From Aliiroseovarius lamellibrachiae (GTDB taxonomy: Bacteria; Pseudomonadota; Alphaproteobacteria; Rhodobacterales; Rhodobacteraceae): a stretch of 64,000 nucleotides of DNA. Shown in pieces: positions 1 through 64,000 of the stretch. Position 1 is the first letter of the stretch. Every line of letters starts with the position of its first letter. The stretch spans positions 62,001 to 126,000 of the forward strand of contig NZ_JAHEVJ010000008.1 in assembly GCF_018599245.1 (NCBI RefSeq), read 5' to 3'. The translations under genes and the position numbers were made by a program. Below the pieces are notes generated by a model. That model saw only the letters and a program-made list of their open reading frames with translations. It made no database searches and had not been told where the DNA came from.

Positions 1-1
1 C

Positions 2-580
2 AAACGTGCGGCCGAGGTTGCACATCAGCGTATTTTTGACTTCGCACAGTTTTTCCGGGGCACAGATTCCGAGGTTCTGTTGTTTGATGCTGATGGGAAT
101 CAATGCTTTAGCGTCGATGCCGCCGGGCGCACACAGCCCAATCGTAAACTTGCAACATTGATGCCACAAGAAATTGGCGAAAGCCTTAAAACCGAGTTTA
201 AAGACGTGTTGACCAGTGATCCAGGCATGTCACTGAGCAAAGCGTATCAGTTCCAGGAAGGCACCAAATCAATCAACGTTTTGGTCATTCAAATTCCGCC
301 AACGCTGCGCCACTTTTTCATGCAGTTCAAAGCCTGCGCCATCCGCACAGAATGCAGCGCCACACTGGCAATCAAGCAACGCGAATTGCGCGAAACATAC
401 GGCCTGTCGGAAAAGGAAATCAGTACAGTTGCGTTATTGGCCGAAGGGAAAACACCCGATATGATTGCCAACCTTCTAAGCGTGAAACCAGCCAGCGTGC
501 GCCAGAGATTAAAGCTTGTCTTTCAAAAAACACAGGTGAGCAGCCAAATCGAATTGGTCGCGTTATATGGACGTCTTTAA
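2..580 (+). CDS. LuxR-family HTH transcriptional regulator, 3' part
   Basis: The reading frame is open to the left edge, so the start lies outside the window. About 193 residues are visible. The last 60 or so form a LuxR/GerE-type winged helix-turn-helix: a LSEKEI turn, the ALLAEGKTPDMIANLL recognition region and the closing ASVRQRLKLVFQKTQVSS. The part before it has no recognisable receiver or autoinducer domain, so the signal cannot be inferred. The gene converges on the gyrB side. A TTG at position 80 could serve as a start, but the frame continues upstream without a stop, which favours a longer protein. Confidence 0.75.
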   Translation, partial: KRAAEVAHQRIFDFAQFFRGTDSEVLLFDADGNQCFSVDAAGRTQPNRKLATLMPQEIGESLKTEFKDVLTSDPGMSLSKAYQFQEGTKSINVLVIQIPPTLRHFFMQFKACAIRTECSATLAIKQRELRETYGLSEKEISTVALLAEGKTPDMIANLLSVKPASVRQRLKLVFQKTQVSSQIELVALYGRL

Positions 581-811
581 TGTTGGCCGCGAGAAATTAA
601 TTGGCGTTGGTTCTTCCAGCGCATTTGCGCATGAAAAAGGTTTTCCGTCGGTTCCCTTAAAACGCCCAAACCCAGTCATTTCGCAACACAAACGCCCCAC
701 CACAGCATCACAGACGATCGTGATCATATCTTCAGATGAAGACGGCCTGCGCGCGGGCTGTTTGATGTCTTTGGCGATGCTCTCGTCAGGGCGCTTGGGT
801 GTCTTTTTCAT
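563..811 (-). CDS. possible small hypothetical protein downstream of gyrB
   Basis: An 82-codon frame starts at an ATG with a good Shine-Dalgarno (AGGAG, five bases upstream). It lies 174 bp downstream of gyrB on the same strand and runs 18 bp into the end of the regulator gene opposite. The product begins with a basic, polar stretch (MKKTPKRPDESIAKDIKQPA) and has no domain I recognise. The only support is the ribosome binding site and the orientation. It could equally be non-coding. Confidence 0.2.
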   Translation of the reverse strand: MKKTPKRPDESIAKDIKQPARRPSSSEDMITIVCDAVVGRLCCEMTGFGRFKGTDGKPFSCANALEEPTPINFSRPTLKTSI

Positions 812-900
812 CACCACTCCTCAGGGGGAACGACACGCCCGAAACCCTCTCTTCTCAAACATCGCTATTTGGACCCAAGGGTGCCGACGGCAGACACTTG

Positions 901-928
901 CCATAAGCACCGAACCGAAGGCTTATGG
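901..928 (-). terminator. inverted repeat downstream of gyrB, possible terminator
   Basis: A perfect 8-bp inverted repeat (CCATAAGC ... GCTTATGG) with a 12-base loop lies 57 bp after the gyrB stop. No run of T follows on the minus strand, so it is not a classical intrinsic terminator. It may stabilise the gyrB mRNA 3' end. Confidence 0.3.
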
Positions 929-984
929 GGCATTGGCGAAACAGTATGGGCAGCGCGAAGCGCTATGCGCCGCCCTATAACAGT

Positions 985-3423
<2,439 letters not shown>

Positions 3424-3496
3424 TCAGGAAAATATAGGCGGTTTGGTGGGGAATGTCACCCGCTAGGCACAAGATTTGGGGCCAAAGTTTGCCTAT

Positions 3497-3649
3497 ATGA
3501 AAAAGATCACAACCCCTAAGAAAACAAGCAAAAAAACCGCAGACTTATTCAACGGCCAATGGCCTTGGCCGAAGACATACAGCCCCAGCTCTGTCATCGT
3601 GATGCTCATTTCAGCTGACCATCCTGATCCAATTCCCAAAATGGGTTAA
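3497..3649 (+). CDS. possible 50-residue hypothetical protein
   Basis: An ATG-initiated frame between gyrB and the VOC gene encodes a lysine-rich start (MKKITTPKKTSKKTA) followed by an aromatic, proline-rich part with GQWPWPKTYSP. Its 3' end overlaps the end of the opposing VOC gene by 44 bp. There is no clear ribosome binding site and no family I recognise. It is listed because the composition is not random-looking, but it may be spurious. Confidence 0.15.
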   Translation: MKKITTPKKTSKKTADLFNGQWPWPKTYSPSSVIVMLISADHPDPIPKMG

Positions 3650-4022
3650 AGGCAAATTCCCAAAGATGCCCGTCGGGATCTGCGACATAGCCCGAATAAC
3701 CGCCCCAATCCGTTTTTGTTGGGCGCGTTACAGCGCTCGCCCCTGCCTGAAGCGCACGATCAAACGCGGCGTCGACCTCTGCCTCGGACGCAAAGTTCTG
3801 TGCCAATGTCATCGCGCCCGTTTTCAGGTCCGCCTTGTCACGACCCGTTTCCTTGGCCAGCCCCTCGAGCGAAAAGAACCCCAGCTTCATTCCATTCATC
3901 GCATAAAACGCAACCTCCGGCAGGACCGCTTCCGGCACCCAGCCGATCGCATCGTAATACGCACAGGCCCGCGCTAGATCTTCAACACCCAACGTAATCA
4001 ATGTCACACGATTTACATTCAC
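3606..4022 (-). CDS. VOC superfamily (glyoxalase/bleomycin-resistance-like) protein
   Basis: A 138-residue single-unit vicinal-oxygen-chelate protein. It has the N-terminal VTLITLGVEDLARACAYY strand-helix, a central region and the C-terminal SGYVADPDGHLWEFAFNP motif, whose glutamate is the usual metal ligand of the fold. The substrate cannot be assigned; the family includes glyoxalases, isomerases, dioxygenases and antibiotic-binding proteins. An AAGGATAG element precedes the ATG. It sits between gyrB and a divergent S41 peptidase gene, with no functional link visible. Confidence 0.8.
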   Translation of the reverse strand: MNVNRVTLITLGVEDLARACAYYDAIGWVPEAVLPEVAFYAMNGMKLGFFSLEGLAKETGRDKADLKTGAMTLAQNFASEAEVDAAFDRALQAGASAVTRPTKTDWGGYSGYVADPDGHLWEFAFNPFWELDQDGQLK

Positions 4023-4190
4023 AGTCGCTATCCTTTGTTTCGGTGAAGCGTTTCAACATGAACTGGACACGCTTTCATTCGCAGAGTGTCAGAAGTCTTT
4101 CGCTTCGGCAATCATTCCCCCCACACGCGCCTTGAACGTCGCAGGCAATACCCCATCTACTTACGATTATTCGTTCAGAAAGAGATTTTT

Positions 4191-5561
4191 ATGACCCGCC
4201 AAGCCCCCAAGCCGTCCGCCCTGAAACGCATCGTACTTGGGGGTGTTCTGGGTGTTGCCATTGCCGGTGGGCTCATATGGGTTGGCGCAAGGTTCGACCA
4301 GGACACAAGACAGATTTGGCGCACAGACGGATATGGAATGATCTTTGATCTGACCGGCCCAATGGCGACGGTTTACGAACAATCCGGCCCCTACTGCCTT
4401 CAAACCATGCGCTTTCCCGCCTTAAAACCAGTTCTGCGCTATGGAAAGGGCGGAACAATTACAACAAGCAAAGATCAACTCCGCCTTGATGTTGCCGGCG
4501 ATTACGGCCCCATCCGGGCCTCTGTCATCGACAGTTTGCCAACCGCCTGCACATCCCCAACCGCGCGTGACCCAGAAACGGTATTTGAGATGATCTGGCA
4601 CGCCATGAACGAGCATTACGCATTTTTCGACCTCTACGACGTGGACTGGCAGGACCGTTACGCCACATACCGTCCACAAGTGACAGCCGCTACAACCGAT
4701 GATGCCCTCTTTTCGGTTGTCACCGAGATGCTGACAGGACTTGAAGATGGGCACCTCTTCCTCAACACGCAAGGCGGCCGCTTTTCACCTGAAATCTCCC
4801 CCGAATGGATAAAAGACAAACCCGCGATCAAGGCGGTTTTGGGCCAAATGGAATTGACCGATGTTGACGGGGCTGGGCTGTCTTATGGCTGGTTGCCGGA
4901 TCAGGTCGGTTACATTCGGTTGAAGAACATGACCATCAAAAGCCTGTCACCGATCCACGCCGCAGGCAAAGCGGAACAAGCGATGTCAAAGGTGTTGGCG
5001 GCTCTTGAAGGCGCACAAGGAATTGTCTTGGATAACCGCTGGAATCCGGGCGGATCCGACGACATTTCGCTGGCTTACGCGGGCTTCTTTGCCGCCGAAA
5101 CGCGCCCCGCATTTTCCAAAGAAACGCGCATCGGAGATCACATTGGCGGCCCCACTGGGGGGCACACTGGGGATCACTCCCAAGATCGCTATGGCCCCCG
5201 CACCAATGTCTCGCTGATGCCCTCAATTACACCGGGGTTTACCGGCCCCGTTGTCCTGCTGAACAGTGGATTTACCGCAAGTGCTGCTGAAATCTTCACC
5301 ATGGCCATGCAAGACATGCCGAACGTCACCGTGATGGGGGAGGCGACCTCTGGCGCGCATTCCGACATTTTGGATCGGGCCCTGCCAAACGGCTGGTCCC
5401 TTGGTCTTTCACACCAACGGTATTACGCAGCCGATGGGAAAATCTACGAAAGCGTCGGCCTTTCCCCTGACCTGCCACGCGCCTTTGATCGGGATGGTTT
5501 CACCAAGGGCGTGGACACTCTCTTGAACGAAGCCCAGGCATTGCTCTCGCCAAAAAGCTAG
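4191..5561 (+). CDS. S41 family (C-terminal processing-like) peptidase, membrane-anchored
   Basis: A 457-residue protein whose N-terminus is basic and then hydrophobic (about residues 10-27), consistent with a signal anchor and an active domain outside the cytoplasmic membrane. The C-terminal half has the S41 fold: GIVLDNRWNPGGSDD, then VVLLNSGFTASAAEIF with the likely nucleophilic serine in TASAAE, and VGLSPD near the end. No clear PDZ domain is visible. The start is the ATG after AAAGAGATTTTT; an earlier in-frame ATG at 4086 would add an implausible leader. Its stop overlaps the recF stop by four bases on the opposite strand. Confidence 0.85.
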   Translation: MTRQAPKPSALKRIVLGGVLGVAIAGGLIWVGARFDQDTRQIWRTDGYGMIFDLTGPMATVYEQSGPYCLQTMRFPALKPVLRYGKGGTITTSKDQLRLDVAGDYGPIRASVIDSLPTACTSPTARDPETVFEMIWHAMNEHYAFFDLYDVDWQDRYATYRPQVTAATTDDALFSVVTEMLTGLEDGHLFLNTQGGRFSPEISPEWIKDKPAIKAVLGQMELTDVDGAGLSYGWLPDQVGYIRLKNMTIKSLSPIHAAGKAEQAMSKVLAALEGAQGIVLDNRWNPGGSDDISLAYAGFFAAETRPAFSKETRIGDHIGGPTGGHTGDHSQDRYGPRTNVSLMPSITPGFTGPVVLLNSGFTASAAEIFTMAMQDMPNVTVMGEATSGAHSDILDRALPNGWSLGLSHQRYYAADGKIYESVGLSPDLPRAFDRDGFTKGVDTLLNEAQALLSPKS

Positions 5562-6670
5562 GCCCCCTCGACCATGATCTCTGACCCATGCTCGCTGTCT
5601 TCAACGCGGTAAAACTGTGCGCGGCCCTGAAGGGTATCAAACAACTCAGGACCCGTGCCAGTCATGAACGCCTGCGCCCCAAGGGCGCAAATCTCATCAT
5701 AAAGGGCGGCGCGACGGCCCGCATCCAAATGGGCAGCGACCTCGTCCAAAAGCAAAATCGGCGGGGCGCCAAAATCCTGCGACAGCGCACGCGCATTGGC
5801 GAGGATCAGCGACACCAATAACGCCTTTTGCTCTCCGGTTGAACAATCGCGCGCTGCCATTCCTTTGGTGGCATAAACCGCCGAAAGATCCGCACGATGC
5901 GGCCCGACCAAAGTCCGCCCTGCCATCAAATCGCGCGGGCGACTCTCAGAAAAAGCGGTCGCCAGATCCTCCACGCCTTCGGGCATTTCGGCGTCATCGG
6001 CATGGGTCAGCTTCAACTCCGCAACAGGAAAGCTGGTCTCAGCTGCATTTTGTGCAGCCACCAAAAGCCGCAATGCAGCACAACGGTTTGCGTGGATGTC
6101 AGCCCCCGAACGCGCCATCTGCGCCTCAAGTGCGGCGTACCAATGGGCATCCCGTTGGCCGTCTTTCAACAAACGGTTTCGTTCACGCATCGCTTTTTCA
6201 TAAGAAAGAACCGCGTCCGCATGCGAAGGGGTGAAGCTCATCGTCATGCGATCCAAAAACCGCCGCCGCCCTTCGGCACCGTCAACCCAAAGCCGATCCA
6301 TGACCGGCACCAGCCAAACAATCCGGGCAATACGGCCAAGCGCCACTTGTGCTGCCGTCTTGTCGTCAATCCGCACCTGCCGACCAGAGCTTTTTTCGAC
6401 CCAGGTTTCAATCTCGTGCATCTGACCAAGGCTCTGCAAAACAGCAGAGATTTTCCACCCGAGCGCCTCAGGCCGGCGGATCATTTCATCCACAGTGGCC
6501 CGGCGCAATCCGCGCCCTGGCGACAGTAGCGACACCGCCTCAAGCACATTGGTTTTGCCTGCACCATTGTCCCCATAAATCGCAACGGGGCGCCCATCCA
6601 ACGACAGACGCGCCGACTTATGGCTGCGAAAGTGACTAAGTGTTAGGGCATTAAGAGCAAGCGACGTCAT
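5558..6670 (-). CDS. recF: DNA replication and repair protein RecF
   Basis: SMC-like ATPase that loads RecA at gaps with RecO and RecR. The 370 residues include Walker A GDNGAGKTNVLEAV, the ABC-type signature STGEQKALLVSLIL and Walker B PILLLDEVAAHLD. It lies 64 bp downstream of dnaN on the same strand, as in many bacteria. The ribosome binding site GAGGAAAAGG falls inside a 37-bp intergenic motif shared with another site at 39999. Confidence 0.96.
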   Translation of the reverse strand: MTSLALNALTLSHFRSHKSARLSLDGRPVAIYGDNGAGKTNVLEAVSLLSPGRGLRRATVDEMIRRPEALGWKISAVLQSLGQMHEIETWVEKSSGRQVRIDDKTAAQVALGRIARIVWLVPVMDRLWVDGAEGRRRFLDRMTMSFTPSHADAVLSYEKAMRERNRLLKDGQRDAHWYAALEAQMARSGADIHANRCAALRLLVAAQNAAETSFPVAELKLTHADDAEMPEGVEDLATAFSESRPRDLMAGRTLVGPHRADLSAVYATKGMAARDCSTGEQKALLVSLILANARALSQDFGAPPILLLDEVAAHLDAGRRAALYDEICALGAQAFMTGTGPELFDTLQGRAQFYRVEDSEHGSEIMVEGA

Positions 6671-6673
6671 GTC

Positions 6674-6710
6674 CCTTTTCCTCTTTCCCTAAATATCCTC
6701 GCCGAAGGCA
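6674..6710. repeat. 37-bp intergenic motif, copy A
   Basis: Between recF and dnaN. Written on the plus strand it consists of CCTTTTCCTCTTTC, three variable bases, AAATATCC, one variable base, then CGCCGAAGGCA. It matches copy B at 39999-40035 at 32 of 37 positions by hand alignment. Read on the minus strand, the first part supplies the recF Shine-Dalgarno. Its function is unknown; I infer a recurrent intergenic element. Confidence 0.5.
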
Positions 6711-6734
6711 AAAAATCCGATGCGTAAACCTGCG

Positions 6735-7853
6735 TCAAACGCGCATCGGCATGACGACGTAAACGGCGCTGGTGTCATTGCCCTCACGCATCAAGGCCGG
6801 GTCGCCAGACGCATTGAACATGAACACGGCGTTCTCACGGTCCACTTGGCTGGCAATTTCCAGCAAGTATTTGGCGTTAAATCCAATTTCCAGACGCTCG
6901 TCACCATAAGCCACGGCCAGTTCTTCTTCGGCGGCACCCGCATCAGGGGCGTTGACCGACAGAACCAAACGGTCTTCGTCAAGCTGCAGTTTCACGGCGC
7001 GTGACCGCTCAGACGACACGGTGGCCACACGGTCAACCGCTTGGGCAAAAGCGCTGGCATCCACTTCCATTTTGCGGGTGTTTCCGGTGGGGATCACGCG
7101 GGTATAATCAGGGAATGTCCCGTCGATGACCTTTGAGGTCAACGTGATCGCTGGGGTCGCAAAGCGTACTTTGGTCTCGGACACAGACACCGCGATAATC
7201 GCGTCATCATCATCCAACAATTTGCGCAGCTCACCCACGGTTTTACGCGGAACAATCACGCCCGGCATCTCTTCGGCACCCATTGGCAGATCCGCATCAA
7301 TGCGCGCCAGACGGTGACCATCGGTTGCCACACAACGCAGCACTTTGCCGCCCTCGGCATCCGACACATGCATGTAGACACCGTTCAGATAATACCGCGT
7401 TTCCTCGGTGGAAATTGCGAATTTCGACTTGTCAAAAAGACGACGTAGCACCGGCGCTGGGGCCGAGAAGTTCGCCGAATATTCCGACGTCGCCATAACA
7501 GGAAAATCTTCTTTCGGCAGGGTCGCAAGCGAGAAGTTTGAACGGCCAGCTTCAACGGTCAAACGCCCGGTCGCCCCATCATCAGTCAGTTGCACAAGGG
7601 CGCCATCAGGCAGTTTGCGCACAATCTCATGCAATGTCACGGCGGCCACTGTGGTCGAGCCAGCGCGTTCGACCATTGCAGGTGTTTTATCCACCACTTC
7701 GATATCCAAATCGGTGGCGCGGAACGACACATCGCTGCCTTCGGCCTCGATCAGCACATTCGCAAGGATCGGGATCGTGTTGCGACGTTCTACAACTGAT
7801 TGTGCTTGGGCCACGGCCTTCAAAAGCGCGCCGCGTTCAATGCTGATCTTCAT
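6735..7853 (-). CDS. dnaN: DNA polymerase III subunit beta (sliding clamp)
   Basis: Ring-shaped processivity clamp of the replicative polymerase. The 372 residues begin MKISIERGALLKAVAQAQSV and end with the C-terminal VMPMRV strand typical of the beta clamp; three repeated clamp folds are expected over this length. The start is supported by AGGAG seven bases before the ATG. It is 147 bp downstream of dnaA and likely co-transcribed with recF. Confidence 0.97.
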   Translation of the reverse strand: MKISIERGALLKAVAQAQSVVERRNTIPILANVLIEAEGSDVSFRATDLDIEVVDKTPAMVERAGSTTVAAVTLHEIVRKLPDGALVQLTDDGATGRLTVEAGRSNFSLATLPKEDFPVMATSEYSANFSAPAPVLRRLFDKSKFAISTEETRYYLNGVYMHVSDAEGGKVLRCVATDGHRLARIDADLPMGAEEMPGVIVPRKTVGELRKLLDDDDAIIAVSVSETKVRFATPAITLTSKVIDGTFPDYTRVIPTGNTRKMEVDASAFAQAVDRVATVSSERSRAVKLQLDEDRLVLSVNAPDAGAAEEELAVAYGDERLEIGFNAKYLLEIASQVDRENAVFMFNASGDPALMREGNDTSAVYVVMPMRV

Positions 7854-8000
7854 ATCCCACTCCTGACGAAGTTAGGGGCTGAAAGCCGCTGCTCTCGCCC
7901 CGTAATTGTTCTTTTGCTGGAATGTCCTATGCCTTGGCGGGCGGGTCAAGGCCTAAGGGGCCCAAACCCACCCTTTGCAGGGCGACTGTGCTATGATCGC

Positions 8001-9368
8001 TTACGCTTCGAGCGAGCGACGCAAAAGTTCGAGGTCCTCGGCGATTTGATCGTCGACGCCTTTCAGCTCATCAATGCGCTTTACGCCATGCATAACCGTT
8101 GTGTGGTCACGTCCGCCAAAACGGCGGCCGATTTCCGGCAGGCTGCGCGAGGTCATGTGTTTGGCAAGATACATCGCCACCTGACGTGGACGCGCAATGG
8201 TGCGGACCCGTTTGGGGCCAATCAGATCGGACAGGCGAATGTTGTAATGCTCGGACACTTTGCGCTGAATTTCCTCAACCGTAACCTTACGATCAGAGGC
8301 CCGCAGGATGTCCCCAAGACAATCTTGTGCCAATTCCAACGTGATTTCACGCCCAACAAGGGACGCAAACGCAAAGAGCCGCATCAACGCCCCTTCGAGC
8401 ACACGGACGTTGGTCGAAATCCGGCGCGCAAGGAATTCCAACACGCCGTCAGAGATCTTCAAACCAGCGTATTGCTTGCGATAAGTCGCAACTTTTGTCT
8501 GCAGAACGCCCAAGCGCAATTCGTAATCGGTGGGGTGCAGATCCACGACCAGACCACATTGCAAACGACTTTTGATCCGCTCTTCCAGATCCTTAATCTC
8601 ACCCGGCGCACGGTCGGCAGAGATGATGATCTGTTTGTTTTGATCCACCAACGCATTGAACGTGTGGAAAAACTCTTCCTGGGTGCTGTCTTTACCGGCA
8701 ATGAATTGCACATCATCCACCATCAGAACGTCAACCGAGCGAAAGAGCTGTTTGAAATCCATCATCTGCTTTTCACGCAAGGCTTTCACAAAGCGGTACA
8801 TGAATTGCTCGGCCGACAGATACACAACGCGCAGCTCGGGTTGGCGCAGCTTCATCTCATGCGCAATGGCATGCATCAGGTGTGTTTTGCCCAAGCCAAC
8901 ACCGCCATACAAAAACAGCGGATTGAAGGTGACCGGGCCGCCTTCGGCCACGCGGCGAGCGGCGGCATGGGCCAATTCGTTCGGTTTCCCGACCACAAAG
9001 CTGTCAAAGGTAAACCGTGCATCCAATGGTGCGCCAGGCAGGTCATCTTTCGGCGCAGATGCCGCTTGTGCCACAGGCGCGTTTGCCGAGGGCCCCCCAT
9101 CATTGGCTGGCTTGCGCGGCGCAACTTTTTGCGGAACCGCAAACACCAAACGCGAAACAGCAACCCCTGCCCCAACCAGTTGGCTTAGGATTTTGTCGCC
9201 AAAATTGCGTTCAACCCAATTCCCCATGAAGTTGGTCGGCACCAAGAAGGTCGCAACGCCACCGTCCAGCTCAGCAAATTCCAGAGGTTCGATCCAATTG
9301 GTATAATTGTTCTGCCCCACTGCTTTTTGCAGCGTTGAGCGAACCTGTCCCCATTCCTCATTCGTCAT
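8001..9368 (-). CDS. dnaA: chromosomal replication initiator DnaA
   Basis: AAA+ initiator that opens the replication origin. Domain I starts MTNEEWGQVRSTLQKAVG. A variable domain II rich in A and P follows. Domain III has Walker A GGVGLGKTHLMHA and Walker B VLMVDDVQF. Domain IV ends with the DNA-binding signature RFGGRDHTTVMHGVKRI. I chose the ATG giving MTNEEWG, where the family homology begins; another in-frame ATG lies five codons upstream at 9383, also without a strong ribosome binding site. It is followed by dnaN and recF. Confidence 0.96.
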   Translation of the reverse strand: MTNEEWGQVRSTLQKAVGQNNYTNWIEPLEFAELDGGVATFLVPTNFMGNWVERNFGDKILSQLVGAGVAVSRLVFAVPQKVAPRKPANDGGPSANAPVAQAASAPKDDLPGAPLDARFTFDSFVVGKPNELAHAAARRVAEGGPVTFNPLFLYGGVGLGKTHLMHAIAHEMKLRQPELRVVYLSAEQFMYRFVKALREKQMMDFKQLFRSVDVLMVDDVQFIAGKDSTQEEFFHTFNALVDQNKQIIISADRAPGEIKDLEERIKSRLQCGLVVDLHPTDYELRLGVLQTKVATYRKQYAGLKISDGVLEFLARRISTNVRVLEGALMRLFAFASLVGREITLELAQDCLGDILRASDRKVTVEEIQRKVSEHYNIRLSDLIGPKRVRTIARPRQVAMYLAKHMTSRSLPEIGRRFGGRDHTTVMHGVKRIDELKGVDDQIAEDLELLRRSLEA

Positions 9369-9940
9369 GTCACATCGACCCATTCTTATTTTTCAAGACC
9401 GTCTACAAGCAGTCCGTTGGCCACATTGTCACTCTCGGTTGGCATTGCGCCAAAATCACGCAATCCACTACCTACAGGTTGCCCCAATCAAACCCGTTAG
9501 CTCACCGACCGTTGCCCGATTATGGTTGCTCAACAAATTCCGTTGGCGCCCCTCAGCACCAAAGCATTTGAAGGTCGGCCCATGCGGACCAACGCGTACA
9601 ACCCCGTAAGGGCATATCAGAGACATGACAAAACCGCATTCGCGCCGCCGAAAAAGCTGCGTGAATTAGACAGTTAGGCAACGCGGCACATGACCCCCTA
9701 ACAGACAGAAGGTTGGCGTCGCGATCGCGAGGAGGAAATAAGCCCCACCCGTGCAATAAGGAATAAGCCTTTGTTATAAAGAGGCTTTTACCCAAAATTC
9801 ATCATTGTCCCAAGTCAGCGAAGTGAATCGCTGGGGGCAAGCTAGCAAGGCCGCAGCGGGGCGCGCAACTGATCTTCGCGCTTGACTCTGACTTTCGTAA
9901 AACGAATCCCGGGTCGGTTGCACAAATGCGATTTTTACGT
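9369..9940. other. long intergenic region upstream of dnaA
   Basis: About 570 bp between dnaA and the rpsT terminator. I find no convincing gene: the frames here have poor composition and no family resemblance. No cluster of DnaA boxes (TTATCCACA) is visible, so it does not look like the replication origin. It presumably holds the dnaA promoter. Confidence 0.5.
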
Positions 9941-9981
9941 CCTGAAAAATGCAAATGAGCGCGCCACTTGGCACGCTCATT
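9941..9981 (-). terminator. rho-independent terminator of rpsT
   Basis: Read on the minus strand, AATGAGCG and CGCTCATT form a perfect 8-bp outer stem. It extends inward through TGCCA/TGGCG to a tight loop and is followed by TTTGCATTTTT. It lies about 75 bp after the rpsT stop. Confidence 0.75.
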
Positions 9982-10055
9982 AAATGTCTGGCACCGAATC
10001 TCTATGCAAAAGGCGGTGCAAAAATGTCGCGTTTCAGCCGAAGCTTCGCTGCAAC

Positions 10056-10319
10056 TTAACCCAGGGCTTTTACGCGCTTGGACAGGCGCGAAATTTTGCG
10101 TGCCACTGTGTTTTTGTGCAGAATGCCTTTGGTCACACCGCGCATCAGTTCAGGCTGAGCCGCTTTCAGTGCAGCCGCCGCAGCAGCTTGATCGCCACCC
10201 GCAATTGCTTCTTCAACGGTACGCAGGAAGGTGCGGATGCGCGAACGACGGGCTTTGTTGACTGCAAAGCGGCGCTCGTTCTGGCGGGCGCGTTTTTTAG
10301 CTTGGGGCGAATTTGCCAT
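10056..10319 (-). CDS. rpsT: 30S ribosomal protein S20
   Basis: Small-subunit protein that binds 16S rRNA. It is 87 residues, the usual length, and starts [17 protein letters not shown], which is diagnostic for S20. The product is lysine/arginine rich with an alanine-rich helix in the middle. The start is supported by GAGGGATC ahead of the ATG; upstream in-frame codons do not match the family. It is monocistronic, with its own terminator downstream. Confidence 0.97.
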
Positions 10320-10448
10320 GTGTCTGATCCCTCTTTCGGGTGTATGTTTCGTTACTGCCACCATGTGGCTTGCGCATCAGCACCCGACCGAGTTTAGAAT
10401 CGGTTGATTCTGGCCAAAGCGGGCCTCACACGCATGTATGCGGCTCCC

Positions 10449-10476
10449 TTTAGGGTATTTACACCCGAAAGGGAAC
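10449..10476. repeat. inverted repeat between the hydratase and rpsT
   Basis: CCCTTT and AAAGGG flank a pseudo-symmetrical AGGGT ... ACCCG core, forming a short hairpin just after the enoyl-CoA hydratase stop. No T-run follows on either strand. It may mark the 3' end of the hydratase transcript. Confidence 0.3.
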
Positions 10477-10488
10477 CGAAAAATCGGC

Positions 10489-11265
10489 TTACTTGTCGCG
10501 GAACTGCGGTTCGCGTTTCTCGACAAAGGCGGCCATGCCTTCTTTTTGATCTTCCGACGCGAAAAGCGAATGGAACATGCGGCGTTCAAACAAGATACCT
10601 TCGCTCAGCGGCAATTGCTCTGCACGGTTCACCGATTCCTTGATCGCCATCACCGTGATCATCGATTTCTCGGCAATCTTGGTGGCAGCCCCCATGGCTT
10701 CTTTCATCAGCTCTTTGGCTGGAACAACGCGGCTGACAAGCCCCGAGCGTTCTGCCTCATCGGCGTCCATGAACCGACCGGTCAGGTTCATATCCATGGA
10801 TTTTGCGCGACCGACCAGTTTGGTCAAACGCTGCGTGCCACCCATGCCCGCCATCACACCAAGGTTCACCTCGGGTTGGCCAAACTTGGCGGTGTCAGAC
10901 GCGATGATAAAGTCGCACATCATCGCCAATTCACAGCCCCCGCCCAGCGCATAACCGGACACGGCCGCGATGATGGGTTTGCGAATGCGCATAATGGCGG
11001 CTTCTTCTTGGGTGAACAGATCCCCCGCAAAGACATCTACAAAGCTTTGCTCTGCCATCATCTTAATATCCGCGCCGGCGGCAAATGCCTTTTCCGACCC
11101 GGTGACAACGATGCAGCGCACCTTGTCGTTTTTCTGTGCCTCGGCCAATGCCGCGCCCAATTCTGCCAACAGCTCCAGGTTCAATGCATTAAGCGCATCT
11201 GGACGGTGCAATTTGATCAGAGTGACGTGATCTTCGGTCTCAACAATAATATTTTTATAGGCCAT
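10489..11265 (-). CDS. enoyl-CoA hydratase/isomerase family protein
   Basis: Crotonase-fold enzyme that hydrates 2-enoyl-CoA in beta-oxidation or related acyl-CoA breakdown. The 258 residues carry the oxyanion-hole segments AFAAGADIKMM and GYALGGGCELAMM, and both catalytic glutamates (in GGCELAM and in FGQPEVNLG), so hydratase activity is likely. C-terminal FASEDQKEGMAAFVEKR is also typical. It is downstream of mutM on the same strand. The true acyl chain preference is unknown. Confidence 0.9.
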   Translation of the reverse strand: MAYKNIIVETEDHVTLIKLHRPDALNALNLELLAELGAALAEAQKNDKVRCIVVTGSEKAFAAGADIKMMAEQSFVDVFAGDLFTQEEAAIMRIRKPIIAAVSGYALGGGCELAMMCDFIIASDTAKFGQPEVNLGVMAGMGGTQRLTKLVGRAKSMDMNLTGRFMDADEAERSGLVSRVVPAKELMKEAMGAATKIAEKSMITVMAIKESVNRAEQLPLSEGILFERRMFHSLFASEDQKEGMAAFVEKREPQFRDK

Positions 11266-11334
11266 GGTTCCCCTGCCTTTAGTCCCTTGAGTGGTCGGGG
11301 GCGATTCCTAAGCCCGTCGGGGGCGCCAATCAAG

Positions 11335-12186
11335 CTATCTTTGACATTGCGTACAATAGAAAGATGAGCGTCCCCCCTGTACGATTCGCGAAATTTTCCC
11401 TTTGCAATCAGGGGTGACGCAAGGTTCTTTTTCCCGTCCATAGACCCGGAAACTATGTTGAAAATATCCTAAGTCTCCGTCGGCTTGGCGGTAATCTTTC
11501 AATGAAGACCCCCCACTTTCGATCGCATCAGACAAAACATCGCGAATAATTGGGACCAAACCGGCGATCCGTTTGGCGGAAATTTGCCCCGATTTGCGTG
11601 CCGGGTGGATGCCGGCCCGAAACAGAACCTCGCAGACATAGATGTTGCCCAGCCCTGCGATGATCCCCTGATCCAAAAGCGCCGTCTTGATCGCCGTGCC
11701 TTTGCCCGCCAACCGCCCAACCAAATACTCCTCGTTGAAATCATTGCCTAGAGGTTCAGGCCCCAACACGCGGATAAACTTGTGACCCGCCAAATCCTTC
11801 GTCGTACAAAGATCCATCGCCCCAAAACGGCGCGGGTCGTTGAAGGTCACCCGCGCCCCATTGTCCATATCAAACACCACATGATCGTGTTTTTCTGGCG
11901 CAGGATGTTCATGGTGAAACTTCCCCAACTGATGCCCCGAAATCAGCATCCGACCCGACATGCCCAGATGCACAATCAAGGTTTCATCCGTATTCAGATC
12001 CATTAACAAGTATTTCGAGCGCCGCCCTAAGCGCAAAACCTGCGCCCCGGTCAGCCGATCCGCCATGTGATCCGGAAAGGGCCAGCGCAACCCCTCGCGC
12101 CGCACATCCGCCTGCGTGATCACAGCGCCCTCCATCACCGGGGCTAATCCGCGGCGAACCGTCTCAACTTCGGGCAATTCGGGCAT
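11335..12186 (-). CDS. mutM: bifunctional DNA-formamidopyrimidine glycosylase/AP lyase
   Basis: Base-excision repair enzyme for 8-oxoguanine and other oxidised purines. The 283 residues start [14 protein letters not shown]; after Met removal, Pro is the nucleophile, followed by the catalytic Glu. The beta-hairpin lysine lies in GRRSKYLL. The C-terminal zinc finger has cysteines spaced C-x4-C-x16-C-x2-C and ends at CTQCQR. An upstream in-frame ATG at 12408 would destroy the required N-terminal proline, so the start at 12186 is secure. It is divergent from ubiE. Confidence 0.96.
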
Positions 12187-12268
12187 GTTATTCGCGTCTC
12201 CATTGTGTGTGCCTTCTGCACGGGATAAGAGAGGACATCTTATAATAATAGCAAGTCCCCGGTCCCAC

Positions 12269-13021
12269 ATGAACACTTCTGACGATAAAACCACCCATTT
12301 CGGGTTCAAGACCGTGAACGAAACCGACAAGGCCGGCATGGTCCATGGCGTTTTCACAAATGTGGCCTCGAAATATGACGTGATGAACGACGTCATGTCC
12401 GTGGGCATCCATCGTCTTTGGAAAGACGCGATGATGGATTGGTTGGCCCCGCGCGCAGGTCAGCGGCTGTTGGATGTCGCGGGCGGCACCGGCGACATTT
12501 CGTTCCGTTTTCTGAAGCGCGCGGATCAAACCAATGCGGTTGTGCTTGATATGACGGAATCGATGCTAATCGAGGGCCGCCAGCGCGCCGAAGCCGGCAA
12601 TATGGCCGAGCGCTTGGACTGGGTTGTCGGCGACGCCATGGCGCTTCCGTTTGAGGATAATAGCTTTGATCGCTACACGATCAGCTTTGGTATTCGCAAC
12701 GTGACGCGCATCCCAGACGCGTTGAAAGAAGCGTACCGCGTGCTGAAACCCGGCGGTCGCTTGATGGTGCTGGAGTTCAGCCAACTGCCAAATGCAGGCA
12801 TGCAAAAGCTTTATGATCTTTATTCCTTTAACGTGATTCCGCGCATGGGGAAACTGATTGCAGACGATTATGACAGCTATCAGTATCTAGTTGAAAGTAT
12901 TCGTAAATTCCCCGATCAAGAAACCTTTAAGGGAATGATCAAAGAGGCCGGTTTTGACAACGTCAAATACCGCAATCTTACCATGGGCGTTGCCGCCCTT
13001 CATTCCGGGTGGAAAATCTAA
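12269..13021 (+). CDS. ubiE: ubiquinone/menaquinone biosynthesis C-methyltransferase UbiE
   Basis: SAM-dependent C-methylation of the benzoquinone ring in ubiquinone synthesis. The 250 residues include the SAM-binding motif [27 protein letters not shown] and the [15 protein letters not shown] post-motif. The start is the ATG giving [13 protein letters not shown]; 51 upstream codons are rejected because they run into the divergent mutM coding sequence. A TATAAT at 12241 may be the -10 element, though I see no good -35. ubiB follows after one base. Confidence 0.95.
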
Positions 13022-13022
13022 G

Positions 13023-14552
13023 ATGCGCGGCCCTCATAACATTTGGCGCCTGATCCGCACCGGCGCCACCTTCCAACGCACCGGCGCCATGGGTGTCGTT
13101 CTTGATGCGATGAGCGCCCCACCGGCGCTGCGGGTCGCCGCCCGCGTTATTGGCTTTCCCTTTGCATGGCTTGGCAAAAAGGGCGACACAAACCTGCCGC
13201 CTGTGACCCGCGCGATCACCGCGCTTGGCCCGGCCTACATCAAATTTGGCCAGATCCTTTCGACCCGTCCCGATGTGGTGGGAGACGAGCTGTCTGAGCA
13301 GCTAAAATACCTGCAAGACAAACTGCCTCCGTTTCCCTCAACCATCGCCCGTAAGATGATCGAGGATGAGTTGGGGATCGAGATCAGCAACGTGTTTTCC
13401 GAGTTCTCAGAACCCGTCGCGGCCGCCTCCATCGCACAGGTCCACCGCGCACGTTTGGCCAACACCGGCGAAGAAGTTGCGGTAAAAGTCCTGCGCCCCG
13501 GCATTCACCGCGCCTTTCGCACCGACATTGACGCCTTTCACTTCTCTGCCCGCGTGATCGAATGGCTCTTGCCGTCCACCCGCCGCCTGCGCCCCACCGA
13601 TGTGGTCGAACATTTCGAAGGCGTGGTCATGGGCGAGCTGGATCTGCGGCTTGAAAGCGCATCTGCCAGCGAGTTTGCCGAGAACACAGAAAAAGACGCA
13701 GGCTTTGTTGTCCCTGCCATCAACTGGGGCCTGACCGGCCGTTCGGTGATGACCTTGGGCTGGGGCGAAGGCTTTGCCGCCAATGATCTGGACGCGATCC
13801 GCGCCTCGGGGCTCGATATGGACGCCCTTGGCGAACGAGTCCTGCAACTGTTCCTCAGCCATGCGCTGCGGGATGGTCTGTTTCATGGCGACATGCACCA
13901 AGGCAATTTGAAATTTGCCCCCAACGGCGACATCATTGCCATCGATTTTGGCATCATGGGCCGCATCGACGAATACACCCGTCGGGTCTATGCCGAAATC
14001 CTATATGGTTTCATCACCCGCAATTATCGCCGCATTGCCGAGGTGCATTTTGAGGCCGGATATGTGCCTGCCGACCGTGATGTAGAAGAATTTGCATTGG
14101 CGCTTCGTGCCGTGGGGGAACCCATCGCCGGCATGGATGCCACACAAATTTCGATGGCACGACTTTTGTCGTACCTCTTTGAAGTCACCGAACGTTTTGG
14201 TATGGAAACCCGCACCGAATTGATCCTTTTACAGCGCACAATGGTGGTTGTTGAAGGCGTCGCCCGGTCGCTGAATCCCAACATCAACATCTGGCAATCC
14301 GCACGCCCCGTGGTCGAAGGATACATCAAGGATTCGATTGGTCCCAAAGCCTTGACCCGCGATCTTTTGCGCACAGCGCGCGTCCTTGCGCGCTTTGGTC
14401 CACGCCTTCCAGAACTGGCAGAGGCCGCTTTGATCCGCCAAAGCACCCCATTGCAGGACCATGACCGGGCGCGGCCTGGACACGCGATTAGGTATGTTGC
14501 TCTTGGTGGAGGGTTGGCGATGGCCGCGGTATGGGTGTCATCGCTGATCTAA
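13023..14552 (+). CDS. ubiB: ubiquinone biosynthesis protein UbiB (ABC1/ADCK-type kinase-like)
   Basis: Atypical protein-kinase-like ATPase needed for coenzyme Q synthesis. The 509 residues contain the hallmark KxGQ motif (YIKFGQILSTRPD), the alanine-rich AAASIAQVHRA loop, the catalytic-loop-like HGDMHQGNL and AIDFGIMGRID. A C-terminal hydrophobic segment (VALGGGLAMAAVWVSSLI) fits membrane association. The start codon is separated from the ubiE stop by a single G, implying translational coupling. Confidence 0.94.
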   Translation: MRGPHNIWRLIRTGATFQRTGAMGVVLDAMSAPPALRVAARVIGFPFAWLGKKGDTNLPPVTRAITALGPAYIKFGQILSTRPDVVGDELSEQLKYLQDKLPPFPSTIARKMIEDELGIEISNVFSEFSEPVAAASIAQVHRARLANTGEEVAVKVLRPGIHRAFRTDIDAFHFSARVIEWLLPSTRRLRPTDVVEHFEGVVMGELDLRLESASASEFAENTEKDAGFVVPAINWGLTGRSVMTLGWGEGFAANDLDAIRASGLDMDALGERVLQLFLSHALRDGLFHGDMHQGNLKFAPNGDIIAIDFGIMGRIDEYTRRVYAEILYGFITRNYRRIAEVHFEAGYVPADRDVEEFALALRAVGEPIAGMDATQISMARLLSYLFEVTERFGMETRTELILLQRTMVVVEGVARSLNPNINIWQSARPVVEGYIKDSIGPKALTRDLLRTARVLARFGPRLPELAEAALIRQSTPLQDHDRARPGHAIRYVALGGGLAMAAVWVSSLI

Positions 14553-14632
14553 GCTGTTCGGCTTTGCTTGGCCGTGCGCGATACTTTCCACGTTCGGACC
14601 AACCAAGCATTTAAGATCTGGCCGAGAGTGCT

Positions 14633-15496
14633 TTAGGCTCTTGAAATTGCGCTCTGCTCAATCGGTGCCGCAGCCGCATGTGCCGCCGAACCGCGCGCAC
14701 CTTTCCAGCGGCAATAAGCGGCCATGCGATAGTGAAAAATCGGAGCAAATGCCTGATATCGCTGGGCCACATCCGGTTGGTTGTAAGCATCGAAAAACCG
14801 GGAAATTTCGACCGCTGTCAAGGGACGGTGCCCATAAATGATCTGCATCGCAGGCGACAAAAAGATCGCAATATCCAAACACGGATCGCCGACTGCCGGG
14901 CATTGCCAGTCAATCAAGCGCAATCCATCATCGGTCTGAACCAAATTCCCCGGCACCACATCTCCATGCAGAAAAACGTTTTCCGCGATAGGTAAGTGAC
15001 AGGCATCGGGCGGAAGAAATTGCTCGGCATCACTTGTGCGAGCAGGTTGCATCAAGTGGGTTTGCGCGATGACCCCTTGTGGCAACCTGGGGGCGACCGG
15101 TAGTCCTTCGGGGATTTTTTGGCGATGTAATTTGGCCAACAACTCCGCGACGGCCGTAACATCGCCACTCCATTGCGGGCCCGCCAAATAGCAATAAGCC
15201 ACGCTTGGTCCAGCACTAGAGTGCAGCGAGGAGATCAGATCAGGCGCAAGACCATGCCCGGATAGCGCCTTCAGCGCCAGCACTTCGTGGTCGGGATGGT
15301 TTCCAAACAATGGCGAGAATTTGTTGGTGTGATACAACTTGCAGATCACATCATCGGTATTGTCGCGCACCCGCCAGACGGGATTGCTGTGCCCTCCCAT
15401 TTGTCGGGTCCAACTGGCCGCATGAGAGATCACTCCAGCCTGCTCCCAAGCCGCTTTCAGGGCCTTCGGAGGCGCCATATCACAAGGATCGACCAT
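14633..15496 (-). CDS. aminoglycoside phosphotransferase-like (APH/choline kinase fold) protein
   Basis: A 287-residue kinase-fold protein. The catalytic loop is FLHGDVVPGNLVQ and the metal-binding segment is LIDWQCPAVGDPCLDIA, both in the expected order. The N-terminal lobe has VICKLY, a plausible ATP-binding lysine strand. The family phosphorylates small molecules such as choline, thiamine, homoserine or antibiotics; nothing in the sequence decides between these. It is convergent with ubiB and lies next to the flagellar region without an obvious link. A GTG one codon earlier or the ATG at 15478 are alternative starts. Confidence 0.75.
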   Translation of the reverse strand: MVDPCDMAPPKALKAAWEQAGVISHAASWTRQMGGHSNPVWRVRDNTDDVICKLYHTNKFSPLFGNHPDHEVLALKALSGHGLAPDLISSLHSSAGPSVAYCYLAGPQWSGDVTAVAELLAKLHRQKIPEGLPVAPRLPQGVIAQTHLMQPARTSDAEQFLPPDACHLPIAENVFLHGDVVPGNLVQTDDGLRLIDWQCPAVGDPCLDIAIFLSPAMQIIYGHRPLTAVEISRFFDAYNQPDVAQRYQAFAPIFHYRMAAYCRWKGARGSAAHAAAAPIEQSAISRA

Positions 15497-15569
15497 CACG
15501 CCCCCAACCTGCCGGGTCTTGTCAAAAACTCAGCGGCAAACTAGGCGAGCCGGCGCTTGAAAACAAGTC

Positions 15570-16259
15570 TCAGCCCGCGTCGCGAAGTGATTTCACAGAT
15601 GTCGCGTCCACCTTGGCCCCGCTTTCCAACACCAACCACAGCTTCCCGTCTTCTGAGCGGCTTTCGGTGACCTTTGAATAGTTTTCCACGGGATCCGTCG
15701 ACAAGAATTTTCCGTTGCTTGAACTGATGATTTCAAAGCTGTAATTCCCCGAAGGCAGCGGCGTTCCATCACCGCCTACACCCGCCCATTGGATTGGGTC
15801 CGACGAGACCGGAATTCCGACTTGTTGCACAATTGTGCCCTCTGCATTTTTTACCACCAACTCAACTTTATCCGCTGTCGACGGCGGGGATGGCACCAAA
15901 GTCAAGGGGCTGCCATCAAAGTGCGCCGGGGAATCCACCCGTGCTTCCATCCCAACCCAGCCCGCAATATCGGATAGACCCATAAGGCCAAGCTGCGCCC
16001 CCAAGCCTTCAAGCAATTGATTGGTTTGCACTTGTTGCTCAACGCCTGAAAACGTGGCCAGTTGCATGGCCTGATCAGTCGCGTCCATGGGGTTAAGCGG
16101 ATCTTGATTTTCCATTTGCACCGTCAACATGTTGAGAAATGTCTCAAAATCAGACGAAATCGCGGCGGCTGTGGTTTTGCCATTAACCTGCTGACCTGGC
16201 TGGGCGGCGGGCGCCGTTAACGCAGCAGGCAATTGCGGGGAAGTTGCTGTTGTCACCAT
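15570..16259 (-). CDS. flgD: flagellar hook capping protein FlgD
   Basis: Scaffold that caps the growing hook and allows FlgE assembly. The 229 residues have the conserved N-terminal signature FLNMLTVQMENQDPLNPMDATD followed by QLATFSGVEQQ, and a C-terminal beta-rich part with LPSGNYSFEI typical of the FlgD Ig-like domain. It follows fliK by nine bases on the same strand, with AAGGATATCTT before the ATG, so the two form an operon. Confidence 0.93.
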   Translation of the reverse strand: MVTTATSPQLPAALTAPAAQPGQQVNGKTTAAAISSDFETFLNMLTVQMENQDPLNPMDATDQAMQLATFSGVEQQVQTNQLLEGLGAQLGLMGLSDIAGWVGMEARVDSPAHFDGSPLTLVPSPPSTADKVELVVKNAEGTIVQQVGIPVSSDPIQWAGVGGDGTPLPSGNYSFEIISSSNGKFLSTDPVENYSKVTESRSEDGKLWLVLESGAKVDATSVKSLRDAG

Positions 16260-16268
16260 AAGATATCC

Positions 16269-17867
16269 TTACAATCTAATATCCACACCGGATGTTCCTG
16301 TCATGGACATGCGCACCGGTGAGGGGGGGGCGTCTGAAGAAATCCCCGTTGGGTTCATATGTTGGTTTTCATGATCCGAATAGATCGGCGCATCATTGGA
16401 TTGACCTCCGGCCTCAGAGCCGGATTGTTCAAACGAAAATGTCACCTCGCCGTACCCAATTTCACGCATTTCCTGCGCAAGTATCTCGATATGACGGCGC
16501 ATGAGATCCATGGTTTCCGGACGCTCAACACTTACGGACACAGACATCGCTGATAAATCGCCTGTGAATGTTAGTCGCAATCGGCCCAATTCTTCCGGGC
16601 TCAGGGTGAGTTCAACCGGACGGTCAGGCATAGTCCGAGCGACATCCGCCAATTGTTGTGCAATGTGGCGCGGTAGCTCAGCACGAAGATGCGCCGAGAC
16701 TTCAGCACGCCCGGTAAGCGAGTCAGCGGCGCGCATCTCAATCATTGCAATGTCAGACCCCAACTCGGCCTTGCTCGGATCCGATGTCGAAAGCTCTGTC
16801 GCTACCGACGTCACACCATCCTGCATCAAAGCCATCTCACTGGTTTCCGGCAGACGCCCCGTCACCGTAAAGTGGGCAGTTTCTTTGGTCGTCGTGTATT
16901 GCGAGGCAGTATCAGAGGTTGCTGTTGAGTGAGAAACTTCTGTTGTTTCAGTTGATTGCAAACCAGAAACAGCAGTAACCGATGTTTCAATTGGTGTGTT
17001 TTTTGACCCAAGGATTTTTTCAACACCGGCGCCCGTTGCCGATAACGGGCTGGGCCCCCCCTGTATCGTTTGTCCGTCGGAATTCGCAACGGGCCCGGCG
17101 CCAAATTCCTGTCTGAGAAGAGGCTCGGGCGCGACCTCCGTATTTGCTGCTGCGTTTGTGGCAAGGGACTGTGGGACTTGGGTGTTTCTAGTTTGGTCAG
17201 CCACAGGATTAGCCACCCACCCCTGGATCTTTTCAGCATGAGAGGCAGCGGCATGGAGCGATGCAGGCCCTTCTGATAAACGAGGGGCGGGCGATCTCAT
17301 CGCTTCAGGGTCAGAAAGCGCTTTCCGCTCCCCCGCTTGATCGAGATCTTCGGTTGCTTCGCTCATTATCTGGGGCAGTGTGCCTGTGCGCCCGGCCTTT
17401 GGCGTTGCCTCTGTTCTCACACCATCCGCCCCGCCCTGAAATTCGCCTGATGCCACCTCTTTGATGGCGGCGGTGGTCGGCAGAATCCCTGCCTGTTCCG
17501 GACTGGCATCCACCCCTGGGGTTCCTGATTTAGCAATCTGCCCTGGGGTTTCTGATTCAGCAATTTGGGGGAGTATTTCGCCACTTGCGTCAATGGCCAT
17601 AGTTTCGCCTGCGCCCCCCTTCATGGCACCCAAAGCCAGTTCCGGACCCACAGCGAAACTGGAATACGTCATTGCCGGAGAGGTGGTGGGCATCAACACG
17701 GCAACCTCACCCGGCGGGACGTCAGCTCCAGTGGGTTCTGTTGATGTTTCATCAAGCATTGCCACATCAAAGCTGCTCTCGCGCCCCTCTGATAGAGTGG
17801 GTTTTTGTTGGGTCGCGGTTGCGCCCTCTGTCGCCACAATTGGGCGAAGCTGTGTACCAAGCTGCAT
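16269..17867 (-). CDS. fliK: flagellar hook-length control protein FliK
   Basis: Secreted ruler that sets hook length and switches export specificity. The long central part is low-complexity and rich in S, T, A, P and E, as expected for FliK. The C-terminal Flg_hook domain contains RPVELTLSPEELGRLRLTF and QEMREIGYGEVTFSFE. An internal near-repeat (SETPGQIAKSGTPG) is present. A G8 run near 16323 lies in the last codons. I used the ATG giving MQLGTQLRP; a GTG at 17906 could add 13 residues. Neither has a strong ribosome binding site. Confidence 0.88.
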   Translation of the reverse strand: MQLGTQLRPIVATEGATATQQKPTLSEGRESSFDVAMLDETSTEPTGADVPPGEVAVLMPTTSPAMTYSSFAVGPELALGAMKGGAGETMAIDASGEILPQIAESETPGQIAKSGTPGVDASPEQAGILPTTAAIKEVASGEFQGGADGVRTEATPKAGRTGTLPQIMSEATEDLDQAGERKALSDPEAMRSPAPRLSEGPASLHAAASHAEKIQGWVANPVADQTRNTQVPQSLATNAAANTEVAPEPLLRQEFGAGPVANSDGQTIQGGPSPLSATGAGVEKILGSKNTPIETSVTAVSGLQSTETTEVSHSTATSDTASQYTTTKETAHFTVTGRLPETSEMALMQDGVTSVATELSTSDPSKAELGSDIAMIEMRAADSLTGRAEVSAHLRAELPRHIAQQLADVARTMPDRPVELTLSPEELGRLRLTFTGDLSAMSVSVSVERPETMDLMRRHIEILAQEMREIGYGEVTFSFEQSGSEAGGQSNDAPIYSDHENQHMNPTGISSDAPPSPVRMSMTGTSGVDIRL

Positions 17868-17985
17868 AGTTTTTTTCCCGGGTATTCTGACACCGATGAA
17901 CTTCACTATCGCAGCACTTGGTTACCGGATCTTTACCGCTGGCAGGGATAACAGAGAAAATAGATCACATTTGAAAGGATAGGAC

Positions 17986-18300
17986 ATGGACCCAACGGCA
18001 CAAACACTAGGACCCCGAATCCAAGATGCGACACGTCCAAATCTAACGGGGGCAAAGCCTTCGCCAGATGATCCATTGCGTCAGGCTGCGCAGGATCTGG
18101 AGGCTTCTTTTCTTGCAGAAATGCTAAAAGCTGCAGGCGCCGGACAAACGCGTGATGCCTTTGGTGGTGGTGCGGGAGAGGATCAGTTCAGTTCATTTTT
18201 GGTTCAGGCCCAGGCTGATGAAATGGTGAAATCTGGCGGCATCGGTTTGGCCGAATCGCTCTTTAATGCCCTGAAGGAGCGTGCGGATGGCGCTCTTTAA
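17986..18300 (+). CDS. flgJ: flagellar rod-binding protein (FlgJ N-terminal domain type)
   Basis: A 104-residue protein with the rod-binding signature PLRQAAQDLEASFLAEMLKAA, a glycine-rich linker and a C-terminal FSSFLVQAQADEMVKSGGIGLAESLF. It lacks the C-terminal muramidase domain of enterobacterial FlgJ, which is usual in alphaproteobacteria; a separate peptidoglycan hydrolase would be needed. AAAGGATAGGAC precedes the ATG. It is divergent from fliK and overlaps the next gene. Confidence 0.85.
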   Translation: MDPTAQTLGPRIQDATRPNLTGAKPSPDDPLRQAAQDLEASFLAEMLKAAGAGQTRDAFGGGAGEDQFSSFLVQAQADEMVKSGGIGLAESLFNALKERADGAL

Positions 18301-18640
18301 TCTTCTTCCCGTGCCCGAAGCCCTGCGCGCTTTACTTGACCAAGAACGGCAATTGCTGCTGACGGGGAAAATCGAGGCCCTCACAAAAATTGCTCCCGAG
18401 AAAGAGCGGTTATTGAGCCACTTGGCGGGATCAACGGATGATGCCGGGCTGCTGGACCAGTTGCGACGCAAAGCGGATCGCAATCAGGAACTTCTTGTGG
18501 CGGTCAGTAAGGGAATTCGCGCAGTCTCGCGCCGGCTTGAACTGCTGCGCACGCAAAAAACGCAATTACGAACCTATGATTCGGTCGGGCAGAGCCAAAA
18601 CCTGACACGGCGCAAATCCACTTTTGAAAAACGGTCGTAA
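18287..18640 (+). CDS. FlgN-like flagellar export chaperone candidate
   Basis: A 117-residue, largely helical protein with leucine and charged residues in coiled-coil-like spacing (PEALRALLDQERQLLLTGKI, then LEAL-type repeats and RRLELLRTQKTQLRTY). Size, helical character and place behind flgJ fit FlgN, the chaperone for hook-filament junction proteins, but sequence identity in this family is weak. The start is the ATG preceded by AAGGAG at seven bases, overlapping flgJ by 14 bp; a GTG two codons upstream lies too close to that element. Confidence 0.6.
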   Translation: MALFNLLPVPEALRALLDQERQLLLTGKIEALTKIAPEKERLLSHLAGSTDDAGLLDQLRRKADRNQELLVAVSKGIRAVSRRLELLRTQKTQLRTYDSVGQSQNLTRRKSTFEKRS

Positions 18641-18801
18641 CTGACGGTCGGTCAATCACTTTTAGTTCAAATCTGACCTATCTTGAGATCCCAAGTTTAG
18701 ACTTCCTTCAGTTTTTCATTGTCACCTAAACCCGCATTCCAGAGGGGGTGGCGCGGCAGGGACAACCCAAGATCCGCAGAGTTCAGAATGGCTCTTACAG
18801 A

Positions 18802-18816
18802 CTGCCCAAAAGGCAG
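18802..18816 (+). promoter_or_regulatory. small hairpin in the fliC 5' leader
   Basis: CTGCC and GGCAG flank a CAAAA loop about 50 bases before the fliC start codon. flaF and flbT are directly downstream, and FlbT of Caulobacter acts on the flagellin mRNA leader, so this is a candidate target. The stem is only five base pairs. Confidence 0.3.
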
Positions 18817-18864
18817 AATTTCAAAACCCGGTGCAAAGCGCCGAATGACTGAAGGAAAATTCTC

Positions 18865-20202
18865 ATGTCCAGCATTCTGACGAACAACAGTGCAATGGTT
18901 GCACTGCAAACGTTGAAAAGCATCAACTCGAACATGGAAGGTGTCCAATCTCAAATCTCAACCGGTAAAAAAGTTGCTTCTGCCAAAGACAACTCTGCTG
19001 TTTGGGCCATTTCAAAAGTGATGGATTCGGATGTTAAAGGTTTTAAAGCCATCTCCGAATCTTTGTCCCTTGGTGAATCCAGTATTGCCGTGGCGCGTAA
19101 CGCGTCTGAAACGGTGACTGACCTCCTGACAGAAATGAAGGGCAAAATTGTTGCCGCACAGGAAGAGAACGTCGATCGCGCTAAACTTCAAACCGATATC
19201 GTTGCACTTCGTGATCAGATCGGTTCGGTTGTTGGGGCCGCACAATTCAACGGTTTAAACCTGATTGACGGTTCCAGCACCGATGCAATGAATGTGCTGT
19301 CATCGTTGGATCGCGATGCTAACGGCAACGTCACGGCCTCGCACATCTCAGTTGATCGTCAAAACCTGTCGACCACAACTCCTGTGACCTCAGCAGCCTT
19401 CGGGACCACTGACTTGGCAGATGCAGCCGCGGCTGGCGCGCTCATTAAAGCATCATCAGGTACAGTTGTGCATGATGATACGGCCTTTAATCCGGCGTCT
19501 CCGACTACAACCATTGCGGACGCAGGATCCGAGACATTCACCATCGGTCAAGTAAGCGAAGGCAACAGCTATCAGATCATCTTGGATGATGTGAACGTCA
19601 ATGTCACAGGCGGCGGCACGTCGTTGGGCCAACGTACTTTTGAATATGTTGCCAGTGCCTCTGATGGTACAGCTGACGTCGCGAAAAACCTGTCTGATCA
19701 GATCAGTGCCTTCTTTGGAGCCGCAACAGGCTCAGCTGAGGGTTACTCAGTTGCTCAGGGTACCGGTTCTAACGCCAATGAGTTTACCATCACCAACGCA
19801 ACAGGCGGTGATGCCACCTCTATCAAAGTTGGCCTTCGTGCACAGACCGGTGGTACAGCGGGATCGTCCGCTTCATCTGGTGGTCTGGGTGCTTTGCAAA
19901 ACATTGATGTGTCAAGCGACGCTGGTGCAACCGGCGCACTTGCGGCAATTGAAGGCCTAATCGGTCAGTCAATTGATGCTGCCGCTGAATTTGGTTCGGC
20001 ACAAGGCCGCATTGAGACACAAAGCAGCTTCATTTCCTCGCTTTCAGACTCTCTGAAATCTGGGATTGGTGCAATGGTTGATGCCGATATGGAAGCAACC
20101 TCGGCACGCTTGCAAGCTTTGCAGGTGCAGCAACAGTTGGGCACACAGTCCCTGTCGATTGCCAATCAGGCACCACAGAACATTCTGTCGCTGTTCCGTT
20201 AA
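18865..20202 (+). CDS. fliC: flagellin
   Basis: Filament subunit, 445 residues. The D0/D1 N-terminus (MSSILTNNSAMVALQTLKSI, then QISTGKKVASAKDNSAVWAI) and the C-terminus (SLSIANQAPQNILSLFR) are conserved. The central part is variable and T/S/G rich. It is preceded by AAGGAAAATTCTC and a 5' leader of up to 220 bp. It is the only flagellin gene in the window and sits directly upstream of flaF and flbT, its likely post-transcriptional regulators. Confidence 0.96.
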   Translation: MSSILTNNSAMVALQTLKSINSNMEGVQSQISTGKKVASAKDNSAVWAISKVMDSDVKGFKAISESLSLGESSIAVARNASETVTDLLTEMKGKIVAAQEENVDRAKLQTDIVALRDQIGSVVGAAQFNGLNLIDGSSTDAMNVLSSLDRDANGNVTASHISVDRQNLSTTTPVTSAAFGTTDLADAAAAGALIKASSGTVVHDDTAFNPASPTTTIADAGSETFTIGQVSEGNSYQIILDDVNVNVTGGGTSLGQRTFEYVASASDGTADVAKNLSDQISAFFGAATGSAEGYSVAQGTGSNANEFTITNATGGDATSIKVGLRAQTGGTAGSSASSGGLGALQNIDVSSDAGATGALAAIEGLIGQSIDAAAEFGSAQGRIETQSSFISSLSDSLKSGIGAMVDADMEATSARLQALQVQQQLGTQSLSIANQAPQNILSLFR

Positions 20203-20215
20203 GGGACCTGATGGC

Positions 20216-20237
20216 GGGGCGCCAAAACGGCGTCCCC
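20216..20237 (+). terminator. hairpin after fliC, terminator or attenuator
   Basis: GGGGCGCC pairs with GGCGTCCCC (one bulged T) around an AAAAC loop, 14 bases after the flagellin stop. A pyrimidine-rich but not T-rich stretch follows. It may partly end the abundant fliC transcript while allowing read-through into flaF-flbT. Confidence 0.45.
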
Positions 20238-20282
20238 CTCACCTTCACTCCCTGATTTCAACGTTTAGCGGAAGGAAAACCC

Positions 20283-20660
20283 GTGAACGCTATGAACATG
20301 GCCAAAACGGCCTACACCACGTCTCAGTCCCCCATCCGGACCCCGAGAGGCGTAGAATACGAGGCCTTCGCCCGTATCACTCATCGTCTGAAATCCGCCG
20401 CCGCAAAAGGCCGCGTAGGATTTGGACAATTGGCCGAAGCGCTGCATGAAAACCGCCGCCTTTGGACCCTACTTGCCACAGACGTGGCCGCAGATGACAA
20501 CGGACTTCCCCAAGATTTGCGAGCCCGGATTTTTTACCTTTGTGAATTCACCGGCGACTACAGTGGCAAAGTGCTGACAGACGGCGCAGATGTAAACGTG
20601 CTCGTAGAAATTAACACCGCCATAATGCGTGGCCTTAGACAAAAGGCGGAAGCAGTATGA
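20283..20660 (+). CDS. flaF: flagellar biosynthesis regulator FlaF
   Basis: Small alphaproteobacterial protein needed for flagellin synthesis and secretion, working opposite FlbT. The 125 residues show the family pattern TPRGVEYEAFARITHRL and ENRRLWTLLATDVAADDNGL. The GTG start is well supported by AAGGAAAACCC just ahead of it; an ATG three codons later is the alternative. Its stop overlaps the flbT start (ATGA). Confidence 0.9.
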   Translation: MNAMNMAKTAYTTSQSPIRTPRGVEYEAFARITHRLKSAAAKGRVGFGQLAEALHENRRLWTLLATDVAADDNGLPQDLRARIFYLCEFTGDYSGKVLTDGADVNVLVEINTAIMRGLRQKAEAV

Positions 20661-21061
20661 GCGGTCTTGTCCTAAAACTCAGCCCCAAAGAACGGGTTCT
20701 GATCAACGGTGCCGTGATTGAAAACGGGGACCGCCGGTCGCGTTTATCTATCGTGACGCCAAACGCCAATATTCTAAGATTGCGCGACGCCATCCATCCA
20801 GAAGAGGTCAACACGCCAGTTCGTCGCGTCTGTTACATCGCGCAGCTTGTCTTGTCTGGGGATGTGGATCACGAAGAAGCCCGCATGCAGCTTTTGCGAG
20901 GCATCGAACAACTCAGTCAGGTGCTGACCGACCCAGACAGTCGCGATCACATGACCAAGGCGACTGAGGCTGTCACACAAGAGCAATATTATCAGGTGTT
21001 AAAATGCCTTCGCGCACTTTTACCCCGAGAGGAACGCCTGATGGCGGCACGTTTATCATGA
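20657..21061 (+). CDS. flbT: flagellar biosynthesis repressor FlbT
   Basis: RNA-binding regulator that in Caulobacter destabilises flagellin mRNA when the basal body is incomplete. The 134 residues begin LVLKLSPKERVLINGAVIEN, typical of FlbT, with ATPVRR-like NTPVRRVCYIAQLVLSGD in the middle. It is coupled to flaF upstream by ATGA and to the DUF1217 gene downstream by another ATGA. Confidence 0.93.
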   Translation: MSGLVLKLSPKERVLINGAVIENGDRRSRLSIVTPNANILRLRDAIHPEEVNTPVRRVCYIAQLVLSGDVDHEEARMQLLRGIEQLSQVLTDPDSRDHMTKATEAVTQEQYYQVLKCLRALLPREERLMAARLS

Positions 21062-21858
21062 ACTATCAACCGGTCATTCCATTCGGCGGCATGGCCGGTT
21101 GGTCCTTTTTACAGCGCACCCAAAGTGCGCAAAAAGAAGCTTTCAACGCGTCCCCAGTGATGGAACGGGACGTGCAATATTACAAAGAAAATATCGACAA
21201 AGTGAGTTCAGCTGAGGAGTTGGTCGATGACTACCGCCTGCTTAAAGTCACTTTAGGTGCCTATGGATTAGATGCCGACATTGGCAACAAATTCTATATC
21301 AAAAAGGTGCTTGAAGACGGAACATTGGACAACGATGACCTGTCAAACAAACTGTCTGACAAACGCTATTTTGAGATGGCGCGAGATTTTGGTTTTGGTG
21401 ACTTTGGCATCCCTGGAAACAAGCTCTCAGATTTTGGGGAAACCACCACTGACGCCTATCAAGAACGACAATTTGAAATTGCCGTGGGTGAACAGAGCCA
21501 AGAAATGCGTCTTTCGTTGTCATTAGAACGTGACCTAGGCGGTATTCTCGACAAATCCACCACTGACGAAGGGAAATGGTTCTCAGTCATGGGAAACCCG
21601 CCGCTGCGGCAAATTTTCGAAACGGCACTGGGCCTGCCAAGCACCTTTGCGACACTGGACCTGGACCAACAGCTTGATGTGTTTCGTGAAAAGTCTGAGA
21701 CTTATTTTGGTGACAGCACTGTTGATCAGTTTTCCAATCCTGAAAAAATGGAAGAATTAAATCGCCTTTTTTTGGTTCGGTCTGAAATTGCCAATGGCAC
21801 AGCATCCATGTCTGGTGGCACTATCGCATTGACGTTGCTGCAAAGCTTTAACCTTTAA
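21058..21858 (+). CDS. DUF1217 domain-containing flagellar-associated protein
   Basis: A 266-residue protein beginning MNYQPVIPFGGMAGWSFLQR. The DUF1217-type core includes EELVDDYRLLKVTLGAYGLD, GNKFYIKKVLEDGTLD and LSDKRYFEMARDFGFGDFG. The family is found with alphaproteobacterial flagellar genes, but I know of no established biochemical role. Its start overlaps the flbT stop (ATGA), so it belongs to the flaF-flbT transcript, and its end overlaps the opposing fliI stop by four bases. Confidence 0.8.
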   Translation: MNYQPVIPFGGMAGWSFLQRTQSAQKEAFNASPVMERDVQYYKENIDKVSSAEELVDDYRLLKVTLGAYGLDADIGNKFYIKKVLEDGTLDNDDLSNKLSDKRYFEMARDFGFGDFGIPGNKLSDFGETTTDAYQERQFEIAVGEQSQEMRLSLSLERDLGGILDKSTTDEGKWFSVMGNPPLRQIFETALGLPSTFATLDLDQQLDVFREKSETYFGDSTVDQFSNPEKMEELNRLFLVRSEIANGTASMSGGTIALTLLQSFNL

Positions 21859-23183
21859 TCGGCGTCAGCCTTGGGTAGCATACAGTTTCCAAGACGCCGA
21901 AAACTGGCGTCCGTATTATCCCACTCATCCTCAGCCAAGAACGCATCCAGTTTTGGGTAGCATTCGATCGCAGCATCCACCATCTGGTCGCTTCCTGCCG
22001 CGTAAAGCCCAGCCTGAATCATCATTTCCGATTTAGCATAGGCCCCAAGCCGTTGGCGTGCCGCAGAAATCAACGCATTTTCTGCATCTGTCGCCGCACC
22101 CGGTAAGGCGCGCGAAACAGAGCGCAGCAAGTCAATGGCCGGAAAACGACCACGTTCTGCAATTTCACGATCCATCACCACATGCCCATCCAAAACACCG
22201 CGCAAAATATCCGCAACGGGTTCTTCCATATCAGACCCCGCGACCAACACCGAAAAAATCGCTGTTATGTCCCCGGCCGCGCCCGTTCCGGGGCCAGCTC
22301 GTTCACAAAGGGTAGTAATTTGTTGCGCAGTAGACGGTGGGTATCCCCGAAGTGAGCTGCCTTCGCCGGACGCAAGCGCGATCTCTCTATGCGCTTCGGC
22401 AAACCGTGTCACACTGTCCGCGAGAAACAATACATGTTGTCCCTTGTCGCGAAAATGCTCGGCAACGGTCATGGCCGCCCACCCGGCACGCCGCCGCACC
22501 AAAGGGGATTGATCAGAGGTCGCGGCAATAACAACGGCGCGCGCCATTCCTTCTTTGCCCAAAACACGCTCTACAAATTCACGCACCTCGCGACCACGTT
22601 CCCCAATCAGGGCAATCACAACTACATCCGCATGAACCCCACGCGCGAGCTTTGCCAGCAAAGTTGATTTTCCTACACCCGACCCGGCAAAAAGACCAAT
22701 ACGCTGACCACGAACAAGCGGCAAAAGCGTATTAAATACAGCAAGCCCCGTTTCCAACCGCCCACCCAGAGCGCGACGCTCAGTCGGGTTGATGGATGCG
22801 CCACGCAGCGAGCGTGCGGTGGCGCCCCGCATCACGGCGTGCCCATCCAACGCTTTTCCAAACGGGTCAATCACGCGGCCAATCCAACTGTCATCTGGTG
22901 CAATTTGCCCCGACCCGCGCAAGGCCACTTGCTCGCCAATGCGCAGACCTTCCACATCGCCATCGGGCAATACGGTCACGCAATCTTTGGTCAGGTTCAG
23001 GACCTCGCCCAAGCGAATCTGTCCCGCTGCGCCGATTTCGACAAGGTCACCTTGCGCTGCCACATGGGACAAACCGGCCACCTCAATGGTTCCGCGCCCG
23101 ATCTCAACGATCCGCCCAATATCCGCAGTAGCGCGAACTGCGTCGACTTCTGCGGTGAGCTGCTCAAACCCGACAGGCTTCAT
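21855..23183 (-). CDS. fliI: flagellar type III export ATPase FliI
   Basis: ATPase of the flagellar export apparatus. The 442 residues have Walker A GLFAGSGVGKSTLL, the ALIGERGREVREF segment with the catalytic glutamate, Walker B FLADSVTRFAEAHREIAL and DGHVVMDREIAERGRFPAID. The start giving MKPVGFEQL was chosen because 41 upstream codons run back through the flgB promoter region. It is divergent from flgB, and no fliH partner lies nearby. Confidence 0.95.
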   Translation of the reverse strand: MKPVGFEQLTAEVDAVRATADIGRIVEIGRGTIEVAGLSHVAAQGDLVEIGAAGQIRLGEVLNLTKDCVTVLPDGDVEGLRIGEQVALRGSGQIAPDDSWIGRVIDPFGKALDGHAVMRGATARSLRGASINPTERRALGGRLETGLAVFNTLLPLVRGQRIGLFAGSGVGKSTLLAKLARGVHADVVVIALIGERGREVREFVERVLGKEGMARAVVIAATSDQSPLVRRRAGWAAMTVAEHFRDKGQHVLFLADSVTRFAEAHREIALASGEGSSLRGYPPSTAQQITTLCERAGPGTGAAGDITAIFSVLVAGSDMEEPVADILRGVLDGHVVMDREIAERGRFPAIDLLRSVSRALPGAATDAENALISAARQRLGAYAKSEMMIQAGLYAAGSDQMVDAAIECYPKLDAFLAEDEWDNTDASFRRLGNCMLPKADAD

Positions 23184-23232
23184 GGCGGTCTCCTCATTTT
23201 TATCTCTGAAACCATTTCTAAAGGAATCAAGG

Positions 23233-23247
23233 TTAAGCCTTAGTTGA
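23233..23247. promoter_or_regulatory. candidate CtrA box between fliI and flgB
   Basis: TTAA, seven bases, TTGA: one mismatch from the CtrA consensus TTAA-N7-TTAA. It lies in the 87-bp divergent promoter of fliI and flgB. CtrA controls flagellar genes in several Rhodobacterales, which makes the site plausible but unproven. Confidence 0.35.
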
Positions 23248-23270
23248 AGCCAATCGAGGGAGAAGCCCCG

Positions 23271-23666
23271 ATGTTTGATAAAATTGAAATTTTCCGGATG
23301 AGCCAAGGGCTAGCAAAGCATGCCGCCGCTCGTCAATCAACCATTGCGCAGAATGTCGCAAATGCGGATACGCCGGGCTATCAAGCCCGCGATATCGCCT
23401 CTTTTGCTGAGACATATGAAACCAACGCTGATCATGGGGGCATGCGTGCCACCCGAGCCAAACATTTTGGCACCACGGCCGGGGGTTACACCGCCACAGC
23501 ACCAGAAACCATCATTCGCCAAGGGGCAACCTCACCCAATGGAAACTCCGTTTCTCTTGAAAGTGAGATGATGGCAGCCGCAGAAGCCAAAAGCGATCAC
23601 AACCTCGCGTTGGCCGTCTACAACACTTCCATGAACATTATGCGCGCCTCGATTGGGCGTCGGTAG
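23271..23666 (+). CDS. flgB: flagellar basal-body rod protein FlgB
   Basis: Proximal rod subunit, 131 residues, starting MFDKIEIFRMSQGLAKHAA. It has the rod/hook family signature NVANADTPGYQARD. First gene of a nine-gene plus-strand run through fliL. A TTG nine codons earlier is rejected as start because it lies in the promoter region and inside the candidate CtrA box. Confidence 0.94.
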   Translation: MFDKIEIFRMSQGLAKHAAARQSTIAQNVANADTPGYQARDIASFAETYETNADHGGMRATRAKHFGTTAGGYTATAPETIIRQGATSPNGNSVSLESEMMAAAEAKSDHNLALAVYNTSMNIMRASIGRR

Positions 23667-23676
23667 GAGGTGATAC

Positions 23677-24069
23677 ATGAATGATTTGAAAGCCTCAATC
23701 GCCGCCGCAGCATCTGGCATGAAAAGCCAGGCATCTCGCCTGCGCCATGTTTCGGAAAACATCGCAAACGCTGACACGCCGGGGTATCGGCGCAAAATAG
23801 TCAGCTTTAATGAAACGGTCGAAGCAGGGCGTGCCACTGGGCTGGTTGAAACCGGCCGGCTGACCCTCGACCAGACGAAATTGCCCAGCGTGTACGACCC
23901 CTCGCACCCGATGGCCAATGAGAATGGCTACTACGACGGCTCGAATGTCGATCTGGTGGTCGAAATTGCTGACTCGCGCGAAGCGCAACGCAGCTATGAG
24001 GCGAACCTCAAAATGTTCGATCAGGCAAAGCAAATGTCTAAAAGCCTGCTCGATCTACTTCGCAGATAG
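23677..24069 (+). CDS. flgC: flagellar basal-body rod protein FlgC
   Basis: Proximal rod subunit, 130 residues. It has the signature SENIANADTPGYRRK near the N-terminus and the C-terminal EANLKMFDQAKQMSKSLLDL expected for FlgC. AGGAGGTGATAC precedes the ATG. It is ten bases after flgB and eleven before fliE, with no internal promoter visible. Confidence 0.95.
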   Translation: MNDLKASIAAAASGMKSQASRLRHVSENIANADTPGYRRKIVSFNETVEAGRATGLVETGRLTLDQTKLPSVYDPSHPMANENGYYDGSNVDLVVEIADSREAQRSYEANLKMFDQAKQMSKSLLDLLRR

Positions 24070-24080
24070 GAGACACCAGA

Positions 24081-24371
24081 ATGGATGTTAAATCCTCTAT
24101 TGCGGCCCAAGGCTATGCAGCCACCCGTCCCGCGACACAGCCAAAGGCGCGTCCGGACGGACCGGCGGTGGATTTTGCTAAAACGGCAAATGACTTCGCC
24201 GCCACCATACAACAGGGCGAACAAACCGCGCTCGCGGCAATGTCGGGGAATGCAGATCCACATTCTTTGGTTCAGGCGTTGGCACAAACGGAACTCGCCG
24301 TGGAGACGGCAGTGACCATTCGTGACAAAGTCGTCGAGGCCTATCAGGAAATCCTGAGGATGCCAGTATGA
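24081..24371 (+). CDS. fliE: flagellar hook-basal body complex protein FliE
   Basis: Adaptor between the MS ring and the rod, 96 residues. The C-terminal part, with ALAQTELAVETAVTIRDKVV followed by AYQEILRMPV, matches FliE. The N-terminus is variable, as usual. The MS-ring gene fliF that it contacts is not in the window. Its stop overlaps the fliQ start (ATGA). Confidence 0.92.
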   Translation: MDVKSSIAAQGYAATRPATQPKARPDGPAVDFAKTANDFAATIQQGEQTALAAMSGNADPHSLVQALAQTELAVETAVTIRDKVVEAYQEILRMPV

Positions 24372-24637
24372 TGAATGACGTGATCTTTTTCGACACTTTG
24401 CGTGCCGGGCTTTGGAATGCGGTTTTGATTTCCATGCCGATCCTCACTGTGGCTTTGGTCGCGGGTGTGGTGGTGGGCCTATTCCAAGCGCTCACCTCAA
24501 TTCAGGAAATGACGCTGACATTTGTCCCAAAACTGGCGGCGATCTTGACCGTATTTTGGGTGTCCATGAGTTACATGACCGAAACATTGACCGGCTTTTT
24601 TCAAAACCAGATCATCCCTTTGATTGCGGGGATCTGA
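24368..24637 (+). CDS. fliQ: flagellar export apparatus protein FliQ
   Basis: Inner-membrane component of the type III export gate, 89 residues with two transmembrane helices (about 16-36 and 53-75). It includes VVGLFQALTSIQEMTLTFVP, a family hallmark. It forms a complex with FliP and FliR, neither of which is encoded here. One base separates its stop from the flgF start. Confidence 0.94.
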   Translation: MMNDVIFFDTLRAGLWNAVLISMPILTVALVAGVVVGLFQALTSIQEMTLTFVPKLAAILTVFWVSMSYMTETLTGFFQNQIIPLIAGI

Positions 24638-24638
24638 C

Positions 24639-25358
24639 ATGGACAATATCGGCTATACCGCTCTCACCCGCCAGTCAGGCTTGATGCGTGAAATGCAAAC
24701 CGTTGCGAACAACATCGCAAACAGTTCTACGACAGGCTATCGCCGAGAAGGTGTGATTTTTTCGGAGTATGTTCAACAGCTTGACAAAGGCGACGCCTCT
24801 CTTTCCATGGCCACAGCCAATGCTCGACTGATTGATCTGCAACAAGGGGCATTGACCCAAACCAATGGCAGTTTTGATCTGGCCATTGAAGGGGATGGTT
24901 TTTTCATGGTTGAGGGTGCCGACGGCCCCCTGCTCACCCGTGCAGGTGCATTTACCCCCTCTGCTGAGGGGGAGTTAACGACCGCCGATGGGTTGCGCCT
25001 TTTGGACGCCGGTGGTGCACCCGTTTTTGTTCCCCCGGATGCGGGATCCATCTCGGTCGCCGCAGACGGAACGATGTCAGCCGACGGGCGTCCGCTTACT
25101 CAAATCGGCCTTTATCTTCCAACTGATCCTAATGACTTGAAACACCGTGACGGGGTTCGTTTTGCGGCACCCGGAGGAACTGAGCCGGTCTTGGAAGGTG
25201 CCTCAATTCTGCAAGGATTTGTCGAAGGATCGAACGTCAATCCGGTTCAAGAAATCACCCGCATGATCGAAGTTCAGCGCAGTTATGAGCTGGGACAGAT
25301 GTTCATGGAAAAAGAGGATGAGCGTATTCGTTCTGTCCTTCAAACCGTCGTGAAATAA
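24639..25358 (+). CDS. flgF: flagellar basal-body rod protein FlgF
   Basis: Proximal rod subunit, 239 residues. It starts MDNIGYTALTRQSGLMREM and carries NNIANSSTTGYRREG, then DLAIEGDGFFMVEG and the C-terminal GSNVNPVQEITRMIEVQRSY typical of rod/hook proteins. The ATG five codons inside the open frame was used because it follows the fliQ stop directly and matches the family start. Confidence 0.93.
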   Translation: MDNIGYTALTRQSGLMREMQTVANNIANSSTTGYRREGVIFSEYVQQLDKGDASLSMATANARLIDLQQGALTQTNGSFDLAIEGDGFFMVEGADGPLLTRAGAFTPSAEGELTTADGLRLLDAGGAPVFVPPDAGSISVAADGTMSADGRPLTQIGLYLPTDPNDLKHRDGVRFAAPGGTEPVLEGASILQGFVEGSNVNPVQEITRMIEVQRSYELGQMFMEKEDERIRSVLQTVVK

Positions 25359-25368
25359 GGAGGCCGCC

Positions 25369-26154
25369 ATGCGTTCTTTACAAATCGCCGCCACCGGCAT
25401 GCTCGCCCAGCAAATGCGGGTTGAAACCATTTCAAACAACCTCGCCAATATGAACACAACCGGTTACAACGCCCGCCGGGCCGAGTTTGCCGACCTGCAT
25501 TACCAACAAGCCACACGCCCCGGCACAATCAATGCAGCCGACGGCACAATCATCCCAACGGGGGTTCAATTGGGTCTAGGGGTGCGCCCCTCATCCGTCA
25601 CGATGATGGTTCAACAAGGCAGTCTTTCGCAAACAAACGGAGAATTGGATGTCGCGATTGAAGGCAAAGGCTATCTAGAAGTCACGCTTCCCAGCGGGGT
25701 CTCTGCGTATACCCGTGATGGTGCCTTAAAACTATCCCCCGACGGGCAAATCGTAAACTCAGACGGTTACCCAGTCGTACCAGACATCACCATCCCATCT
25801 GACGCGCGGTCGATTTCTATCAATGCCGAAGGAGAGGTTTACGCATATTTCAAGGATGTTGTAGAGCCTGAACTCATGGGGGCATTCACCCTGACCGGCT
25901 TCACCAACGAAAAGGGGCTCGAAGCGATTGGGTCAAATCTCTACTCCGAAACTGCTGCCTCCGGCGCACCGCTTACCTCCGCACCTGGTGAAAATGGCCT
26001 CGGAACCCTTCGTCAAAACTATCTCGAAAACAGTAGCGTAGACGCAGTGCGAGAGATCACAGAGCTGATTGAGGCCCAGCGAGGCTATGAAATGAACTCA
26101 AAAGTCATCACCGCATCCGACCAGATGTTGGCGGCAACCACGCAGGTACGATGA
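25369..26154 (+). CDS. flgG: flagellar basal-body rod protein FlgG (distal rod)
   Basis: Distal rod subunit, 261 residues. MRSLQIAATGMLAQQMRVET and ISNNLANMNTTGYNARRAEF open the protein. It ends with LENSSVDAVREITELIEAQR and MLAATTQVR. The FlgG-specific stretch after the N-terminal helix distinguishes it from FlgF. AGGAGGCCGCC precedes the ATG. Its stop overlaps the flgA start. Confidence 0.95.
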   Translation: MRSLQIAATGMLAQQMRVETISNNLANMNTTGYNARRAEFADLHYQQATRPGTINAADGTIIPTGVQLGLGVRPSSVTMMVQQGSLSQTNGELDVAIEGKGYLEVTLPSGVSAYTRDGALKLSPDGQIVNSDGYPVVPDITIPSDARSISINAEGEVYAYFKDVVEPELMGAFTLTGFTNEKGLEAIGSNLYSETAASGAPLTSAPGENGLGTLRQNYLENSSVDAVREITELIEAQRGYEMNSKVITASDQMLAATTQVR

Positions 26155-26591
26155 TGGTACGGTTGGCTTTTCTGTTTCTCTTACTGTCCGCGACCTTTGC
26201 GTCAGCTGATATCGTTTTGGCAGCAAAAACGATGCGCGCGCACAGCTTGCTTACAGAAAACGATCTGACAGTCTCGGAGGGCGAGTTGCCCGGTGCATAT
26301 GTTGCCATTGAGGAGCTGATTGGTCAGGAAACGAGGGTTGTCCTATACGCTGGCCGACCAATCAGAATCGACGATGTTGGCCCCCCCGCTTTGGTGGACC
26401 GCAATCAAATCGTCGTCTTGATATACTCCATCGGCGGCTTAAATATCGCAACCGAAGGCAGAGCGATGGCGCGTGGCGGTCTTGGCGATCGCATCCGTAT
26501 CATGAACCTTTCCTCTCGTAGCACAGTTAATGGCACCATTCAGGCCGATGGAACCGTTTCGGTCGCGCCCCCCCAAATTCCCGGCTCATAA
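26151..26591 (+). CDS. flgA: flagellar P-ring assembly chaperone FlgA
   Basis: Periplasmic chaperone for the FlgI P ring, 146 residues. A signal peptide (MMVRLAFLFLLLSATFASA) is clear. A SAF-like region follows: LAAKTMRAHSLLTENDLTVS, VLYAGRPIRIDDVG, GRAMARGGLGDRIRIMNLSS and VNGTIQADGTVSV. It overlaps the flgG stop (ATGA). Two C7 runs (near 26381 and 26567) lie in the gene. FlgI is encoded nearby but on the opposing operon. Confidence 0.9.
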   Translation: MMVRLAFLFLLLSATFASADIVLAAKTMRAHSLLTENDLTVSEGELPGAYVAIEELIGQETRVVLYAGRPIRIDDVGPPALVDRNQIVVLIYSIGGLNIATEGRAMARGGLGDRIRIMNLSSRSTVNGTIQADGTVSVAPPQIPGS

Positions 26592-26602
26592 AGGATCTAT
26601 AA

Positions 26603-27331
26603 ATGCGCCTGTCTGTTATTGTCTTACTTTTGATCGTCACGGTGTCGGGTTGCTCCCGGCTTGAAAATGTTGGGAAGGCGCCAGCTTTGTCGCCAGTCGA
26701 AATCAACCAAGAGCACCATGCCATGACTACGGCTGCCTTACCTGTGAAGCCACTAAACCAAAGCTCGTCCTCACGCGCATCCACTTGGAGCCGGGGGCGA
26801 CAATCGCTATTAGGGGACCGTCGCGCCCAACAGTCCGGCGATATTTTAACCGTGGTTATCGAAATTAACGACCGCGCAGAATTTTCCAACAGCTCGACCC
26901 GATCGCGTGACGGTTCTGAAACAATGGCGGTGCCGTCTCTTCTTGGCATTCCGCAAAAGATCAACGAAGCCCTTCCGTCAGGCGCCACCACTGATCCCGC
27001 AGTGGAATTCAACTCCAAAAGCTCTTCAACAGGCAGTGGATCGGTACGTCGCAACGAAAAACTGGAATTGCGTGTCGCCGCCACCGTGCTTGGAACCCTC
27101 CCAAACGGTGTTCTGCAAATCCAAGGATCACAAGAGGTCCGCGTGAATTTTGAATTGCGCGAGCTGCTTGTCACTGGATTTGTGCGTCCAGAGGATATCT
27201 CACGCCAAAACGAAATTGCCTATGACAAGATTGCCTCCGCACGCATTTCATATGGTGGTAGAGGAATCATTTCCGACGTTCAACAACCACGTATCGGCCA
27301 ACAAGTCGCCGACGTAATCCTTCCGTTTTGA
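26603..27331 (+). CDS. flgH: flagellar L-ring lipoprotein FlgH
   Basis: Outer-membrane L ring, 242 residues. The signal peptide ends in a lipobox (VTVSGC), predicting a lipoprotein. Family motifs follow: LGDRRAQQSGDILTVVIEIN, ELRVAATVLGTLPNGVLQIQ, GSQEVRVNFELRELLVTGFV and the closing ARISYGGRGIISDVQQPRIG. It is in the same transcript as flgA and fliL. Confidence 0.95.
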   Translation: MRLSVIVLLLIVTVSGCSRLENVGKAPALSPVEINQEHHAMTTAALPVKPLNQSSSSRASTWSRGRQSLLGDRRAQQSGDILTVVIEINDRAEFSNSSTRSRDGSETMAVPSLLGIPQKINEALPSGATTDPAVEFNSKSSSTGSGSVRRNEKLELRVAATVLGTLPNGVLQIQGSQEVRVNFELRELLVTGFVRPEDISRQNEIAYDKIASARISYGGRGIISDVQQPRIGQQVADVILPF

Positions 27332-27344
27332 CCAGGAGAAAACA

Positions 27345-27854
27345 ATGGGAAAAATCCTTCCAATTCTACTGGCATTGATCGGCTTAGGCGGAGGCGTGGG
27401 TGCTGGGTTGATGTTACGCCCCCCCCCTGAAGTGGTCGAAATCAACCCTTGCGGCGACCCGAACGCAATTGCAGAAGCCAGCCATACGACCAAACCTGCG
27501 ACTGTGGAGCCCGAGGAAGAGGGGGCTCCTACCAGCGATTTTGTGAAAATGAACAACCAATTTGTAATCCCGGTCGTTGGAGACGGGCAGGTTCGATCTT
27601 TGGTCGTGGTATCTCTGAGCCTAGAGATTGCCTTGGGTGGTAGCGAAGAGTTTTATCAACGCGAACCCAAACTAAGGGACGCGTTTTTGCAAGAGCTTTT
27701 CAATCATGCTAACCTTGGAGGGTTTGATGGTGTCTTTACGGATTCAGTTCGACTATCAAGCCTTCGTATGGCTTTAGAAGAAGTTGCCAGCAAAATTATG
27801 ACCGTTGAAGTGATGGATGTATTGGTTACGGATATCGTACGCCAAGACATCTAA
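27345..27854 (+). CDS. fliL: flagellar basal-body-associated protein FliL
   Basis: Single-pass membrane protein around the stator, 169 residues. One transmembrane helix (about 4-24, ILPILLALIGLGGGVGAGLM) is followed by a linker and a periplasmic domain with NNQFVIPVV and RLSSLRMALEEVASKIM. A C8 tract at codons 25-28, just after the membrane segment, could be prone to slippage. The motor gene motA is not adjacent; the transcript ends at a hairpin 30 bp downstream. Confidence 0.85.
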   Translation: MGKILPILLALIGLGGGVGAGLMLRPPPEVVEINPCGDPNAIAEASHTTKPATVEPEEEGAPTSDFVKMNNQFVIPVVGDGQVRSLVVVSLSLEIALGGSEEFYQREPKLRDAFLQELFNHANLGGFDGVFTDSVRLSSLRMALEEVASKIMTVEVMDVLVTDIVRQDI

Positions 27855-27881
27855 GCTAGCAGTTCACTCCTTGCGCAGCGT

Positions 27882-27909
27882 CCGCCACTTTGAGAAATCT
27901 GAGTGGCGG
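27882..27909 (+). terminator. hairpin terminating the flgB-fliL transcript
   Basis: CCGCCACT and AGTGGCGG form a perfect 8-bp stem with a 12-base loop, followed by TTT. It lies 28 bp after the fliL stop, at the start of a gene-poor region. Confidence 0.6.
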
Positions 27910-27987
27910 TTTCCAGTTGCACGATGTGATTGTTAAAATGAAGCCTACCGCGAACACAGGTGCCGGTATTACGGTGAACCCTCCAAC

Positions 27988-28047
27988 TCAGATATTAAGC
28001 GACGTTCGTATCCGTGCGTGGATTTCGTCAGTCTGCTTCAGGCCCAT
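27988..28047 (-). pseudogene. 5' stub of a transposase orfA (second IS relic)
   Basis: Read on the minus strand, AAAAAAGGAG precedes an ATG encoding MGLKQTDEIHARIRTSLNI, then a stop. The opening MGLKQTDE resembles the start of IS3-type OrfA proteins that I recall from Rhodobacterales; after it the similarity stops. I infer a decayed remnant beside the clearer IS relic at 28106. Only about eight residues support this. Confidence 0.3.
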
Positions 28048-28105
28048 AGTAAGTCTCCTTTTTTGCCGTAATTGCGATCAAAGGAGCGGCCTCAAACCGC
28101 AATAG

Positions 28106-28451
28106 TGAACCGCCCCGGTTTTCCCGGAGACTGTTTAGTTCTTCTCAAGCGACTTTATCGAATGTGTTCAAGTGCCTTGATCCGATCCCGTTCGGCGGTC
28201 GTCACACCATCACGCCGGCCGCTGTCAGTCTCAGCCCGCCGGACCCAGGCCCTGAGCGTGTCAGGCCCACAGCCGATCTTTGGCGCAATTGATTTGATCG
28301 CAGCAGATTGACTACCAAACTCACCCTGATGCTCGAACACCATCCGCACAGCACGTTCGCGCACTTCAGGTGAATATCTGTTTCCACATTTGTTCTTTTC
28401 CATAACCCAGTATCCTTACTTCTGGGTCTCCGGCAAACAAGGGGCGGTTCA
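28106..28451 (-). mobile_element. 346-bp deletion derivative of an IS3-family element
   Basis: Both ends are present as terminal inverted repeats: TGAACCGCCCC, a variable stretch, then CCGGAGAC, matching at 22 of 26 positions. Between them is only the 5' part of an orfA; orfB is gone. A complete element of this family is about 1.2-1.4 kb. No direct target duplication is evident at the borders. It may be mobilised in trans if a related active copy exists. Confidence 0.75.
28155..28403 (-). pseudogene. truncated IS3-family transposase OrfA
   Basis: An 82-codon frame starting [20 protein letters not shown] has the OrfA helix-turn-helix ([20 protein letters not shown], then WVRRAE). It breaks off at RIKALEHIR, where intact proteins would continue into the ERENRELR leucine-zipper region. 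The frame therefore lacks the zipper and the OrfB catalytic domain and cannot transpose by itself. Confidence 0.75.
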
Positions 28452-28929
28452 GTTCGACGAACCATATTACCCGACAACCCGCATTTTCTGCCGCCTTCTA
28501 GGTTGTCCTCCGAGCGGTTAGCACAACGGCATTGCCCAACCCTTCAGGCCCCTCATTGATACCAAATATCGACCTCTCCCAGCGACCCCAACTATCCTAC
28601 TGCCATTATTCGACGGTTGGCGCTGAGGCGTTTGATAGAACCGTTTTGCTGATACTTATCCTCGGACCTATGGTCGACGAAGGGCACACGAGATAGGAAT
28701 ACCTTCCTCACCATAAGGCCTGCTGAAACTATACGCATTTTCAGGGGGCGACTAGATTTTCCACGACTTACGCTTAATTTCTCATAAAACTGTCCACAGA
28801 TGCTGTGCTGTGGAAAGCCGGTATTGAAGCGTTTTCCGCCGATGAACGCACTGATTTCAGCCGTTCAGCAGCATCAAGGGAATTGCCCCTTGCCCCAACG
28901 AAATACTGGGGGGGATTAGCCATTTTAGC
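28452..28929. other. gene-free stretch between IS relic and flgI
   Basis: About 480 bp with stops in all frames and no recognisable gene or RNA. Directly beside the IS end is a short palindrome (GTTCGACGAAC). Composition is less GC-rich than in the flanking genes. Together with 27910-28105 it looks like decayed DNA at a rearrangement scar. Confidence 0.5.
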
Positions 28930-30033
28930 TTAGCGCACTACGAAATCCGCATGAAGTGCTCCGGCGGCTTTTATGCTCTTGAGAATATCAATCATGTCTC
29001 GTGGGGAAACTCCCAAGGCGTTCAAACCTGCGATCACCTCGGATAAGGAGGTGCTTCCATCAACCTCGGCCAGTCCAGTTCCAGGTTCCTCTTGGATTTG
29101 GGCATCCGTCCTAGGAACAACAATAGCTTGCCCGTCGGTAAACGGGTTAGGTTGAACAACCAGCGGCTTTTCTTGAATACGCAGTGTCAGATTGCCCTGC
29201 GACACCGCCACGCGACTGATCCTCACATCTTCGCCCATAACGATCGTCCCAGATCGCTGATCCACGACAACCCGCGCCTTGCGCTCAGGAACCACACGCA
29301 AGTTTTCAATATCACCCAATGCATGCGCAGGAGACAATGCTTTGGTCGCACCGATATCAACCAGCACGGTTCCGCTATCCAGCATTCTGGAAACCGTATG
29401 TCCGTAGTTTTTGTTGATGGCCACTTCGATGCGCTCAGCCGTAGTGAAATCAGGGGTCCGAAGCGCCAACCGGATAGATTTCAGCTTGGTAAAGTCAAAA
29501 TCCAACTCCCGCTCAACACGGGCACCAGCAGGAATAACGCCACTTGTCGGAACCCCCTGAACCACACTGGCACCATCACCTTGAGCAGAGGCTCCCCCTG
29601 CAATAACAGTCCCTTGGCTTACAGCATAGATCTCGCCGTCAGCGGCATTAAGTGGGGTCATAATCAGCGTCCCACCCAATAGACTTTTAGCATCCCCAAT
29701 TGCGGATACTGTCACATCAATTTTTGATCCAGATCGCGAAAAAGGCGGAAGGGTCGCGGTCACAAAAACCGCTGCCACATTCTTTGGGCGAAATTGCTCA
29801 CCCGTGATATTAACACCAAGTCGCTCGAGAATGTTCGACATAATGTCTTCGGTGAACGGCGCATTTCTGATCCCATCCCCGGTGCCATTCAGCCCCACAA
29901 CAAGGCCGTAACCAATCAGGTCATTGCCGCGAACTCCATCAAATTCAACCAAGTCTTTGATCCGGATTGTGCTGGCCTGCGCCGGCAGCGTAAAAAGAAG
30001 CAAGAGGGTTAGCGCAGCGAGAAATTTTTTCAT
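28930..30033 (-). CDS. flgI: flagellar P-ring protein FlgI
   Basis: Periplasmic P ring, 367 residues. A signal peptide (MKKFLAALTLLLLFTLPAQA) is followed by STIRIKDLVEFDGVRGNDLI and GYGLVVGLNGTGDG, strongly conserved in FlgI. The C-terminus has STSLSEVIAGLNALGVSPRD. It is the last gene of the motB-flgE-flgK-flgL-flgI operon; its start overlaps the flgL stop (ATGA). Confidence 0.96.
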   Translation of the reverse strand: MKKFLAALTLLLLFTLPAQASTIRIKDLVEFDGVRGNDLIGYGLVVGLNGTGDGIRNAPFTEDIMSNILERLGVNITGEQFRPKNVAAVFVTATLPPFSRSGSKIDVTVSAIGDAKSLLGGTLIMTPLNAADGEIYAVSQGTVIAGGASAQGDGASVVQGVPTSGVIPAGARVERELDFDFTKLKSIRLALRTPDFTTAERIEVAINKNYGHTVSRMLDSGTVLVDIGATKALSPAHALGDIENLRVVPERKARVVVDQRSGTIVMGEDVRISRVAVSQGNLTLRIQEKPLVVQPNPFTDGQAIVVPRTDAQIQEEPGTGLAEVDGSTSLSEVIAGLNALGVSPRDMIDILKSIKAAGALHADFVVR

Positions 30034-31037
30034 CTCATATAATCCGTAAATTTGAGTTGCGACATACGGGCGGTCACGGTGTAGAGGCTTTCCAGCTGGC
30101 CATACGCAGCCTGCAGTTCGGTTGCAGTGTCATAAGGGTCCGCCGCAATAAGCTCATTTCGCGAAATCTCGAGGGCTGATTTTTCAGCTTCATTTCGCGT
30201 AGACACGTTTTCAATTCTTGCCTCCAACGCCCCGACATTCGCACGCGCTAGGGTAAAGCTATCGTTTGCAGTCAACAGACCTTCACCCGCCGCTTTCGTT
30301 AGCAAAAGTTGTTCGTCAATTCGCCCATCCAATGCGCCATCAGCCATCACTGCACTTTTAGCGATCGCTTTCAAAACATCTCGAATTTCTTGATTGTCGG
30401 CTTGCATATCCAATTCAGCAGTTTCGCCATTACCCAAGCGAATTGGTCCCGCGGGGTTATCAGATCCCAGATATCCAACAGTCTCAAACCCTCCGCCCGG
30501 ATCATCAAACCACGCATCAATGCGCGCAGACACACCCGCAGCCGTAGTTTCACCTGCTATTTCAACCTTTAGGGCTGCAAGCATATCTTCGCCCTTTGCC
30601 AAAGCTGGCCGGTCTGTTGCTGCACCCGAAAAAAGGCTACGGCCCATTACATTGGTGTTCAGATGTGAAACTGTTGCTAAGAACTTCTGTTCGGCATCAT
30701 GGGCAGTTGCCTTGATAAGGGTCGCTCCTCTTGAGCTTGTGGCGCTAAGCAGGCCTGACGACAGTTCCTGGCTTTGTGTTTGGATCGCACCAAGCGATTG
30801 CTGCATTGCGCTTGCGGCGGTTGACGCCTCATCTGTCGCAAGCTTGTAGGATTCCAGAGTTTTCAAACTATGTTCAATGCCAGCAATGGGACCAAAATCC
30901 CCCGAAACTGCTGCGCCGATGTTCGTTTTGATCCCTGTCGTCAGCTCCACTCCAAGTCGGGACATGTCCGATTTCAAGCGAGCGCTCATTGTACGGGAGT
31001 GGAACGCGCTGGCCATATCTCCAAAAGTTGCAAACAT
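30030..31037 (-). CDS. flgL: flagellar hook-filament junction protein FlgL
   Basis: Second junction protein between hook and filament, 335 residues. It is flagellin-like at both ends: an N-terminal helix with RLKSDMSRLGVELTTG and a C-terminal helix ending in LESLYTVTARMSQLKFTDYM. Sequence conservation with enterobacterial FlgL is low, so position between flgK and flgI supports the call. Confidence 0.85.
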   Translation of the reverse strand: MFATFGDMASAFHSRTMSARLKSDMSRLGVELTTGIKTNIGAAVSGDFGPIAGIEHSLKTLESYKLATDEASTAASAMQQSLGAIQTQSQELSSGLLSATSSRGATLIKATAHDAEQKFLATVSHLNTNVMGRSLFSGAATDRPALAKGEDMLAALKVEIAGETTAAGVSARIDAWFDDPGGGFETVGYLGSDNPAGPIRLGNGETAELDMQADNQEIRDVLKAIAKSAVMADGALDGRIDEQLLLTKAAGEGLLTANDSFTLARANVGALEARIENVSTRNEAEKSALEISRNELIAADPYDTATELQAAYGQLESLYTVTARMSQLKFTDYMR

Positions 31038-31050
31038 CGCGAATCCTCCC

Positions 31051-32508
31051 TTAAATGTTCAAAATGGTTTGGATCATTTCATCCGCAGAGGTGATCACCC
31101 TTGCGTTTGCGGCATATGCTTGCTCGATCAACATCAATTTTTGCATTTCCGCATCAGTATCGACGCCCTGGGACATCTCCAGCTGTTTCAGCGTTTCATT
31201 TTGGGACATTGAAAAACTTTTCTGGGTTTCTGCCGCAGACAAATCCGCACTAATCGTGGATAAAAGGTCTGCCGCCAGACCCGCAGAGCTTCGCGCCGCG
31301 ACAGAAAAGCCGCCAGATGCGGGCGTACGGGCGGCAGTCATTGCATCCACAAGGTCGTTGATGAGGTTGCTGTTGCCAACTTCCCCTGGAACTGCAGCAC
31401 CCAAACCATCACGGATGTGCCATACTGCTCCACCTTGTGCCGGATCAACGGACGCATTCACGGACAGTCGCGTCGATAAGGCAACCTCATTCAGCGGATC
31501 GAACGCCGCACCTGCATCCGTGAACAAACCGGCAGCCCCCGGCGCACGCGTTGCATCCAATGCAGGGTCTTGAAACCGCTCTACAAGATCGCGAGCATAG
31601 CCATCGAGACGGACCTGTGCTTCAGGTGCCAACTGATCGCGGACTTCAAACTCACCCGCCAATGACCCACCGCGAATTGGGCTTCGGTCACCTTCGGTCC
31701 GCATGGGTTGCCCGTTCATCGTCAGACCTGACAATGCACCGCTTGCCAATGTCATCTCTGGCACAATGGTATTTACTGGCGAGAACTCAAATTCCGCGGC
31801 TTTTCCATCTAGAACAATCGCGCCTCCGGTCGTCATCAGCGCCACCATTCCATTGTCTCTTGGCAGTTGTTTCATCGGCAGGATGGACGACATTTGGTCA
31901 ATGGTTTTTTGCCTGAGATCCATCAACCCGGAAGGGTCCACACCGCGGGTTGCAGCCTCTTGGATTTTGGAATTCAGTTGCTCAACCTGCTTGAGACCGA
32001 TGTTTAACTTATCGACTTGTTGTCCAATATTCTGGTCCGCATCAATACGTGCTTGCTGGATGTTTTTGGAGGTCGTTTTCAAGTGTGAAACGACGCTATT
32101 AGCCGCATCATTCACTGCGGAAAGCCGCGCTTCACTGTCAGGTTGCGAAGCGGCCCCAATCAGCGCGCTTTCGAAATTTGCAATACGTCCGGACAAAGAA
32201 CCCGCCTTATCCGGGGTGCCAATCACTCCCTCAAGGTCGCTTAAGAATTGCGATTTCGTGCTGTCATATCCGACGGCCGCATCGGTCAATCTACGATCAC
32301 CAATAAGGATGTCATCGGCCTGACGCCGCACGCCTTCAACAAAGACGCCCGATCCGGCCCCGTCAAGGGACCGCGATGACAACTCTAGTGACCGGCTTGC
32401 GTAACCTTCGGTCATGGCGTTCGCCACATTGGACGACACGATGTTGACCGCCCGAGAAGCCGCATTCAACCCGGAGAGGGCGTTGTGCATTGAACTGGCA
32501 ATACTCAT
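31051..32508 (-). CDS. flgK: flagellar hook-associated protein FlgK
   Basis: First hook-filament junction protein, 485 residues. The N-terminus has SSMHNALSGLNAASRAVNIV and SSNVANAMTEGYASRSLELS. The C-terminus ends with MLIEQAYAANARVITSADEM, the expected closing helix. It is 28 bp after flgE and 13 bp before flgL on the minus strand. Confidence 0.92.
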   Translation of the reverse strand: MSIASSMHNALSGLNAASRAVNIVSSNVANAMTEGYASRSLELSSRSLDGAGSGVFVEGVRRQADDILIGDRRLTDAAVGYDSTKSQFLSDLEGVIGTPDKAGSLSGRIANFESALIGAASQPDSEARLSAVNDAANSVVSHLKTTSKNIQQARIDADQNIGQQVDKLNIGLKQVEQLNSKIQEAATRGVDPSGLMDLRQKTIDQMSSILPMKQLPRDNGMVALMTTGGAIVLDGKAAEFEFSPVNTIVPEMTLASGALSGLTMNGQPMRTEGDRSPIRGGSLAGEFEVRDQLAPEAQVRLDGYARDLVERFQDPALDATRAPGAAGLFTDAGAAFDPLNEVALSTRLSVNASVDPAQGGAVWHIRDGLGAAVPGEVGNSNLINDLVDAMTAARTPASGGFSVAARSSAGLAADLLSTISADLSAAETQKSFSMSQNETLKQLEMSQGVDTDAEMQKLMLIEQAYAANARVITSADEMIQTILNI

Positions 32509-32536
32509 ATCTCAACCTCCATTACCCACCCGGAAG

Positions 32537-33850
32537 TTAGCGTTTGATGTTGGTTGTTTCCTGCAACATCTCGTCAACAGTTTGGATCACTTTCGCATTA
32601 GAGCTATAGGCTCGTTGCGTTTGGATCAGCGCGGTCAACTCGCCCGCCACATCCGTGGTGGACCCTTCCCGCGCAAAGCCAATCACCTCACCGGTTGGTC
32701 CGTCCCCAGCATCCCACATAAAGAAGGACCCAGATTGCGGCGAAACCTGATAAGCTTGGTTTGAAAGAGATCGCAGACCATTCGGGTTCGGAATATCGAC
32801 CAGCGGCACCTGATAGATGGTACGCGTAAACCCAGTGTCATATGTTGCTTTGATGTACCCGTGCTCATCAATTTCGACAGCCGTAAGGTTGCCCACAGGT
32901 GAGCCATCTTTGGTGATAGATGTCGGGGCGAAACTGTCTGATAATTGTGTCAGCCCATTTGGGTCGCCAATCTTGCCAATGGTCAGCGTCATCGGCCCAC
33001 CATCAACAGTCAGCGCAAGTTCACCCGTCGCTGCATCATAGGTGCCACCGGACACCGGCGTGACCGATGCGAGTGTGCCGCCATCAGCGCGGCTGTCATC
33101 AAAGGTAAGCGTATATTCGCCAATCAAGTTCCCACCACCGGCGCTGTCCCGGATTTCCATCGTCCAAGTATTGGAAGGGGCTGTGCCCGTCGCTGGAACG
33201 GTCGGCATAAACGAGAAATCGAGTGTTTCCGATGTGCCAAGGTTGCCGAAATATTCAACCGACAGCGGCAAGGTGTCGCCCGTCGCACCAACCTCTGTAT
33301 CAACGGCGGGGAGGTTTACGCCCAATTTCAATCGTGTCGTTGGATCCCCCGCGGTTTGGTTTGCATTAATCACAACGGGTTCTAACCCTGCGCCACTGTC
33401 ACGCGGAAAGGTTCCCACATTGCCATCCGCGTCCGCCGGCCAGCCCAACAGCACAAGTCCGGTCTCCGTTTTCAACACACCTTCGCTGTCGGTTCGAAAC
33501 GATCCTGTCGTGGTCATCATCATCGGGCGTTCACCCGAGCCGGATCCCAAGAACACCTCTTGTGTAACAGGCAACATGCCGCGCCCGCCGATGGCGATGT
33601 CCAACGGATTTTCGGTGGAAATCAAGGGGCCGTGTTCATCAATCATCCTCTGCGTGGACACCCGAACGCCGCCTGCGGAATAAGACCCGGAACCGGCGGT
33701 ACCGCCAATAACCATGCTTTGAAAATCTGCGGTTGCGCGCTTGTATCCGAACGTTGATGAGTTCGCGATATTATCCGAAATCGTAGCGAGTTTGGTTGCG
33801 TTAGCATTCAACCCGGCCACGCCGGCACTCAGCGAGGAGGAAATGGTCAT
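32537..33850 (-). CDS. flgE: flagellar hook protein FlgE
   Basis: Hook subunit, 437 residues. The N-terminal domain has SSSLSAGVAGLNANATKLAT and SDNIANSSTFGYKRATADF. The C-terminus ends AYSSNAKVIQTVDEMLQETT, the usual hook-protein helix. The ATG giving MTISSSLS is preceded by GAAAGGCGCACC; eleven codons upstream are rejected. Hook assembly needs FlgD and FliK, both encoded about 15 kb away. Confidence 0.94.
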   Translation of the reverse strand: MTISSSLSAGVAGLNANATKLATISDNIANSSTFGYKRATADFQSMVIGGTAGSGSYSAGGVRVSTQRMIDEHGPLISTENPLDIAIGGRGMLPVTQEVFLGSGSGERPMMMTTTGSFRTDSEGVLKTETGLVLLGWPADADGNVGTFPRDSGAGLEPVVINANQTAGDPTTRLKLGVNLPAVDTEVGATGDTLPLSVEYFGNLGTSETLDFSFMPTVPATGTAPSNTWTMEIRDSAGGGNLIGEYTLTFDDSRADGGTLASVTPVSGGTYDAATGELALTVDGGPMTLTIGKIGDPNGLTQLSDSFAPTSITKDGSPVGNLTAVEIDEHGYIKATYDTGFTRTIYQVPLVDIPNPNGLRSLSNQAYQVSPQSGSFFMWDAGDGPTGEVIGFAREGSTTDVAGELTALIQTQRAYSSNAKVIQTVDEMLQETTNIKR

Positions 33851-33887
33851 GGTGCGCCTTTCTGCTGCATCAAGTATTTTCAATTTA

Positions 33888-33934
33888 GGACTTTAGCCGC
33901 AGACCCCTTAACAGGCGCCTAACAGCTAAAATCC
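33888..33934 (-). terminator. hairpin between motB and flgE
   Basis: GGACTTTAGC pairs with GCTAAAATCC (one mismatch) around an inner AGGCGCCT palindrome, in the short gap between motB and flgE. No T-run follows. It could lower flgE expression relative to motB or process the mRNA. Confidence 0.3.
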
Positions 33935-33941
33935 TAAGTGT

Positions 33942-34784
33942 TTACTTGTGCGGCTTGCGCAGAAGGATCAGTGCAATACGGTTATTACGCAGGGCCATCG
34001 GATTGCGGGCGGCGGGTTTTCGATCAGCGTGGCCGGTCACGCGCTGAATGCGCGCTTGATCCAATCCGTGTTTTTCCAGAAGTTCACGCATCACATCCGC
34101 CCGATCGCCGGACAGATCCCAAGCGGTGTTTTCGGCGACCACCACTGGTTGCGCCCGGACATGCCCTTCAACGGCCACACCATTTTTGACGATCACAAAG
34201 GTACGCGCCATGAGGCCAGCCAACTCGACCATTACAGGCGTCGGGACATTGGTGCCTTTTTCAAACAAAGGTTCCCCTTCGATATCAAACAGCTCAATCA
34301 ACAACCCTTCATCAGTGACGCGGGTGACGATATGGCGGCGCGTCTCGTCGCTGGCCATGCTTTCGCCGCTGCGCCCCATCAGCATTTCTTCGACTTTCTC
34401 CAGCTGCTGTGTCGCATCGACGCTTTCGTCCGCGATGCGCCCGCCGGTGTGTTCACCTTCGTTATCCTCGGTCGGATTGCGTGGCAAACCACCATTGCCC
34501 GATTGGGCCAGCGTTTCTTCTGTAAAGATGCTGTCGCCGCCAAAGGATCCGGCACCACCGCCAGACACCCGGTTGATCGGGATCGTCGGGCTAAAGTAAT
34601 CCGCAATCCCTTTGCGTTGCTTTTCAGTTGTTGCATTTAACAGCCACATCAACAGAAAGAAGGCCATCATGGCGGTCACAAAGTCGGCGTAAGCCACTTT
34701 CCAAGCACCACCGTGGTGACCATCGCCACCACCCTTTTTGATCTTCTTAATGATGACAACTGGCGCAGGTCCATTAGCGCTCAT
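33942..34784 (-). CDS. motB: flagellar motor stator protein MotB
   Basis: Stator subunit that anchors MotA to peptidoglycan, 280 residues. The N-terminal KIKKGGGDGHHGGAWKVAYA is followed by a single transmembrane helix; the proton-binding aspartate is in YADFVTAMMAFFLLMWLL. The C-terminal OmpA-like peptidoglycan-binding domain includes QRVTGHADRKPAARNPMALR and NNRIALILLRK. motA, its obligate partner, is not present in the window. First gene of the minus-strand operon. Confidence 0.95.
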   Translation of the reverse strand: MSANGPAPVVIIKKIKKGGGDGHHGGAWKVAYADFVTAMMAFFLLMWLLNATTEKQRKGIADYFSPTIPINRVSGGGAGSFGGDSIFTEETLAQSGNGGLPRNPTEDNEGEHTGGRIADESVDATQQLEKVEEMLMGRSGESMASDETRRHIVTRVTDEGLLIELFDIEGEPLFEKGTNVPTPVMVELAGLMARTFVIVKNGVAVEGHVRAQPVVVAENTAWDLSGDRADVMRELLEKHGLDQARIQRVTGHADRKPAARNPMALRNNRIALILLRKPHK

Positions 34785-34799
34785 CCCACCACCTCATTA

Positions 34800-34823
34800 A
34801 TATTCACCCATGGGAATGAATAT
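34800..34823. promoter_or_regulatory. 24-bp interrupted palindrome upstream of motB
   Basis: ATATTCA and TGAATAT flank CCCATGGG plus two bases; both the arms and the core are palindromic. It lies 15 bp ahead of the motB start in the divergent region to the aromatic-degradation operon, so it could act on either. The binding protein is unknown. Confidence 0.4.
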
Positions 34824-34941
34824 CAGACAGGCGTTTACACCCACTTAACCGTTCAAATTGTCGGGAAAGATCACAAAACAGACCACGCGGGCAGTTTTTC
34901 TTGACTTCGTTGCATGTGCAACGATATTAATTAACAGCGAA

Positions 34942-35085
34942 ATGATTTACCCGGAGGCCCCCACATTTGGTCCGTACCGTTGGTCACCGGCCGAGACCCA
35001 TGACGGCCTGAACGGGCTTGTGAAGCTGCAAGAGGAATATTCAAATGAAAATCGAACAGATCCACCACGTCGCCTATCGCTGTAA
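34942..35085 (+). pseudogene. fragment resembling an internal part of homogentisate dioxygenase
   Basis: A 47-codon frame encodes GPYRWSPAETHDGLNG, which aligns with [16 protein letters not shown] in the homogentisate dioxygenase encoded at 35611, in frame and with clear nucleotide identity (TACCGTTGG, GAGACCCA, GGCCTGAAC). The stretch ends inside the next gene. I read it as a relic of a duplicated dioxygenase gene; a short leader peptide is the alternative. Confidence 0.35.
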
Positions 35086-35587
35086 AGATGCCAAAGAAAC
35101 CGTAGAGTGGTATAACGAGATGCTGAATATGGATTTCGTCTTGGCCATCGCCGAAGACAAAGTCCCGTCCACGCACGAGCCTGACCCCTATATGCACATC
35201 TTCATGGATGCCGGGAATGGCAACGTGCTGGCGTTTTTTGAACTGCCCACCAAGCCGGAAATGGGCCGCGATCCGAACACGCCGATCTGGGTGCAGCATA
35301 TCGCCTTTAAGGTCAAAGACCGTGACACGCTGATCGAATTCAAAGAGCATCTTGAGGGTAAAGGCGTTGAGGTTCTTGGCGTCACGGACCACTCGCTTTT
35401 CCATTCGATCTATTTCTTTGATCCAAACGGCCACCGTGTTGAACTGGCCTGTCCAGATCCCGAAGAAGAGGCCATGCTGAAACGTATGGATGCTGTAAAG
35501 TGGGACATGCTGCAGGAATGGTCCGAAACCAAACGGGCACCAAAACACGCCGACTGGCTGCACGCCAAAGAATTGAACAAAAGCTAA
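35045..35587 (+). CDS. VOC family protein of the homogentisate operon
   Basis: A 180-residue vicinal-oxygen-chelate protein. It starts [20 protein letters not shown], with [17 protein letters not shown] in the middle and [20 protein letters not shown] at the end. The His and Glu positions fit the metal ligands of the fold. At this length it cannot be the larger two-unit 4-hydroxyphenylpyruvate dioxygenase. First gene of the operon, preceded by AGAGGAATATTCAA. The reaction is unknown; an accessory dioxygenase or isomerase of aromatic breakdown is likely from context. Confidence 0.82.
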
Positions 35588-35610
35588 ACTTACCTCTGGG
35601 GAAACGCGCG

Positions 35611-36960
35611 ATGAACACCCAAACGACCCGCAAGATCACAACTGATCTGCGCTCTAACGGCCTGGCGCCGGGTTATATGCCCGGCTGGGCCAATGATTTT
35701 GAAACCGAAGCACTGGGCGGTGCTTTGCCGCAAGGCCAAAACAGCCCCCAGCGCTGTAATTATGGTCTTTACGGCGAGCAACTGTCTGGAACCGCTTTCA
35801 CTGCGAATCCGCCTGAACGCACATGGTGTTACCGGATCCGCCCTTCGGTGAAGCATTCGGCCCGTTACACCAAAATCGACATGCCCTATTGGAAATCAGC
35901 ACCTTGCGTTGACCCCGATGTCGTCTCGCTTGGGCAATACCGTTGGGATCCGATTGAGACCCAAAAGGGCCTGAACTGGATCACGGGTATGCGCACCGTG
36001 ACCACGGCGGGGGATGTGAACACGCAGGTCGGCATGGCCACCCATGTCTATCTGGTCACCGAATCCATGGTGGATGATTACTTCTTTTCCGCCGACAGCG
36101 AGCTGTTGGTGATCCCACAAGAAGGGCGCCTGCGGTTTTACACCGAACTGGGCATCATCGACCTTGAGCCAAAAGAAATCGGCATCATCCCGCGTGGGCT
36201 GGTTTACCGGGTTGAATTGATCGGCGAGGCCGCGCGCGGCTTTGTTTGCGAGAATTACGGGCAAAAATTTGAGCTTCCGGGTCGTGGTCCAATCGGCGCA
36301 AACTGTCTGGCCAACCCGCGCGATTTCAAAGCGCCCGTTGCGGCCTTTGAAGACCGCGAAGTGCCCTCGACCATCACCATCAAATGGTGTGGACAATTCC
36401 ATAAGACTGAAATCGGGCAATCGCCGCTGGATGTGGTTGCGTGGCACGGTAACTACGCGCCTTATAAATACGACTTGCGCAATTACTGCCCGGTTGGCGC
36501 AATCCTGTTTGACCACCCGGACCCCTCGATCTTTACCGTTCTAACCGCACCGTCTGGTGTGCCGGGCACGGCGAATATCGACTTTGTTCTGTTCCGTGAA
36601 CGTTGGATGGTAATGGAAGATACCTTCCGCCCGCCGTGGTATCACAAGAACATTATGTCCGAGCTGATGGGCAATATTTACGGCGAATATGATGCCAAAC
36701 CGCAGGGCTTTGTCCCCGGTGGCATCTCGCTGCACAATATGATGATCCCGCACGGACCAGACAAAGATGCGTTTGAAAAGGCATCGACCTCTGATCTCAA
36801 ACCCCAAAAGCTCGATAACACGATGAGCTTCATGATCGAAACGCGGTTCCCGCAGCATCTGACCGAATTTGCCGCGAAAGAAGCCCCGCTTCAGGACACT
36901 TACATCGATTGCTGGGATGACATTGAGAAGAAGTTCGACGGGACGCCGGGGAAGAAATAA
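35611..36960 (+). CDS. hmgA: homogentisate 1,2-dioxygenase
   Basis: Opens the aromatic ring of homogentisate to maleylacetoacetate. The 449 residues include [30 protein letters not shown], the iron-site region [20 protein letters not shown] and the C-terminal [20 protein letters not shown]. Histidines and a glutamate for Fe(II) lie in this C-terminal half. The ATG at 35611 matches the family start; 37 upstream in-frame codons overlap the VOC gene. The next gene starts within its stop codon (TAATG). Confidence 0.95.
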
Positions 36961-37604
36961 TGGCATTAAAGCTTTATACCTATTGGCGCTCCACCGCCGC
37001 CTACCGGGTTCGCATTGCGCTGAACTTAAAGGGGATTGAGGTAGAACAGACCTCGGTTCACCTTGTGAAAGATGGCGGAGAGCAGCATTCGGCAGAGTAT
37101 GTCGCCAAAAACCCAACCCATCTGGTGCCATCCCTGGAGCTGGAGGATGGGACGGTTCTGGCGCAATCGCTTGCGATCATTGACTACCTTGAGACGCTGC
37201 AGCCCGATCCCGCGTTGCTGCCCAAAGACCCTGTGTTGCGCGCGAAAGTTCTGGCCGCCGCTCATGTGGTTGCGATGGACATCCACCCGGTGAACAACCT
37301 GCGTGTTGCGGCCCATCTTGGGGCCACATTTGGCGCCACGCCCGAGGATAAACAAGCGTGGATGTGTCACTGGATGACCGTCGGATTCGAAGCTCTCGAA
37401 CAAATGGTGCGGCAAGACACAAAATTCGCCTTTGGCGACACACCGTCGCTGGCGGACATCTGTCTGGTGGCGCAATATTACAACGCACGGCGCTGGGGTC
37501 TGGATCTGACGCCCTACCCTCGCCTGACCGAAATCGAACAAACCTGCCTCGCGGTGCCGGCCTTTGCCAACGCCGCCCCCGAGGTTCAATTTGACGCCCA
37601 ATAA
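36960..37604 (+). CDS. maiA: maleylacetoacetate isomerase (zeta-class GST)
   Basis: Converts maleylacetoacetate to fumarylacetoacetate with glutathione. The 214 residues have the zeta-class active-site loop WRSTAAYRVRIALNLKGIEV, then NPTHLVPSLELEDG and IIDYLE in the thioredoxin domain, and a helical C-terminal domain with PSLADICLVAQYYNARRWG. It is coupled to hmgA and followed by fumarylacetoacetase. Confidence 0.94.
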   Translation: MALKLYTYWRSTAAYRVRIALNLKGIEVEQTSVHLVKDGGEQHSAEYVAKNPTHLVPSLELEDGTVLAQSLAIIDYLETLQPDPALLPKDPVLRAKVLAAAHVVAMDIHPVNNLRVAAHLGATFGATPEDKQAWMCHWMTVGFEALEQMVRQDTKFAFGDTPSLADICLVAQYYNARRWGLDLTPYPRLTEIEQTCLAVPAFANAAPEVQFDAQ

Positions 37605-37630
37605 GGGTTCAGTAGACGCCCAATAAGGGT
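37593..37630 (+). repeat. short tandem duplication across the maiA stop
   Basis: The 16-mer GACGCCCAATAAGGGT occurs twice, 22 bp apart. The first copy encodes the last residues and stop of maiA; the second lies in the gap before fumarylacetoacetase. It is probably a replication-slippage duplication. Confidence 0.7.
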
Positions 37631-37645
37631 GAAGTGAGGACACAT

Positions 37646-38905
37646 ATGTCGCAATTAAAGAAATCCTGGGTCGAGAGCGCGAACTCGCCCAACACCCCCT
37701 TCCCTTTGAACAACCTGCCCTACGGCGTGTTTTCAGTGGGCGAGGATGAACCGCGCTGTGGCGTGGCCATTGGGGATATGATCCTTGATGTGGCCGCCGC
37801 CGAGGAACTGGGCCTGATTGAAATCAGCGATGATCCGGTCTTTGACGTGCCGTTCTGGAACGAGCTGATGGAACTCGGCTCGGACGCATGGGCCGCATTG
37901 CGCGCGCGTTTGGTGCAATTGCTGGCAGAAGGCGCAAGCGAACGTGCCGCCGTGGAACCCCTTTTGGTGGCCCACACGGATGCCGACCTGCATATGCCGT
38001 TCCTCGTCTCGGAATACACCGACTTCTACGCCGGTCGTCAGCACGCGGCCAACATGGGCGCAATTCTGCGCGGCTCCCCCGATCTGCCCGCCAACTGGCT
38101 GCACATCCCGATCGGTTACAACGGCCGTGCCAGCTCGGTTGTGGTGTCCGGCACCGACATCCATCGCCCCAACGGTCAGCGCAAAGCGCCCGACGCCGAG
38201 ATGCCCAGCTTTGGCCCCTCGGCCCGGTTGGATATCGAGTTGGAAATGGGCGCCATCGTCGGCAAGCCTTCTGCCTTTGGCCAGCCGATCACCGTGGACG
38301 AAGCGGATGATATGATCTTTGGTTACGTGCTTTTGAACGACTGGTCCGCGCGCGACATTCAGGGCTGGGAATACCAACCGCTTGGCCCGTTTCAGGGCAA
38401 AGCGTTCGGCACGTCAATCAGCCCCTGGATCGTGACCGCGAGCGCACTGGAAGCGTTCCGCGCGCCTACACCGGAGCGTGAAAAGGAACTGCTGCCCTAT
38501 CTCGATGGATCAAAAGACGGGCTTTATGACATTGAACTTCAGGTGCTGATGCAGCCTGAAGGAGCCGCGAAAGCCAGCGTTGTGGGGGAAACCAACTACA
38601 CCCGCATGTATTACTCGGCCGCTGAACAGCTCTGCCACCACGCCATCGGCGGGTGCGCGATGAATGTCGGCGATCTTCTGGGATCCGGCACCATTTCTGG
38701 CCCCACCAAAACCGAATACGGATCCTTGATGGAAATGAGCTGGGCAGGCCGCGAACCCTTCACGCTCGACACAGGCGAAACCCGCACCTTTATCGAGGAC
38801 GGCGACACGTTGACCCTGCGCGGCGCGGCCAAAGGGGATGGTTTCCAAATCGGCTTCGGCGATTGCACCGGAAAAATCCTGCCCGCAATCAACTGGCCCA
38901 AATAA
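37646..38905 (+). CDS. fahA: fumarylacetoacetase
   Basis: Last enzyme of the pathway: fumarylacetoacetate to fumarate and acetoacetate. The 419 residues show the metal ligands in YTDFYAGRQHA, DIELEMGAIVG and LLNDWSARDIQGWEYQPLGP. FQGKAFGTSISPW and GCAMNVGDLLGSGTISGPT complete the active site. The ATG giving MSQLKKSWVES follows GTGAGGACACAT; four upstream codons are rejected. Confidence 0.95.
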   Translation: MSQLKKSWVESANSPNTPFPLNNLPYGVFSVGEDEPRCGVAIGDMILDVAAAEELGLIEISDDPVFDVPFWNELMELGSDAWAALRARLVQLLAEGASERAAVEPLLVAHTDADLHMPFLVSEYTDFYAGRQHAANMGAILRGSPDLPANWLHIPIGYNGRASSVVVSGTDIHRPNGQRKAPDAEMPSFGPSARLDIELEMGAIVGKPSAFGQPITVDEADDMIFGYVLLNDWSARDIQGWEYQPLGPFQGKAFGTSISPWIVTASALEAFRAPTPEREKELLPYLDGSKDGLYDIELQVLMQPEGAAKASVVGETNYTRMYYSAAEQLCHHAIGGCAMNVGDLLGSGTISGPTKTEYGSLMEMSWAGREPFTLDTGETRTFIEDGDTLTLRGAAKGDGFQIGFGDCTGKILPAINWPK

Positions 38906-39033
38906 TCCCCCGGCGCGGGTAAAACCCCAACCTCGCCGGGCCAAAAACAACCCATTCCGGCAGATGATGCTGATCAAACACACCCGGGCAGAATCATATT
39001 ATGATGCCCGCATCCACGAAGGAAAACCCGACC

Positions 39034-39984
39034 ATGGCAAAAGCTTTTGCATCCCAAGGTGACATGACAGAAAAGAAAATCACCTTTAGCGAAGTGGGCA
39101 AAGATATCTATGCCTTCACCGCCGAGGGCGACCCAAACTCAGGCGTGATCATTGGCGACGACAGCGTGATGATCGTCGAGGCGCAGGCCACCCCGCGTCT
39201 GGCAAACAAAGTCATCGAATGCGTGCGGTCTGTGACCGACAAACCAATTTCACACGTCGTTCTCACCCACTATCATGCGGTGCGCGTGCTTGGGGCCTCT
39301 GCCTTTGGCGCCGATCAAATCATCATGGGCGACGCGGCCCGCGCGATGGTTGTGGAACGCGGCCAGGAAGATTGGGACAGCGAGTTTCAACGCTTTCCGC
39401 GCCTGTTCGAAGGGTACGAATCCATCCCCGGCCTGACCTATCCGACCACCACATTCTCGGACGATATGACCGTGTACCTCGGCAATCGTCGCATCGACCT
39501 GATGCACCTTGGCCGCGCCCACACAGCAGGCGACATCGTGATCCATGTGCCCGATGAAAACGTGATGTTCACCGGTGACATCGTTGAATACCACTCGGCT
39601 TGCTATTGCGGCGACGGACACTTCAGCGACTGGGGCGAAACGCTTGACAACATCGCCTCCTTCGATGTGGATGCCATCGCGCCGGGTCGTGGCGACGCCC
39701 TTGTCGGCAAAGATATGGTCAACGCCGCGATTGAAAACACCCGCGATTTTGTCGAAAGCACCTATCGCCCCGCCGCCCGCGTGGCCGCCCGCAACGGCAC
39801 CCTGAAAGAAGCCTGGGACGCCGTGCGCGCCGAATGCGATCCAAAGTTCGGCGACTACGCCATCTATGAACACTGCCTGCCCTTCAACGTCGCCCGCGCC
39901 TTTGACGAAGCCCGCGGCATCGACACCCCCCGCATCTGGACCGCCCAGCGCGATATCGAAATGTGGGAGGCCTTGCAGGGCTAA
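39034..39984 (+). CDS. MBL-fold metallo-hydrolase-like protein with altered metal site
   Basis: A 316-residue beta-lactamase-fold protein. The usual HxHxDH metal motif reads HYHAVRV here, keeping both first histidines but replacing the Asp and third His. HLGRAHTAGDIVIHVPDENV and MFTGDIVEYHS supply the later HxxxxHTxGD and Asp positions. A one-metal or non-hydrolytic role is possible. AAGGAAAACCCGACC precedes the ATG. The gene sits between fumarylacetoacetase and the FAD monooxygenase, so a role in the same catabolic route, perhaps thioester or lactone cleavage, is inferred only. Confidence 0.8.
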   Translation: MAKAFASQGDMTEKKITFSEVGKDIYAFTAEGDPNSGVIIGDDSVMIVEAQATPRLANKVIECVRSVTDKPISHVVLTHYHAVRVLGASAFGADQIIMGDAARAMVVERGQEDWDSEFQRFPRLFEGYESIPGLTYPTTTFSDDMTVYLGNRRIDLMHLGRAHTAGDIVIHVPDENVMFTGDIVEYHSACYCGDGHFSDWGETLDNIASFDVDAIAPGRGDALVGKDMVNAAIENTRDFVESTYRPAARVAARNGTLKEAWDAVRAECDPKFGDYAIYEHCLPFNVARAFDEARGIDTPRIWTAQRDIEMWEALQG

Positions 39985-39998
39985 GTCAGACAAACCGG

Positions 39999-40035
39999 CC
40001 TTTTCCTCTTTCTGGAAATATCCCCGCCGGAGGCA
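39999..40035. repeat. 37-bp intergenic motif, copy B
   Basis: CCTTTTCCTCTTTC, three variable bases, AAATATCC, one base, CGCCGGAGGCA. It lies between the MBL gene and the FAD monooxygenase. It matches copy A at 6674-6710 at 32 of 37 positions although the surrounding genes are unrelated. Confidence 0.5.
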
Positions 40036-40121
40036 TCTGACATCACACCAAACACCAGCGCCTGCCCCTTGGGCGCTGGCACCGCCAAACCGCGCCACAC
40101 CGCCCGTCGGAGGAGGACCAA

Positions 40122-41732
40122 ATGACCAAGATCTTTGAAACCCCGCTTTACGCATACAAGCGCAGCAAGGACCAAGGGGCAGGTGCCCCCATCCGGCACA
40201 AAGTGGTGATTATCGGCGCAGGGCCTGTGGGCCTCGCGATGGGCATTGACCTTGCGCAAGAGGGCATCGAAACGGTCATTATTGATGACAACGACAAGGT
40301 TTCCTTCGGATCACGCGCGATCTGCTTTGCCAAACGTCCGCTGGAAATCCTCGACCGACTCGGCTGCGGCCAGCCGATGGTCGACAAGGGTGTCGAATGG
40401 GATGTGGGCAAGGTCTTCTTTGACGACCGCGAAGTCTATAAGTTTGACCTGCTTCCAGAAGAAGGCCACCAACGCCCCGCCTTCGTCAACCTTCAGCAGT
40501 ATTATTTCGAAGAATACCTGGTGAACCGCGTGCGCGAGCTGGAAGCCGCCGGTGCCCCAATCGAGATCCGCGGTGGAAATAAAGTCACCGCCATTGGCAC
40601 CCATGACGACCACGTCACATTGGAAATCGACACCCAAGAAGGGTCCTATAACCTCGAAGCCGAGTGGCTGATCCCCTGTGACGGCGCCGGGTCCCCCACC
40701 CGCAAAATGCTCGGCCTCGATTTTGTCGGCCGCGTGTTCGAAGACAACTTCCTGATTGCCGACGTGATCATGGAGGCTGACTTCCCGACCGAACGCTGGT
40801 TCTGGTTTGATCCGCCCTTTAACAAAGGCCAATCCGCGCTGTTGCACAAACAGCCCGACGGCGTGTGGCGCATTGATCTTCAATTGGGTTGGGACATCGA
40901 CAAAGAAGAAGAGAAAAAGCCCGAAAACGTCATCCCGCGCCTTAAGGCGATGCTGGGTGACGATGTCCAGTTTGAGCTGGAGTGGGTCTCGATCTACACC
41001 TTCCAATGTCGCCGCATGGAAGCATTCCGCCACGGTCGCGTGATGTTCGCAGGCGACGCCGCACACCAAGTGTCGCCCTTTGGCGCACGGGGTGCAAACT
41101 CCGGCCTGCAAGACACAGATAACCTCGCGTGGAAACTGAAACTGGTGATGGAGGGCAAAGCCCCCGACAGCCTGCTTGACAGCTATAACGCCGAACGCGT
41201 GCATGGGGCTGAGGAAAACATCCTGAACTCGTCACGTTCCACCGACTTCATCACCCCAAAATCCGAGATGAGCCGCCTGCTGCGCGACGCGGTGCTGGAC
41301 TTGTCCGAGCATCACGAATTTGCGCGCCCCTTGGTGAACTCCGGCCGTCTGTCCGTGCCCTGCACCTATGATGGCTCGCCGCTGAATTCATCAGACGCGC
41401 TGGACGGCCCAGCCCGGACCCGACCCGGATCCGCCTGTCCTGATGTCCCCTTGGGGGATGACTATCTACTGCCGAAACTTGGCGGAAAATTCACCCTTCT
41501 GACCATCGACGCCGATGCGCCCGACATGGTGGAAGAAGACGGGATTACCGTTGCCCGGCTTGCGCTTTCTGTGAAAGACGACAAATCCGGTGCGCTCAAA
41601 GCCCGCTATATGGGGGATGCCACGTCTGCTGTCTATTTGATCCGCCCCGATCAGCATGTGGCCGCACGCCGCCCCAACTATGACGACAACCTGTTTCGCG
41701 CCGCCATCCGCCGCGCAACTGGCAAGGAGTAA
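40122..41732 (+). CDS. FAD-dependent aromatic monooxygenase (class A flavoprotein)
   Basis: A 536-residue flavoprotein hydroxylase of the PHBH/MhpA type. The FAD-binding GAGPVGLAMGIDLAQEG is at about residues 33-49. The DG motif is in IPCDGAGSPTRKML and the GD motif is in MFAGDAAHQVSPFGARGANS. A C-terminal thioredoxin-like extension follows. The substrate is not visible in sequence. As no 4-hydroxyphenylpyruvate dioxygenase is encoded here, hydroxylation of a phenolic acid to homogentisate is an attractive inference. The DUF2783 gene follows five bases later. Confidence 0.88.
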   Translation: MTKIFETPLYAYKRSKDQGAGAPIRHKVVIIGAGPVGLAMGIDLAQEGIETVIIDDNDKVSFGSRAICFAKRPLEILDRLGCGQPMVDKGVEWDVGKVFFDDREVYKFDLLPEEGHQRPAFVNLQQYYFEEYLVNRVRELEAAGAPIEIRGGNKVTAIGTHDDHVTLEIDTQEGSYNLEAEWLIPCDGAGSPTRKMLGLDFVGRVFEDNFLIADVIMEADFPTERWFWFDPPFNKGQSALLHKQPDGVWRIDLQLGWDIDKEEEKKPENVIPRLKAMLGDDVQFELEWVSIYTFQCRRMEAFRHGRVMFAGDAAHQVSPFGARGANSGLQDTDNLAWKLKLVMEGKAPDSLLDSYNAERVHGAEENILNSSRSTDFITPKSEMSRLLRDAVLDLSEHHEFARPLVNSGRLSVPCTYDGSPLNSSDALDGPARTRPGSACPDVPLGDDYLLPKLGGKFTLLTIDADAPDMVEEDGITVARLALSVKDDKSGALKARYMGDATSAVYLIRPDQHVAARRPNYDDNLFRAAIRRATGKE

Positions 41733-41737
41733 GCGAT

Positions 41738-41932
41738 ATGACTGATCTGATCCTGACCCCAAATATCGACGGTGCCGATGATTTCTACGCCGAGCTTCTG
41801 ACCGCGCATGACGGTCTGTCAAAAGAAGACAGCGATGCGTTAAACGCCCGGCTTGTGTTGGTTTTGGCAAACCACATTGGCGATCGAAAGGCGATTTCGC
41901 AGGCCATTAAAACCGCCAAGCTTGGGCGGTAA
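41738..41932 (+). CDS. DUF2783 domain-containing small protein
   Basis: A 64-residue acidic, helical protein (DDFYAELLTAHDGLSKEDSD, then NARLVLVLANHIGD and ISQAIKTAKLG). I recognise this as the DUF2783 family, which to my knowledge accompanies FAD monooxygenases of this kind; it may be a small subunit or stabiliser. It is the last gene of the operon, with a strong hairpin about 110 bp downstream. Confidence 0.75.
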   Translation: MTDLILTPNIDGADDFYAELLTAHDGLSKEDSDALNARLVLVLANHIGDRKAISQAIKTAKLGR

Positions 41933-42038
41933 GACCCCCAGGCATTCAAACACCCCCGCCCATGCGATGATGCATTCGCACGGATGGGACACGGATGAAA
42001 TTCCGCTCTTTTGCGCATCTGTGGGCGGCTCTGAAAAC

Positions 42039-42079
42039 AAGACGCTGCGTTACATCCAAAACCTGTATCGCAGCGTCTT
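42039..42079. terminator. bidirectional terminator between two convergent operons
   Basis: AAGACGCTGCG and CGCAGCGTCTT form a perfect 11-bp stem that extends inward through ACA/TGT. On the minus strand it is followed by TTGTTTT, on the plus strand by TCTCT. It separates the aromatic-degradation operon from the Rieske oxygenase operon. Confidence 0.75.
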
Positions 42080-42188
42080 TCTCTGGCCAAAAACCAAGAA
42101 CCATTTTGAGGGACACGAGACCACCCGCGCTGGTGCGAGGTCGCTTTCGTTGCCCTGCCCCACTTTACCTTGATGTTTGGCCGTAATC

Positions 42189-43247
42189 TCAGGCTTTGAA
42201 CTGAACGACCAACCGGTCGGCAACAGCAACGCTCTGGCACGTTAAGATGTCGCCTTGGTCAATGTCGCTGTCCTCTAACGCCATCCGAGCGCGCATATGA
42301 ACTTTTCCCTCGGTCAAGCGGGCCTTGCACGCACCACACACGCCAGATTGACAGCTGAAAGGCGGGGCCAGACCGGCCGCGCGGATGGCCTCCAAAATTG
42401 TTTGCCCCTTTGCGACAGGCACGTCGTGCGTGGTGCCGTTCAGGATGACCTGTGCTGTGGCGGCGGTGCCCTCGATGCTGGTGTCTTGCGTGTCCGCCCC
42501 GCCAAAGCTTTCCATGTGGATGCGCGCCTCAGGTACATCCACCCCCATCAGCGCGGCCTTCACGTCTTGGTTCATTGTTCCGGGGCCGCATATCCAGTAC
42601 TGGACATCTTGCGCGACTGGCGGCGTTTCCGACAAAGCCGCCTTGACCACCCCGGCATCCACCCTACCCTTGTGCCAAGGTTTGAACCACGACCAGATCG
42701 ACGGCGCCGACAACACATGGCGCAGCGTGAACCGGTCGGGATGGGCCTTGGCCAAAGTCTCCAGTTCGTCTTTGAACAGAATGCTGTCAGCATCCATATT
42801 GCCATAGATCAGATGCGCGACCGAGTGCGGCTCGTCAGCCAGCACAGCATTGATCATTGCAAACAATGGGGTGATCCCGCTACCGGCACCAAAGAACATA
42901 TGTGTCCGGCGCAGGCGCGCATCCGGCGACAGGCAAAACCCGCCAAACGGCGCCATCACATCAAGCGTGTCACCGACCCGCAGCCCCTCCGCCATGTGGT
43001 TGGACACGACGCCCTTTGCAACCCGCTTCACCGTAATGCGCAAACCCGCGACAGGTGGGTTTGAAATGGTGTAACAGCGCCGATGTTCTGCCCCATCAAT
43101 TGTGACGCGCAGGGTCAGATGCTGACCAGCGGTCCACCGAAAAACCTGTTTCAATTCCGGTGGCACGTCGAAGGTTACGCTTGTGGCCGCGCCGCCGATT
43201 TCGGGCGTTATGTTGGCGACGATCAGGGGGTAAAAGATGCGGGTCAT
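42189..43247 (-). CDS. NAD(P)H-dependent oxygenase reductase (FAD plus plant-type 2Fe-2S)
   Basis: Electron-transfer partner for an oxygenase, 352 residues. The N-terminal ferredoxin-reductase part has RRCYTISNPP (flavin site), HMFFGAGSGITPLFAMI (NAD(P)H site) and YWICGPGTMNQDV. The C-terminal ferredoxin domain has cysteines C-x4-C-x2-C in CQSGVCGACKARL and the fourth in ILTCQSV. The layout is that of PaaE and GbcB reductases. It is the last gene of the operon and most likely serves the Rieske oxygenase encoded three genes upstream. Confidence 0.9.
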   Translation of the reverse strand: MTRIFYPLIVANITPEIGGAATSVTFDVPPELKQVFRWTAGQHLTLRVTIDGAEHRRCYTISNPPVAGLRITVKRVAKGVVSNHMAEGLRVGDTLDVMAPFGGFCLSPDARLRRTHMFFGAGSGITPLFAMINAVLADEPHSVAHLIYGNMDADSILFKDELETLAKAHPDRFTLRHVLSAPSIWSWFKPWHKGRVDAGVVKAALSETPPVAQDVQYWICGPGTMNQDVKAALMGVDVPEARIHMESFGGADTQDTSIEGTAATAQVILNGTTHDVPVAKGQTILEAIRAAGLAPPFSCQSGVCGACKARLTEGKVHMRARMALEDSDIDQGDILTCQSVAVADRLVVQFKA

Positions 43248-43256
43248 GACATGTCC

Positions 43257-43742
43257 TCAACGATAGTCATAGGTTGTTTCAAGCCCAAGGATCACCAAGG
43301 CTCCTAGGTGCGATGCGACGCGGAATCGATCCGTTCTATTCATTTTCCCTGTTCGCCCACCCCAAGTGTAATTCACCCGACTTTTCGCGGTAATGACCGT
43401 GGCCGCGCCGACGGTTTCCGACGACAATTTGGGCGCGTTGGCTGTGGTTTCTGTGTAACCCTTCATCGCCTCGGCAAAAGCAGGGTCCAATCGCCAGTCC
43501 GGCAAGGTTTCCCAGTCAGCGACGGCATAGGTGATGTGATCATCGGGCTGCCCCATGCCATATTTTATGGTGATGCGATGCTCTGCGTCAGGATGCCAAT
43601 CACGCCAATTTGCAGCGCGTGTGGTTTCATTGGTGGCGGCAAAATAGCGATTTGCCAAGTCCAGGGGCGTGTCCCTCGGAGCGGAAACCGCAAGGCCCGT
43701 GGCCAGCGCAATACCTGTAAATGTTGCATAAATGCGTTTCAT
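43257..43742 (-). CDS. putative exported NTF2/SnoaL-like protein
   Basis: A 161-residue protein with a signal peptide (MKRIYATFTGIALATGLAVS). The mature part looks like a small NTF2-type cone fold: LDLANRYFAATNETTRAANW early and aromatic-rich strands later. I cannot assign a family with confidence. Its start overlaps the stop of the six-TM gene by four bases, so it is part of the oxygenase operon; an exported binding or scavenging role is only a guess. Confidence 0.5.
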   Translation of the reverse strand: MKRIYATFTGIALATGLAVSAPRDTPLDLANRYFAATNETTRAANWRDWHPDAEHRITIKYGMGQPDDHITYAVADWETLPDWRLDPAFAEAMKGYTETTANAPKLSSETVGAATVITAKSRVNYTWGGRTGKMNRTDRFRVASHLGALVILGLETTYDYR

Positions 43743-44626
43743 ATCTCGTCTTTCACTTGGTTGATGCGCCCGGTGATTTCGGACAAGCGCGAAAACGCTT
43801 GAAGGGTCATCGGCAGGATCAGCGCGCTTTCCACGAAATCCCAGCTATAGGTGACAATCGAAAAAACCTTGCCGGCTGTGATGTCAATTTCCTGCGTGGC
43901 AAACCACAGGTTGAACATGACCAGCCCGACCAAAGCGGTAAAAATCAGGCCGTAAACCAGACCCTCTGTGTCCGACAGGCGGACCTCTGACTTTCGCAGA
44001 GACAACAGATGCGCGCCGAGACGAGGGAGCGAGTGGGTTTCCAGGATGCCAACCTGTTTTTCGGTCTGCGTGTTCAGCGCCCGGTTCAGCCGAAAGAAAC
44101 GGCGATGCGCCATTCCATAGATTGCCAGCATCACCGCGAACGCCCCGACTGCGACCAGGGCCAGCGTTGTGTGAAATGTCGCCAGAATGACCACAGCCGC
44201 CGCGGCGCGGATCAGCGCAGTCATGCTTTCCGGCGCCTCCGTTTCCAGGAAATCCACCAGTTCACGGCCCATATCCAACCGCGCGTTCAGGCGTGACACC
44301 GGCACGTTCGGCGAGCGGCTCGCCAACGCCTTTCCCAACTCAACCCGCATGATGCCATAGGCGCGCGTGTCATACAGACGGCGCAGCGTACCCAACACGA
44401 TTAATGCGCCCAGCGCGCCCCCCAGCTGCCAGAACGCCGTGAAATCGCCGCCCAACAATCCGTCGATCGCATACCCGATCAACAATGGGATCAATGCCAG
44501 CACTGCGACCTCAACCAAAGTCATGGCCCAGGTCACGCCGAGCTGCGGCCAGAACGCAGCGAACAGGCCGCGCAGGGTCAAGGGCTTCCCGTCTATCAAT
44601 GACACTCGGCGTTGGGAGATATTCAT
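43739..44626 (-). CDS. ABC-type six-transmembrane domain protein without ATPase domain
   Basis: A 295-residue membrane protein with about six hydrophobic segments (for example LVEVAVLALIPLLIGYAIDG, VVILATFHTTLALVAVGAFA and LIFTALVGLVMFN). It resembles the membrane half of an exporter-type ABC protein. No Walker A, signature or Walker B follows, and no separate ATPase is encoded next to it. Both ends overlap neighbours by four bases. Transport of the oxygenase substrate or product is inferred from context. Confidence 0.75.
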   Translation of the reverse strand: MNISQRRVSLIDGKPLTLRGLFAAFWPQLGVTWAMTLVEVAVLALIPLLIGYAIDGLLGGDFTAFWQLGGALGALIVLGTLRRLYDTRAYGIMRVELGKALASRSPNVPVSRLNARLDMGRELVDFLETEAPESMTALIRAAAAVVILATFHTTLALVAVGAFAVMLAIYGMAHRRFFRLNRALNTQTEKQVGILETHSLPRLGAHLLSLRKSEVRLSDTEGLVYGLIFTALVGLVMFNLWFATQEIDITAGKVFSIVTYSWDFVESALILPMTLQAFSRLSEITGRINQVKDEI

Positions 44627-45780
44627 TCGTCTTGGCTTTTCATGAATTCAAGGATCGCCTTTTGGTGGTTCACAATCGGGCTTTCCCCAACCGCCGCGGG
44701 GCCAATTTCCAGATAGGGGCTTTCCAGCGACTTCTGCTGTTGTTCACAGGCATAAATATCCTCTGCTGTGAAATCGCCCGACGCCATAGGGTCATCTTCC
44801 CCGGTAACGTCGTCGCCTTGGTATTTTCCGCCACCGAACCCCTTCCAGAAATTCCAGCTGCTCCACCCTTGTTTGGTAAAATCCCAGCTGGACGTATTGG
44901 CCAGCTTGGTGCGGTTTTCGATCCGCGTCAGGTTTGGGCCCAGCGGTGTGATGACAAAGATGTTCCAACTGTCTTCAGAGGCGCCCAGCCCAAGGCCCGG
45001 AAACAGCATCGGCACCCAAGCGCCAACATGCGGTTCCGGAATGACGCGGGGCGTGGGAAGGTTTGCCTCCAGATCCTTGCCGTAATCCTGCGCGGGCGGC
45101 TCCCAGAAATGGTAATGCGGCCCCTTCCAGCCAAATTCAGCACGCGCGTGGTCATACATATGCAGCGTGTTCGAATGCAGGTGGCTCAGGTGATAGACGT
45201 CGATGTAATTCTCGACCACAATCTTCCAGTTCGCCTTGATCTCATAGCTCTGGCGCGCCTCCGGGTATTCGACCAGCTCCTCTGGCTTATGTGGGCCAAG
45301 ATCAGCATCAACCGCCCCGAACCACTCGCCCAAAGACGGCGGGGTCGGGTGGGGATGCACAAACAGCATGCCCCGCCAGATATCAACAGCCGCGGGCTTC
45401 AACCCAAGGCATTTTTTGTCGATGCCGTCGGGGTATTCCGTCGCCTCGTCCGGGACCGAGATCAGGTTGCCCTCAAGGTCATAGGTCCAGTCATGATAGG
45501 GGCAAGTCAGCGCCTTTTGCGTCTTGCCGACAGCGCGGATCAATTGCGTGCCACGGTGGCGGCAAATATTGTGAAACGCGCGCAACCGGTGGTCGCGGCC
45601 CATCACGATAAAGATGTTGTTCAACCCGGCCTGAACCGAGATGAAATGCCCCGGCTCCGGCACATCCTCGACCAGTCCGGCGTAACGCCAGCTGCGCGAA
45701 AAAATCAGTTTCTGTTCGCGGTCAAACCAATCTTGCGAGGTATAAGCCTCAACCGGCATTTCGTGATACATACGTGTCAT
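44623..45780 (-). CDS. Rieske non-heme iron oxygenase, alpha subunit
   Basis: Terminal oxygenase subunit, 385 residues. The Rieske cluster ligands are Cys73/His75 in NICRHRGTQL and Cys93/His96 in LTCPYHDWTY. The mononuclear iron ligands are His197 and His202 in ENYIDVYHLSHLHSN, with the bridging Asp194. There is no small beta subunit, so it is closer to the homo-oligomeric demethylase/monooxygenase types than to the alpha-beta ring dihydroxylases. The substrate is unknown; quaternary amines and aromatic acids are both possible. The operon supplies its reductase. Confidence 0.88.
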   Translation of the reverse strand: MTRMYHEMPVEAYTSQDWFDREQKLIFSRSWRYAGLVEDVPEPGHFISVQAGLNNIFIVMGRDHRLRAFHNICRHRGTQLIRAVGKTQKALTCPYHDWTYDLEGNLISVPDEATEYPDGIDKKCLGLKPAAVDIWRGMLFVHPHPTPPSLGEWFGAVDADLGPHKPEELVEYPEARQSYEIKANWKIVVENYIDVYHLSHLHSNTLHMYDHARAEFGWKGPHYHFWEPPAQDYGKDLEANLPTPRVIPEPHVGAWVPMLFPGLGLGASEDSWNIFVITPLGPNLTRIENRTKLANTSSWDFTKQGWSSWNFWKGFGGGKYQGDDVTGEDDPMASGDFTAEDIYACEQQQKSLESPYLEIGPAAVGESPIVNHQKAILEFMKSQDE

Positions 45781-45789
45781 ATCAAATCC

Positions 45790-46053
45790 TTACACAAGCC
45801 AAATTGCATAGGCGGGGAACAGGTTGGCGGCGATCATCATCAGGCCAAACAGCGCCCATAAAATTGCGACAATCCAAAATAGGATCGGATCTTCGTCACG
45901 GGTGACATCAAACACCAACGCGGTCTGACCAGTCATGATCGTTGGCACCAGCCACCACAGAAAAAGCAGCCCCCAGACCCAATAAAGGCCCATCACTGCC
46001 GCGATCAAAAGGATCGGCAGGGCGACATAGTTGATAACGCGCGTGTTGCTCAT
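45790..46053 (-). CDS. small integral membrane protein
   Basis: An 87-residue protein with about three hydrophobic stretches (INYVALPILLIAAVMGLYWV, WGLLFLWWLVPTIMTGQ and FWIVAILWALFGLMMIAAN). I recognise no family. Its start overlaps the TetR stop by four bases and the oxygenase gene follows after nine bases. It may pair with the six-TM protein of the same operon. Confidence 0.6.
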   Translation of the reverse strand: MSNTRVINYVALPILLIAAVMGLYWVWGLLFLWWLVPTIMTGQTALVFDVTRDEDPILFWIVAILWALFGLMMIAANLFPAYAIWLV

Positions 46054-46640
46054 TGTTCAGACTCCAGTGAGGCGGCAAGCATGGCGGCCGCCTGTTTCAT
46101 TTCACTCTGCCATTCTGCGGGAGGGGTCAGAGGCGACATGGCATCCAAAGTCACATAGGACGCGGCGATGCCTTGGGTTACGGCGCGAATATGTGCCCGT
46201 GTTGCGGTCGGCGCGGCCCGGGTCAGCACGTTTTCGATGACAGCCAGAAATCGTGTCATACTGTTCAAAAGGGGCACGCGCATCTCAGGGTGATCGCCGG
46301 TCGCCGTCACCAGCGCCTGATAGGCCAGCATCATGCGCGGATCGTTGCCCGTGGCATCGTCAAACAGCAGCTCGATCAGATCCCTGGGGGTTCCATCTTC
46401 CGTTAACGCTTCAGACAGAGCATCCGTGGTCACGGCAAATCCGTCGACCACATAGGCGGTCAACGCCGTCAACATCTGATCGCGGTTGCCAAGATAATGG
46501 CGCAGCAGCGGCCGCTTGATCCCGGCTTCGGTGGCGATGCGCTGTTGCGTCGCGCCTTCAAGGCCGAAGCGGGCAACACAGGTCAGATACGCATCAAGGA
46601 TCTGTTCGGATCGTTCATCTTTCAGGCTCGGACGTGGCAT
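46050..46640 (-). CDS. TetR/AcrR-family transcriptional regulator
   Basis: A 196-residue repressor. The N-terminal helix-turn-helix spans ILDAYLTCVARFGLEGATQQ and RIATEAGIKRPLLRHYLGN; the rest is the helical ligand domain. The ATG giving MPRPSLKDERS follows GAGG at five bases. A TTG ten codons upstream is rejected because it lies inside an operator. Two palindromes directly upstream suggest autoregulation of the whole six-gene operon. Confidence 0.88.
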   Translation of the reverse strand: MPRPSLKDERSEQILDAYLTCVARFGLEGATQQRIATEAGIKRPLLRHYLGNRDQMLTALTAYVVDGFAVTTDALSEALTEDGTPRDLIELLFDDATGNDPRMMLAYQALVTATGDHPEMRVPLLNSMTRFLAVIENVLTRAAPTATRAHIRAVTQGIAASYVTLDAMSPLTPPAEWQSEMKQAAAMLAASLESEQ

Positions 46641-46653
46641 GGCACCCTCGTTG

Positions 46654-46671
46654 TTTGTCACAGTTGACAAA
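46654..46671. promoter_or_regulatory. TetR operator candidate, proximal site
   Basis: TTTGTCA and TGACAAA with a 4-bp centre (CAGT). It lies 14 bp before the TetR start codon and shares the core TTGTCA-N4-TGACAA with the distal site. Confidence 0.65.
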
Positions 46672-46684
46672 TAACGCCCGAAAA

Positions 46685-46708
46685 TAGATTGTCAATAGTG
46701 ACAATCTA
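46685..46708. promoter_or_regulatory. TetR operator candidate, distal site
   Basis: Perfect 10-bp arms TAGATTGTCA and TGACAATCTA around ATAG. Its centre is 34 bp from that of the proximal site, about three helical turns. The pair is likely bound by the adjacent TetR protein. Confidence 0.7.
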
Positions 46709-46962
46709 TAAGATTGAATCCATGATGCCGAAGACCTACTCCTTGGTCCGTCCAACCCCACGTTCGGAATCTACCGCACCAAAGGCGCCGCCCGAATGCG
46801 GGATGTCCCGCGCCCACAGGCGGGCTGACACGCAAGCCGGTGGCCGTTATCTGGGTGAGCATATTCTATGGTCGTGACGAAATCCTTATCGTGGATCTGC
46901 TGATTGACGAGAAAGGATTCCCGCGCCATTCGGCACTCACCGCCGCTTTTCCTCGCCGCCAT
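46709..46962. other. intergenic stretch upstream of the TetR operon
   Basis: About 250 bp between the operators and the peroxiredoxin terminator. Frames here are short with weak coding character. One stretch near 46875-46960 reads EILIVDLLIDEKGFPRHSAL on the plus strand without a start, which might be a degraded gene end. No firm feature. Confidence 0.35.
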
Positions 46963-46996
46963 AAAAAAACGCGCAACACTTGCTGTCGCGCGTTTT
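46963..46996 (-). terminator. rho-independent terminator of the peroxiredoxin gene
   Basis: AAAACGCGC and GCGCGTTTT form a 9-bp stem. On the minus strand it is followed by a run of seven T. It lies 34 bp after the peroxiredoxin stop. Confidence 0.8.
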
Positions 46997-47029
46997 GAAA
47001 TCTTTCTGTCCCCTTAACGGGTGCGAGGA

Positions 47030-47683
47030 TCAGCTCGGGTCTTTGGCAAAGCGCAGATACGGCAGCTTGATGTCAAGCGCGCCAAACTGTGCCGTCGCCG
47101 CGTCATCATCCAGCGCCAAGCCAACAATCACATCCTGACCGGGTTGCCAGTTGGCAGGGGCCGCCAATGGTTTTCCATCTGTCATTTGCAACGCATCCAG
47201 CGCGCGTAAGACCTCGGCAAAGTTGCGGCCCACCGTCATCGGATAGGTCATCGACAGGCGCAGTTTCTTGTCTGGGCCAATGATGAACACCGAACGAACC
47301 GTTGCGCTGTCAGCAGGCGTGCGACCATCGGGCAAATAGGCGTCCGCAGGCAGCATATCAAAGGCTTTTGACACAGCCAGATCTTCGTCCGCGATAATTG
47401 GGAACCCGGCGGTGGTTCCGGCAACATTTTCGATATCCGACTTCCAACCCTTGTGGTCCTCAACCCCATCCACGGACAGGCCAATCACCTTGGTGCCACG
47501 TTTTGCCCATTCATCCGCCAGTTGGGCGACGGCGCCAAATTCGGTGGTGCAAACGGGCGTGTAATCCTTTGGATGCGAAAACAAGATCGCATAGCTGTCA
47601 CCGATCCAATCGTGGAACGTGATCTCGCCTTGATAAGTCATTGCGGTGAAATTCGGTACGGTTTCGTTGATCCGAAGGCCCAT
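47030..47683 (-). CDS. peroxiredoxin, 1-Cys (Prx6) type
   Basis: Thiol peroxidase that reduces hydrogen and organic peroxides, 217 residues. The active site is HPKDYTPVCTTEFG with the peroxidatic cysteine. The C-terminal extension (TVGRNFAEVLRALDALQMTD and later residues) is characteristic of the Prx6 group. GGGAG lies ahead of the ATG giving MGLRINETVP; 51 upstream codons are rejected. It is divergent from the aldehyde dehydrogenase gene. Confidence 0.93.
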   Translation of the reverse strand: MGLRINETVPNFTAMTYQGEITFHDWIGDSYAILFSHPKDYTPVCTTEFGAVAQLADEWAKRGTKVIGLSVDGVEDHKGWKSDIENVAGTTAGFPIIADEDLAVSKAFDMLPADAYLPDGRTPADSATVRSVFIIGPDKKLRLSMTYPMTVGRNFAEVLRALDALQMTDGKPLAAPANWQPGQDVIVGLALDDDAATAQFGALDIKLPYLRFAKDPS

Positions 47684-47771
47684 TTTATGGCTCCCTTTCC
47701 TAAATTGCTTGCCCCTAAGGTACGCCTGATTTGACGATTTGTAAGATGGGGGGTTGATTTCTTCACAAAAT

Positions 47772-47785
47772 AATTTGATCAAATT
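47772..47785. promoter_or_regulatory. 14-bp palindrome in the peroxiredoxin/aldehyde dehydrogenase promoter region
   Basis: AATTTGATCAAATT is a perfect palindrome in the 175-bp divergent gap. It is a plausible operator shared by the two genes. The regulator is not identifiable. Confidence 0.4.
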
Positions 47786-47858
47786 GCAAAAGCCGGGGGT
47801 TGCGCCCGCCAAATCGCGGTGCCAAAGTGCCCGCAAATCCGTCCAAGGAGTCAGTAAT

Positions 47859-49298
47859 ATGATTGAGAAACGCGACTTTTATATCAATGGCCAGTGGGTA
47901 GCCCCAGCAACACCCAACGACTGCAACGTCATCGATCCGTCGACAGAAGAGGTTTGCGCGGTGATTTCACTGGGCGGCCAAGCCGACACAGACGCCGCCG
48001 TCGCCGCCGCCAAATCCGCCTTTGGAACCTGGGGGTTCACCCCCAAGGCCGAACGTCTGGAACTGATCAAGACCATCAACGAGGTTTATGGCAAGCGCGC
48101 CGAGGATTTGGCCCAAGCGATGAGCCTTGAAATGGGCGCACCAATTGATCTGGCCCGCAGCAGCCAAGTGGGCGCAGGCAGCTGGCACATCTCAAACTTC
48201 ATCAAAGCGTTTGAAAACTTTGAATTCGACCGCATGTTGGGCACCCACGCCCCCAATGACCGCATTCTTTACGAACCCATCGGCGTGGCCGCCTTGATCA
48301 CCCCGTGGAACTGGCCGATGAACCAGGTGTCGCTGAAGGTTGTGGCCGCATTGGCCGCCGGCTGCACCATGGTTTTGAAACCGTCCGAGGTCTCGCCGCT
48401 GTCGTCCATCGTCTGGTCCGAAATCATGGACGAGGCCGGCGTTCCCGCGGGCGTTTACAATATGATCAATGGCGACGGCGTGGGTGTGGGATCACAACTG
48501 ACCAGCCATAAAGACGTGGATATGGTCAGCTTTACCGGATCCACCCGCGCAGGCATCGCGATTTCCAAAGCCGCTGCCGATACGCTGAAACGTGTGTCGC
48601 TGGAGCTGGGCGGCAAGGGTGCCAACATCATCTTTGACGACGCTGATGACAAAGCCGTGGTGCGCGGCGTGCGTCACATGATGCAAAACACCGGCCAAAG
48701 CTGTAACGCCCCCTCGCGCATGTTGGTGCAGCGCGGCGTTTACGATCAAGCCGTTGAAATTGCACGCGAAACGGCCGAAAAGACCTCCGTGGATGTCGCT
48801 TCCAAAGAAGGGCGTCACATTGGCCCCGTGGTGTCTGAACTTCAGTGGGGTAAAATTCAGGACCTGATCCAAGTGGGCATCGACGAAGGCGCCCGCCTGA
48901 TCGCCGGGGGCACCGGACGACCCGATGGGTTGAACAAAGGCTTTTTCGTCAAACCCACCGTCTTTGCCGATGTGAACAACCAAATGACCATCGCACGAGA
49001 AGAGATCTTTGGCCCGGTGATGGCGATGATCCCGTTTGACACCGAAGAAGAGGCGGTCGAGATCGCCAATGACACGGTCTATGGCCTGACCAACTATGTC
49101 CAAACCCAAGACGGCGCGCGCGCCAACCGGGTGGCCCGTCAGATGCGGTCCGGCATGGTGGAAATGAACGGCACATCCCGCGCGGCTGGCTCACCTTTTG
49201 GGGGCTACAAACAGTCCGGCAACGGGCGCGAAGGCGGCGAACTGGGGATCGAAGATTTCCTCGAAGTGAAAGCCGTGTCGGGTTGGTCAAACGACTGA
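47859..49298 (+). CDS. NAD(P)-dependent aldehyde dehydrogenase family protein
   Basis: Oxidises an aldehyde to a carboxylate, 479 residues. ITPWNWPMNQVSLKVVAALA and FTGSTRAGIAI form the cofactor site, ELGGKGANI carries the general-base glutamate and NTGQSCNAPSR the catalytic cysteine. EEIFGPVMAMIPFDTEEEAV and PFGGYKQSGNGREGGELGIE are typical. Substrate specificity is open. AAGGAGTCAGTAAT precedes the ATG. Confidence 0.93.
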   Translation: MIEKRDFYINGQWVAPATPNDCNVIDPSTEEVCAVISLGGQADTDAAVAAAKSAFGTWGFTPKAERLELIKTINEVYGKRAEDLAQAMSLEMGAPIDLARSSQVGAGSWHISNFIKAFENFEFDRMLGTHAPNDRILYEPIGVAALITPWNWPMNQVSLKVVAALAAGCTMVLKPSEVSPLSSIVWSEIMDEAGVPAGVYNMINGDGVGVGSQLTSHKDVDMVSFTGSTRAGIAISKAAADTLKRVSLELGGKGANIIFDDADDKAVVRGVRHMMQNTGQSCNAPSRMLVQRGVYDQAVEIARETAEKTSVDVASKEGRHIGPVVSELQWGKIQDLIQVGIDEGARLIAGGTGRPDGLNKGFFVKPTVFADVNNQMTIAREEIFGPVMAMIPFDTEEEAVEIANDTVYGLTNYVQTQDGARANRVARQMRSGMVEMNGTSRAAGSPFGGYKQSGNGREGGELGIEDFLEVKAVSGWSND

Positions 49299-49316
49299 TC
49301 TAAGGCGCTAGAAACA

Positions 49317-49353
49317 CGAAAGGGCTCGCAAATTGCGGGCCCTTTTCGTTTTT
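49317..49353 (+). terminator. rho-independent terminator of the aldehyde dehydrogenase gene
   Basis: CGAAAGGGC pairs with GCCCTTTTCG (one bulge), followed by five T. It is 18 bp after the stop codon. Confidence 0.8.
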
Positions 49354-49386
49354 CCGCCATGTTGCAAGGTCAAGCGCGGCACCGCG

Positions 49387-50094
49387 TCACCCGCCCCAGA
49401 GATACACGATCAACGGCAGGGGCGCGACGGCGATGAGCACGCTGACAAAATAGCGACACAATCCATAAAGCCCTGACATTCCTGCAAGAAACGCCAGCCC
49501 GCCGCCGCCGCCCAGCACCGAATTGCCGGGCAGATTAAGTAATAGAACGAGCAGAACATAACGGTTGCGCAAAAGGGTCGCGCCCAACCGGCCACGGCGC
49601 GTTCCCCAAAGGGGGCTGTCATCGGTGAGTTGCGCCATGACATAATCCGCCCGCTCGTGCGGTGGCACCAATCCAAGCGCGGCCACAAAAGCCGCCGCCC
49701 GGCGCATATGCATCCAGGCCAACAGGCGCGCGAAGCGGTTCGGGGAAACAAACCGCGCAACGCAAAAGGATAGCATCAGAGCGCCGACCATGCCGGTGAA
49801 TGAAATGATCGCCGCCGGTTTCCCGAATAACAGCAAAAGCGCAAAACCCAGCTCGGCCCCCGGCACAAACGGGATCGCCGCCGCCAGAATATAAACAACC
49901 ACCGCCAGCACCATCATCCGGTGCATCGCGGCCACATCGGTGACGGTCCCGTCCGGCGCGATCAGCCCCTGCAGGGCGTAGCCTGCCCCCCATCCCAGTC
50001 CGATAAGCACGAGGTAGAACATAATCGCGCGGCGGGCGGACCAGAGGGTCATTAGAAATGCTCGCATCGGATCACCGCCGTTTCTGCCGGTCAT
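49387..50094 (-). CDS. VTT/TVP38-like membrane protein
   Basis: A 235-residue integral membrane protein with several hydrophobic helices. The pair AAAIPFVPGAELGFALLLLF and LNLPGNSVLGGGGGLAFLAG resembles the re-entrant loops of the DedA/TVP38 (VTT) superfamily, which includes lipid scramblase-like proteins. Similarity is by eye only. The ATG at 50067, preceded by GGTGATCCG, is an alternative start. Confidence 0.55.
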   Translation of the reverse strand: MTGRNGGDPMRAFLMTLWSARRAIMFYLVLIGLGWGAGYALQGLIAPDGTVTDVAAMHRMMVLAVVVYILAAAIPFVPGAELGFALLLLFGKPAAIISFTGMVGALMLSFCVARFVSPNRFARLLAWMHMRRAAAFVAALGLVPPHERADYVMAQLTDDSPLWGTRRGRLGATLLRNRYVLLVLLLNLPGNSVLGGGGGLAFLAGMSGLYGLCRYFVSVLIAVAPLPLIVYLWGG

Positions 50095-50166
50095 GATAGC
50101 ACAAAGCGATCATCTGTCCGAGGAACTTGTGCGCCAAAAGCGCCTTGTGCGGGCGGGTCCTGCGGA

Positions 50167-51288
50167 TCAACCGCGCCGCACCACCACAGATCCAACCGAA
50201 TAACCTGCCCCAAACGAGCAGATCACACCGGTATCCCCCGGTGCCAAATCATCCGAGTATTTTGAAAACGCGATGATTGACCCAGCGGAGGATGTGTTGG
50301 CGTAATCCTGTAGGATGTTCGGCTGTTCGCCTTCTTCCGGCACACGACCCAGCACTTTTTTCCCGATGAAATCATTCATGGTTTTATTGGCTTGGTGCAG
50401 CCACAACCGGGTCAGATCGTCGGGTGAAATCTCCAGCTCTGCCAAATGCCCAAGGATGTGTTTGGACACAATTGGCAGCACCTCTTTGAACACTTTGCGG
50501 CCGTTTTGCATGAACTGCATGTCGCGCTGATCGCCCATCGCGCCTTCATAGGTGCGGCGCAGAAAACCGTTGTTGTTGCGGATATTGTTGGAGAATTGCG
50601 TCAGGCATTTGGTGCCAAGGATTTCAAAATGATCACCTTTGGCATCCTCTTTGCGTTCAATCACCGTGGCCGTTGCCACGTCGCCAAAAATGAAATGACA
50701 ATCGCGGTCGCGCCATTCTAAGTGGGCCGAGCAAATCTCTGGGTTGACCACCAGCGCCTTTTTCACCGACCCCGACCGGATCATGTCAGCCGCGGCCTGA
50801 ATGCCAAAGGTGGCCGAGGAACAGGCGACATTCATATCAAAGCCAAAACCACCCGCGCCCAGCGCCTGTTGGATCTCAATCGCGATCGCCGGATAGGCGC
50901 GTTCGTGGTTTGAGGCGGCACAGATCACGAGGTCAATCTCCCCCGCCGATACACCCGCCTTGGCCAGTGCTTTGTTGCACGCATCCACCGCCATTTCGGT
51001 CATAATACCCGGCTGATCATCATCCCGCTTGGGAAACAAGGGATGCATGACCGCGGGGTCCAACACGCCGGATTTATTCATCACGTAACGCTGATGAATG
51101 CCCGAAGCATTGACGATAAAGTCTTCGTTCGAATGGCCCACCGGCTCCATCTTACCCGCCGCGATGGCATCGGCGTTTTCCGCGTTCACCCGGTCGGCAT
51201 AGGCGTTGAAGGCCACCACCAATTCCGCGTTGGTGATAACCTCTTGTGGGGTGAAAACCCCGGTGCCGGTGATGACGGGCTGGAACAT
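50167..51288 (-). CDS. beta-ketoacyl-ACP synthase III-like protein
   Basis: Thiolase-fold condensing enzyme, 373 residues, somewhat longer than typical FabH (about 320). The catalytic triad is visible: Cys in NVACSSATFGIQAA, His in LWLHQANKTMNDF and Asn in DYANTSSAGSIIAF. GTGVFTPQEVITNAELVVAF opens the protein. The AGGAGG before the ATG is strong. It stands alone, without fatty-acid genes, so a specialised acyl substrate rather than housekeeping initiation is possible. Confidence 0.85.
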   Translation of the reverse strand: MFQPVITGTGVFTPQEVITNAELVVAFNAYADRVNAENADAIAAGKMEPVGHSNEDFIVNASGIHQRYVMNKSGVLDPAVMHPLFPKRDDDQPGIMTEMAVDACNKALAKAGVSAGEIDLVICAASNHERAYPAIAIEIQQALGAGGFGFDMNVACSSATFGIQAAADMIRSGSVKKALVVNPEICSAHLEWRDRDCHFIFGDVATATVIERKEDAKGDHFEILGTKCLTQFSNNIRNNNGFLRRTYEGAMGDQRDMQFMQNGRKVFKEVLPIVSKHILGHLAELEISPDDLTRLWLHQANKTMNDFIGKKVLGRVPEEGEQPNILQDYANTSSAGSIIAFSKYSDDLAPGDTGVICSFGAGYSVGSVVVRRG

Positions 51289-51378
51289 GCTTTGGCCTCC
51301 TGCAATGTCGGAACACTCAAGCAAATAAGGGCGCAAAGGGCAAGGCAGGTGACGTTAAGTCACCCTAAGCGGAGCAGG

Positions 51379-52026
51379 TTAGAATGGCACCTTGGCGCGA
51401 AAATTCATGCCACGCCCCCCATCCGGGTGGCGCAGGCGCAGACTTTCGGCATGTAACATCAAGCGCGGCGCATCGCGCGCTTCACCCTTGGCATAAAACG
51501 GATCGCCCAAAATCGGATGGCCCAGCGCCAACATATGCACGCGGAGCTGATGGCTGCGGCCGGTTTTCGGGAACAGGCGCACGCGCGTATTGCCCCCCTC
51601 AAACCGCATCACTTTCCAATCGGTAAGCGCCTGTTTGCCGGTCTCATGGTTCACATGCTGAAGCGGGCGATTGGGCCAGTCGACGATCAAAGGCAGGTCG
51701 ACCGTGCCTTCTTTTTCCGCCATCTCACCCCAAACCCGCGCCACATAGGTCTTTTTCATCTGCCGCTTTTCAAACTGCAAACCAAGATGCCGCTGTGCGT
51801 GCGGGGTCAGCGCAAACACCATCACACCCGATGTGTCGCGATCCAGCCGATGCACCAAAAGCGCCTCAGGAAACACCGCCTGAATACGCGCAATCAAACA
51901 ATCCGCCAGCTCCGGCCCCTTGCCCGGCACGGACAACAGCCCAGCCGGCTTGTCCACAACCAGCAATTCGTGGTCATGGTGCAGAATCACCAAAGGATCA
52001 TTCGGGGGGGTATACGCGCTGCTCAT
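51379..52026 (-). CDS. RluA-family pseudouridine synthase
   Basis: Isomerises specific uridines in RNA, 215 residues. The catalytic motif is VHRLDRDTSGVMVFAL with the essential Asp, followed by QFEKRQMKKTYVARVWG and GRSHQLRVHMLALGHPILGD. No S4 domain is present, so it is of the short RluA/TruC kind. The exact RNA target cannot be told. A G7 run lies near the 5' end. An ATG three codons upstream is an alternative start. Confidence 0.9.
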   Translation of the reverse strand: MSSAYTPPNDPLVILHHDHELLVVDKPAGLLSVPGKGPELADCLIARIQAVFPEALLVHRLDRDTSGVMVFALTPHAQRHLGLQFEKRQMKKTYVARVWGEMAEKEGTVDLPLIVDWPNRPLQHVNHETGKQALTDWKVMRFEGGNTRVRLFPKTGRSHQLRVHMLALGHPILGDPFYAKGEARDAPRLMLHAESLRLRHPDGGRGMNFRAKVPF

Positions 52027-52084
52027 CCCGGCCAACTAGCGGGCGCAGGCGCCGCAAACAAGTGTTTTAGGGGCTAAAAAGCAC

Positions 52085-52112
52085 AAAACCCCAAGCGATT
52101 GCTCGGGGTTTT
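52085..52112 (-). terminator. rho-independent terminator of tRNA-Lys
   Basis: AAAACCCC and GGGGTTTT form an 8-bp stem, extended inward by GAGC/GCTT. On the minus strand it is followed by GTGCTTTTTAG. It lies nine bases after the tRNA 3' end. Confidence 0.8.
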
Positions 52113-52120
52113 GGTGAAAG

Positions 52121-52196
52121 TGGTGAGCCGTGATGGGTTCGAACCATCGACCTACTGATTAAAAGTCAGTTGCTCTACCAGCTGAGCTAACGGCCC
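52121..52196 (-). tRNA. tRNA-Lys (anticodon UUU)
   Basis: 76 bases with an encoded CCA end. The acceptor stem pairs GGGCCGT with ACGGCTC (one G-T pair). The D arm has AGCTCAGCTGGTAGAGC. The anticodon loop CTTTTAA carries TTT, and GGTTCGAACCC forms the T arm. All stems fold as expected. Confidence 0.97.
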
Positions 52197-52304
52197 ACTC
52201 TCTGTTGGCGGGTTCTAGTGTTGCCACCCCTAGGGGTCAACCCAAAAAACGCATAAAAACACGATCTCTGGCAAAACCTTTGCGAAAGGTCTATATCGCG
52301 CAAT

Positions 52305-53138
52305 ATGGAACATGTGAACACAGATGAGAACATCCACTTCATGAAGTGGCACGGCGCGGGAAATGACTTTGTCATGATTGATTCTCGTGGCCGAGAGGCT
52401 GTGGTCACACGCGCTTTGGCGGCACGCCTTGGGGATCGCAATCGCGGGGTTGGGTTTGACCAATTGGCCGAGATCCGAACCTCCGACGCCGCTGACATTG
52501 ATCTGGATTTCTGGAACGCGGATGGGTCGCGCGCCGGGGCCTGTGGCAATGCCACCCGATGCGTTGCACGCTATATGATGGACCAGACCGGCAAGACCAC
52601 CCTGACCATTCGCACCGCGCGCGGCATTCTTGAGGCCCGCGAAGATGGGGATGAGGTCTGCATCAACATGGGACAACCACAGACGCATTGGTCTGAGGTG
52701 CCGCTTTCCAAGGACGTCGACACCGCACATCTGCCCATCAAAGGTGACCCGGTCGCTGTGGGCATGGGCAATCCCCATTGCGTGTTTTTTGTCGATGACG
52801 CTGACAGCGTGGACGTGGCGGGCGTTGGCCCGACCATAGAAACCCACCCGCTGTTTCCCGAACAAACCAATGTGGAATTTGCCACCATCCGCTCGCGCAG
52901 TGACGTTCGTATGCGCGTCTGGGAACGGGGCACAGGCATCACGCTTGCCTGCGGATCCGGCGCCTGCGCCACCGCTGTTGCGGCCCACCAACGGGGCCTG
53001 ACCGACGCCAAGATGCGGATGGAACTGGACGGTGGCTGGCTGACCCTTGATATCCGCGACGATGGCGTCTGGATGACCGGCCCCACCGCTTTTGTGTACG
53101 CGGGCCAATTGACCCCCGCCTTTCTTAAGAGCCTGTAA
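52305..53138 (+). CDS. dapF: diaminopimelate epimerase
   Basis: Converts LL- to meso-diaminopimelate for lysine and peptidoglycan synthesis. The 277 residues carry both active-site cysteines, in [11 protein letters not shown] and [26 protein letters not shown] and GFDQLAEI are also family motifs. The upstream ATG adds about 12 residues to the more usual start at 52341; both remain possible. mtaB begins at the base after the stop. Confidence 0.94.
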
Positions 53139-54401
53139 ATGAACGCCAAACCGCCCGTCTTTGCGACCATGGGCTGTCGCCTGAATGCCTATGAAACCGA
53201 AGCCATGAAACGGCTGGCGGCCGAGGCTGGCGTTGAGGGCGCGGTGGTGATCAACACCTGCGCGGTGACGGCGGAAGCGGTGCGAAAATCCCGTCAGGAG
53301 ATCCGCAAACTGCGCCGCGACAACCCGGACGCCAAGCTGATCGTCACCGGATGTGCCGCCCAAACCGAACCGGAAACCTTTGCCGCAATGGGCGAGGTCG
53401 ACGCGGTGATTGGCAATGGCGAAAAGATGTCGCCAGAAACCTGGGCCGGGCTGGCCCCTGATCTGATCGGCCAGACCGAACGCGTGCAGGTCAACGACAT
53501 CATGTCGGTGACTGAGACCGCCAGCCACCTGATTGACGGCTTTGGCACAAGGTCGCGCGCCTATGTTCAGGTGCAAAATGGCTGTGATCACCGCTGTACC
53601 TTTTGTATCATCCCCTACGGCCGTGGAAACTCGCGTTCCGTACCTGCGGGTGTGGTGGTCGATCAGATCAAACGCCTTGTGGGTAAGGGGTTTAACGAGG
53701 TTGTGCTGACCGGCGTAGACCTGACCAGCTGGGGTGATGATCTGCCCGCGAAACCGCGCCTTGGCGATCTGGTAATGCGCATTTTGAAACTGGTGCCCGA
53801 CCTGCCGCGCCTGCGGATTTCGTCGATCGACAGTATTGAGGCCGACGACAACCTGATGATGGCCATCGCCACCGAACCGCGCCTGATGCCGCATCTGCAT
53901 CTGTCCCTGCAACACGGCGACGACCTGATCCTGAAACGGATGAAACGCCGCCATTTGCGCGACGACGCGATTGCCTTTTGTGAAGAGGCGAAACGCCTGC
54001 GTCCGGGCATGACCTTTGGCGCCGATATCATCGCGGGGTTTCCAACTGAGACCGACGAACACTTCGCCAACTCCTTGAAATTAGTGGAAGATTGCAGCCT
54101 GACATGGCTGCACGTCTTTCCCTATTCCAAACGCGAAGGCACCCCGGCGGCAAAGATCCCCACGCAGGTCAACGGCAACATTATCAAGGACCGCGCGGCC
54201 CAATTGCGCGCCCTTGGCGATGCCGCCGTCACCCGCCACCTGACCGCACAAATCGGCCAATCCCATAATATCCTGATGGAAAATGCGTTGATGGGCCGGA
54301 CCGAGCATTTTGCCGAAGTCAAGTTCTCCACGCCTCAAATTGAAGGCGAAATCGTGATCGCGACCCCAACGAAGTCACTGGACGGCCAGCTGATTGTCTG
54401 A
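53139..54401 (+). CDS. mtaB: tRNA t6A37 methylthiotransferase MtaB
   Basis: Radical-SAM enzyme that converts t6A37 to ms2t6A37 in tRNA. The 420 residues have an N-terminal MTTase domain with cysteines in MGCRLNAYETEAM, NTCAVT and GCAAQTEPE. The radical-SAM motif is GCDHRCTFCIIPYGRG. LRPGMTFGADIIAGFPTETD is typical. A C-terminal TRAM-like segment is short. Its start abuts the dapF stop. It modifies ANN-decoding tRNAs, which would include the neighbouring tRNA-Lys. Confidence 0.9.
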   Translation: MNAKPPVFATMGCRLNAYETEAMKRLAAEAGVEGAVVINTCAVTAEAVRKSRQEIRKLRRDNPDAKLIVTGCAAQTEPETFAAMGEVDAVIGNGEKMSPETWAGLAPDLIGQTERVQVNDIMSVTETASHLIDGFGTRSRAYVQVQNGCDHRCTFCIIPYGRGNSRSVPAGVVVDQIKRLVGKGFNEVVLTGVDLTSWGDDLPAKPRLGDLVMRILKLVPDLPRLRISSIDSIEADDNLMMAIATEPRLMPHLHLSLQHGDDLILKRMKRRHLRDDAIAFCEEAKRLRPGMTFGADIIAGFPTETDEHFANSLKLVEDCSLTWLHVFPYSKREGTPAAKIPTQVNGNIIKDRAAQLRALGDAAVTRHLTAQIGQSHNILMENALMGRTEHFAEVKFSTPQIEGEIVIATPTKSLDGQLIV

Positions 54402-54455
54402 TCCTGTAGACCGATTGATACAAGGTTAAGTTGCAACGAGTCGCACGAGGTCGCC

Positions 54456-55073
54456 ATGCACCCGAATCCCAGTTTTAGAAATGTCGCAGATGCGGCCAGC
54501 CTTCGCTTTGCCCAGACCCGTAGTTTTGGGGTGATCAGCGTGAACGGATCGGTTGGTCCTGTGATGGCCCATCTTCCGTTTTTGTTGAATGATAACGGCA
54601 AGATAGCCGACATGCACCTTGTCCGCTCCAACAAGATTTCAACATTGTTGACCCAACCCCTGCCGGCCACTTTGGCGGTGTCTGGCCCCGATGGCTATGT
54701 CTCGCCGGATTGGTACGGGGCCGACGATCAGGTGCCGACGTGGAACTATGTCGCGGTGCATTTGCGCGGCCATCTTGAGGCGCTGCCGGATGAGGATTTG
54801 CGCGATATTTTAGAGCGTCAAAGCAACGCCTATGAGGCGCGCACCCAAGGCAAAGCCCCGTGGACGCTGGACAAGCTGACGGATGAGACATACGCCCGGA
54901 TGGCGCGCATGATCCGCCCTGCTCGGTTGCATATTGAACGGGTCGAAAGCACATGGAAACTTGGGCAAAATAAAGGGGTTAGCGCCCGTTTGGCCGCCTC
55001 GGAACAGCTGGACAACGGCTTTGGACACGAGCTGCAATCGCTTGCCGAGATGATGCGCAATCCCCCCGAATAA
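54456..55073 (+). CDS. PaiB-like FMN-binding transcriptional regulator family protein
   Basis: A 205-residue split-barrel flavin-binding protein of the PaiB family. It starts MHPNPSFRNVADAASLRFAQ and contains GPVMAHLPFLLNDNG, HLVRSNK and PDWYGADDQVPTWNYVAVHL, all typical. PaiB was described as a negative regulator of sporulation and protease genes in Bacillus; the role here is unknown. GAGGTCGCC precedes the ATG. It is 54 bp after mtaB. Confidence 0.85.
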   Translation: MHPNPSFRNVADAASLRFAQTRSFGVISVNGSVGPVMAHLPFLLNDNGKIADMHLVRSNKISTLLTQPLPATLAVSGPDGYVSPDWYGADDQVPTWNYVAVHLRGHLEALPDEDLRDILERQSNAYEARTQGKAPWTLDKLTDETYARMARMIRPARLHIERVESTWKLGQNKGVSARLAASEQLDNGFGHELQSLAEMMRNPPE

Positions 55074-55131
55074 GTGGACATTTGCCCGCAGCGTTCCTAC
55101 ATTTAAGTCAGGACACGTAAAGGAGGATCCC

Positions 55132-55410
55132 ATGGCTTTGCCCCTTGCCCCCATCGCCGCTGTTGCCCTGCGCTATGGCACTGTGGCTATGGCCACCTAT
55201 GCCCTTGCACGCACAGTCGAAAAAGGCCGTCGGGACCAACGGGTTGAGGATGCTTTGGACGATATTGACGAAGGTATCACCACCCGTCGTGACCCGGAAC
55301 AAGTCAACGCCACCGCGCGCATCATTCGCACCATCCGGTTGGGAAATACCGGCCCTGGCGTGGAAATTGACCTGACCAGCCTGACCCGAATTCGCTTTCG
55401 AAAACTGTAA
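55132..55410 (+). CDS. small hypothetical protein with hydrophobic N-terminus
   Basis: A 92-residue protein. The first 27 residues (MALPLAPIAAVALRYGTVAM and on) are hydrophobic, followed by a charged stretch with VEKGRRDQRVEDALDDIDEG and a C-terminal beta-like end. I know no function. A good ribosome binding site (AAGGAGGATCCC) supports it. Its last codons overlap the first unit of a palindromic repeat array. Confidence 0.7.
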   Translation: MALPLAPIAAVALRYGTVAMATYALARTVEKGRRDQRVEDALDDIDEGITTRRDPEQVNATARIIRTIRLGNTGPGVEIDLTSLTRIRFRKL

Positions 55411-55529
55411 ACACTTTACAGTTTCAAATCCGCAAACTTTAAACTGTTTAAAGGTCTGAATCCGGAAACTTTAAACTGTTTAAAGGCCCAAAACGCAAAA
55501 CTTTAAAGTTTTTACAGACCGGACATACC
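55402..55529. repeat. four-unit AT-rich palindromic array with exact 32-bp period
   Basis: Units begin at 55402, 55434, 55466 and 55498, each opening with AAACT. Unit 1 is AAACTGTAAA-CAC-TTTACAGTTT. Units 2 and 3 share CTTTAAACTGTTTAAAG. Unit 4 is AAAACTTTAAAGTTTT. Tails carry GC-rich variants such as AATCCGC/AATCCGG. The array runs from the end of the upstream gene to the base before the next ATG. The 32-bp spacing places all palindromes on one face of the helix, pointing to a DNA-binding array; an mRNA structure is the alternative. Confidence 0.8.
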
Positions 55530-56129
55530 ATGAAACTGATCTCTTCCCCCGCATCGCCTTTTGCGCGCAAAGTCAAAATCCAATTGCTGGAAACCGGCCA
55601 AGAGGATGTGGCGATCGACGAGGTGATGTCGACGCCAACCGCGCCCAATCCAGAGCTGACGGCGGCCAATCCGATGTCGAAAATTCCCGCCCTCATCCGG
55701 CCTGATGGTTGCACGCTTTATGACAGCCGGGTGATCACGCGGTTTCTGGACGCGCGCTCGGGTGCTGACATGTACCCGGACAGTCGCATTTGGGAAGTGC
55801 TGACGCTGGAGGCGACGGGCGATGCGATCATGGATGCGGGCGTGCTGATGGTTTATGAGAATCGCTGCCGACCTGAGGATATGCAATTTGGCGGCTGGAT
55901 GGACGCACAATGGGGCAAGATCGAAGGCGCGCTGGACGCGCTGAACACCCGTTGGATGAGCCACCTTGCCGGGCCTTTGGATATGGGGCAGATCGCCGTG
56001 GGCTGCGCGCTTGGATACCTCGATTTCCGCCATGACGACCGCGGCTGGCGCGTGGGGCGCGATGCGCTGGACGATTGGTTCGCGGTGTTTTCACAGCGTG
56101 AGAGTTTTGTGGCGACGAAGCCGGGGTGA
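55530..56129 (+). CDS. glutathione S-transferase family protein
   Basis: A 199-residue GST-fold protein. The thioredoxin domain has LISSPASPFARKVKIQLLET with a serine in the usual activating position, NPMSKIPALIRPDG and LYDSRVITRFLDA. The C-terminal domain is helical, with MGQIAVGCALGYLDFR. Class and substrate are unclear. The 32-bp palindromic array ends exactly at its start codon, so its expression may depend on that array; no conventional Shine-Dalgarno is obvious. Confidence 0.85.
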   Translation: MKLISSPASPFARKVKIQLLETGQEDVAIDEVMSTPTAPNPELTAANPMSKIPALIRPDGCTLYDSRVITRFLDARSGADMYPDSRIWEVLTLEATGDAIMDAGVLMVYENRCRPEDMQFGGWMDAQWGKIEGALDALNTRWMSHLAGPLDMGQIAVGCALGYLDFRHDDRGWRVGRDALDDWFAVFSQRESFVATKPG

Positions 56130-56185
56130 GGGGGACGTTCTTATAGTTCATAAATCTCGAATAAATTTTCTCTAGCAACGAAATA

Positions 56186-56214
56186 TTGACACGTACATTC
56201 ATTGTACGTACATT
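56186..56214 (+). promoter_or_regulatory. promoter and operator of the TacAT-type module
   Basis: TTGACA at 56186 and TACATT at 56209 are separated by 17 bp. The spacer is filled by the palindrome ACGTACA-TTCAT-TGTACGT (56191-56209). Binding there would block RNA polymerase, the standard way antitoxins autoregulate. Confidence 0.7.
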
Positions 56215-56237
56215 TATCCATGGAGTGGAGAGAGAAG

Positions 56238-56546
56238 ATGATACAAATCGCAGATTATACTGCGTCTTTGCGCGAGAGTAAGAGTGTGCGCAAAGACCTA
56301 AGAATGAAGCCTTCCGTAGTCGCAGCCATTGAACGCGCTTCAACCTGTGTCGGAATGGATACAAGCACCTTTATTGCATCCGCAGCTTATGATGCGGCTC
56401 AAAAAGTTGAGAAGGCACAATTTCGAACCTCTTTGAGCGACGAAGACTTCGATACATTTGCGAGTGCCGTCGATCGGCCTGGTCGCCGAAATGAGGCATT
56501 AGGGCATTTACTTAAGTTACGGAGCGAGCTCCTTACAGATGACTGA
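56238..56546 (+). CDS. TacA-like (DUF1778) antitoxin
   Basis: A 102-residue antitoxin. The ribbon-helix-helix part includes RKDLRMKPSVVAAIERASTC and GMDTSTFIASAAYDAA. The C-terminal region (FDTFASAVDRPG) is the usual toxin-neutralising segment. The ATG giving MIQIADYT follows GGAGAGAGAAG; upstream ATGs at 56202 and 56220 fall close to or inside the promoter. It overlaps the toxin gene by eight bases. Its DNA is visibly more AT-rich than its neighbours. Confidence 0.85.
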   Translation: MIQIADYTASLRESKSVRKDLRMKPSVVAAIERASTCVGMDTSTFIASAAYDAAQKVEKAQFRTSLSDEDFDTFASAVDRPGRRNEALGHLLKLRSELLTDD

Positions 56547-57069
56547 GACAAAGTATGTAGTGCAAAAATTTGAAAAAGCCCTGCATGATCGCGGGGCTTT
56601 TTCTTGTGGCATCCCAGAAATGGACAAATGGTTTAAGACCTCGATCTCCCAACAAATAAAGGACTATAGGGTTCGAGTATGGTGCGCAGTCGACACGGAA
56701 AAAAAAGTCGTGGGCTTCTATGCTTTGAATGCACACGCCATTGAACCTAGCGAAGCTACCGCACTAGCCAAAAAAAGTGACCGAAACCCAATACCAGTTA
56801 TTTACCTAGTAGCAATTGCAACCGACGTAACCGCTCGGGGTGCAAATCTTGGGAGTGCTCTTATGGGACATGCTCTCGAAAAGGCGCTGAGTATATCGAA
56901 AGAGCTGGGAACTGCAGCAGTAGTTCTTGATGTTTTGGAAGATGAAAACTTTCAAAGGCGCAAAGATTTTTACGAGAGGTTGGGCTTTGCAAAAATCGAC
57001 CCAGAGAACGAAAAACGCTTCTTCTTATCAATGAAAGACATTGCAGCAGAGTTTGTGGCCACCGCGTGA
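56539..57069 (+). CDS. GNAT-family acetyltransferase toxin (TacT-like)
   Basis: A 176-residue GNAT protein. The acetyl-CoA-binding motif is ATDVTARGANLGSALMGHAL. RKDFYERLGFAKID includes the catalytic tyrosine region. Known TacT/AtaT toxins acetylate the amino acid on charged tRNAs and stop translation. GAFSCGIPEMDKWF near the N-terminus is a common start of this toxin group. Overlap with a DUF1778 antitoxin makes the pair diagnostic for a type II module. Confidence 0.87.
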   Translation: MTETKYVVQKFEKALHDRGAFSCGIPEMDKWFKTSISQQIKDYRVRVWCAVDTEKKVVGFYALNAHAIEPSEATALAKKSDRNPIPVIYLVAIATDVTARGANLGSALMGHALEKALSISKELGTAAVVLDVLEDENFQRRKDFYERLGFAKIDPENEKRFFLSMKDIAAEFVATA

Positions 57070-57397
57070 ACTTGCGCTCCACCGAACCAAGTGTATCCCA
57101 GCGTGACCGATCGCCGCGCGCGCGTGACTTGAGCAATGTCATGACACCCGGCGCAAATATCGGCAGAATCACCCGAAAATCAGGGAAAAACCCACGCATC
57201 ATTCAGACTGTCAGCGCCATCAACCGGGGGCATTAGTGTATTTTCTGCACATCAACCGGTTGAAAAGCCGCCCCTGCGCCCTAATGACGTCTGGACTGGG
57301 GCGCGATCCTTGGCTAAACAGCCGCGAAGCGGGCCGCATTTATGCGGTCTCAAGTCGTGTTGGTCGCCTTAAGCGGCCCAGCTAAGGAGATGCTCAC
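57070..57397. other. intergenic region upstream of petA
   Basis: About 330 bp between the toxin gene and petA. I see no gene. It includes a CG-rich stretch and, just before petA, AAGGAGATGCTCAC as the ribosome binding site. The petABC promoter should lie here, but I cannot pick it. Confidence 0.5.
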
Positions 57398-57961
57398 GTG
57401 TCACACGCCGACGACCATAAAGGAACCCGCCGGGATTTCCTTTATTATGCAACAGGTGGCGCCGCAGCCGTTACGACCGGTGTAGCGGTTTGGCCCCTCG
57501 TCAACCAAATGAACCCTTCTGCCGATGTGCGGGCGCAAAGCTCGATCCGCGTTGATGTCGCTGACATCGTTGTGGGCAGCCAGATCACTGTGAAGTGGCT
57601 GGGCAAGCCGGTGTTTATTCGCCGCCGCACGGAAGAAGAGATTGCACAGGCGCGCGCCGACAATGACGCCGCGCTGGTGGATCATCTGGCCCGCAACGAC
57701 AACCTCGATGCGACGTTGTCAGCGGATGACCAGAACCGCGCGATGGATGACACCGGCGAATGGCTGGTGATGATGGGTGTGTGTACGCACCTTGGCTGTG
57801 TGCCATTGGGCGACGGGTCGGGTGATTTTGGTGGCTGGTACTGTCCCTGCCACGGGTCACATTACGACACATCTGGCCGGATTCGCAAAGGTCCGGCACC
57901 ACGGAACCTTCCGGTTCCGGTTGCAGAATTTGTCGACGAAACAACGATCAAACTCGGATAA
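57398..57961 (+). CDS. petA: ubiquinol-cytochrome c reductase iron-sulfur subunit (Rieske protein)
   Basis: 2Fe-2S subunit of the bc1 complex, 187 residues. The GTG start follows AAGGAG. The N-terminus carries a twin-arginine-like [11 protein letters not shown] and one membrane anchor. Cluster ligands lie in [10 protein letters not shown] and CPCHGSHYD. It is the first gene of petABC; petB follows after eleven bases. Confidence 0.96.
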
Positions 57962-57972
57962 GGGAGGCGTAA

Positions 57973-59286
57973 ATGTCTGGAATTCCGCACGATCACTACG
58001 AACCCAGCTCGGGTTTCGGTAAGTGGATGCACAAGCGCCTGCCTGTTATTGGTCTGGCCTATGACACCTTGATGGTGCCCACCCCCAAGAACCTGAACTG
58101 GTGGTGGATCTGGGGCATCGTTTTGGCGTTCTGCCTGGCGTTGCAAATTGTCACCGGTATCATTCTGGCGATGCATTATACCCCGCATGTTGATATGGCG
58201 TTCGCGTCGGTTGAACATATTATGCGTGACGTGAATGGCGGCCCTATGCTGCGTTATGTTCATGCCAACGGCGCATCAATGTTCTTTGTGGCAGTGTATG
58301 TTCACATCTTCCGCGGGTTGTTTTACGGGTCATACAAGGCGCCGCGCGAAGTCACATGGATCATCGGTATGCTGATCTATCTGATGATGATGGGCACAGG
58401 CTTTATGGGTTATGTTTTGCCTTGGGGTCAGATGTCATTCTGGGGGGCCACCGTTATTACCGGCCTGTTCGGGGCGATCCCATTGATTGGTGAGCCGATC
58501 CAAACGCTGCTTTTGGGCGGACCAGCTGTGGACAATGCCACGCTGAACCGTTTCTTCTCGTTGCACTATCTTCTGCCCTTCGTGATTGCCGCTCTTGTGG
58601 CGCTGCACATCTGGGCGTTCCACCACACGGGCAACAACAACCCAACTGGTGTAGAAGTGCGTCGCGGGTCGAAAGAAGAAGCCGAGAAAGACACCCTGCC
58701 GTTCTGGCCATACTTCGTGATCAAAGATCTCGTGGGCCTGGGCATGGTTCTGATCGCGTTCTTCGCCATCGTTGGCTTTATGCCGAACTTCCTTGGCCAT
58801 CCCGACAACTATATCGAAGCGAACCCGCTGGCGACCCCGGCACACATCGTTCCTGAATGGTACTTCTTGCCGTTCTACGCGATCTTGCGGGCGTTCACAG
58901 CCGATGTTTGGGCGGTGCAATTTGCCTCCTTCATCACCGGTGGCATCGTCGACGCCAAATTCTTTGGTGTGCTTGCGATGTTCGGCGCGATTGCCGTGAT
59001 GGCACTGGCCCCCTGGACCGACACCTCGTCTGTTCGTTCGGGTGCCTACCGCCCCGCCTTCAAATGGTGGTTCCGTCTGCTTCTGATCGACTTTGTCGTT
59101 CTGATGTGGGTCGGGGCCCGTGACACGAATTTCCCGCATGACTGGATTTCGCTGATCGGCGCCACCTATTGGTTCGCATACTTCCTCGTTGTCCTGCCGC
59201 TTTTGGGTCTGTTTGAGAAACCCCAAACGCCGCCGGCCTCTATCGAAGAAGATTTCAAAGCCCACTATCCCGGCGCAGCCGAGTGA
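57973..59286 (+). CDS. petB: cytochrome b subunit of the bc1 complex
   Basis: Membrane subunit with the quinol oxidation and reduction sites, 437 residues and eight expected helices. Heme-ligating histidines occur in [19 protein letters not shown] and [20 protein letters not shown]. The Qo-site PEWY motif is in [14 protein letters not shown]. It ends with a soluble tail ([15 protein letters not shown]). Confidence 0.97.
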
Positions 59287-59300
59287 GAGGATCTAGCAAA

Positions 59301-60107
59301 ATGATCAAGAAACTCACAGCAACCGCCCTTTTGGCTCCTGTCCTGGCATTTGGCCTGACCGCTGGTGCGGCCCAGGCTTCGGGCAGCGAAGGTCACATCG
59401 AAGACATCGCGTTTTCGTTTGAGGGTCCCTTTGGCACCTACGACAAAGAACAGCTTCGTCGTGGCCTGAAGGTCTATACCGAAGTCTGTTCCGCCTGCCA
59501 TGGCCTGCGTTACGTGCCTCTGCGGACCCTGTCCGACGCTGGTGGACCTGAATACACCGAAGATGAGGTCCGCGCCTATGCGGCCGAAAACTTCTCCGTG
59601 TATGACGAAGAGTTGGAAGATGACCGCCCCGCGCGTCCGTCAGACCATTTCCCGCATATCACATCTGCGGGCGCACCAGACCTTAGCCTGATGGCCAAGG
59701 CGCGTGCGGGTTTTCATGGCCCCGCTGGTACCGGTCTGAACCAATTGTTCCGTGGCATCGGTGGCGCCGAATATATCGCCAACTTCCTGACCGGGTTCAC
59801 CGGTGAGGAAAGCGAAGTGGCTGGCAACATCCTGAACGAAAACCACGTCTTTCCCGGCGGCTGGACCAAAATGACCCCCCAGCTTGAGGATGGCACGGTT
59901 GAATTCGATGACGGGCACGCCAACGACGCCCACCATCTTGCAGAAGACGTGGCCGCATTCCTGATGTGGACCGCGGAACCGAAGATGATGGCGCGTCAGC
60001 AAACCGGCTTTGTCGCCGTGCTGCTGCTGGTTGTCCTGACCTCGCTTCTGTATCTGACCAACAAAAAACTCTGGGCCCCACATAAGGGCAAGAAAACCGA
60101 GCTGTAA
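59301..60107 (+). CDS. petC: cytochrome c1
   Basis: Heme c subunit of the bc1 complex, 268 residues. A signal peptide ([20 protein letters not shown]) ends near AQA. The heme attachment motif is CSACH, followed by [25 protein letters not shown] probably contains the axial methionine. A C-terminal transmembrane anchor ([16 protein letters not shown]) is present. A GTG six codons upstream at 59283 is rejected in favour of the ATG at the signal peptide. Confidence 0.95.
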
Positions 60108-60129
60108 GCCGGTTTCATCAGATGAGAGA

Positions 60130-60155
60130 AGGGCGCCTGAAAGGGCGCCCTTTTT
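60130..60155 (+). terminator. rho-independent terminator of petABC
   Basis: AGGGCGCC and GGCGCCCT form a perfect 8-bp stem with a 6-base loop, followed by TTTTG. It is 22 bp after the petC stop. Confidence 0.85.
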
Positions 60156-60251
60156 GTTTGGGGCGCCACCCATGTTTGATCACGCGTTGTTCCATTGCAC
60201 AAAACAGGGTTTGAACGTGAATACATTTCGGGGTTTCTCGCCCTAAAGCGT

Positions 60252-60286
60252 CCCGCCTTTAACCTGAGGCAGGTCAAAAAGGCGGG
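60252..60286. other. strong hairpin, first of two, in the petC-trmL gap
   Basis: CCCGCCTTT and AAAGGCGGG form a 9-bp stem, with an inner ACCT/AGGT stem. It lies beyond the petABC terminator in a region without a gene, so it is not explained by either neighbour. Confidence 0.5.
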
Positions 60287-60290
60287 GCGC

Positions 60291-60323
60291 GGCGGAACCT
60301 CTCGATGTTGTGGGTGTTCCGCC
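60291..60323. other. strong hairpin, second of two, in the petC-trmL gap
   Basis: GGCGGAAC and GTTCCGCC form an 8-bp stem around a 17-base loop. It begins four bases after the first hairpin. The remainder of the gap (60324-60470) holds nothing I recognise. Confidence 0.5.
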
Positions 60324-60470
60324 AGAAGTGCGCATGTCTGAGATGTTTTTTGTGAACGGCTATCTTTCTGTCCTGACAGAGACTCCAATGGTCACAAAAG
60401 GCTTGACGAAGCTACCGGAAAACACAGCTCTCTCTTGCGAACATTCCGAGGGATGGCAGAGAAAGGACCC

Positions 60471-60956
60471 TCAGCCCCCCAACTTCCCCCGCATCGCTTG
60501 ATACACCACCGCCGTGGCGACATTGGCGAGGTTTAAGGATCGCACCTTGGGGCTAAGCATCGGCAGGTTAAAGGTGCGGTCTTCCATACCGTCCAAAACC
60601 TCAGCCGGAAGACCAGCGCTTTCGCAGCCAAACACCAGATAGCTGTCCTCGGGATAGGCCGGGGCATACAGCGTCTCGGCGCCATGCTCTTCAAAGAAAT
60701 GCAGCTTGTCGCGCGTGGGCTTACGCGCGGTCAGAAAATCCTGCCAACTGTCATATTCACACAGATTAACGTGCTTCCAATAATCGGTCCCCGCGCGGCG
60801 CACCGCCTTTTCATCCAGGGAAAACCCGTATGGCTTGATCAGGATCAGCTCGAGGTTCAGCGCCACACAGGTCCGCCCAATCGCGCCAGTGTTATAGGGG
60901 ATTTCCGGGGTCACCAGAACCATTTTCAAGCACGGTTCAATCATGGGATCAGACAT
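60471..60956 (-). CDS. trmL: tRNA (cytidine/uridine-34 2'-O)-methyltransferase TrmL
   Basis: SPOUT methyltransferase modifying the wobble base of tRNA-Leu, 161 residues. VLVTPEIPYNTGAIGRTCVA, YLVFGCESAGLPAEVL and the knot-forming RSLNLANVATAVVYQAMRG are diagnostic. An ATG four codons in (MIEPCLKMVLV) may be the true start. It lies downstream of two very small genes on the same strand. Confidence 0.93.
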   Translation of the reverse strand: MSDPMIEPCLKMVLVTPEIPYNTGAIGRTCVALNLELILIKPYGFSLDEKAVRRAGTDYWKHVNLCEYDSWQDFLTARKPTRDKLHFFEEHGAETLYAPAYPEDSYLVFGCESAGLPAEVLDGMEDRTFNLPMLSPKVRSLNLANVATAVVYQAMRGKLGG

Positions 60957-60990
60957 GGGATGTGGCCTTTTTACAGTGTGTCACATCCTG

Positions 60991-61134
60991 TTAGCCCAAC
61001 TCCACATCGCCGAACAGCACCAAGTTTGTCCCCTGCGGCTGATCACAGAGCAGGGCGAGGCGGGCAAAAGGCCCATAGGCCCATAGGCCCATGATGGGCC
61101 GTGCCCTCGCATCCAACGTGCCACGCGCAATCAC
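60991..61134 (-). CDS. possible 47-residue protein coupled to the upstream small gene
   Basis: A GTG overlaps the TGA of the 58-residue gene (GTGA). The frame runs through MGLWAYGPFARLALLCDQPQ and ends FGDVELG. It contains three tandem 8-bp units (GGCCCATA on the plus strand). The coupling and non-random composition suggest coding, or the decayed end of a gene. No family recognised. Confidence 0.3.
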   Translation of the reverse strand: MIARGTLDARARPIMGLWAYGPFARLALLCDQPQGTNLVLFGDVELG

Positions 61135-61307
61135 TTCTTGTCGCGCGCGGCTTTTTCTTCTTTGGTCAAATTGGCGTTCCAGACATTGTTGCTCAGACCC
61201 AGTTCAGGCGGGTTGGGCTTTGTCTTGCCTTTGGTGATCTTGCCGCCCTTGTTCAGATACTCCTGAATAAGCGCGTCATCGGTGTTTTCTTTGGGCACAT
61301 GTTTCAT
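61131..61307 (-). CDS. small hypothetical basic protein
   Basis: A 58-residue lysine-rich protein: MKHVPKENTDDALIQEYLNK at the start, then GGKITKGKTKPNPPELG, and NVWNANLTKEEKAARDKK at the end. Codon use and composition look genuine. I cannot assign a function. The ribosome binding site is weak. Confidence 0.6.
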   Translation of the reverse strand: MKHVPKENTDDALIQEYLNKGGKITKGKTKPNPPELGLSNNVWNANLTKEEKAARDKK

Positions 61308-61365
61308 GGGAAAAGCCTAGCGGGTGGGGGAGATTGGGGCAATAGGATCCTGTGGCGCTGCGCTG

Positions 61366-62070
61366 TTACGTCCGTGGGTGATCGCCCAAATAGTCGCGTA
61401 ACACCTCTGGCGGGTTGGTGAAAATCTCTGCCGTCTCCACCGGGGCTTCGGCGCGCCCATCTGCGACCAACACCACTTGATCACAGATCAACTTGGCATC
61501 TTCCGGCGCGTGGCTGACCATCAACAGCGTGGCTTGGGTTTCGTCCAACAGCTCCGCCACAAGGGCCAGCATTTCCGATTTCAACGCCGGGCCAAGCGCG
61601 CCAAAGGGTTCGTCCAGCAAAAGCAGTGGCCGGTCGCGCAAAAGCACTCGCGCCAGCGCCACACGGGCCATTTGCCCGCCGGACAATTGCGCCGGTTTGC
61701 GTGGGGCTAGACCCGACAGGCCAACCCGGTCCAACGCCCCTTTGACACGGACCTGTTCCCGATCGGACAGTTTCAAATCCGCCCGCAGGCCCAGCCCGAC
61801 ATTCTGTGCAACCGTCATGTGCGGAAAGAGGTTATTGTCCTGAAACACCATACTAATGGGCCGTGCGGCAGGCGCGCGCGCCATCCCCTGCCCGTCCCAA
61901 AGAATGCGCCCAGAGGTGAGCGCTTGAAACCCGGCGATCGCCGCCAACAATGTGGATTTCCCCGCCCCTGACGGACCAAGCACCGCCACCCGCGCGCCCT
62001 GTGGCACGCTTAGGTCAGCGGTCAATTGGAAATCTCCCAGATCAATAAAGCCCTGCTCAATGGTCAGCAT
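61366..62070 (-). CDS. thiQ: thiamine ABC transporter ATP-binding protein
   Basis: ATPase of the thiamine/thiamine-phosphate importer, 234 residues. Walker A is LGPSGAGKSTLLAAIAGF, the signature LSGGQMARVALARVL and Walker B LLLLDEPFGAL. QDNNLFPHMTVAQNVGLGL is typical of the ThiQ/PotA group. The start overlaps thiP by 14 bp. Last gene of thiB-thiP-thiQ. Confidence 0.92.
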   Translation of the reverse strand: MLTIEQGFIDLGDFQLTADLSVPQGARVAVLGPSGAGKSTLLAAIAGFQALTSGRILWDGQGMARAPAARPISMVFQDNNLFPHMTVAQNVGLGLRADLKLSDREQVRVKGALDRVGLSGLAPRKPAQLSGGQMARVALARVLLRDRPLLLLDEPFGALGPALKSEMLALVAELLDETQATLLMVSHAPEDAKLICDQVVLVADGRAEAPVETAEIFTNPPEVLRDYLGDHPRT

Positions 62071-63625
62071 TCACACGCCCCCCTCGGTCAAATATCCAGA
62101 AAAGGGCAAGCGATAGCCCCATCAAAAGCACGGCGGCCCCGGCGGCATCCTCCATCCGGTAGGCCCCCATCAGACGGTAAAGTTGCAAGGGCAAAGTGGC
62201 GGCGTCACCATCGGCAAACATCGTAATCACCCCAAGGTCGCCCATCGAGAGTGCGGCGGCAAGACCCAGTGAAAACCCGATCGGACGGCGCAAACGTGGC
62301 ACCCACAACAGGCGCAGGCGCGCCATGCCGGTCAGCCCCAGCCCATCGGCAAGCGGGCCGTAATCCCGCTCGACCCCAGCCAGCGCAGGCACAAGGATGC
62401 GCAGCGCAAAAGGCAAGCTCATCGCCGCATTCACAAGGCCGGTAACAGGCAACGCCAATTTCGACGGCGACATAATGGGAAAGATCACAATGAACAGCCC
62501 CGTGCCGATCACCAAGGGCGAGGCGGCGATGGTCAGATAACCGATACCCTCCACCCATTTTGACCGCCTCCGCACCGCAAGGGCCGCGATCGGCAGGGTC
62601 AGGATCAGCGTAAATATCGCCGAGCCAAGCGCCACGGTGACAGAGCGCGCGGCGGCAGTCCAGACGCTTCCCGGCAGGCTCATAAGGCTCGGCAAACCCT
62701 TCACAAAGATCATCGCAAGCGGCAGGATCAGGAAACCGGCGGCAAGGCTGATGACAAGCCCGTCAAAGCCGCGCTGAACCGGTGTGCTGTCCCAGCGCAT
62801 CACCGCCCGATCCAGCCCCGCCCCCGTGTCATGCGGGATCGCCACGCGAAACGCGATCAACGCCGCAGCGCCCCCCATGGCAAATTGCACGAGGGCGAGC
62901 ATGGCGGCACGGCCAAGGTCAAAATCAAAGCGGAACGCTTCATAAATCGCCAGTTCCACCGTGGTCGCGCGCGGCCCGCCACCAAGGGCCAGAGCGACCG
63001 CAAAAGAGGTCAGGCAAATCAGGAAAATGACCAGAAACGCGCCGGGCAGCACCTCGCGCAGCATCGGGCGTTCCAACGTGCGGGCAATATCGCGGGGCGT
63101 CATGCCAAGGGACGCGGCAAGGCGAAAACGCTCCGCCGGGATCATAAGCCAACCCTGCAGGATCAGCCGGGTGGCCAGCGGCAGATTGAAAAACACATGG
63201 GCCAAAAGCACGCCGTGATAGCCATAGATCGAGATCGGCTCATACCCGAAAAATCCCAGCGCTTGTGACACAATTCCGCGTCCACCAAACACCGAAATCA
63301 GCCCAAAGATCGCAATGATCACCGGCAGAATAAACGGCGCGCCCAACAGGGTGATCAGTGCCGCACGACCCCGGAACTGACGACGAGACAGCGCACGCGC
63401 AACCGGGATGGCAAAAAGGGTCGAAAGCGCGGCCGAGGCCAGCGCCTGCCACAGGGTAAACCGGATCGCGGCAAAATCATGCGGACCAAGCGACAAAAAG
63501 GCAAACACGCCGCCCGTGGCCTTGGTCATCACCGCGATAAGCGTGCCCAAAGTCAGACATAAAACCACCCCCAGCGCGAGAACGCCAAGGGCGGTGGTGC
63601 GGGTGATCCTCACAAGATCACCCAC
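62057..63625 (-). CDS. thiP: thiamine ABC transporter permease
   Basis: Two-domain permease, 522 residues with about twelve hydrophobic helices. Each half carries an EAA-like loop (for example AASLGMTPRDIARTLERPML and ADGLGLTGMARLRLLWVPRL), the site of contact with ThiQ. The fused double-permease form is usual for ThiP. It is 22 bp after the thiB stop. Confidence 0.92.
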   Translation of the reverse strand: MGDLVRITRTTALGVLALGVVLCLTLGTLIAVMTKATGGVFAFLSLGPHDFAAIRFTLWQALASAALSTLFAIPVARALSRRQFRGRAALITLLGAPFILPVIIAIFGLISVFGGRGIVSQALGFFGYEPISIYGYHGVLLAHVFFNLPLATRLILQGWLMIPAERFRLAASLGMTPRDIARTLERPMLREVLPGAFLVIFLICLTSFAVALALGGGPRATTVELAIYEAFRFDFDLGRAAMLALVQFAMGGAAALIAFRVAIPHDTGAGLDRAVMRWDSTPVQRGFDGLVISLAAGFLILPLAMIFVKGLPSLMSLPGSVWTAAARSVTVALGSAIFTLILTLPIAALAVRRRSKWVEGIGYLTIAASPLVIGTGLFIVIFPIMSPSKLALPVTGLVNAAMSLPFALRILVPALAGVERDYGPLADGLGLTGMARLRLLWVPRLRRPIGFSLGLAAALSMGDLGVITMFADGDAATLPLQLYRLMGAYRMEDAAGAAVLLMGLSLALFWIFDRGGRVNADH

Positions 63626-63647
63626 CGGTTCATCTTATGTCGCGGGA

Positions 63648-64000
63648 TTATTTCCACGACACCGAAAGCCATTCGTCCAGCGCGGGTTTGCGCAGGGCTT
63701 CGGCCTCTTCTTCCGTATAGAAAAGCGTCTTTGCAGGCACCGGAAGTTTGGCAAACCCTTCGGGCAGCTTGTCATCCGCCAGTTTGGCCGGGAACGACCA
63801 GTTTGAGGTTGGGATCGCGGCCTGGAACTCTTCGCTCAGCACATATTCAAGGAACTTATCGGCCAGTTCGGGCTGATCCGTACCTTTGATTTTCCCCGCC
63901 AATTCCACAAAGAAATAATGGCCTTCGTCAAAGATCGCCGCCGATTTGGTCAGATCTTCTTCGGCGATGATGTGATAGGCGGGCGAGGTCACAAACGACA
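63648..64000 (-). CDS. thiB: thiamine ABC transporter substrate-binding protein, 3' part
   Basis: The last 117 or so residues of a periplasmic binding protein; the gene continues beyond the right edge. Visible are SFVTSPAYHIIAEED, the closing LADKFLEYVLSEEFQAAIPT and NWSFPAKL, expected for ThiB. It leads the operon with thiP and thiQ, which supports the assignment. Confidence 0.88.
   Translation of the reverse strand, partial: SFVTSPAYHIIAEEDLTKSAAIFDEGHYFFVELAGKIKGTDQPELADKFLEYVLSEEFQAAIPTSNWSFPAKLADDKLPEGFAKLPVPAKTLFYTEEEAEALRKPALDEWLSVSWK

Follow-up and report, generated by a model that had tools for sequence, protein, structure and literature searches.

Few proteins are known to read sites distributed over a whole chromosome for the organization of the nucleoid or the placement of the septum. 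The closest described cases are Noc of Bacillus and SlmA of E. coli, each of which is one dedicated DNA-binding protein for many chromosomal sites (NBS and SBS, respectively), with the sites missing near the terminus. The sites of RacA in B. subtilis reportedly occupy many chromosomal regions, with several inverted repeats in each, and are said to be origin-proximal and GC-rich. Noc binds the membrane by a short weak helix, which becomes effective once the protein is gathered on DNA (PMC4331003, PMC6657595). The RBM sites of RefZ in Bacillus are five single, oriC-proximal motifs; PMC6657595 describes them as near-palindromic and conserved in position across the genus, which was taken as evidence of function. 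RefZ sets a precedent for reading a spatial role into sites whose positions are conserved. In Caulobacter, the terminus-linking protein ZapT could not be assigned a consensus site (PMC7188993).

Palindromes are also bound by antitoxins. The YefM antitoxin dimer binds palindromes before its own gene with TGTACA as the core hexamer (PMC4803016), and the title of a reference in the same paper speaks of paired palindromes. Such systems have one operator per locus and a toxin partner. Extragenic palindromes of the REP/BIME type often form composite arrays (PMC3733652, PMC2817692). Such elements usually exceed 100 copies and go together with RAYT transposases.

The arrays described here resemble NBS and SBS in being many chromosomal sites, putatively for one protein, and differ from them in that each consists of 2–4 units in a 32-bp step and that the candidate binder is of the Phd/YefM type, not of the ParB or TetR type. 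Unlike the RacA sites, they are AT-rich and chromosome-wide, and in contrast to the five RBM motifs there are about 20 arrays all round the chromosome. As at YefM/Phd operators, an antitoxin-fold dimer would bind palindromes before its own gene, but the core is TTTAAA, no conserved toxin was found, and there are about 20 arrays. Like REP/BIME elements they are extragenic palindromes, but at about 20 loci. Among the best matches listed from the open-access literature, we recognized no published account of such arrays.

The palindromic array in the window

The window, a stretch of 64,000 nucleotides, comes from the 3.34-Mb genome of an Aliiroseovarius species (G000). The original prediction of four palindromic units in an exact 32-bp step, each starting with AAACT and each with its own dyad, proved correct, as did the overlap of the first unit with the 3' end of the upstream gene, including its stop codon (Table 1). 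Tandem Repeats Finder called a single array at this place (period 32, score 105), while the best of its 11 other rows in the window scored 48. Each unit comprises AAACTTTAAACTnTTTAAAG and about 12 variable bases, and contains two half-sites in inverted order with the consensus CTTTAAA.

Table 1. Coordinates of the array, its neighbours and related features (window positions, or positions within fetched loci where an L number is given)
Feature	Position	Strand	Details
Unit 1	55402..55433	+	AAACTGTAAACACTTTACAGTTT + linker CAAATCCGC; covers last codons and stop of upstream gene
Unit 2	55434..55465	+	AAACTTTAAACTGTTTAAAG + linker GTCTGAATCCGG
Unit 3	55466..55497	+	AAACTTTAAACTGTTTAAAG + linker GCCCAAAACGCA
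Unit 4	55498..55517	+	AAACTTTAAAGTTTTTACAG
Dyad of unit 1	55402-55424		AAACTGTAAA/TTTACAGTTT
Dyads of units 2 and 3	55437-55453, 55469-55485		CTTTAAACTGTTTAAAG twice
Dyad of unit 4	55497-55512		AAAACTTTAAAGTTTT
Tandem Repeats Finder array	55402-55507		Period 32
Upstream 92-aa gene	55132..55410	+	No Pfam match; stop codon inside unit 1
GST-family gene	55530..56129	+	Downstream neighbour of array; mere adjacency, no regulation implied
TGTAC-rich inverted repeat	about 56190-56215		Short; just 5' of TacA1-type gene
TacA1-type antitoxin gene, then GNAT acetyltransferase gene	56202-57069		Likely TacAT toxin-antitoxin pair
Arrays reaching a second GST-like gene	L059:4978-5071, L109:5002-5086		Last unit inside first codons, kept as MLQDFKV/MLQKFKI
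Phosphotransferase/NAPRT arrays	L122:4997-5082, L124:4940-5026, L126:4897-4981, L123:5039-5095, L259 near 4965, L260 near 92		Six species of the other two clades
Closely placed arrays, G334	L264:967-1029, L264:5011-5065		4 kb apart
Fic-family genes near Phd-like gene	L115:5635-6801, L067:6002-6697		Perhaps traces of a Phd-Doc-like module
Array before Phd-like gene, G000			4 units; protein of 183 aa
Array before Phd-like gene, G008			4 units; protein of 186 aa
Array before Phd-like gene, G001			3 units; protein of 159 aa
Array before Phd-like gene, G019			3 units; protein of 146 aa
Array before Phd-like gene, G049			2 units; protein of 95 aa
Array before Phd-like gene, G334			2 units; protein of 103 aa
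Array before Phd-like gene, G679			2 units; protein of 104 aa

The array ends 12 nt before the ATG of the GST gene, which indeed lies one period beyond the start of the last unit, but the significance attached to this register did not stand. It is a coincidence, because the last units of the orthologous arrays sit at other distances from the GST start and the distances to genes vary for the other arrays too.

The window array folds far better than shuffled sequences (z −5.5 on the + strand, −3.0 on the − strand), as if such arrays were RNA elements, namely 3' UTR hairpins acting as terminators or mRNA stabilizers. However, tandem palindromes fold by construction, and changes in one half-site are not compensated in the other. 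The variants CTTTAAA, CTGTAAA, CATTAAA and GTTTAAA are common to both halves, and a CTGTAAA half is not preferentially paired with a second one (112 units, Fisher p 0.78), although its use is uneven (44 left, 14 right). This is the pattern of protein half-sites, unlike RNA pairing. Furthermore, array orientation does not track gene direction (5 with and 6 against among 11 codirectional sites, by hand tally), and an Rfam search gave nothing near threshold. The half-site test and the Rfam result disfavour an RNA element, which we regard as very improbable.

Arrays in the genome and in related species

Three TTTAAA motifs spaced 28–36 bp apart matched 12 times in the 3.34-Mb genome (overlaps counted) and the reversed control not at all, so the arrays are beyond chance. 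A sequence model, R1, was built from 15 four-unit arrays of this genome, which match it by construction, with the arrays of relatives left unused. It was applied to at most 150 candidates per genome, and loci were counted by hand among the matches listed, with both strands joined. In this way 19 array loci were found in G000, spread over 10 contigs, and 20, 18 and 17 in its relatives G001, G019 and G008, the last with an assembly 87% complete. Local tandem duplication alone was rejected on account of the 19 loci. Also disfavoured is a phage or plasmid origin: distant blastn of the window array matched neither phages nor plasmids, and a strict two-unit pattern had no match in viral contigs.

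The positions of the arrays are conserved, as would be expected of a Noc-, SlmA- or RefZ-type system. Among 22 positions compared in fetched loci of about 5–10 kb, 14 carried an array in all four species, 3 in G001 and G019 only, 2 in G000 and G008 only, and 3 showed other patterns (G008 being incomplete). The positions have been kept despite GST protein identities as low as 85% among these species. In a tree of three adjacent proteins of the GST locus, the four array-rich species formed one clade (support 100), sister to a second clade (100), with a third clade outside.

The number of units is a species-wide trait, mostly 4 in two species and 3 in two. Four units were present in 15/19 arrays of G000 and 12/17 of G008, the others having 3, whereas all 20 arrays of G001 and 17/18 of G019 had 3, with one two-unit array in G019. 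Selection on spacing and dyads, suggested in the original prediction, gained support. A step of 31–33 bp was retained in G000 (19 arrays), G008 (17), G001 (20) and G019 (18): 45 of 53 intervals in G000 were 32 bp, 5 were 33 and 3 were 31, and those in G019 were 31 (17), 32 (17) or 33 bp (one). In the comparison of G000 with G008, which used all 17 shared pairs, identity is 91% for cores and 79% for linkers (0.911 vs 0.792; p 6e-12), and 0.772 for the 60-nt flanks, which contain coding sequence. Between G001 and G019 (17/18 shared pairs, the two-unit one left out), the values are 0.805 for cores and 0.467 for the rest, against a baseline of 0.725 and 0.338 between non-orthologous arrays. The spacing is compatible with dimers at several sites three helical turns apart.

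Arrays of one species also change together. The CTGTAAA half-site occurs in 16/19 arrays of G000, in 0/20 of G001 and 0/18 of G019. Linkers common to different arrays were found for 14 pairs in G000 (mean of 300 shuffles 4.23, maximum 11), and this excess indicates that units were copied between arrays or changed together in the G000 line; shared linkers were not clearly above shuffles in G001 (2; mean 0.59, maximum 3) and G019 (1; mean 0.41, maximum 3). Taken together, these comparisons establish, at the level of sequence, the set and its step, the conserved positions, the conserved cores with freer linkers, and the concerted change between species.

The prediction had asked for conservation in relatives, and this was found in part: the array is kept in the three close species, but at the GST locus the other members of the genus do not have it. 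In the 15 further Aliiroseovarius orthologs found, it is absent and the GST start lies 2–3 nt behind the upstream gene (2/17 other species gave no ortholog match); outgroups G023 and G021 lack it as well. In G012, an array-poor member of the genus, both flanking genes were found for 10/17 loci; 9 gaps, of 7–171 nt, contained no array, and at the tenth locus the flanking genes are 2.3 kb apart. The best R1 matches in the other 17 members of the genus had E 8e-4 (G015) or weaker. A second model, R2, found one diverged array in 7/17 of them (E below 0.01) and none in the rest; five of the seven were used to build R2, and G004 and G010 are independent. Six of these arrays lie at the phosphotransferase-NAPRT locus and one at tatC/DUF815, a position common to G001 and G019. 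The diverged phosphotransferase/NAPRT arrays are probably relics, judging by their sequence, because in the three species compared their cores are no better kept than their linkers (0.81–0.88 vs 0.80–0.94, about 52 and 35 columns).

The arrays are not confined to four species, as mostly two-unit arrays were found in G334 and G049. These genomes had scored 0 in a scan of 394 genomes, because the three-unit pattern missed mostly two-unit arrays. Among 390 genomes of the order, the strict two-unit pattern matched only G000 and G334. When R1 was run on 61 genomes around G334, it gave 19 matches in G334 (16 distinct loci), 13 in its congener G679 (12 loci), 4 in G049, none in G678 of the same genus as G334, and one or two weak matches in five other genomes; the weak match inspected in G053 was not an array. 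Parsing, in which some third units are weak, gave 16 arrays in G334 (12 two-unit, 4 three-unit), 9/12 in G679 (six two-unit, three three-unit) and 3 in G049, all two-unit; the fourth G049 match resembles a coding-sequence start. In these two genera the parser, which allowed 31–33 and favoured 32, called 35 intervals (20 in G334, 12 in G679 and 3 in G049), all of 32 bp. Two of the three G049 arrays occupy junctions where Aliiroseovarius has them too, namely serA-serC (L061) and yjdM/Phd-like gene near lepA (L054), so the system is older than the genus Aliiroseovarius, or sites recur. Among the matches listed for the bare TTTAAA pattern in the genome collection, the 21 inspected from other bacteria resembled simple repeats or singletons. 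One Muribaculaceae genome carries short-period TTTAAA tandems on seven listed contigs (L153, L156, L161, L180, L186, L213, L224), which look unrelated to the 32-bp arrays.

Extragenic palindromic arrays at gene 3' ends could also be selfish REP/BIME-type elements that became fixed in their positions after a single episode of spreading. The units with linkers common to several G000 arrays fit such a history, and the short array-free gaps at 9 orthologous positions of G012 make a gain in the array-rich clade possible. However, the Y1 (RAYT) transposase was not found in G000, G001 or G008, that is, in three of the four array-rich Aliiroseovarius, although there are 8 in G019 and 1 in G006, and the 17–20 loci listed per genome are far from the more than 100 copies typical of such elements. 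The regular unit number and step, the kept positions with cores better conserved than linkers, and the sharing of 2/3 positions with another genus (G049) also speak against this origin, which is disfavoured and, in our judgement, improbable.

Chromosomal spacing and gene context

The smallest within-contig gaps between arrays were 47 kb in G000, 45 kb in G001 and 48 kb in G019, and these minima were wider than expected by chance (P 0.0057, 0.0059 and 0.015, respectively; positions are shared, so the genomes are not independent). Two arrays of G334 lying 4 kb apart run counter to this rule. Seventeen of the 18 loci queried could be placed on the chromosome of G012 (its contig begins with a dnaA-like gene). 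They are distributed all around it, with none between 953 and 1652 kb. The switch in GC skew (between stretches at 1642 and 1782 kb) has orthologous positions on either side, at 1652 and 1792 kb, in the order of G012, which may differ from that of G000; by this order, orthologous positions come close to the presumed G012 terminus, a region without SBS or NBS in their hosts. Strand polarity relative to the replication fork was not significant among the 17 mapped arrays (11 opposite, 6 same; hand tally, with one near the terminus uncertain).

With gene orientations from our own simple gene caller, the genes on either side of the G000 arrays are convergent in 7 cases, codirectional in 11 and divergent in 1, so that 18/19 arrays are sited away from divergent promoter regions. 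The remaining gaps of 60 nt or more in these loci numbered 11, 50 and 30, respectively (P 0.005 in either direction); when all adjacent gene pairs were taken as the reference, the convergent excess had P 0.02 and the divergent deficit was weak (P 0.06). The neighbours have no common pathway, and include panC, NAD kinase, transketolase, phosphoglycerate dehydrogenase, fatty acid desaturase and others. The names dnaA, lepA, serC, NAPRT, tatC/DUF815 and nadD used for such genes are presumptive, recognized by eye from the sequences.

Regulation of the GST gene, as originally proposed, is not supported: its array is one of 19, mostly at gene 3' ends and beside functionally unrelated genes. An operator of the GST promoter is therefore rejected as the main account, also in view of the GST orthologs without an array. 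A broader alternative is an ordinary regulon, in which a dimeric transcription factor represses or blocks about 20 operons and the arrays are operators or gene-end roadblocks. It is favoured by the 11/19 arrays between codirectional genes and the one in a divergent promoter region, by the 12 nt that separate the window array from an ATG, and by the last unit at L059 lying within the first codons of a second GST-like gene. Seven convergent sites with only one divergent, the unrelated neighbours, and the lack of an array in 9/9 readable orthologous gaps of G012 argue against it, and we consider a regulon rather unlikely. As far as sequence can tell, the arrays are probably places where one DNA-binding protein lands in the service of the chromosome as a whole, not switches of neighbouring genes.

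An orphan Phd/YefM-type protein as candidate binder

The only divergent site of G000 (L054) faces the gene for a Phd/YefM-type protein, and in 7/7 array-rich genomes an array ends, by eye, 6–10 bases before the start codon of this gene. The number of units there is the number usual for the species. Moreover, protein length and unit number change together (95–104, 146–159 and 183–186 aa with 2, 3 and 4 units, respectively), and the arrays of the genome follow. The serA-serC position shared with G049 extends the sharing of arrays beyond the Phd-like gene. The protein has a DNA-binding domain (PF02604/TIGR01552; PF02604 above the curated cut-off in 5/7, below in 2), and the closest chains of known structure are RelB, Phd, Rv2865 and prevent host death protein by name. 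A GPVNPETGxR-like stretch is common to the seven proteins. A ParB paralog was considered as binder as well, but by reading the match list we found no consistent extra copy following the arrays (ParB_N matches: 4 in G000 and G019, 2 in G001, 3 in G008, 1–6 elsewhere).

Phd-type proteins usually pair with a toxin. In six genomes read, no conserved toxin gene was found beside the Phd-like gene; different Fic-family genes lie near it in 2/6, G019 and G008. The Phd-like gene had no match in one 20-kb stretch with yjdM and lepA of G012, the sole array-poor species looked at. In 6/7 proteins the C-terminal tail is rich in Trp and Arg (e.g., KRWWRWW, RARNWGWHWD), the G049 protein having no such tail. 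As a membrane feature this tail is suggestive only, because 6/162 proteins of the G000 loci, the Phd-like one included, have at least 2 Trp in the last 16 residues.

From these observations, we infer that the orphan Phd/YefM-type protein is the best candidate binder of the arrays. The protein would use the array before its gene as an operator and the remaining arrays as chromosomal sites. Each unit would accommodate one dimer, so that 2, 3 or 4 dimers would line up along the same helix face at three-turn intervals. Filled arrays repeated over the chromosome could become anchored clusters, and the Trp/Arg tail could act like the N-terminal helix of Noc in tethering the bound DNA to the membrane. 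A chromosome-scale role, be it organization, segregation or the coupling of division to the nucleoid, is suggested less firmly, in view of the wide spacing of the sites in Aliiroseovarius, their avoidance of promoters and the lack of a pathway common to them; a role in division, as for Noc and SlmA, is a candidate. To the whole reading, that is, chromosome-wide platforms for a homodimer, a binder of the Phd/YefM type and a chromosome-scale role, we would assign a probability of roughly one half. That an antitoxin-fold protein freed from its toxin has become a chromosome organizer, which gathers about 20 phased arrays by its dimers and hooks them to the membrane by the Trp/Arg tail, is a speculative extension that we hold to be unlikely.

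Direct tests would be simple, because the sites are plain, countable, conserved in position and concerted, with a candidate binder behind one of them. The arrays may be regarded as a natural experiment on how one protein and about twenty sites shift jointly in specificity and in the number of sites. If true, a membrane-hooked organizer of this type would be a new kind of nucleoid–membrane system in alphaproteobacteria.
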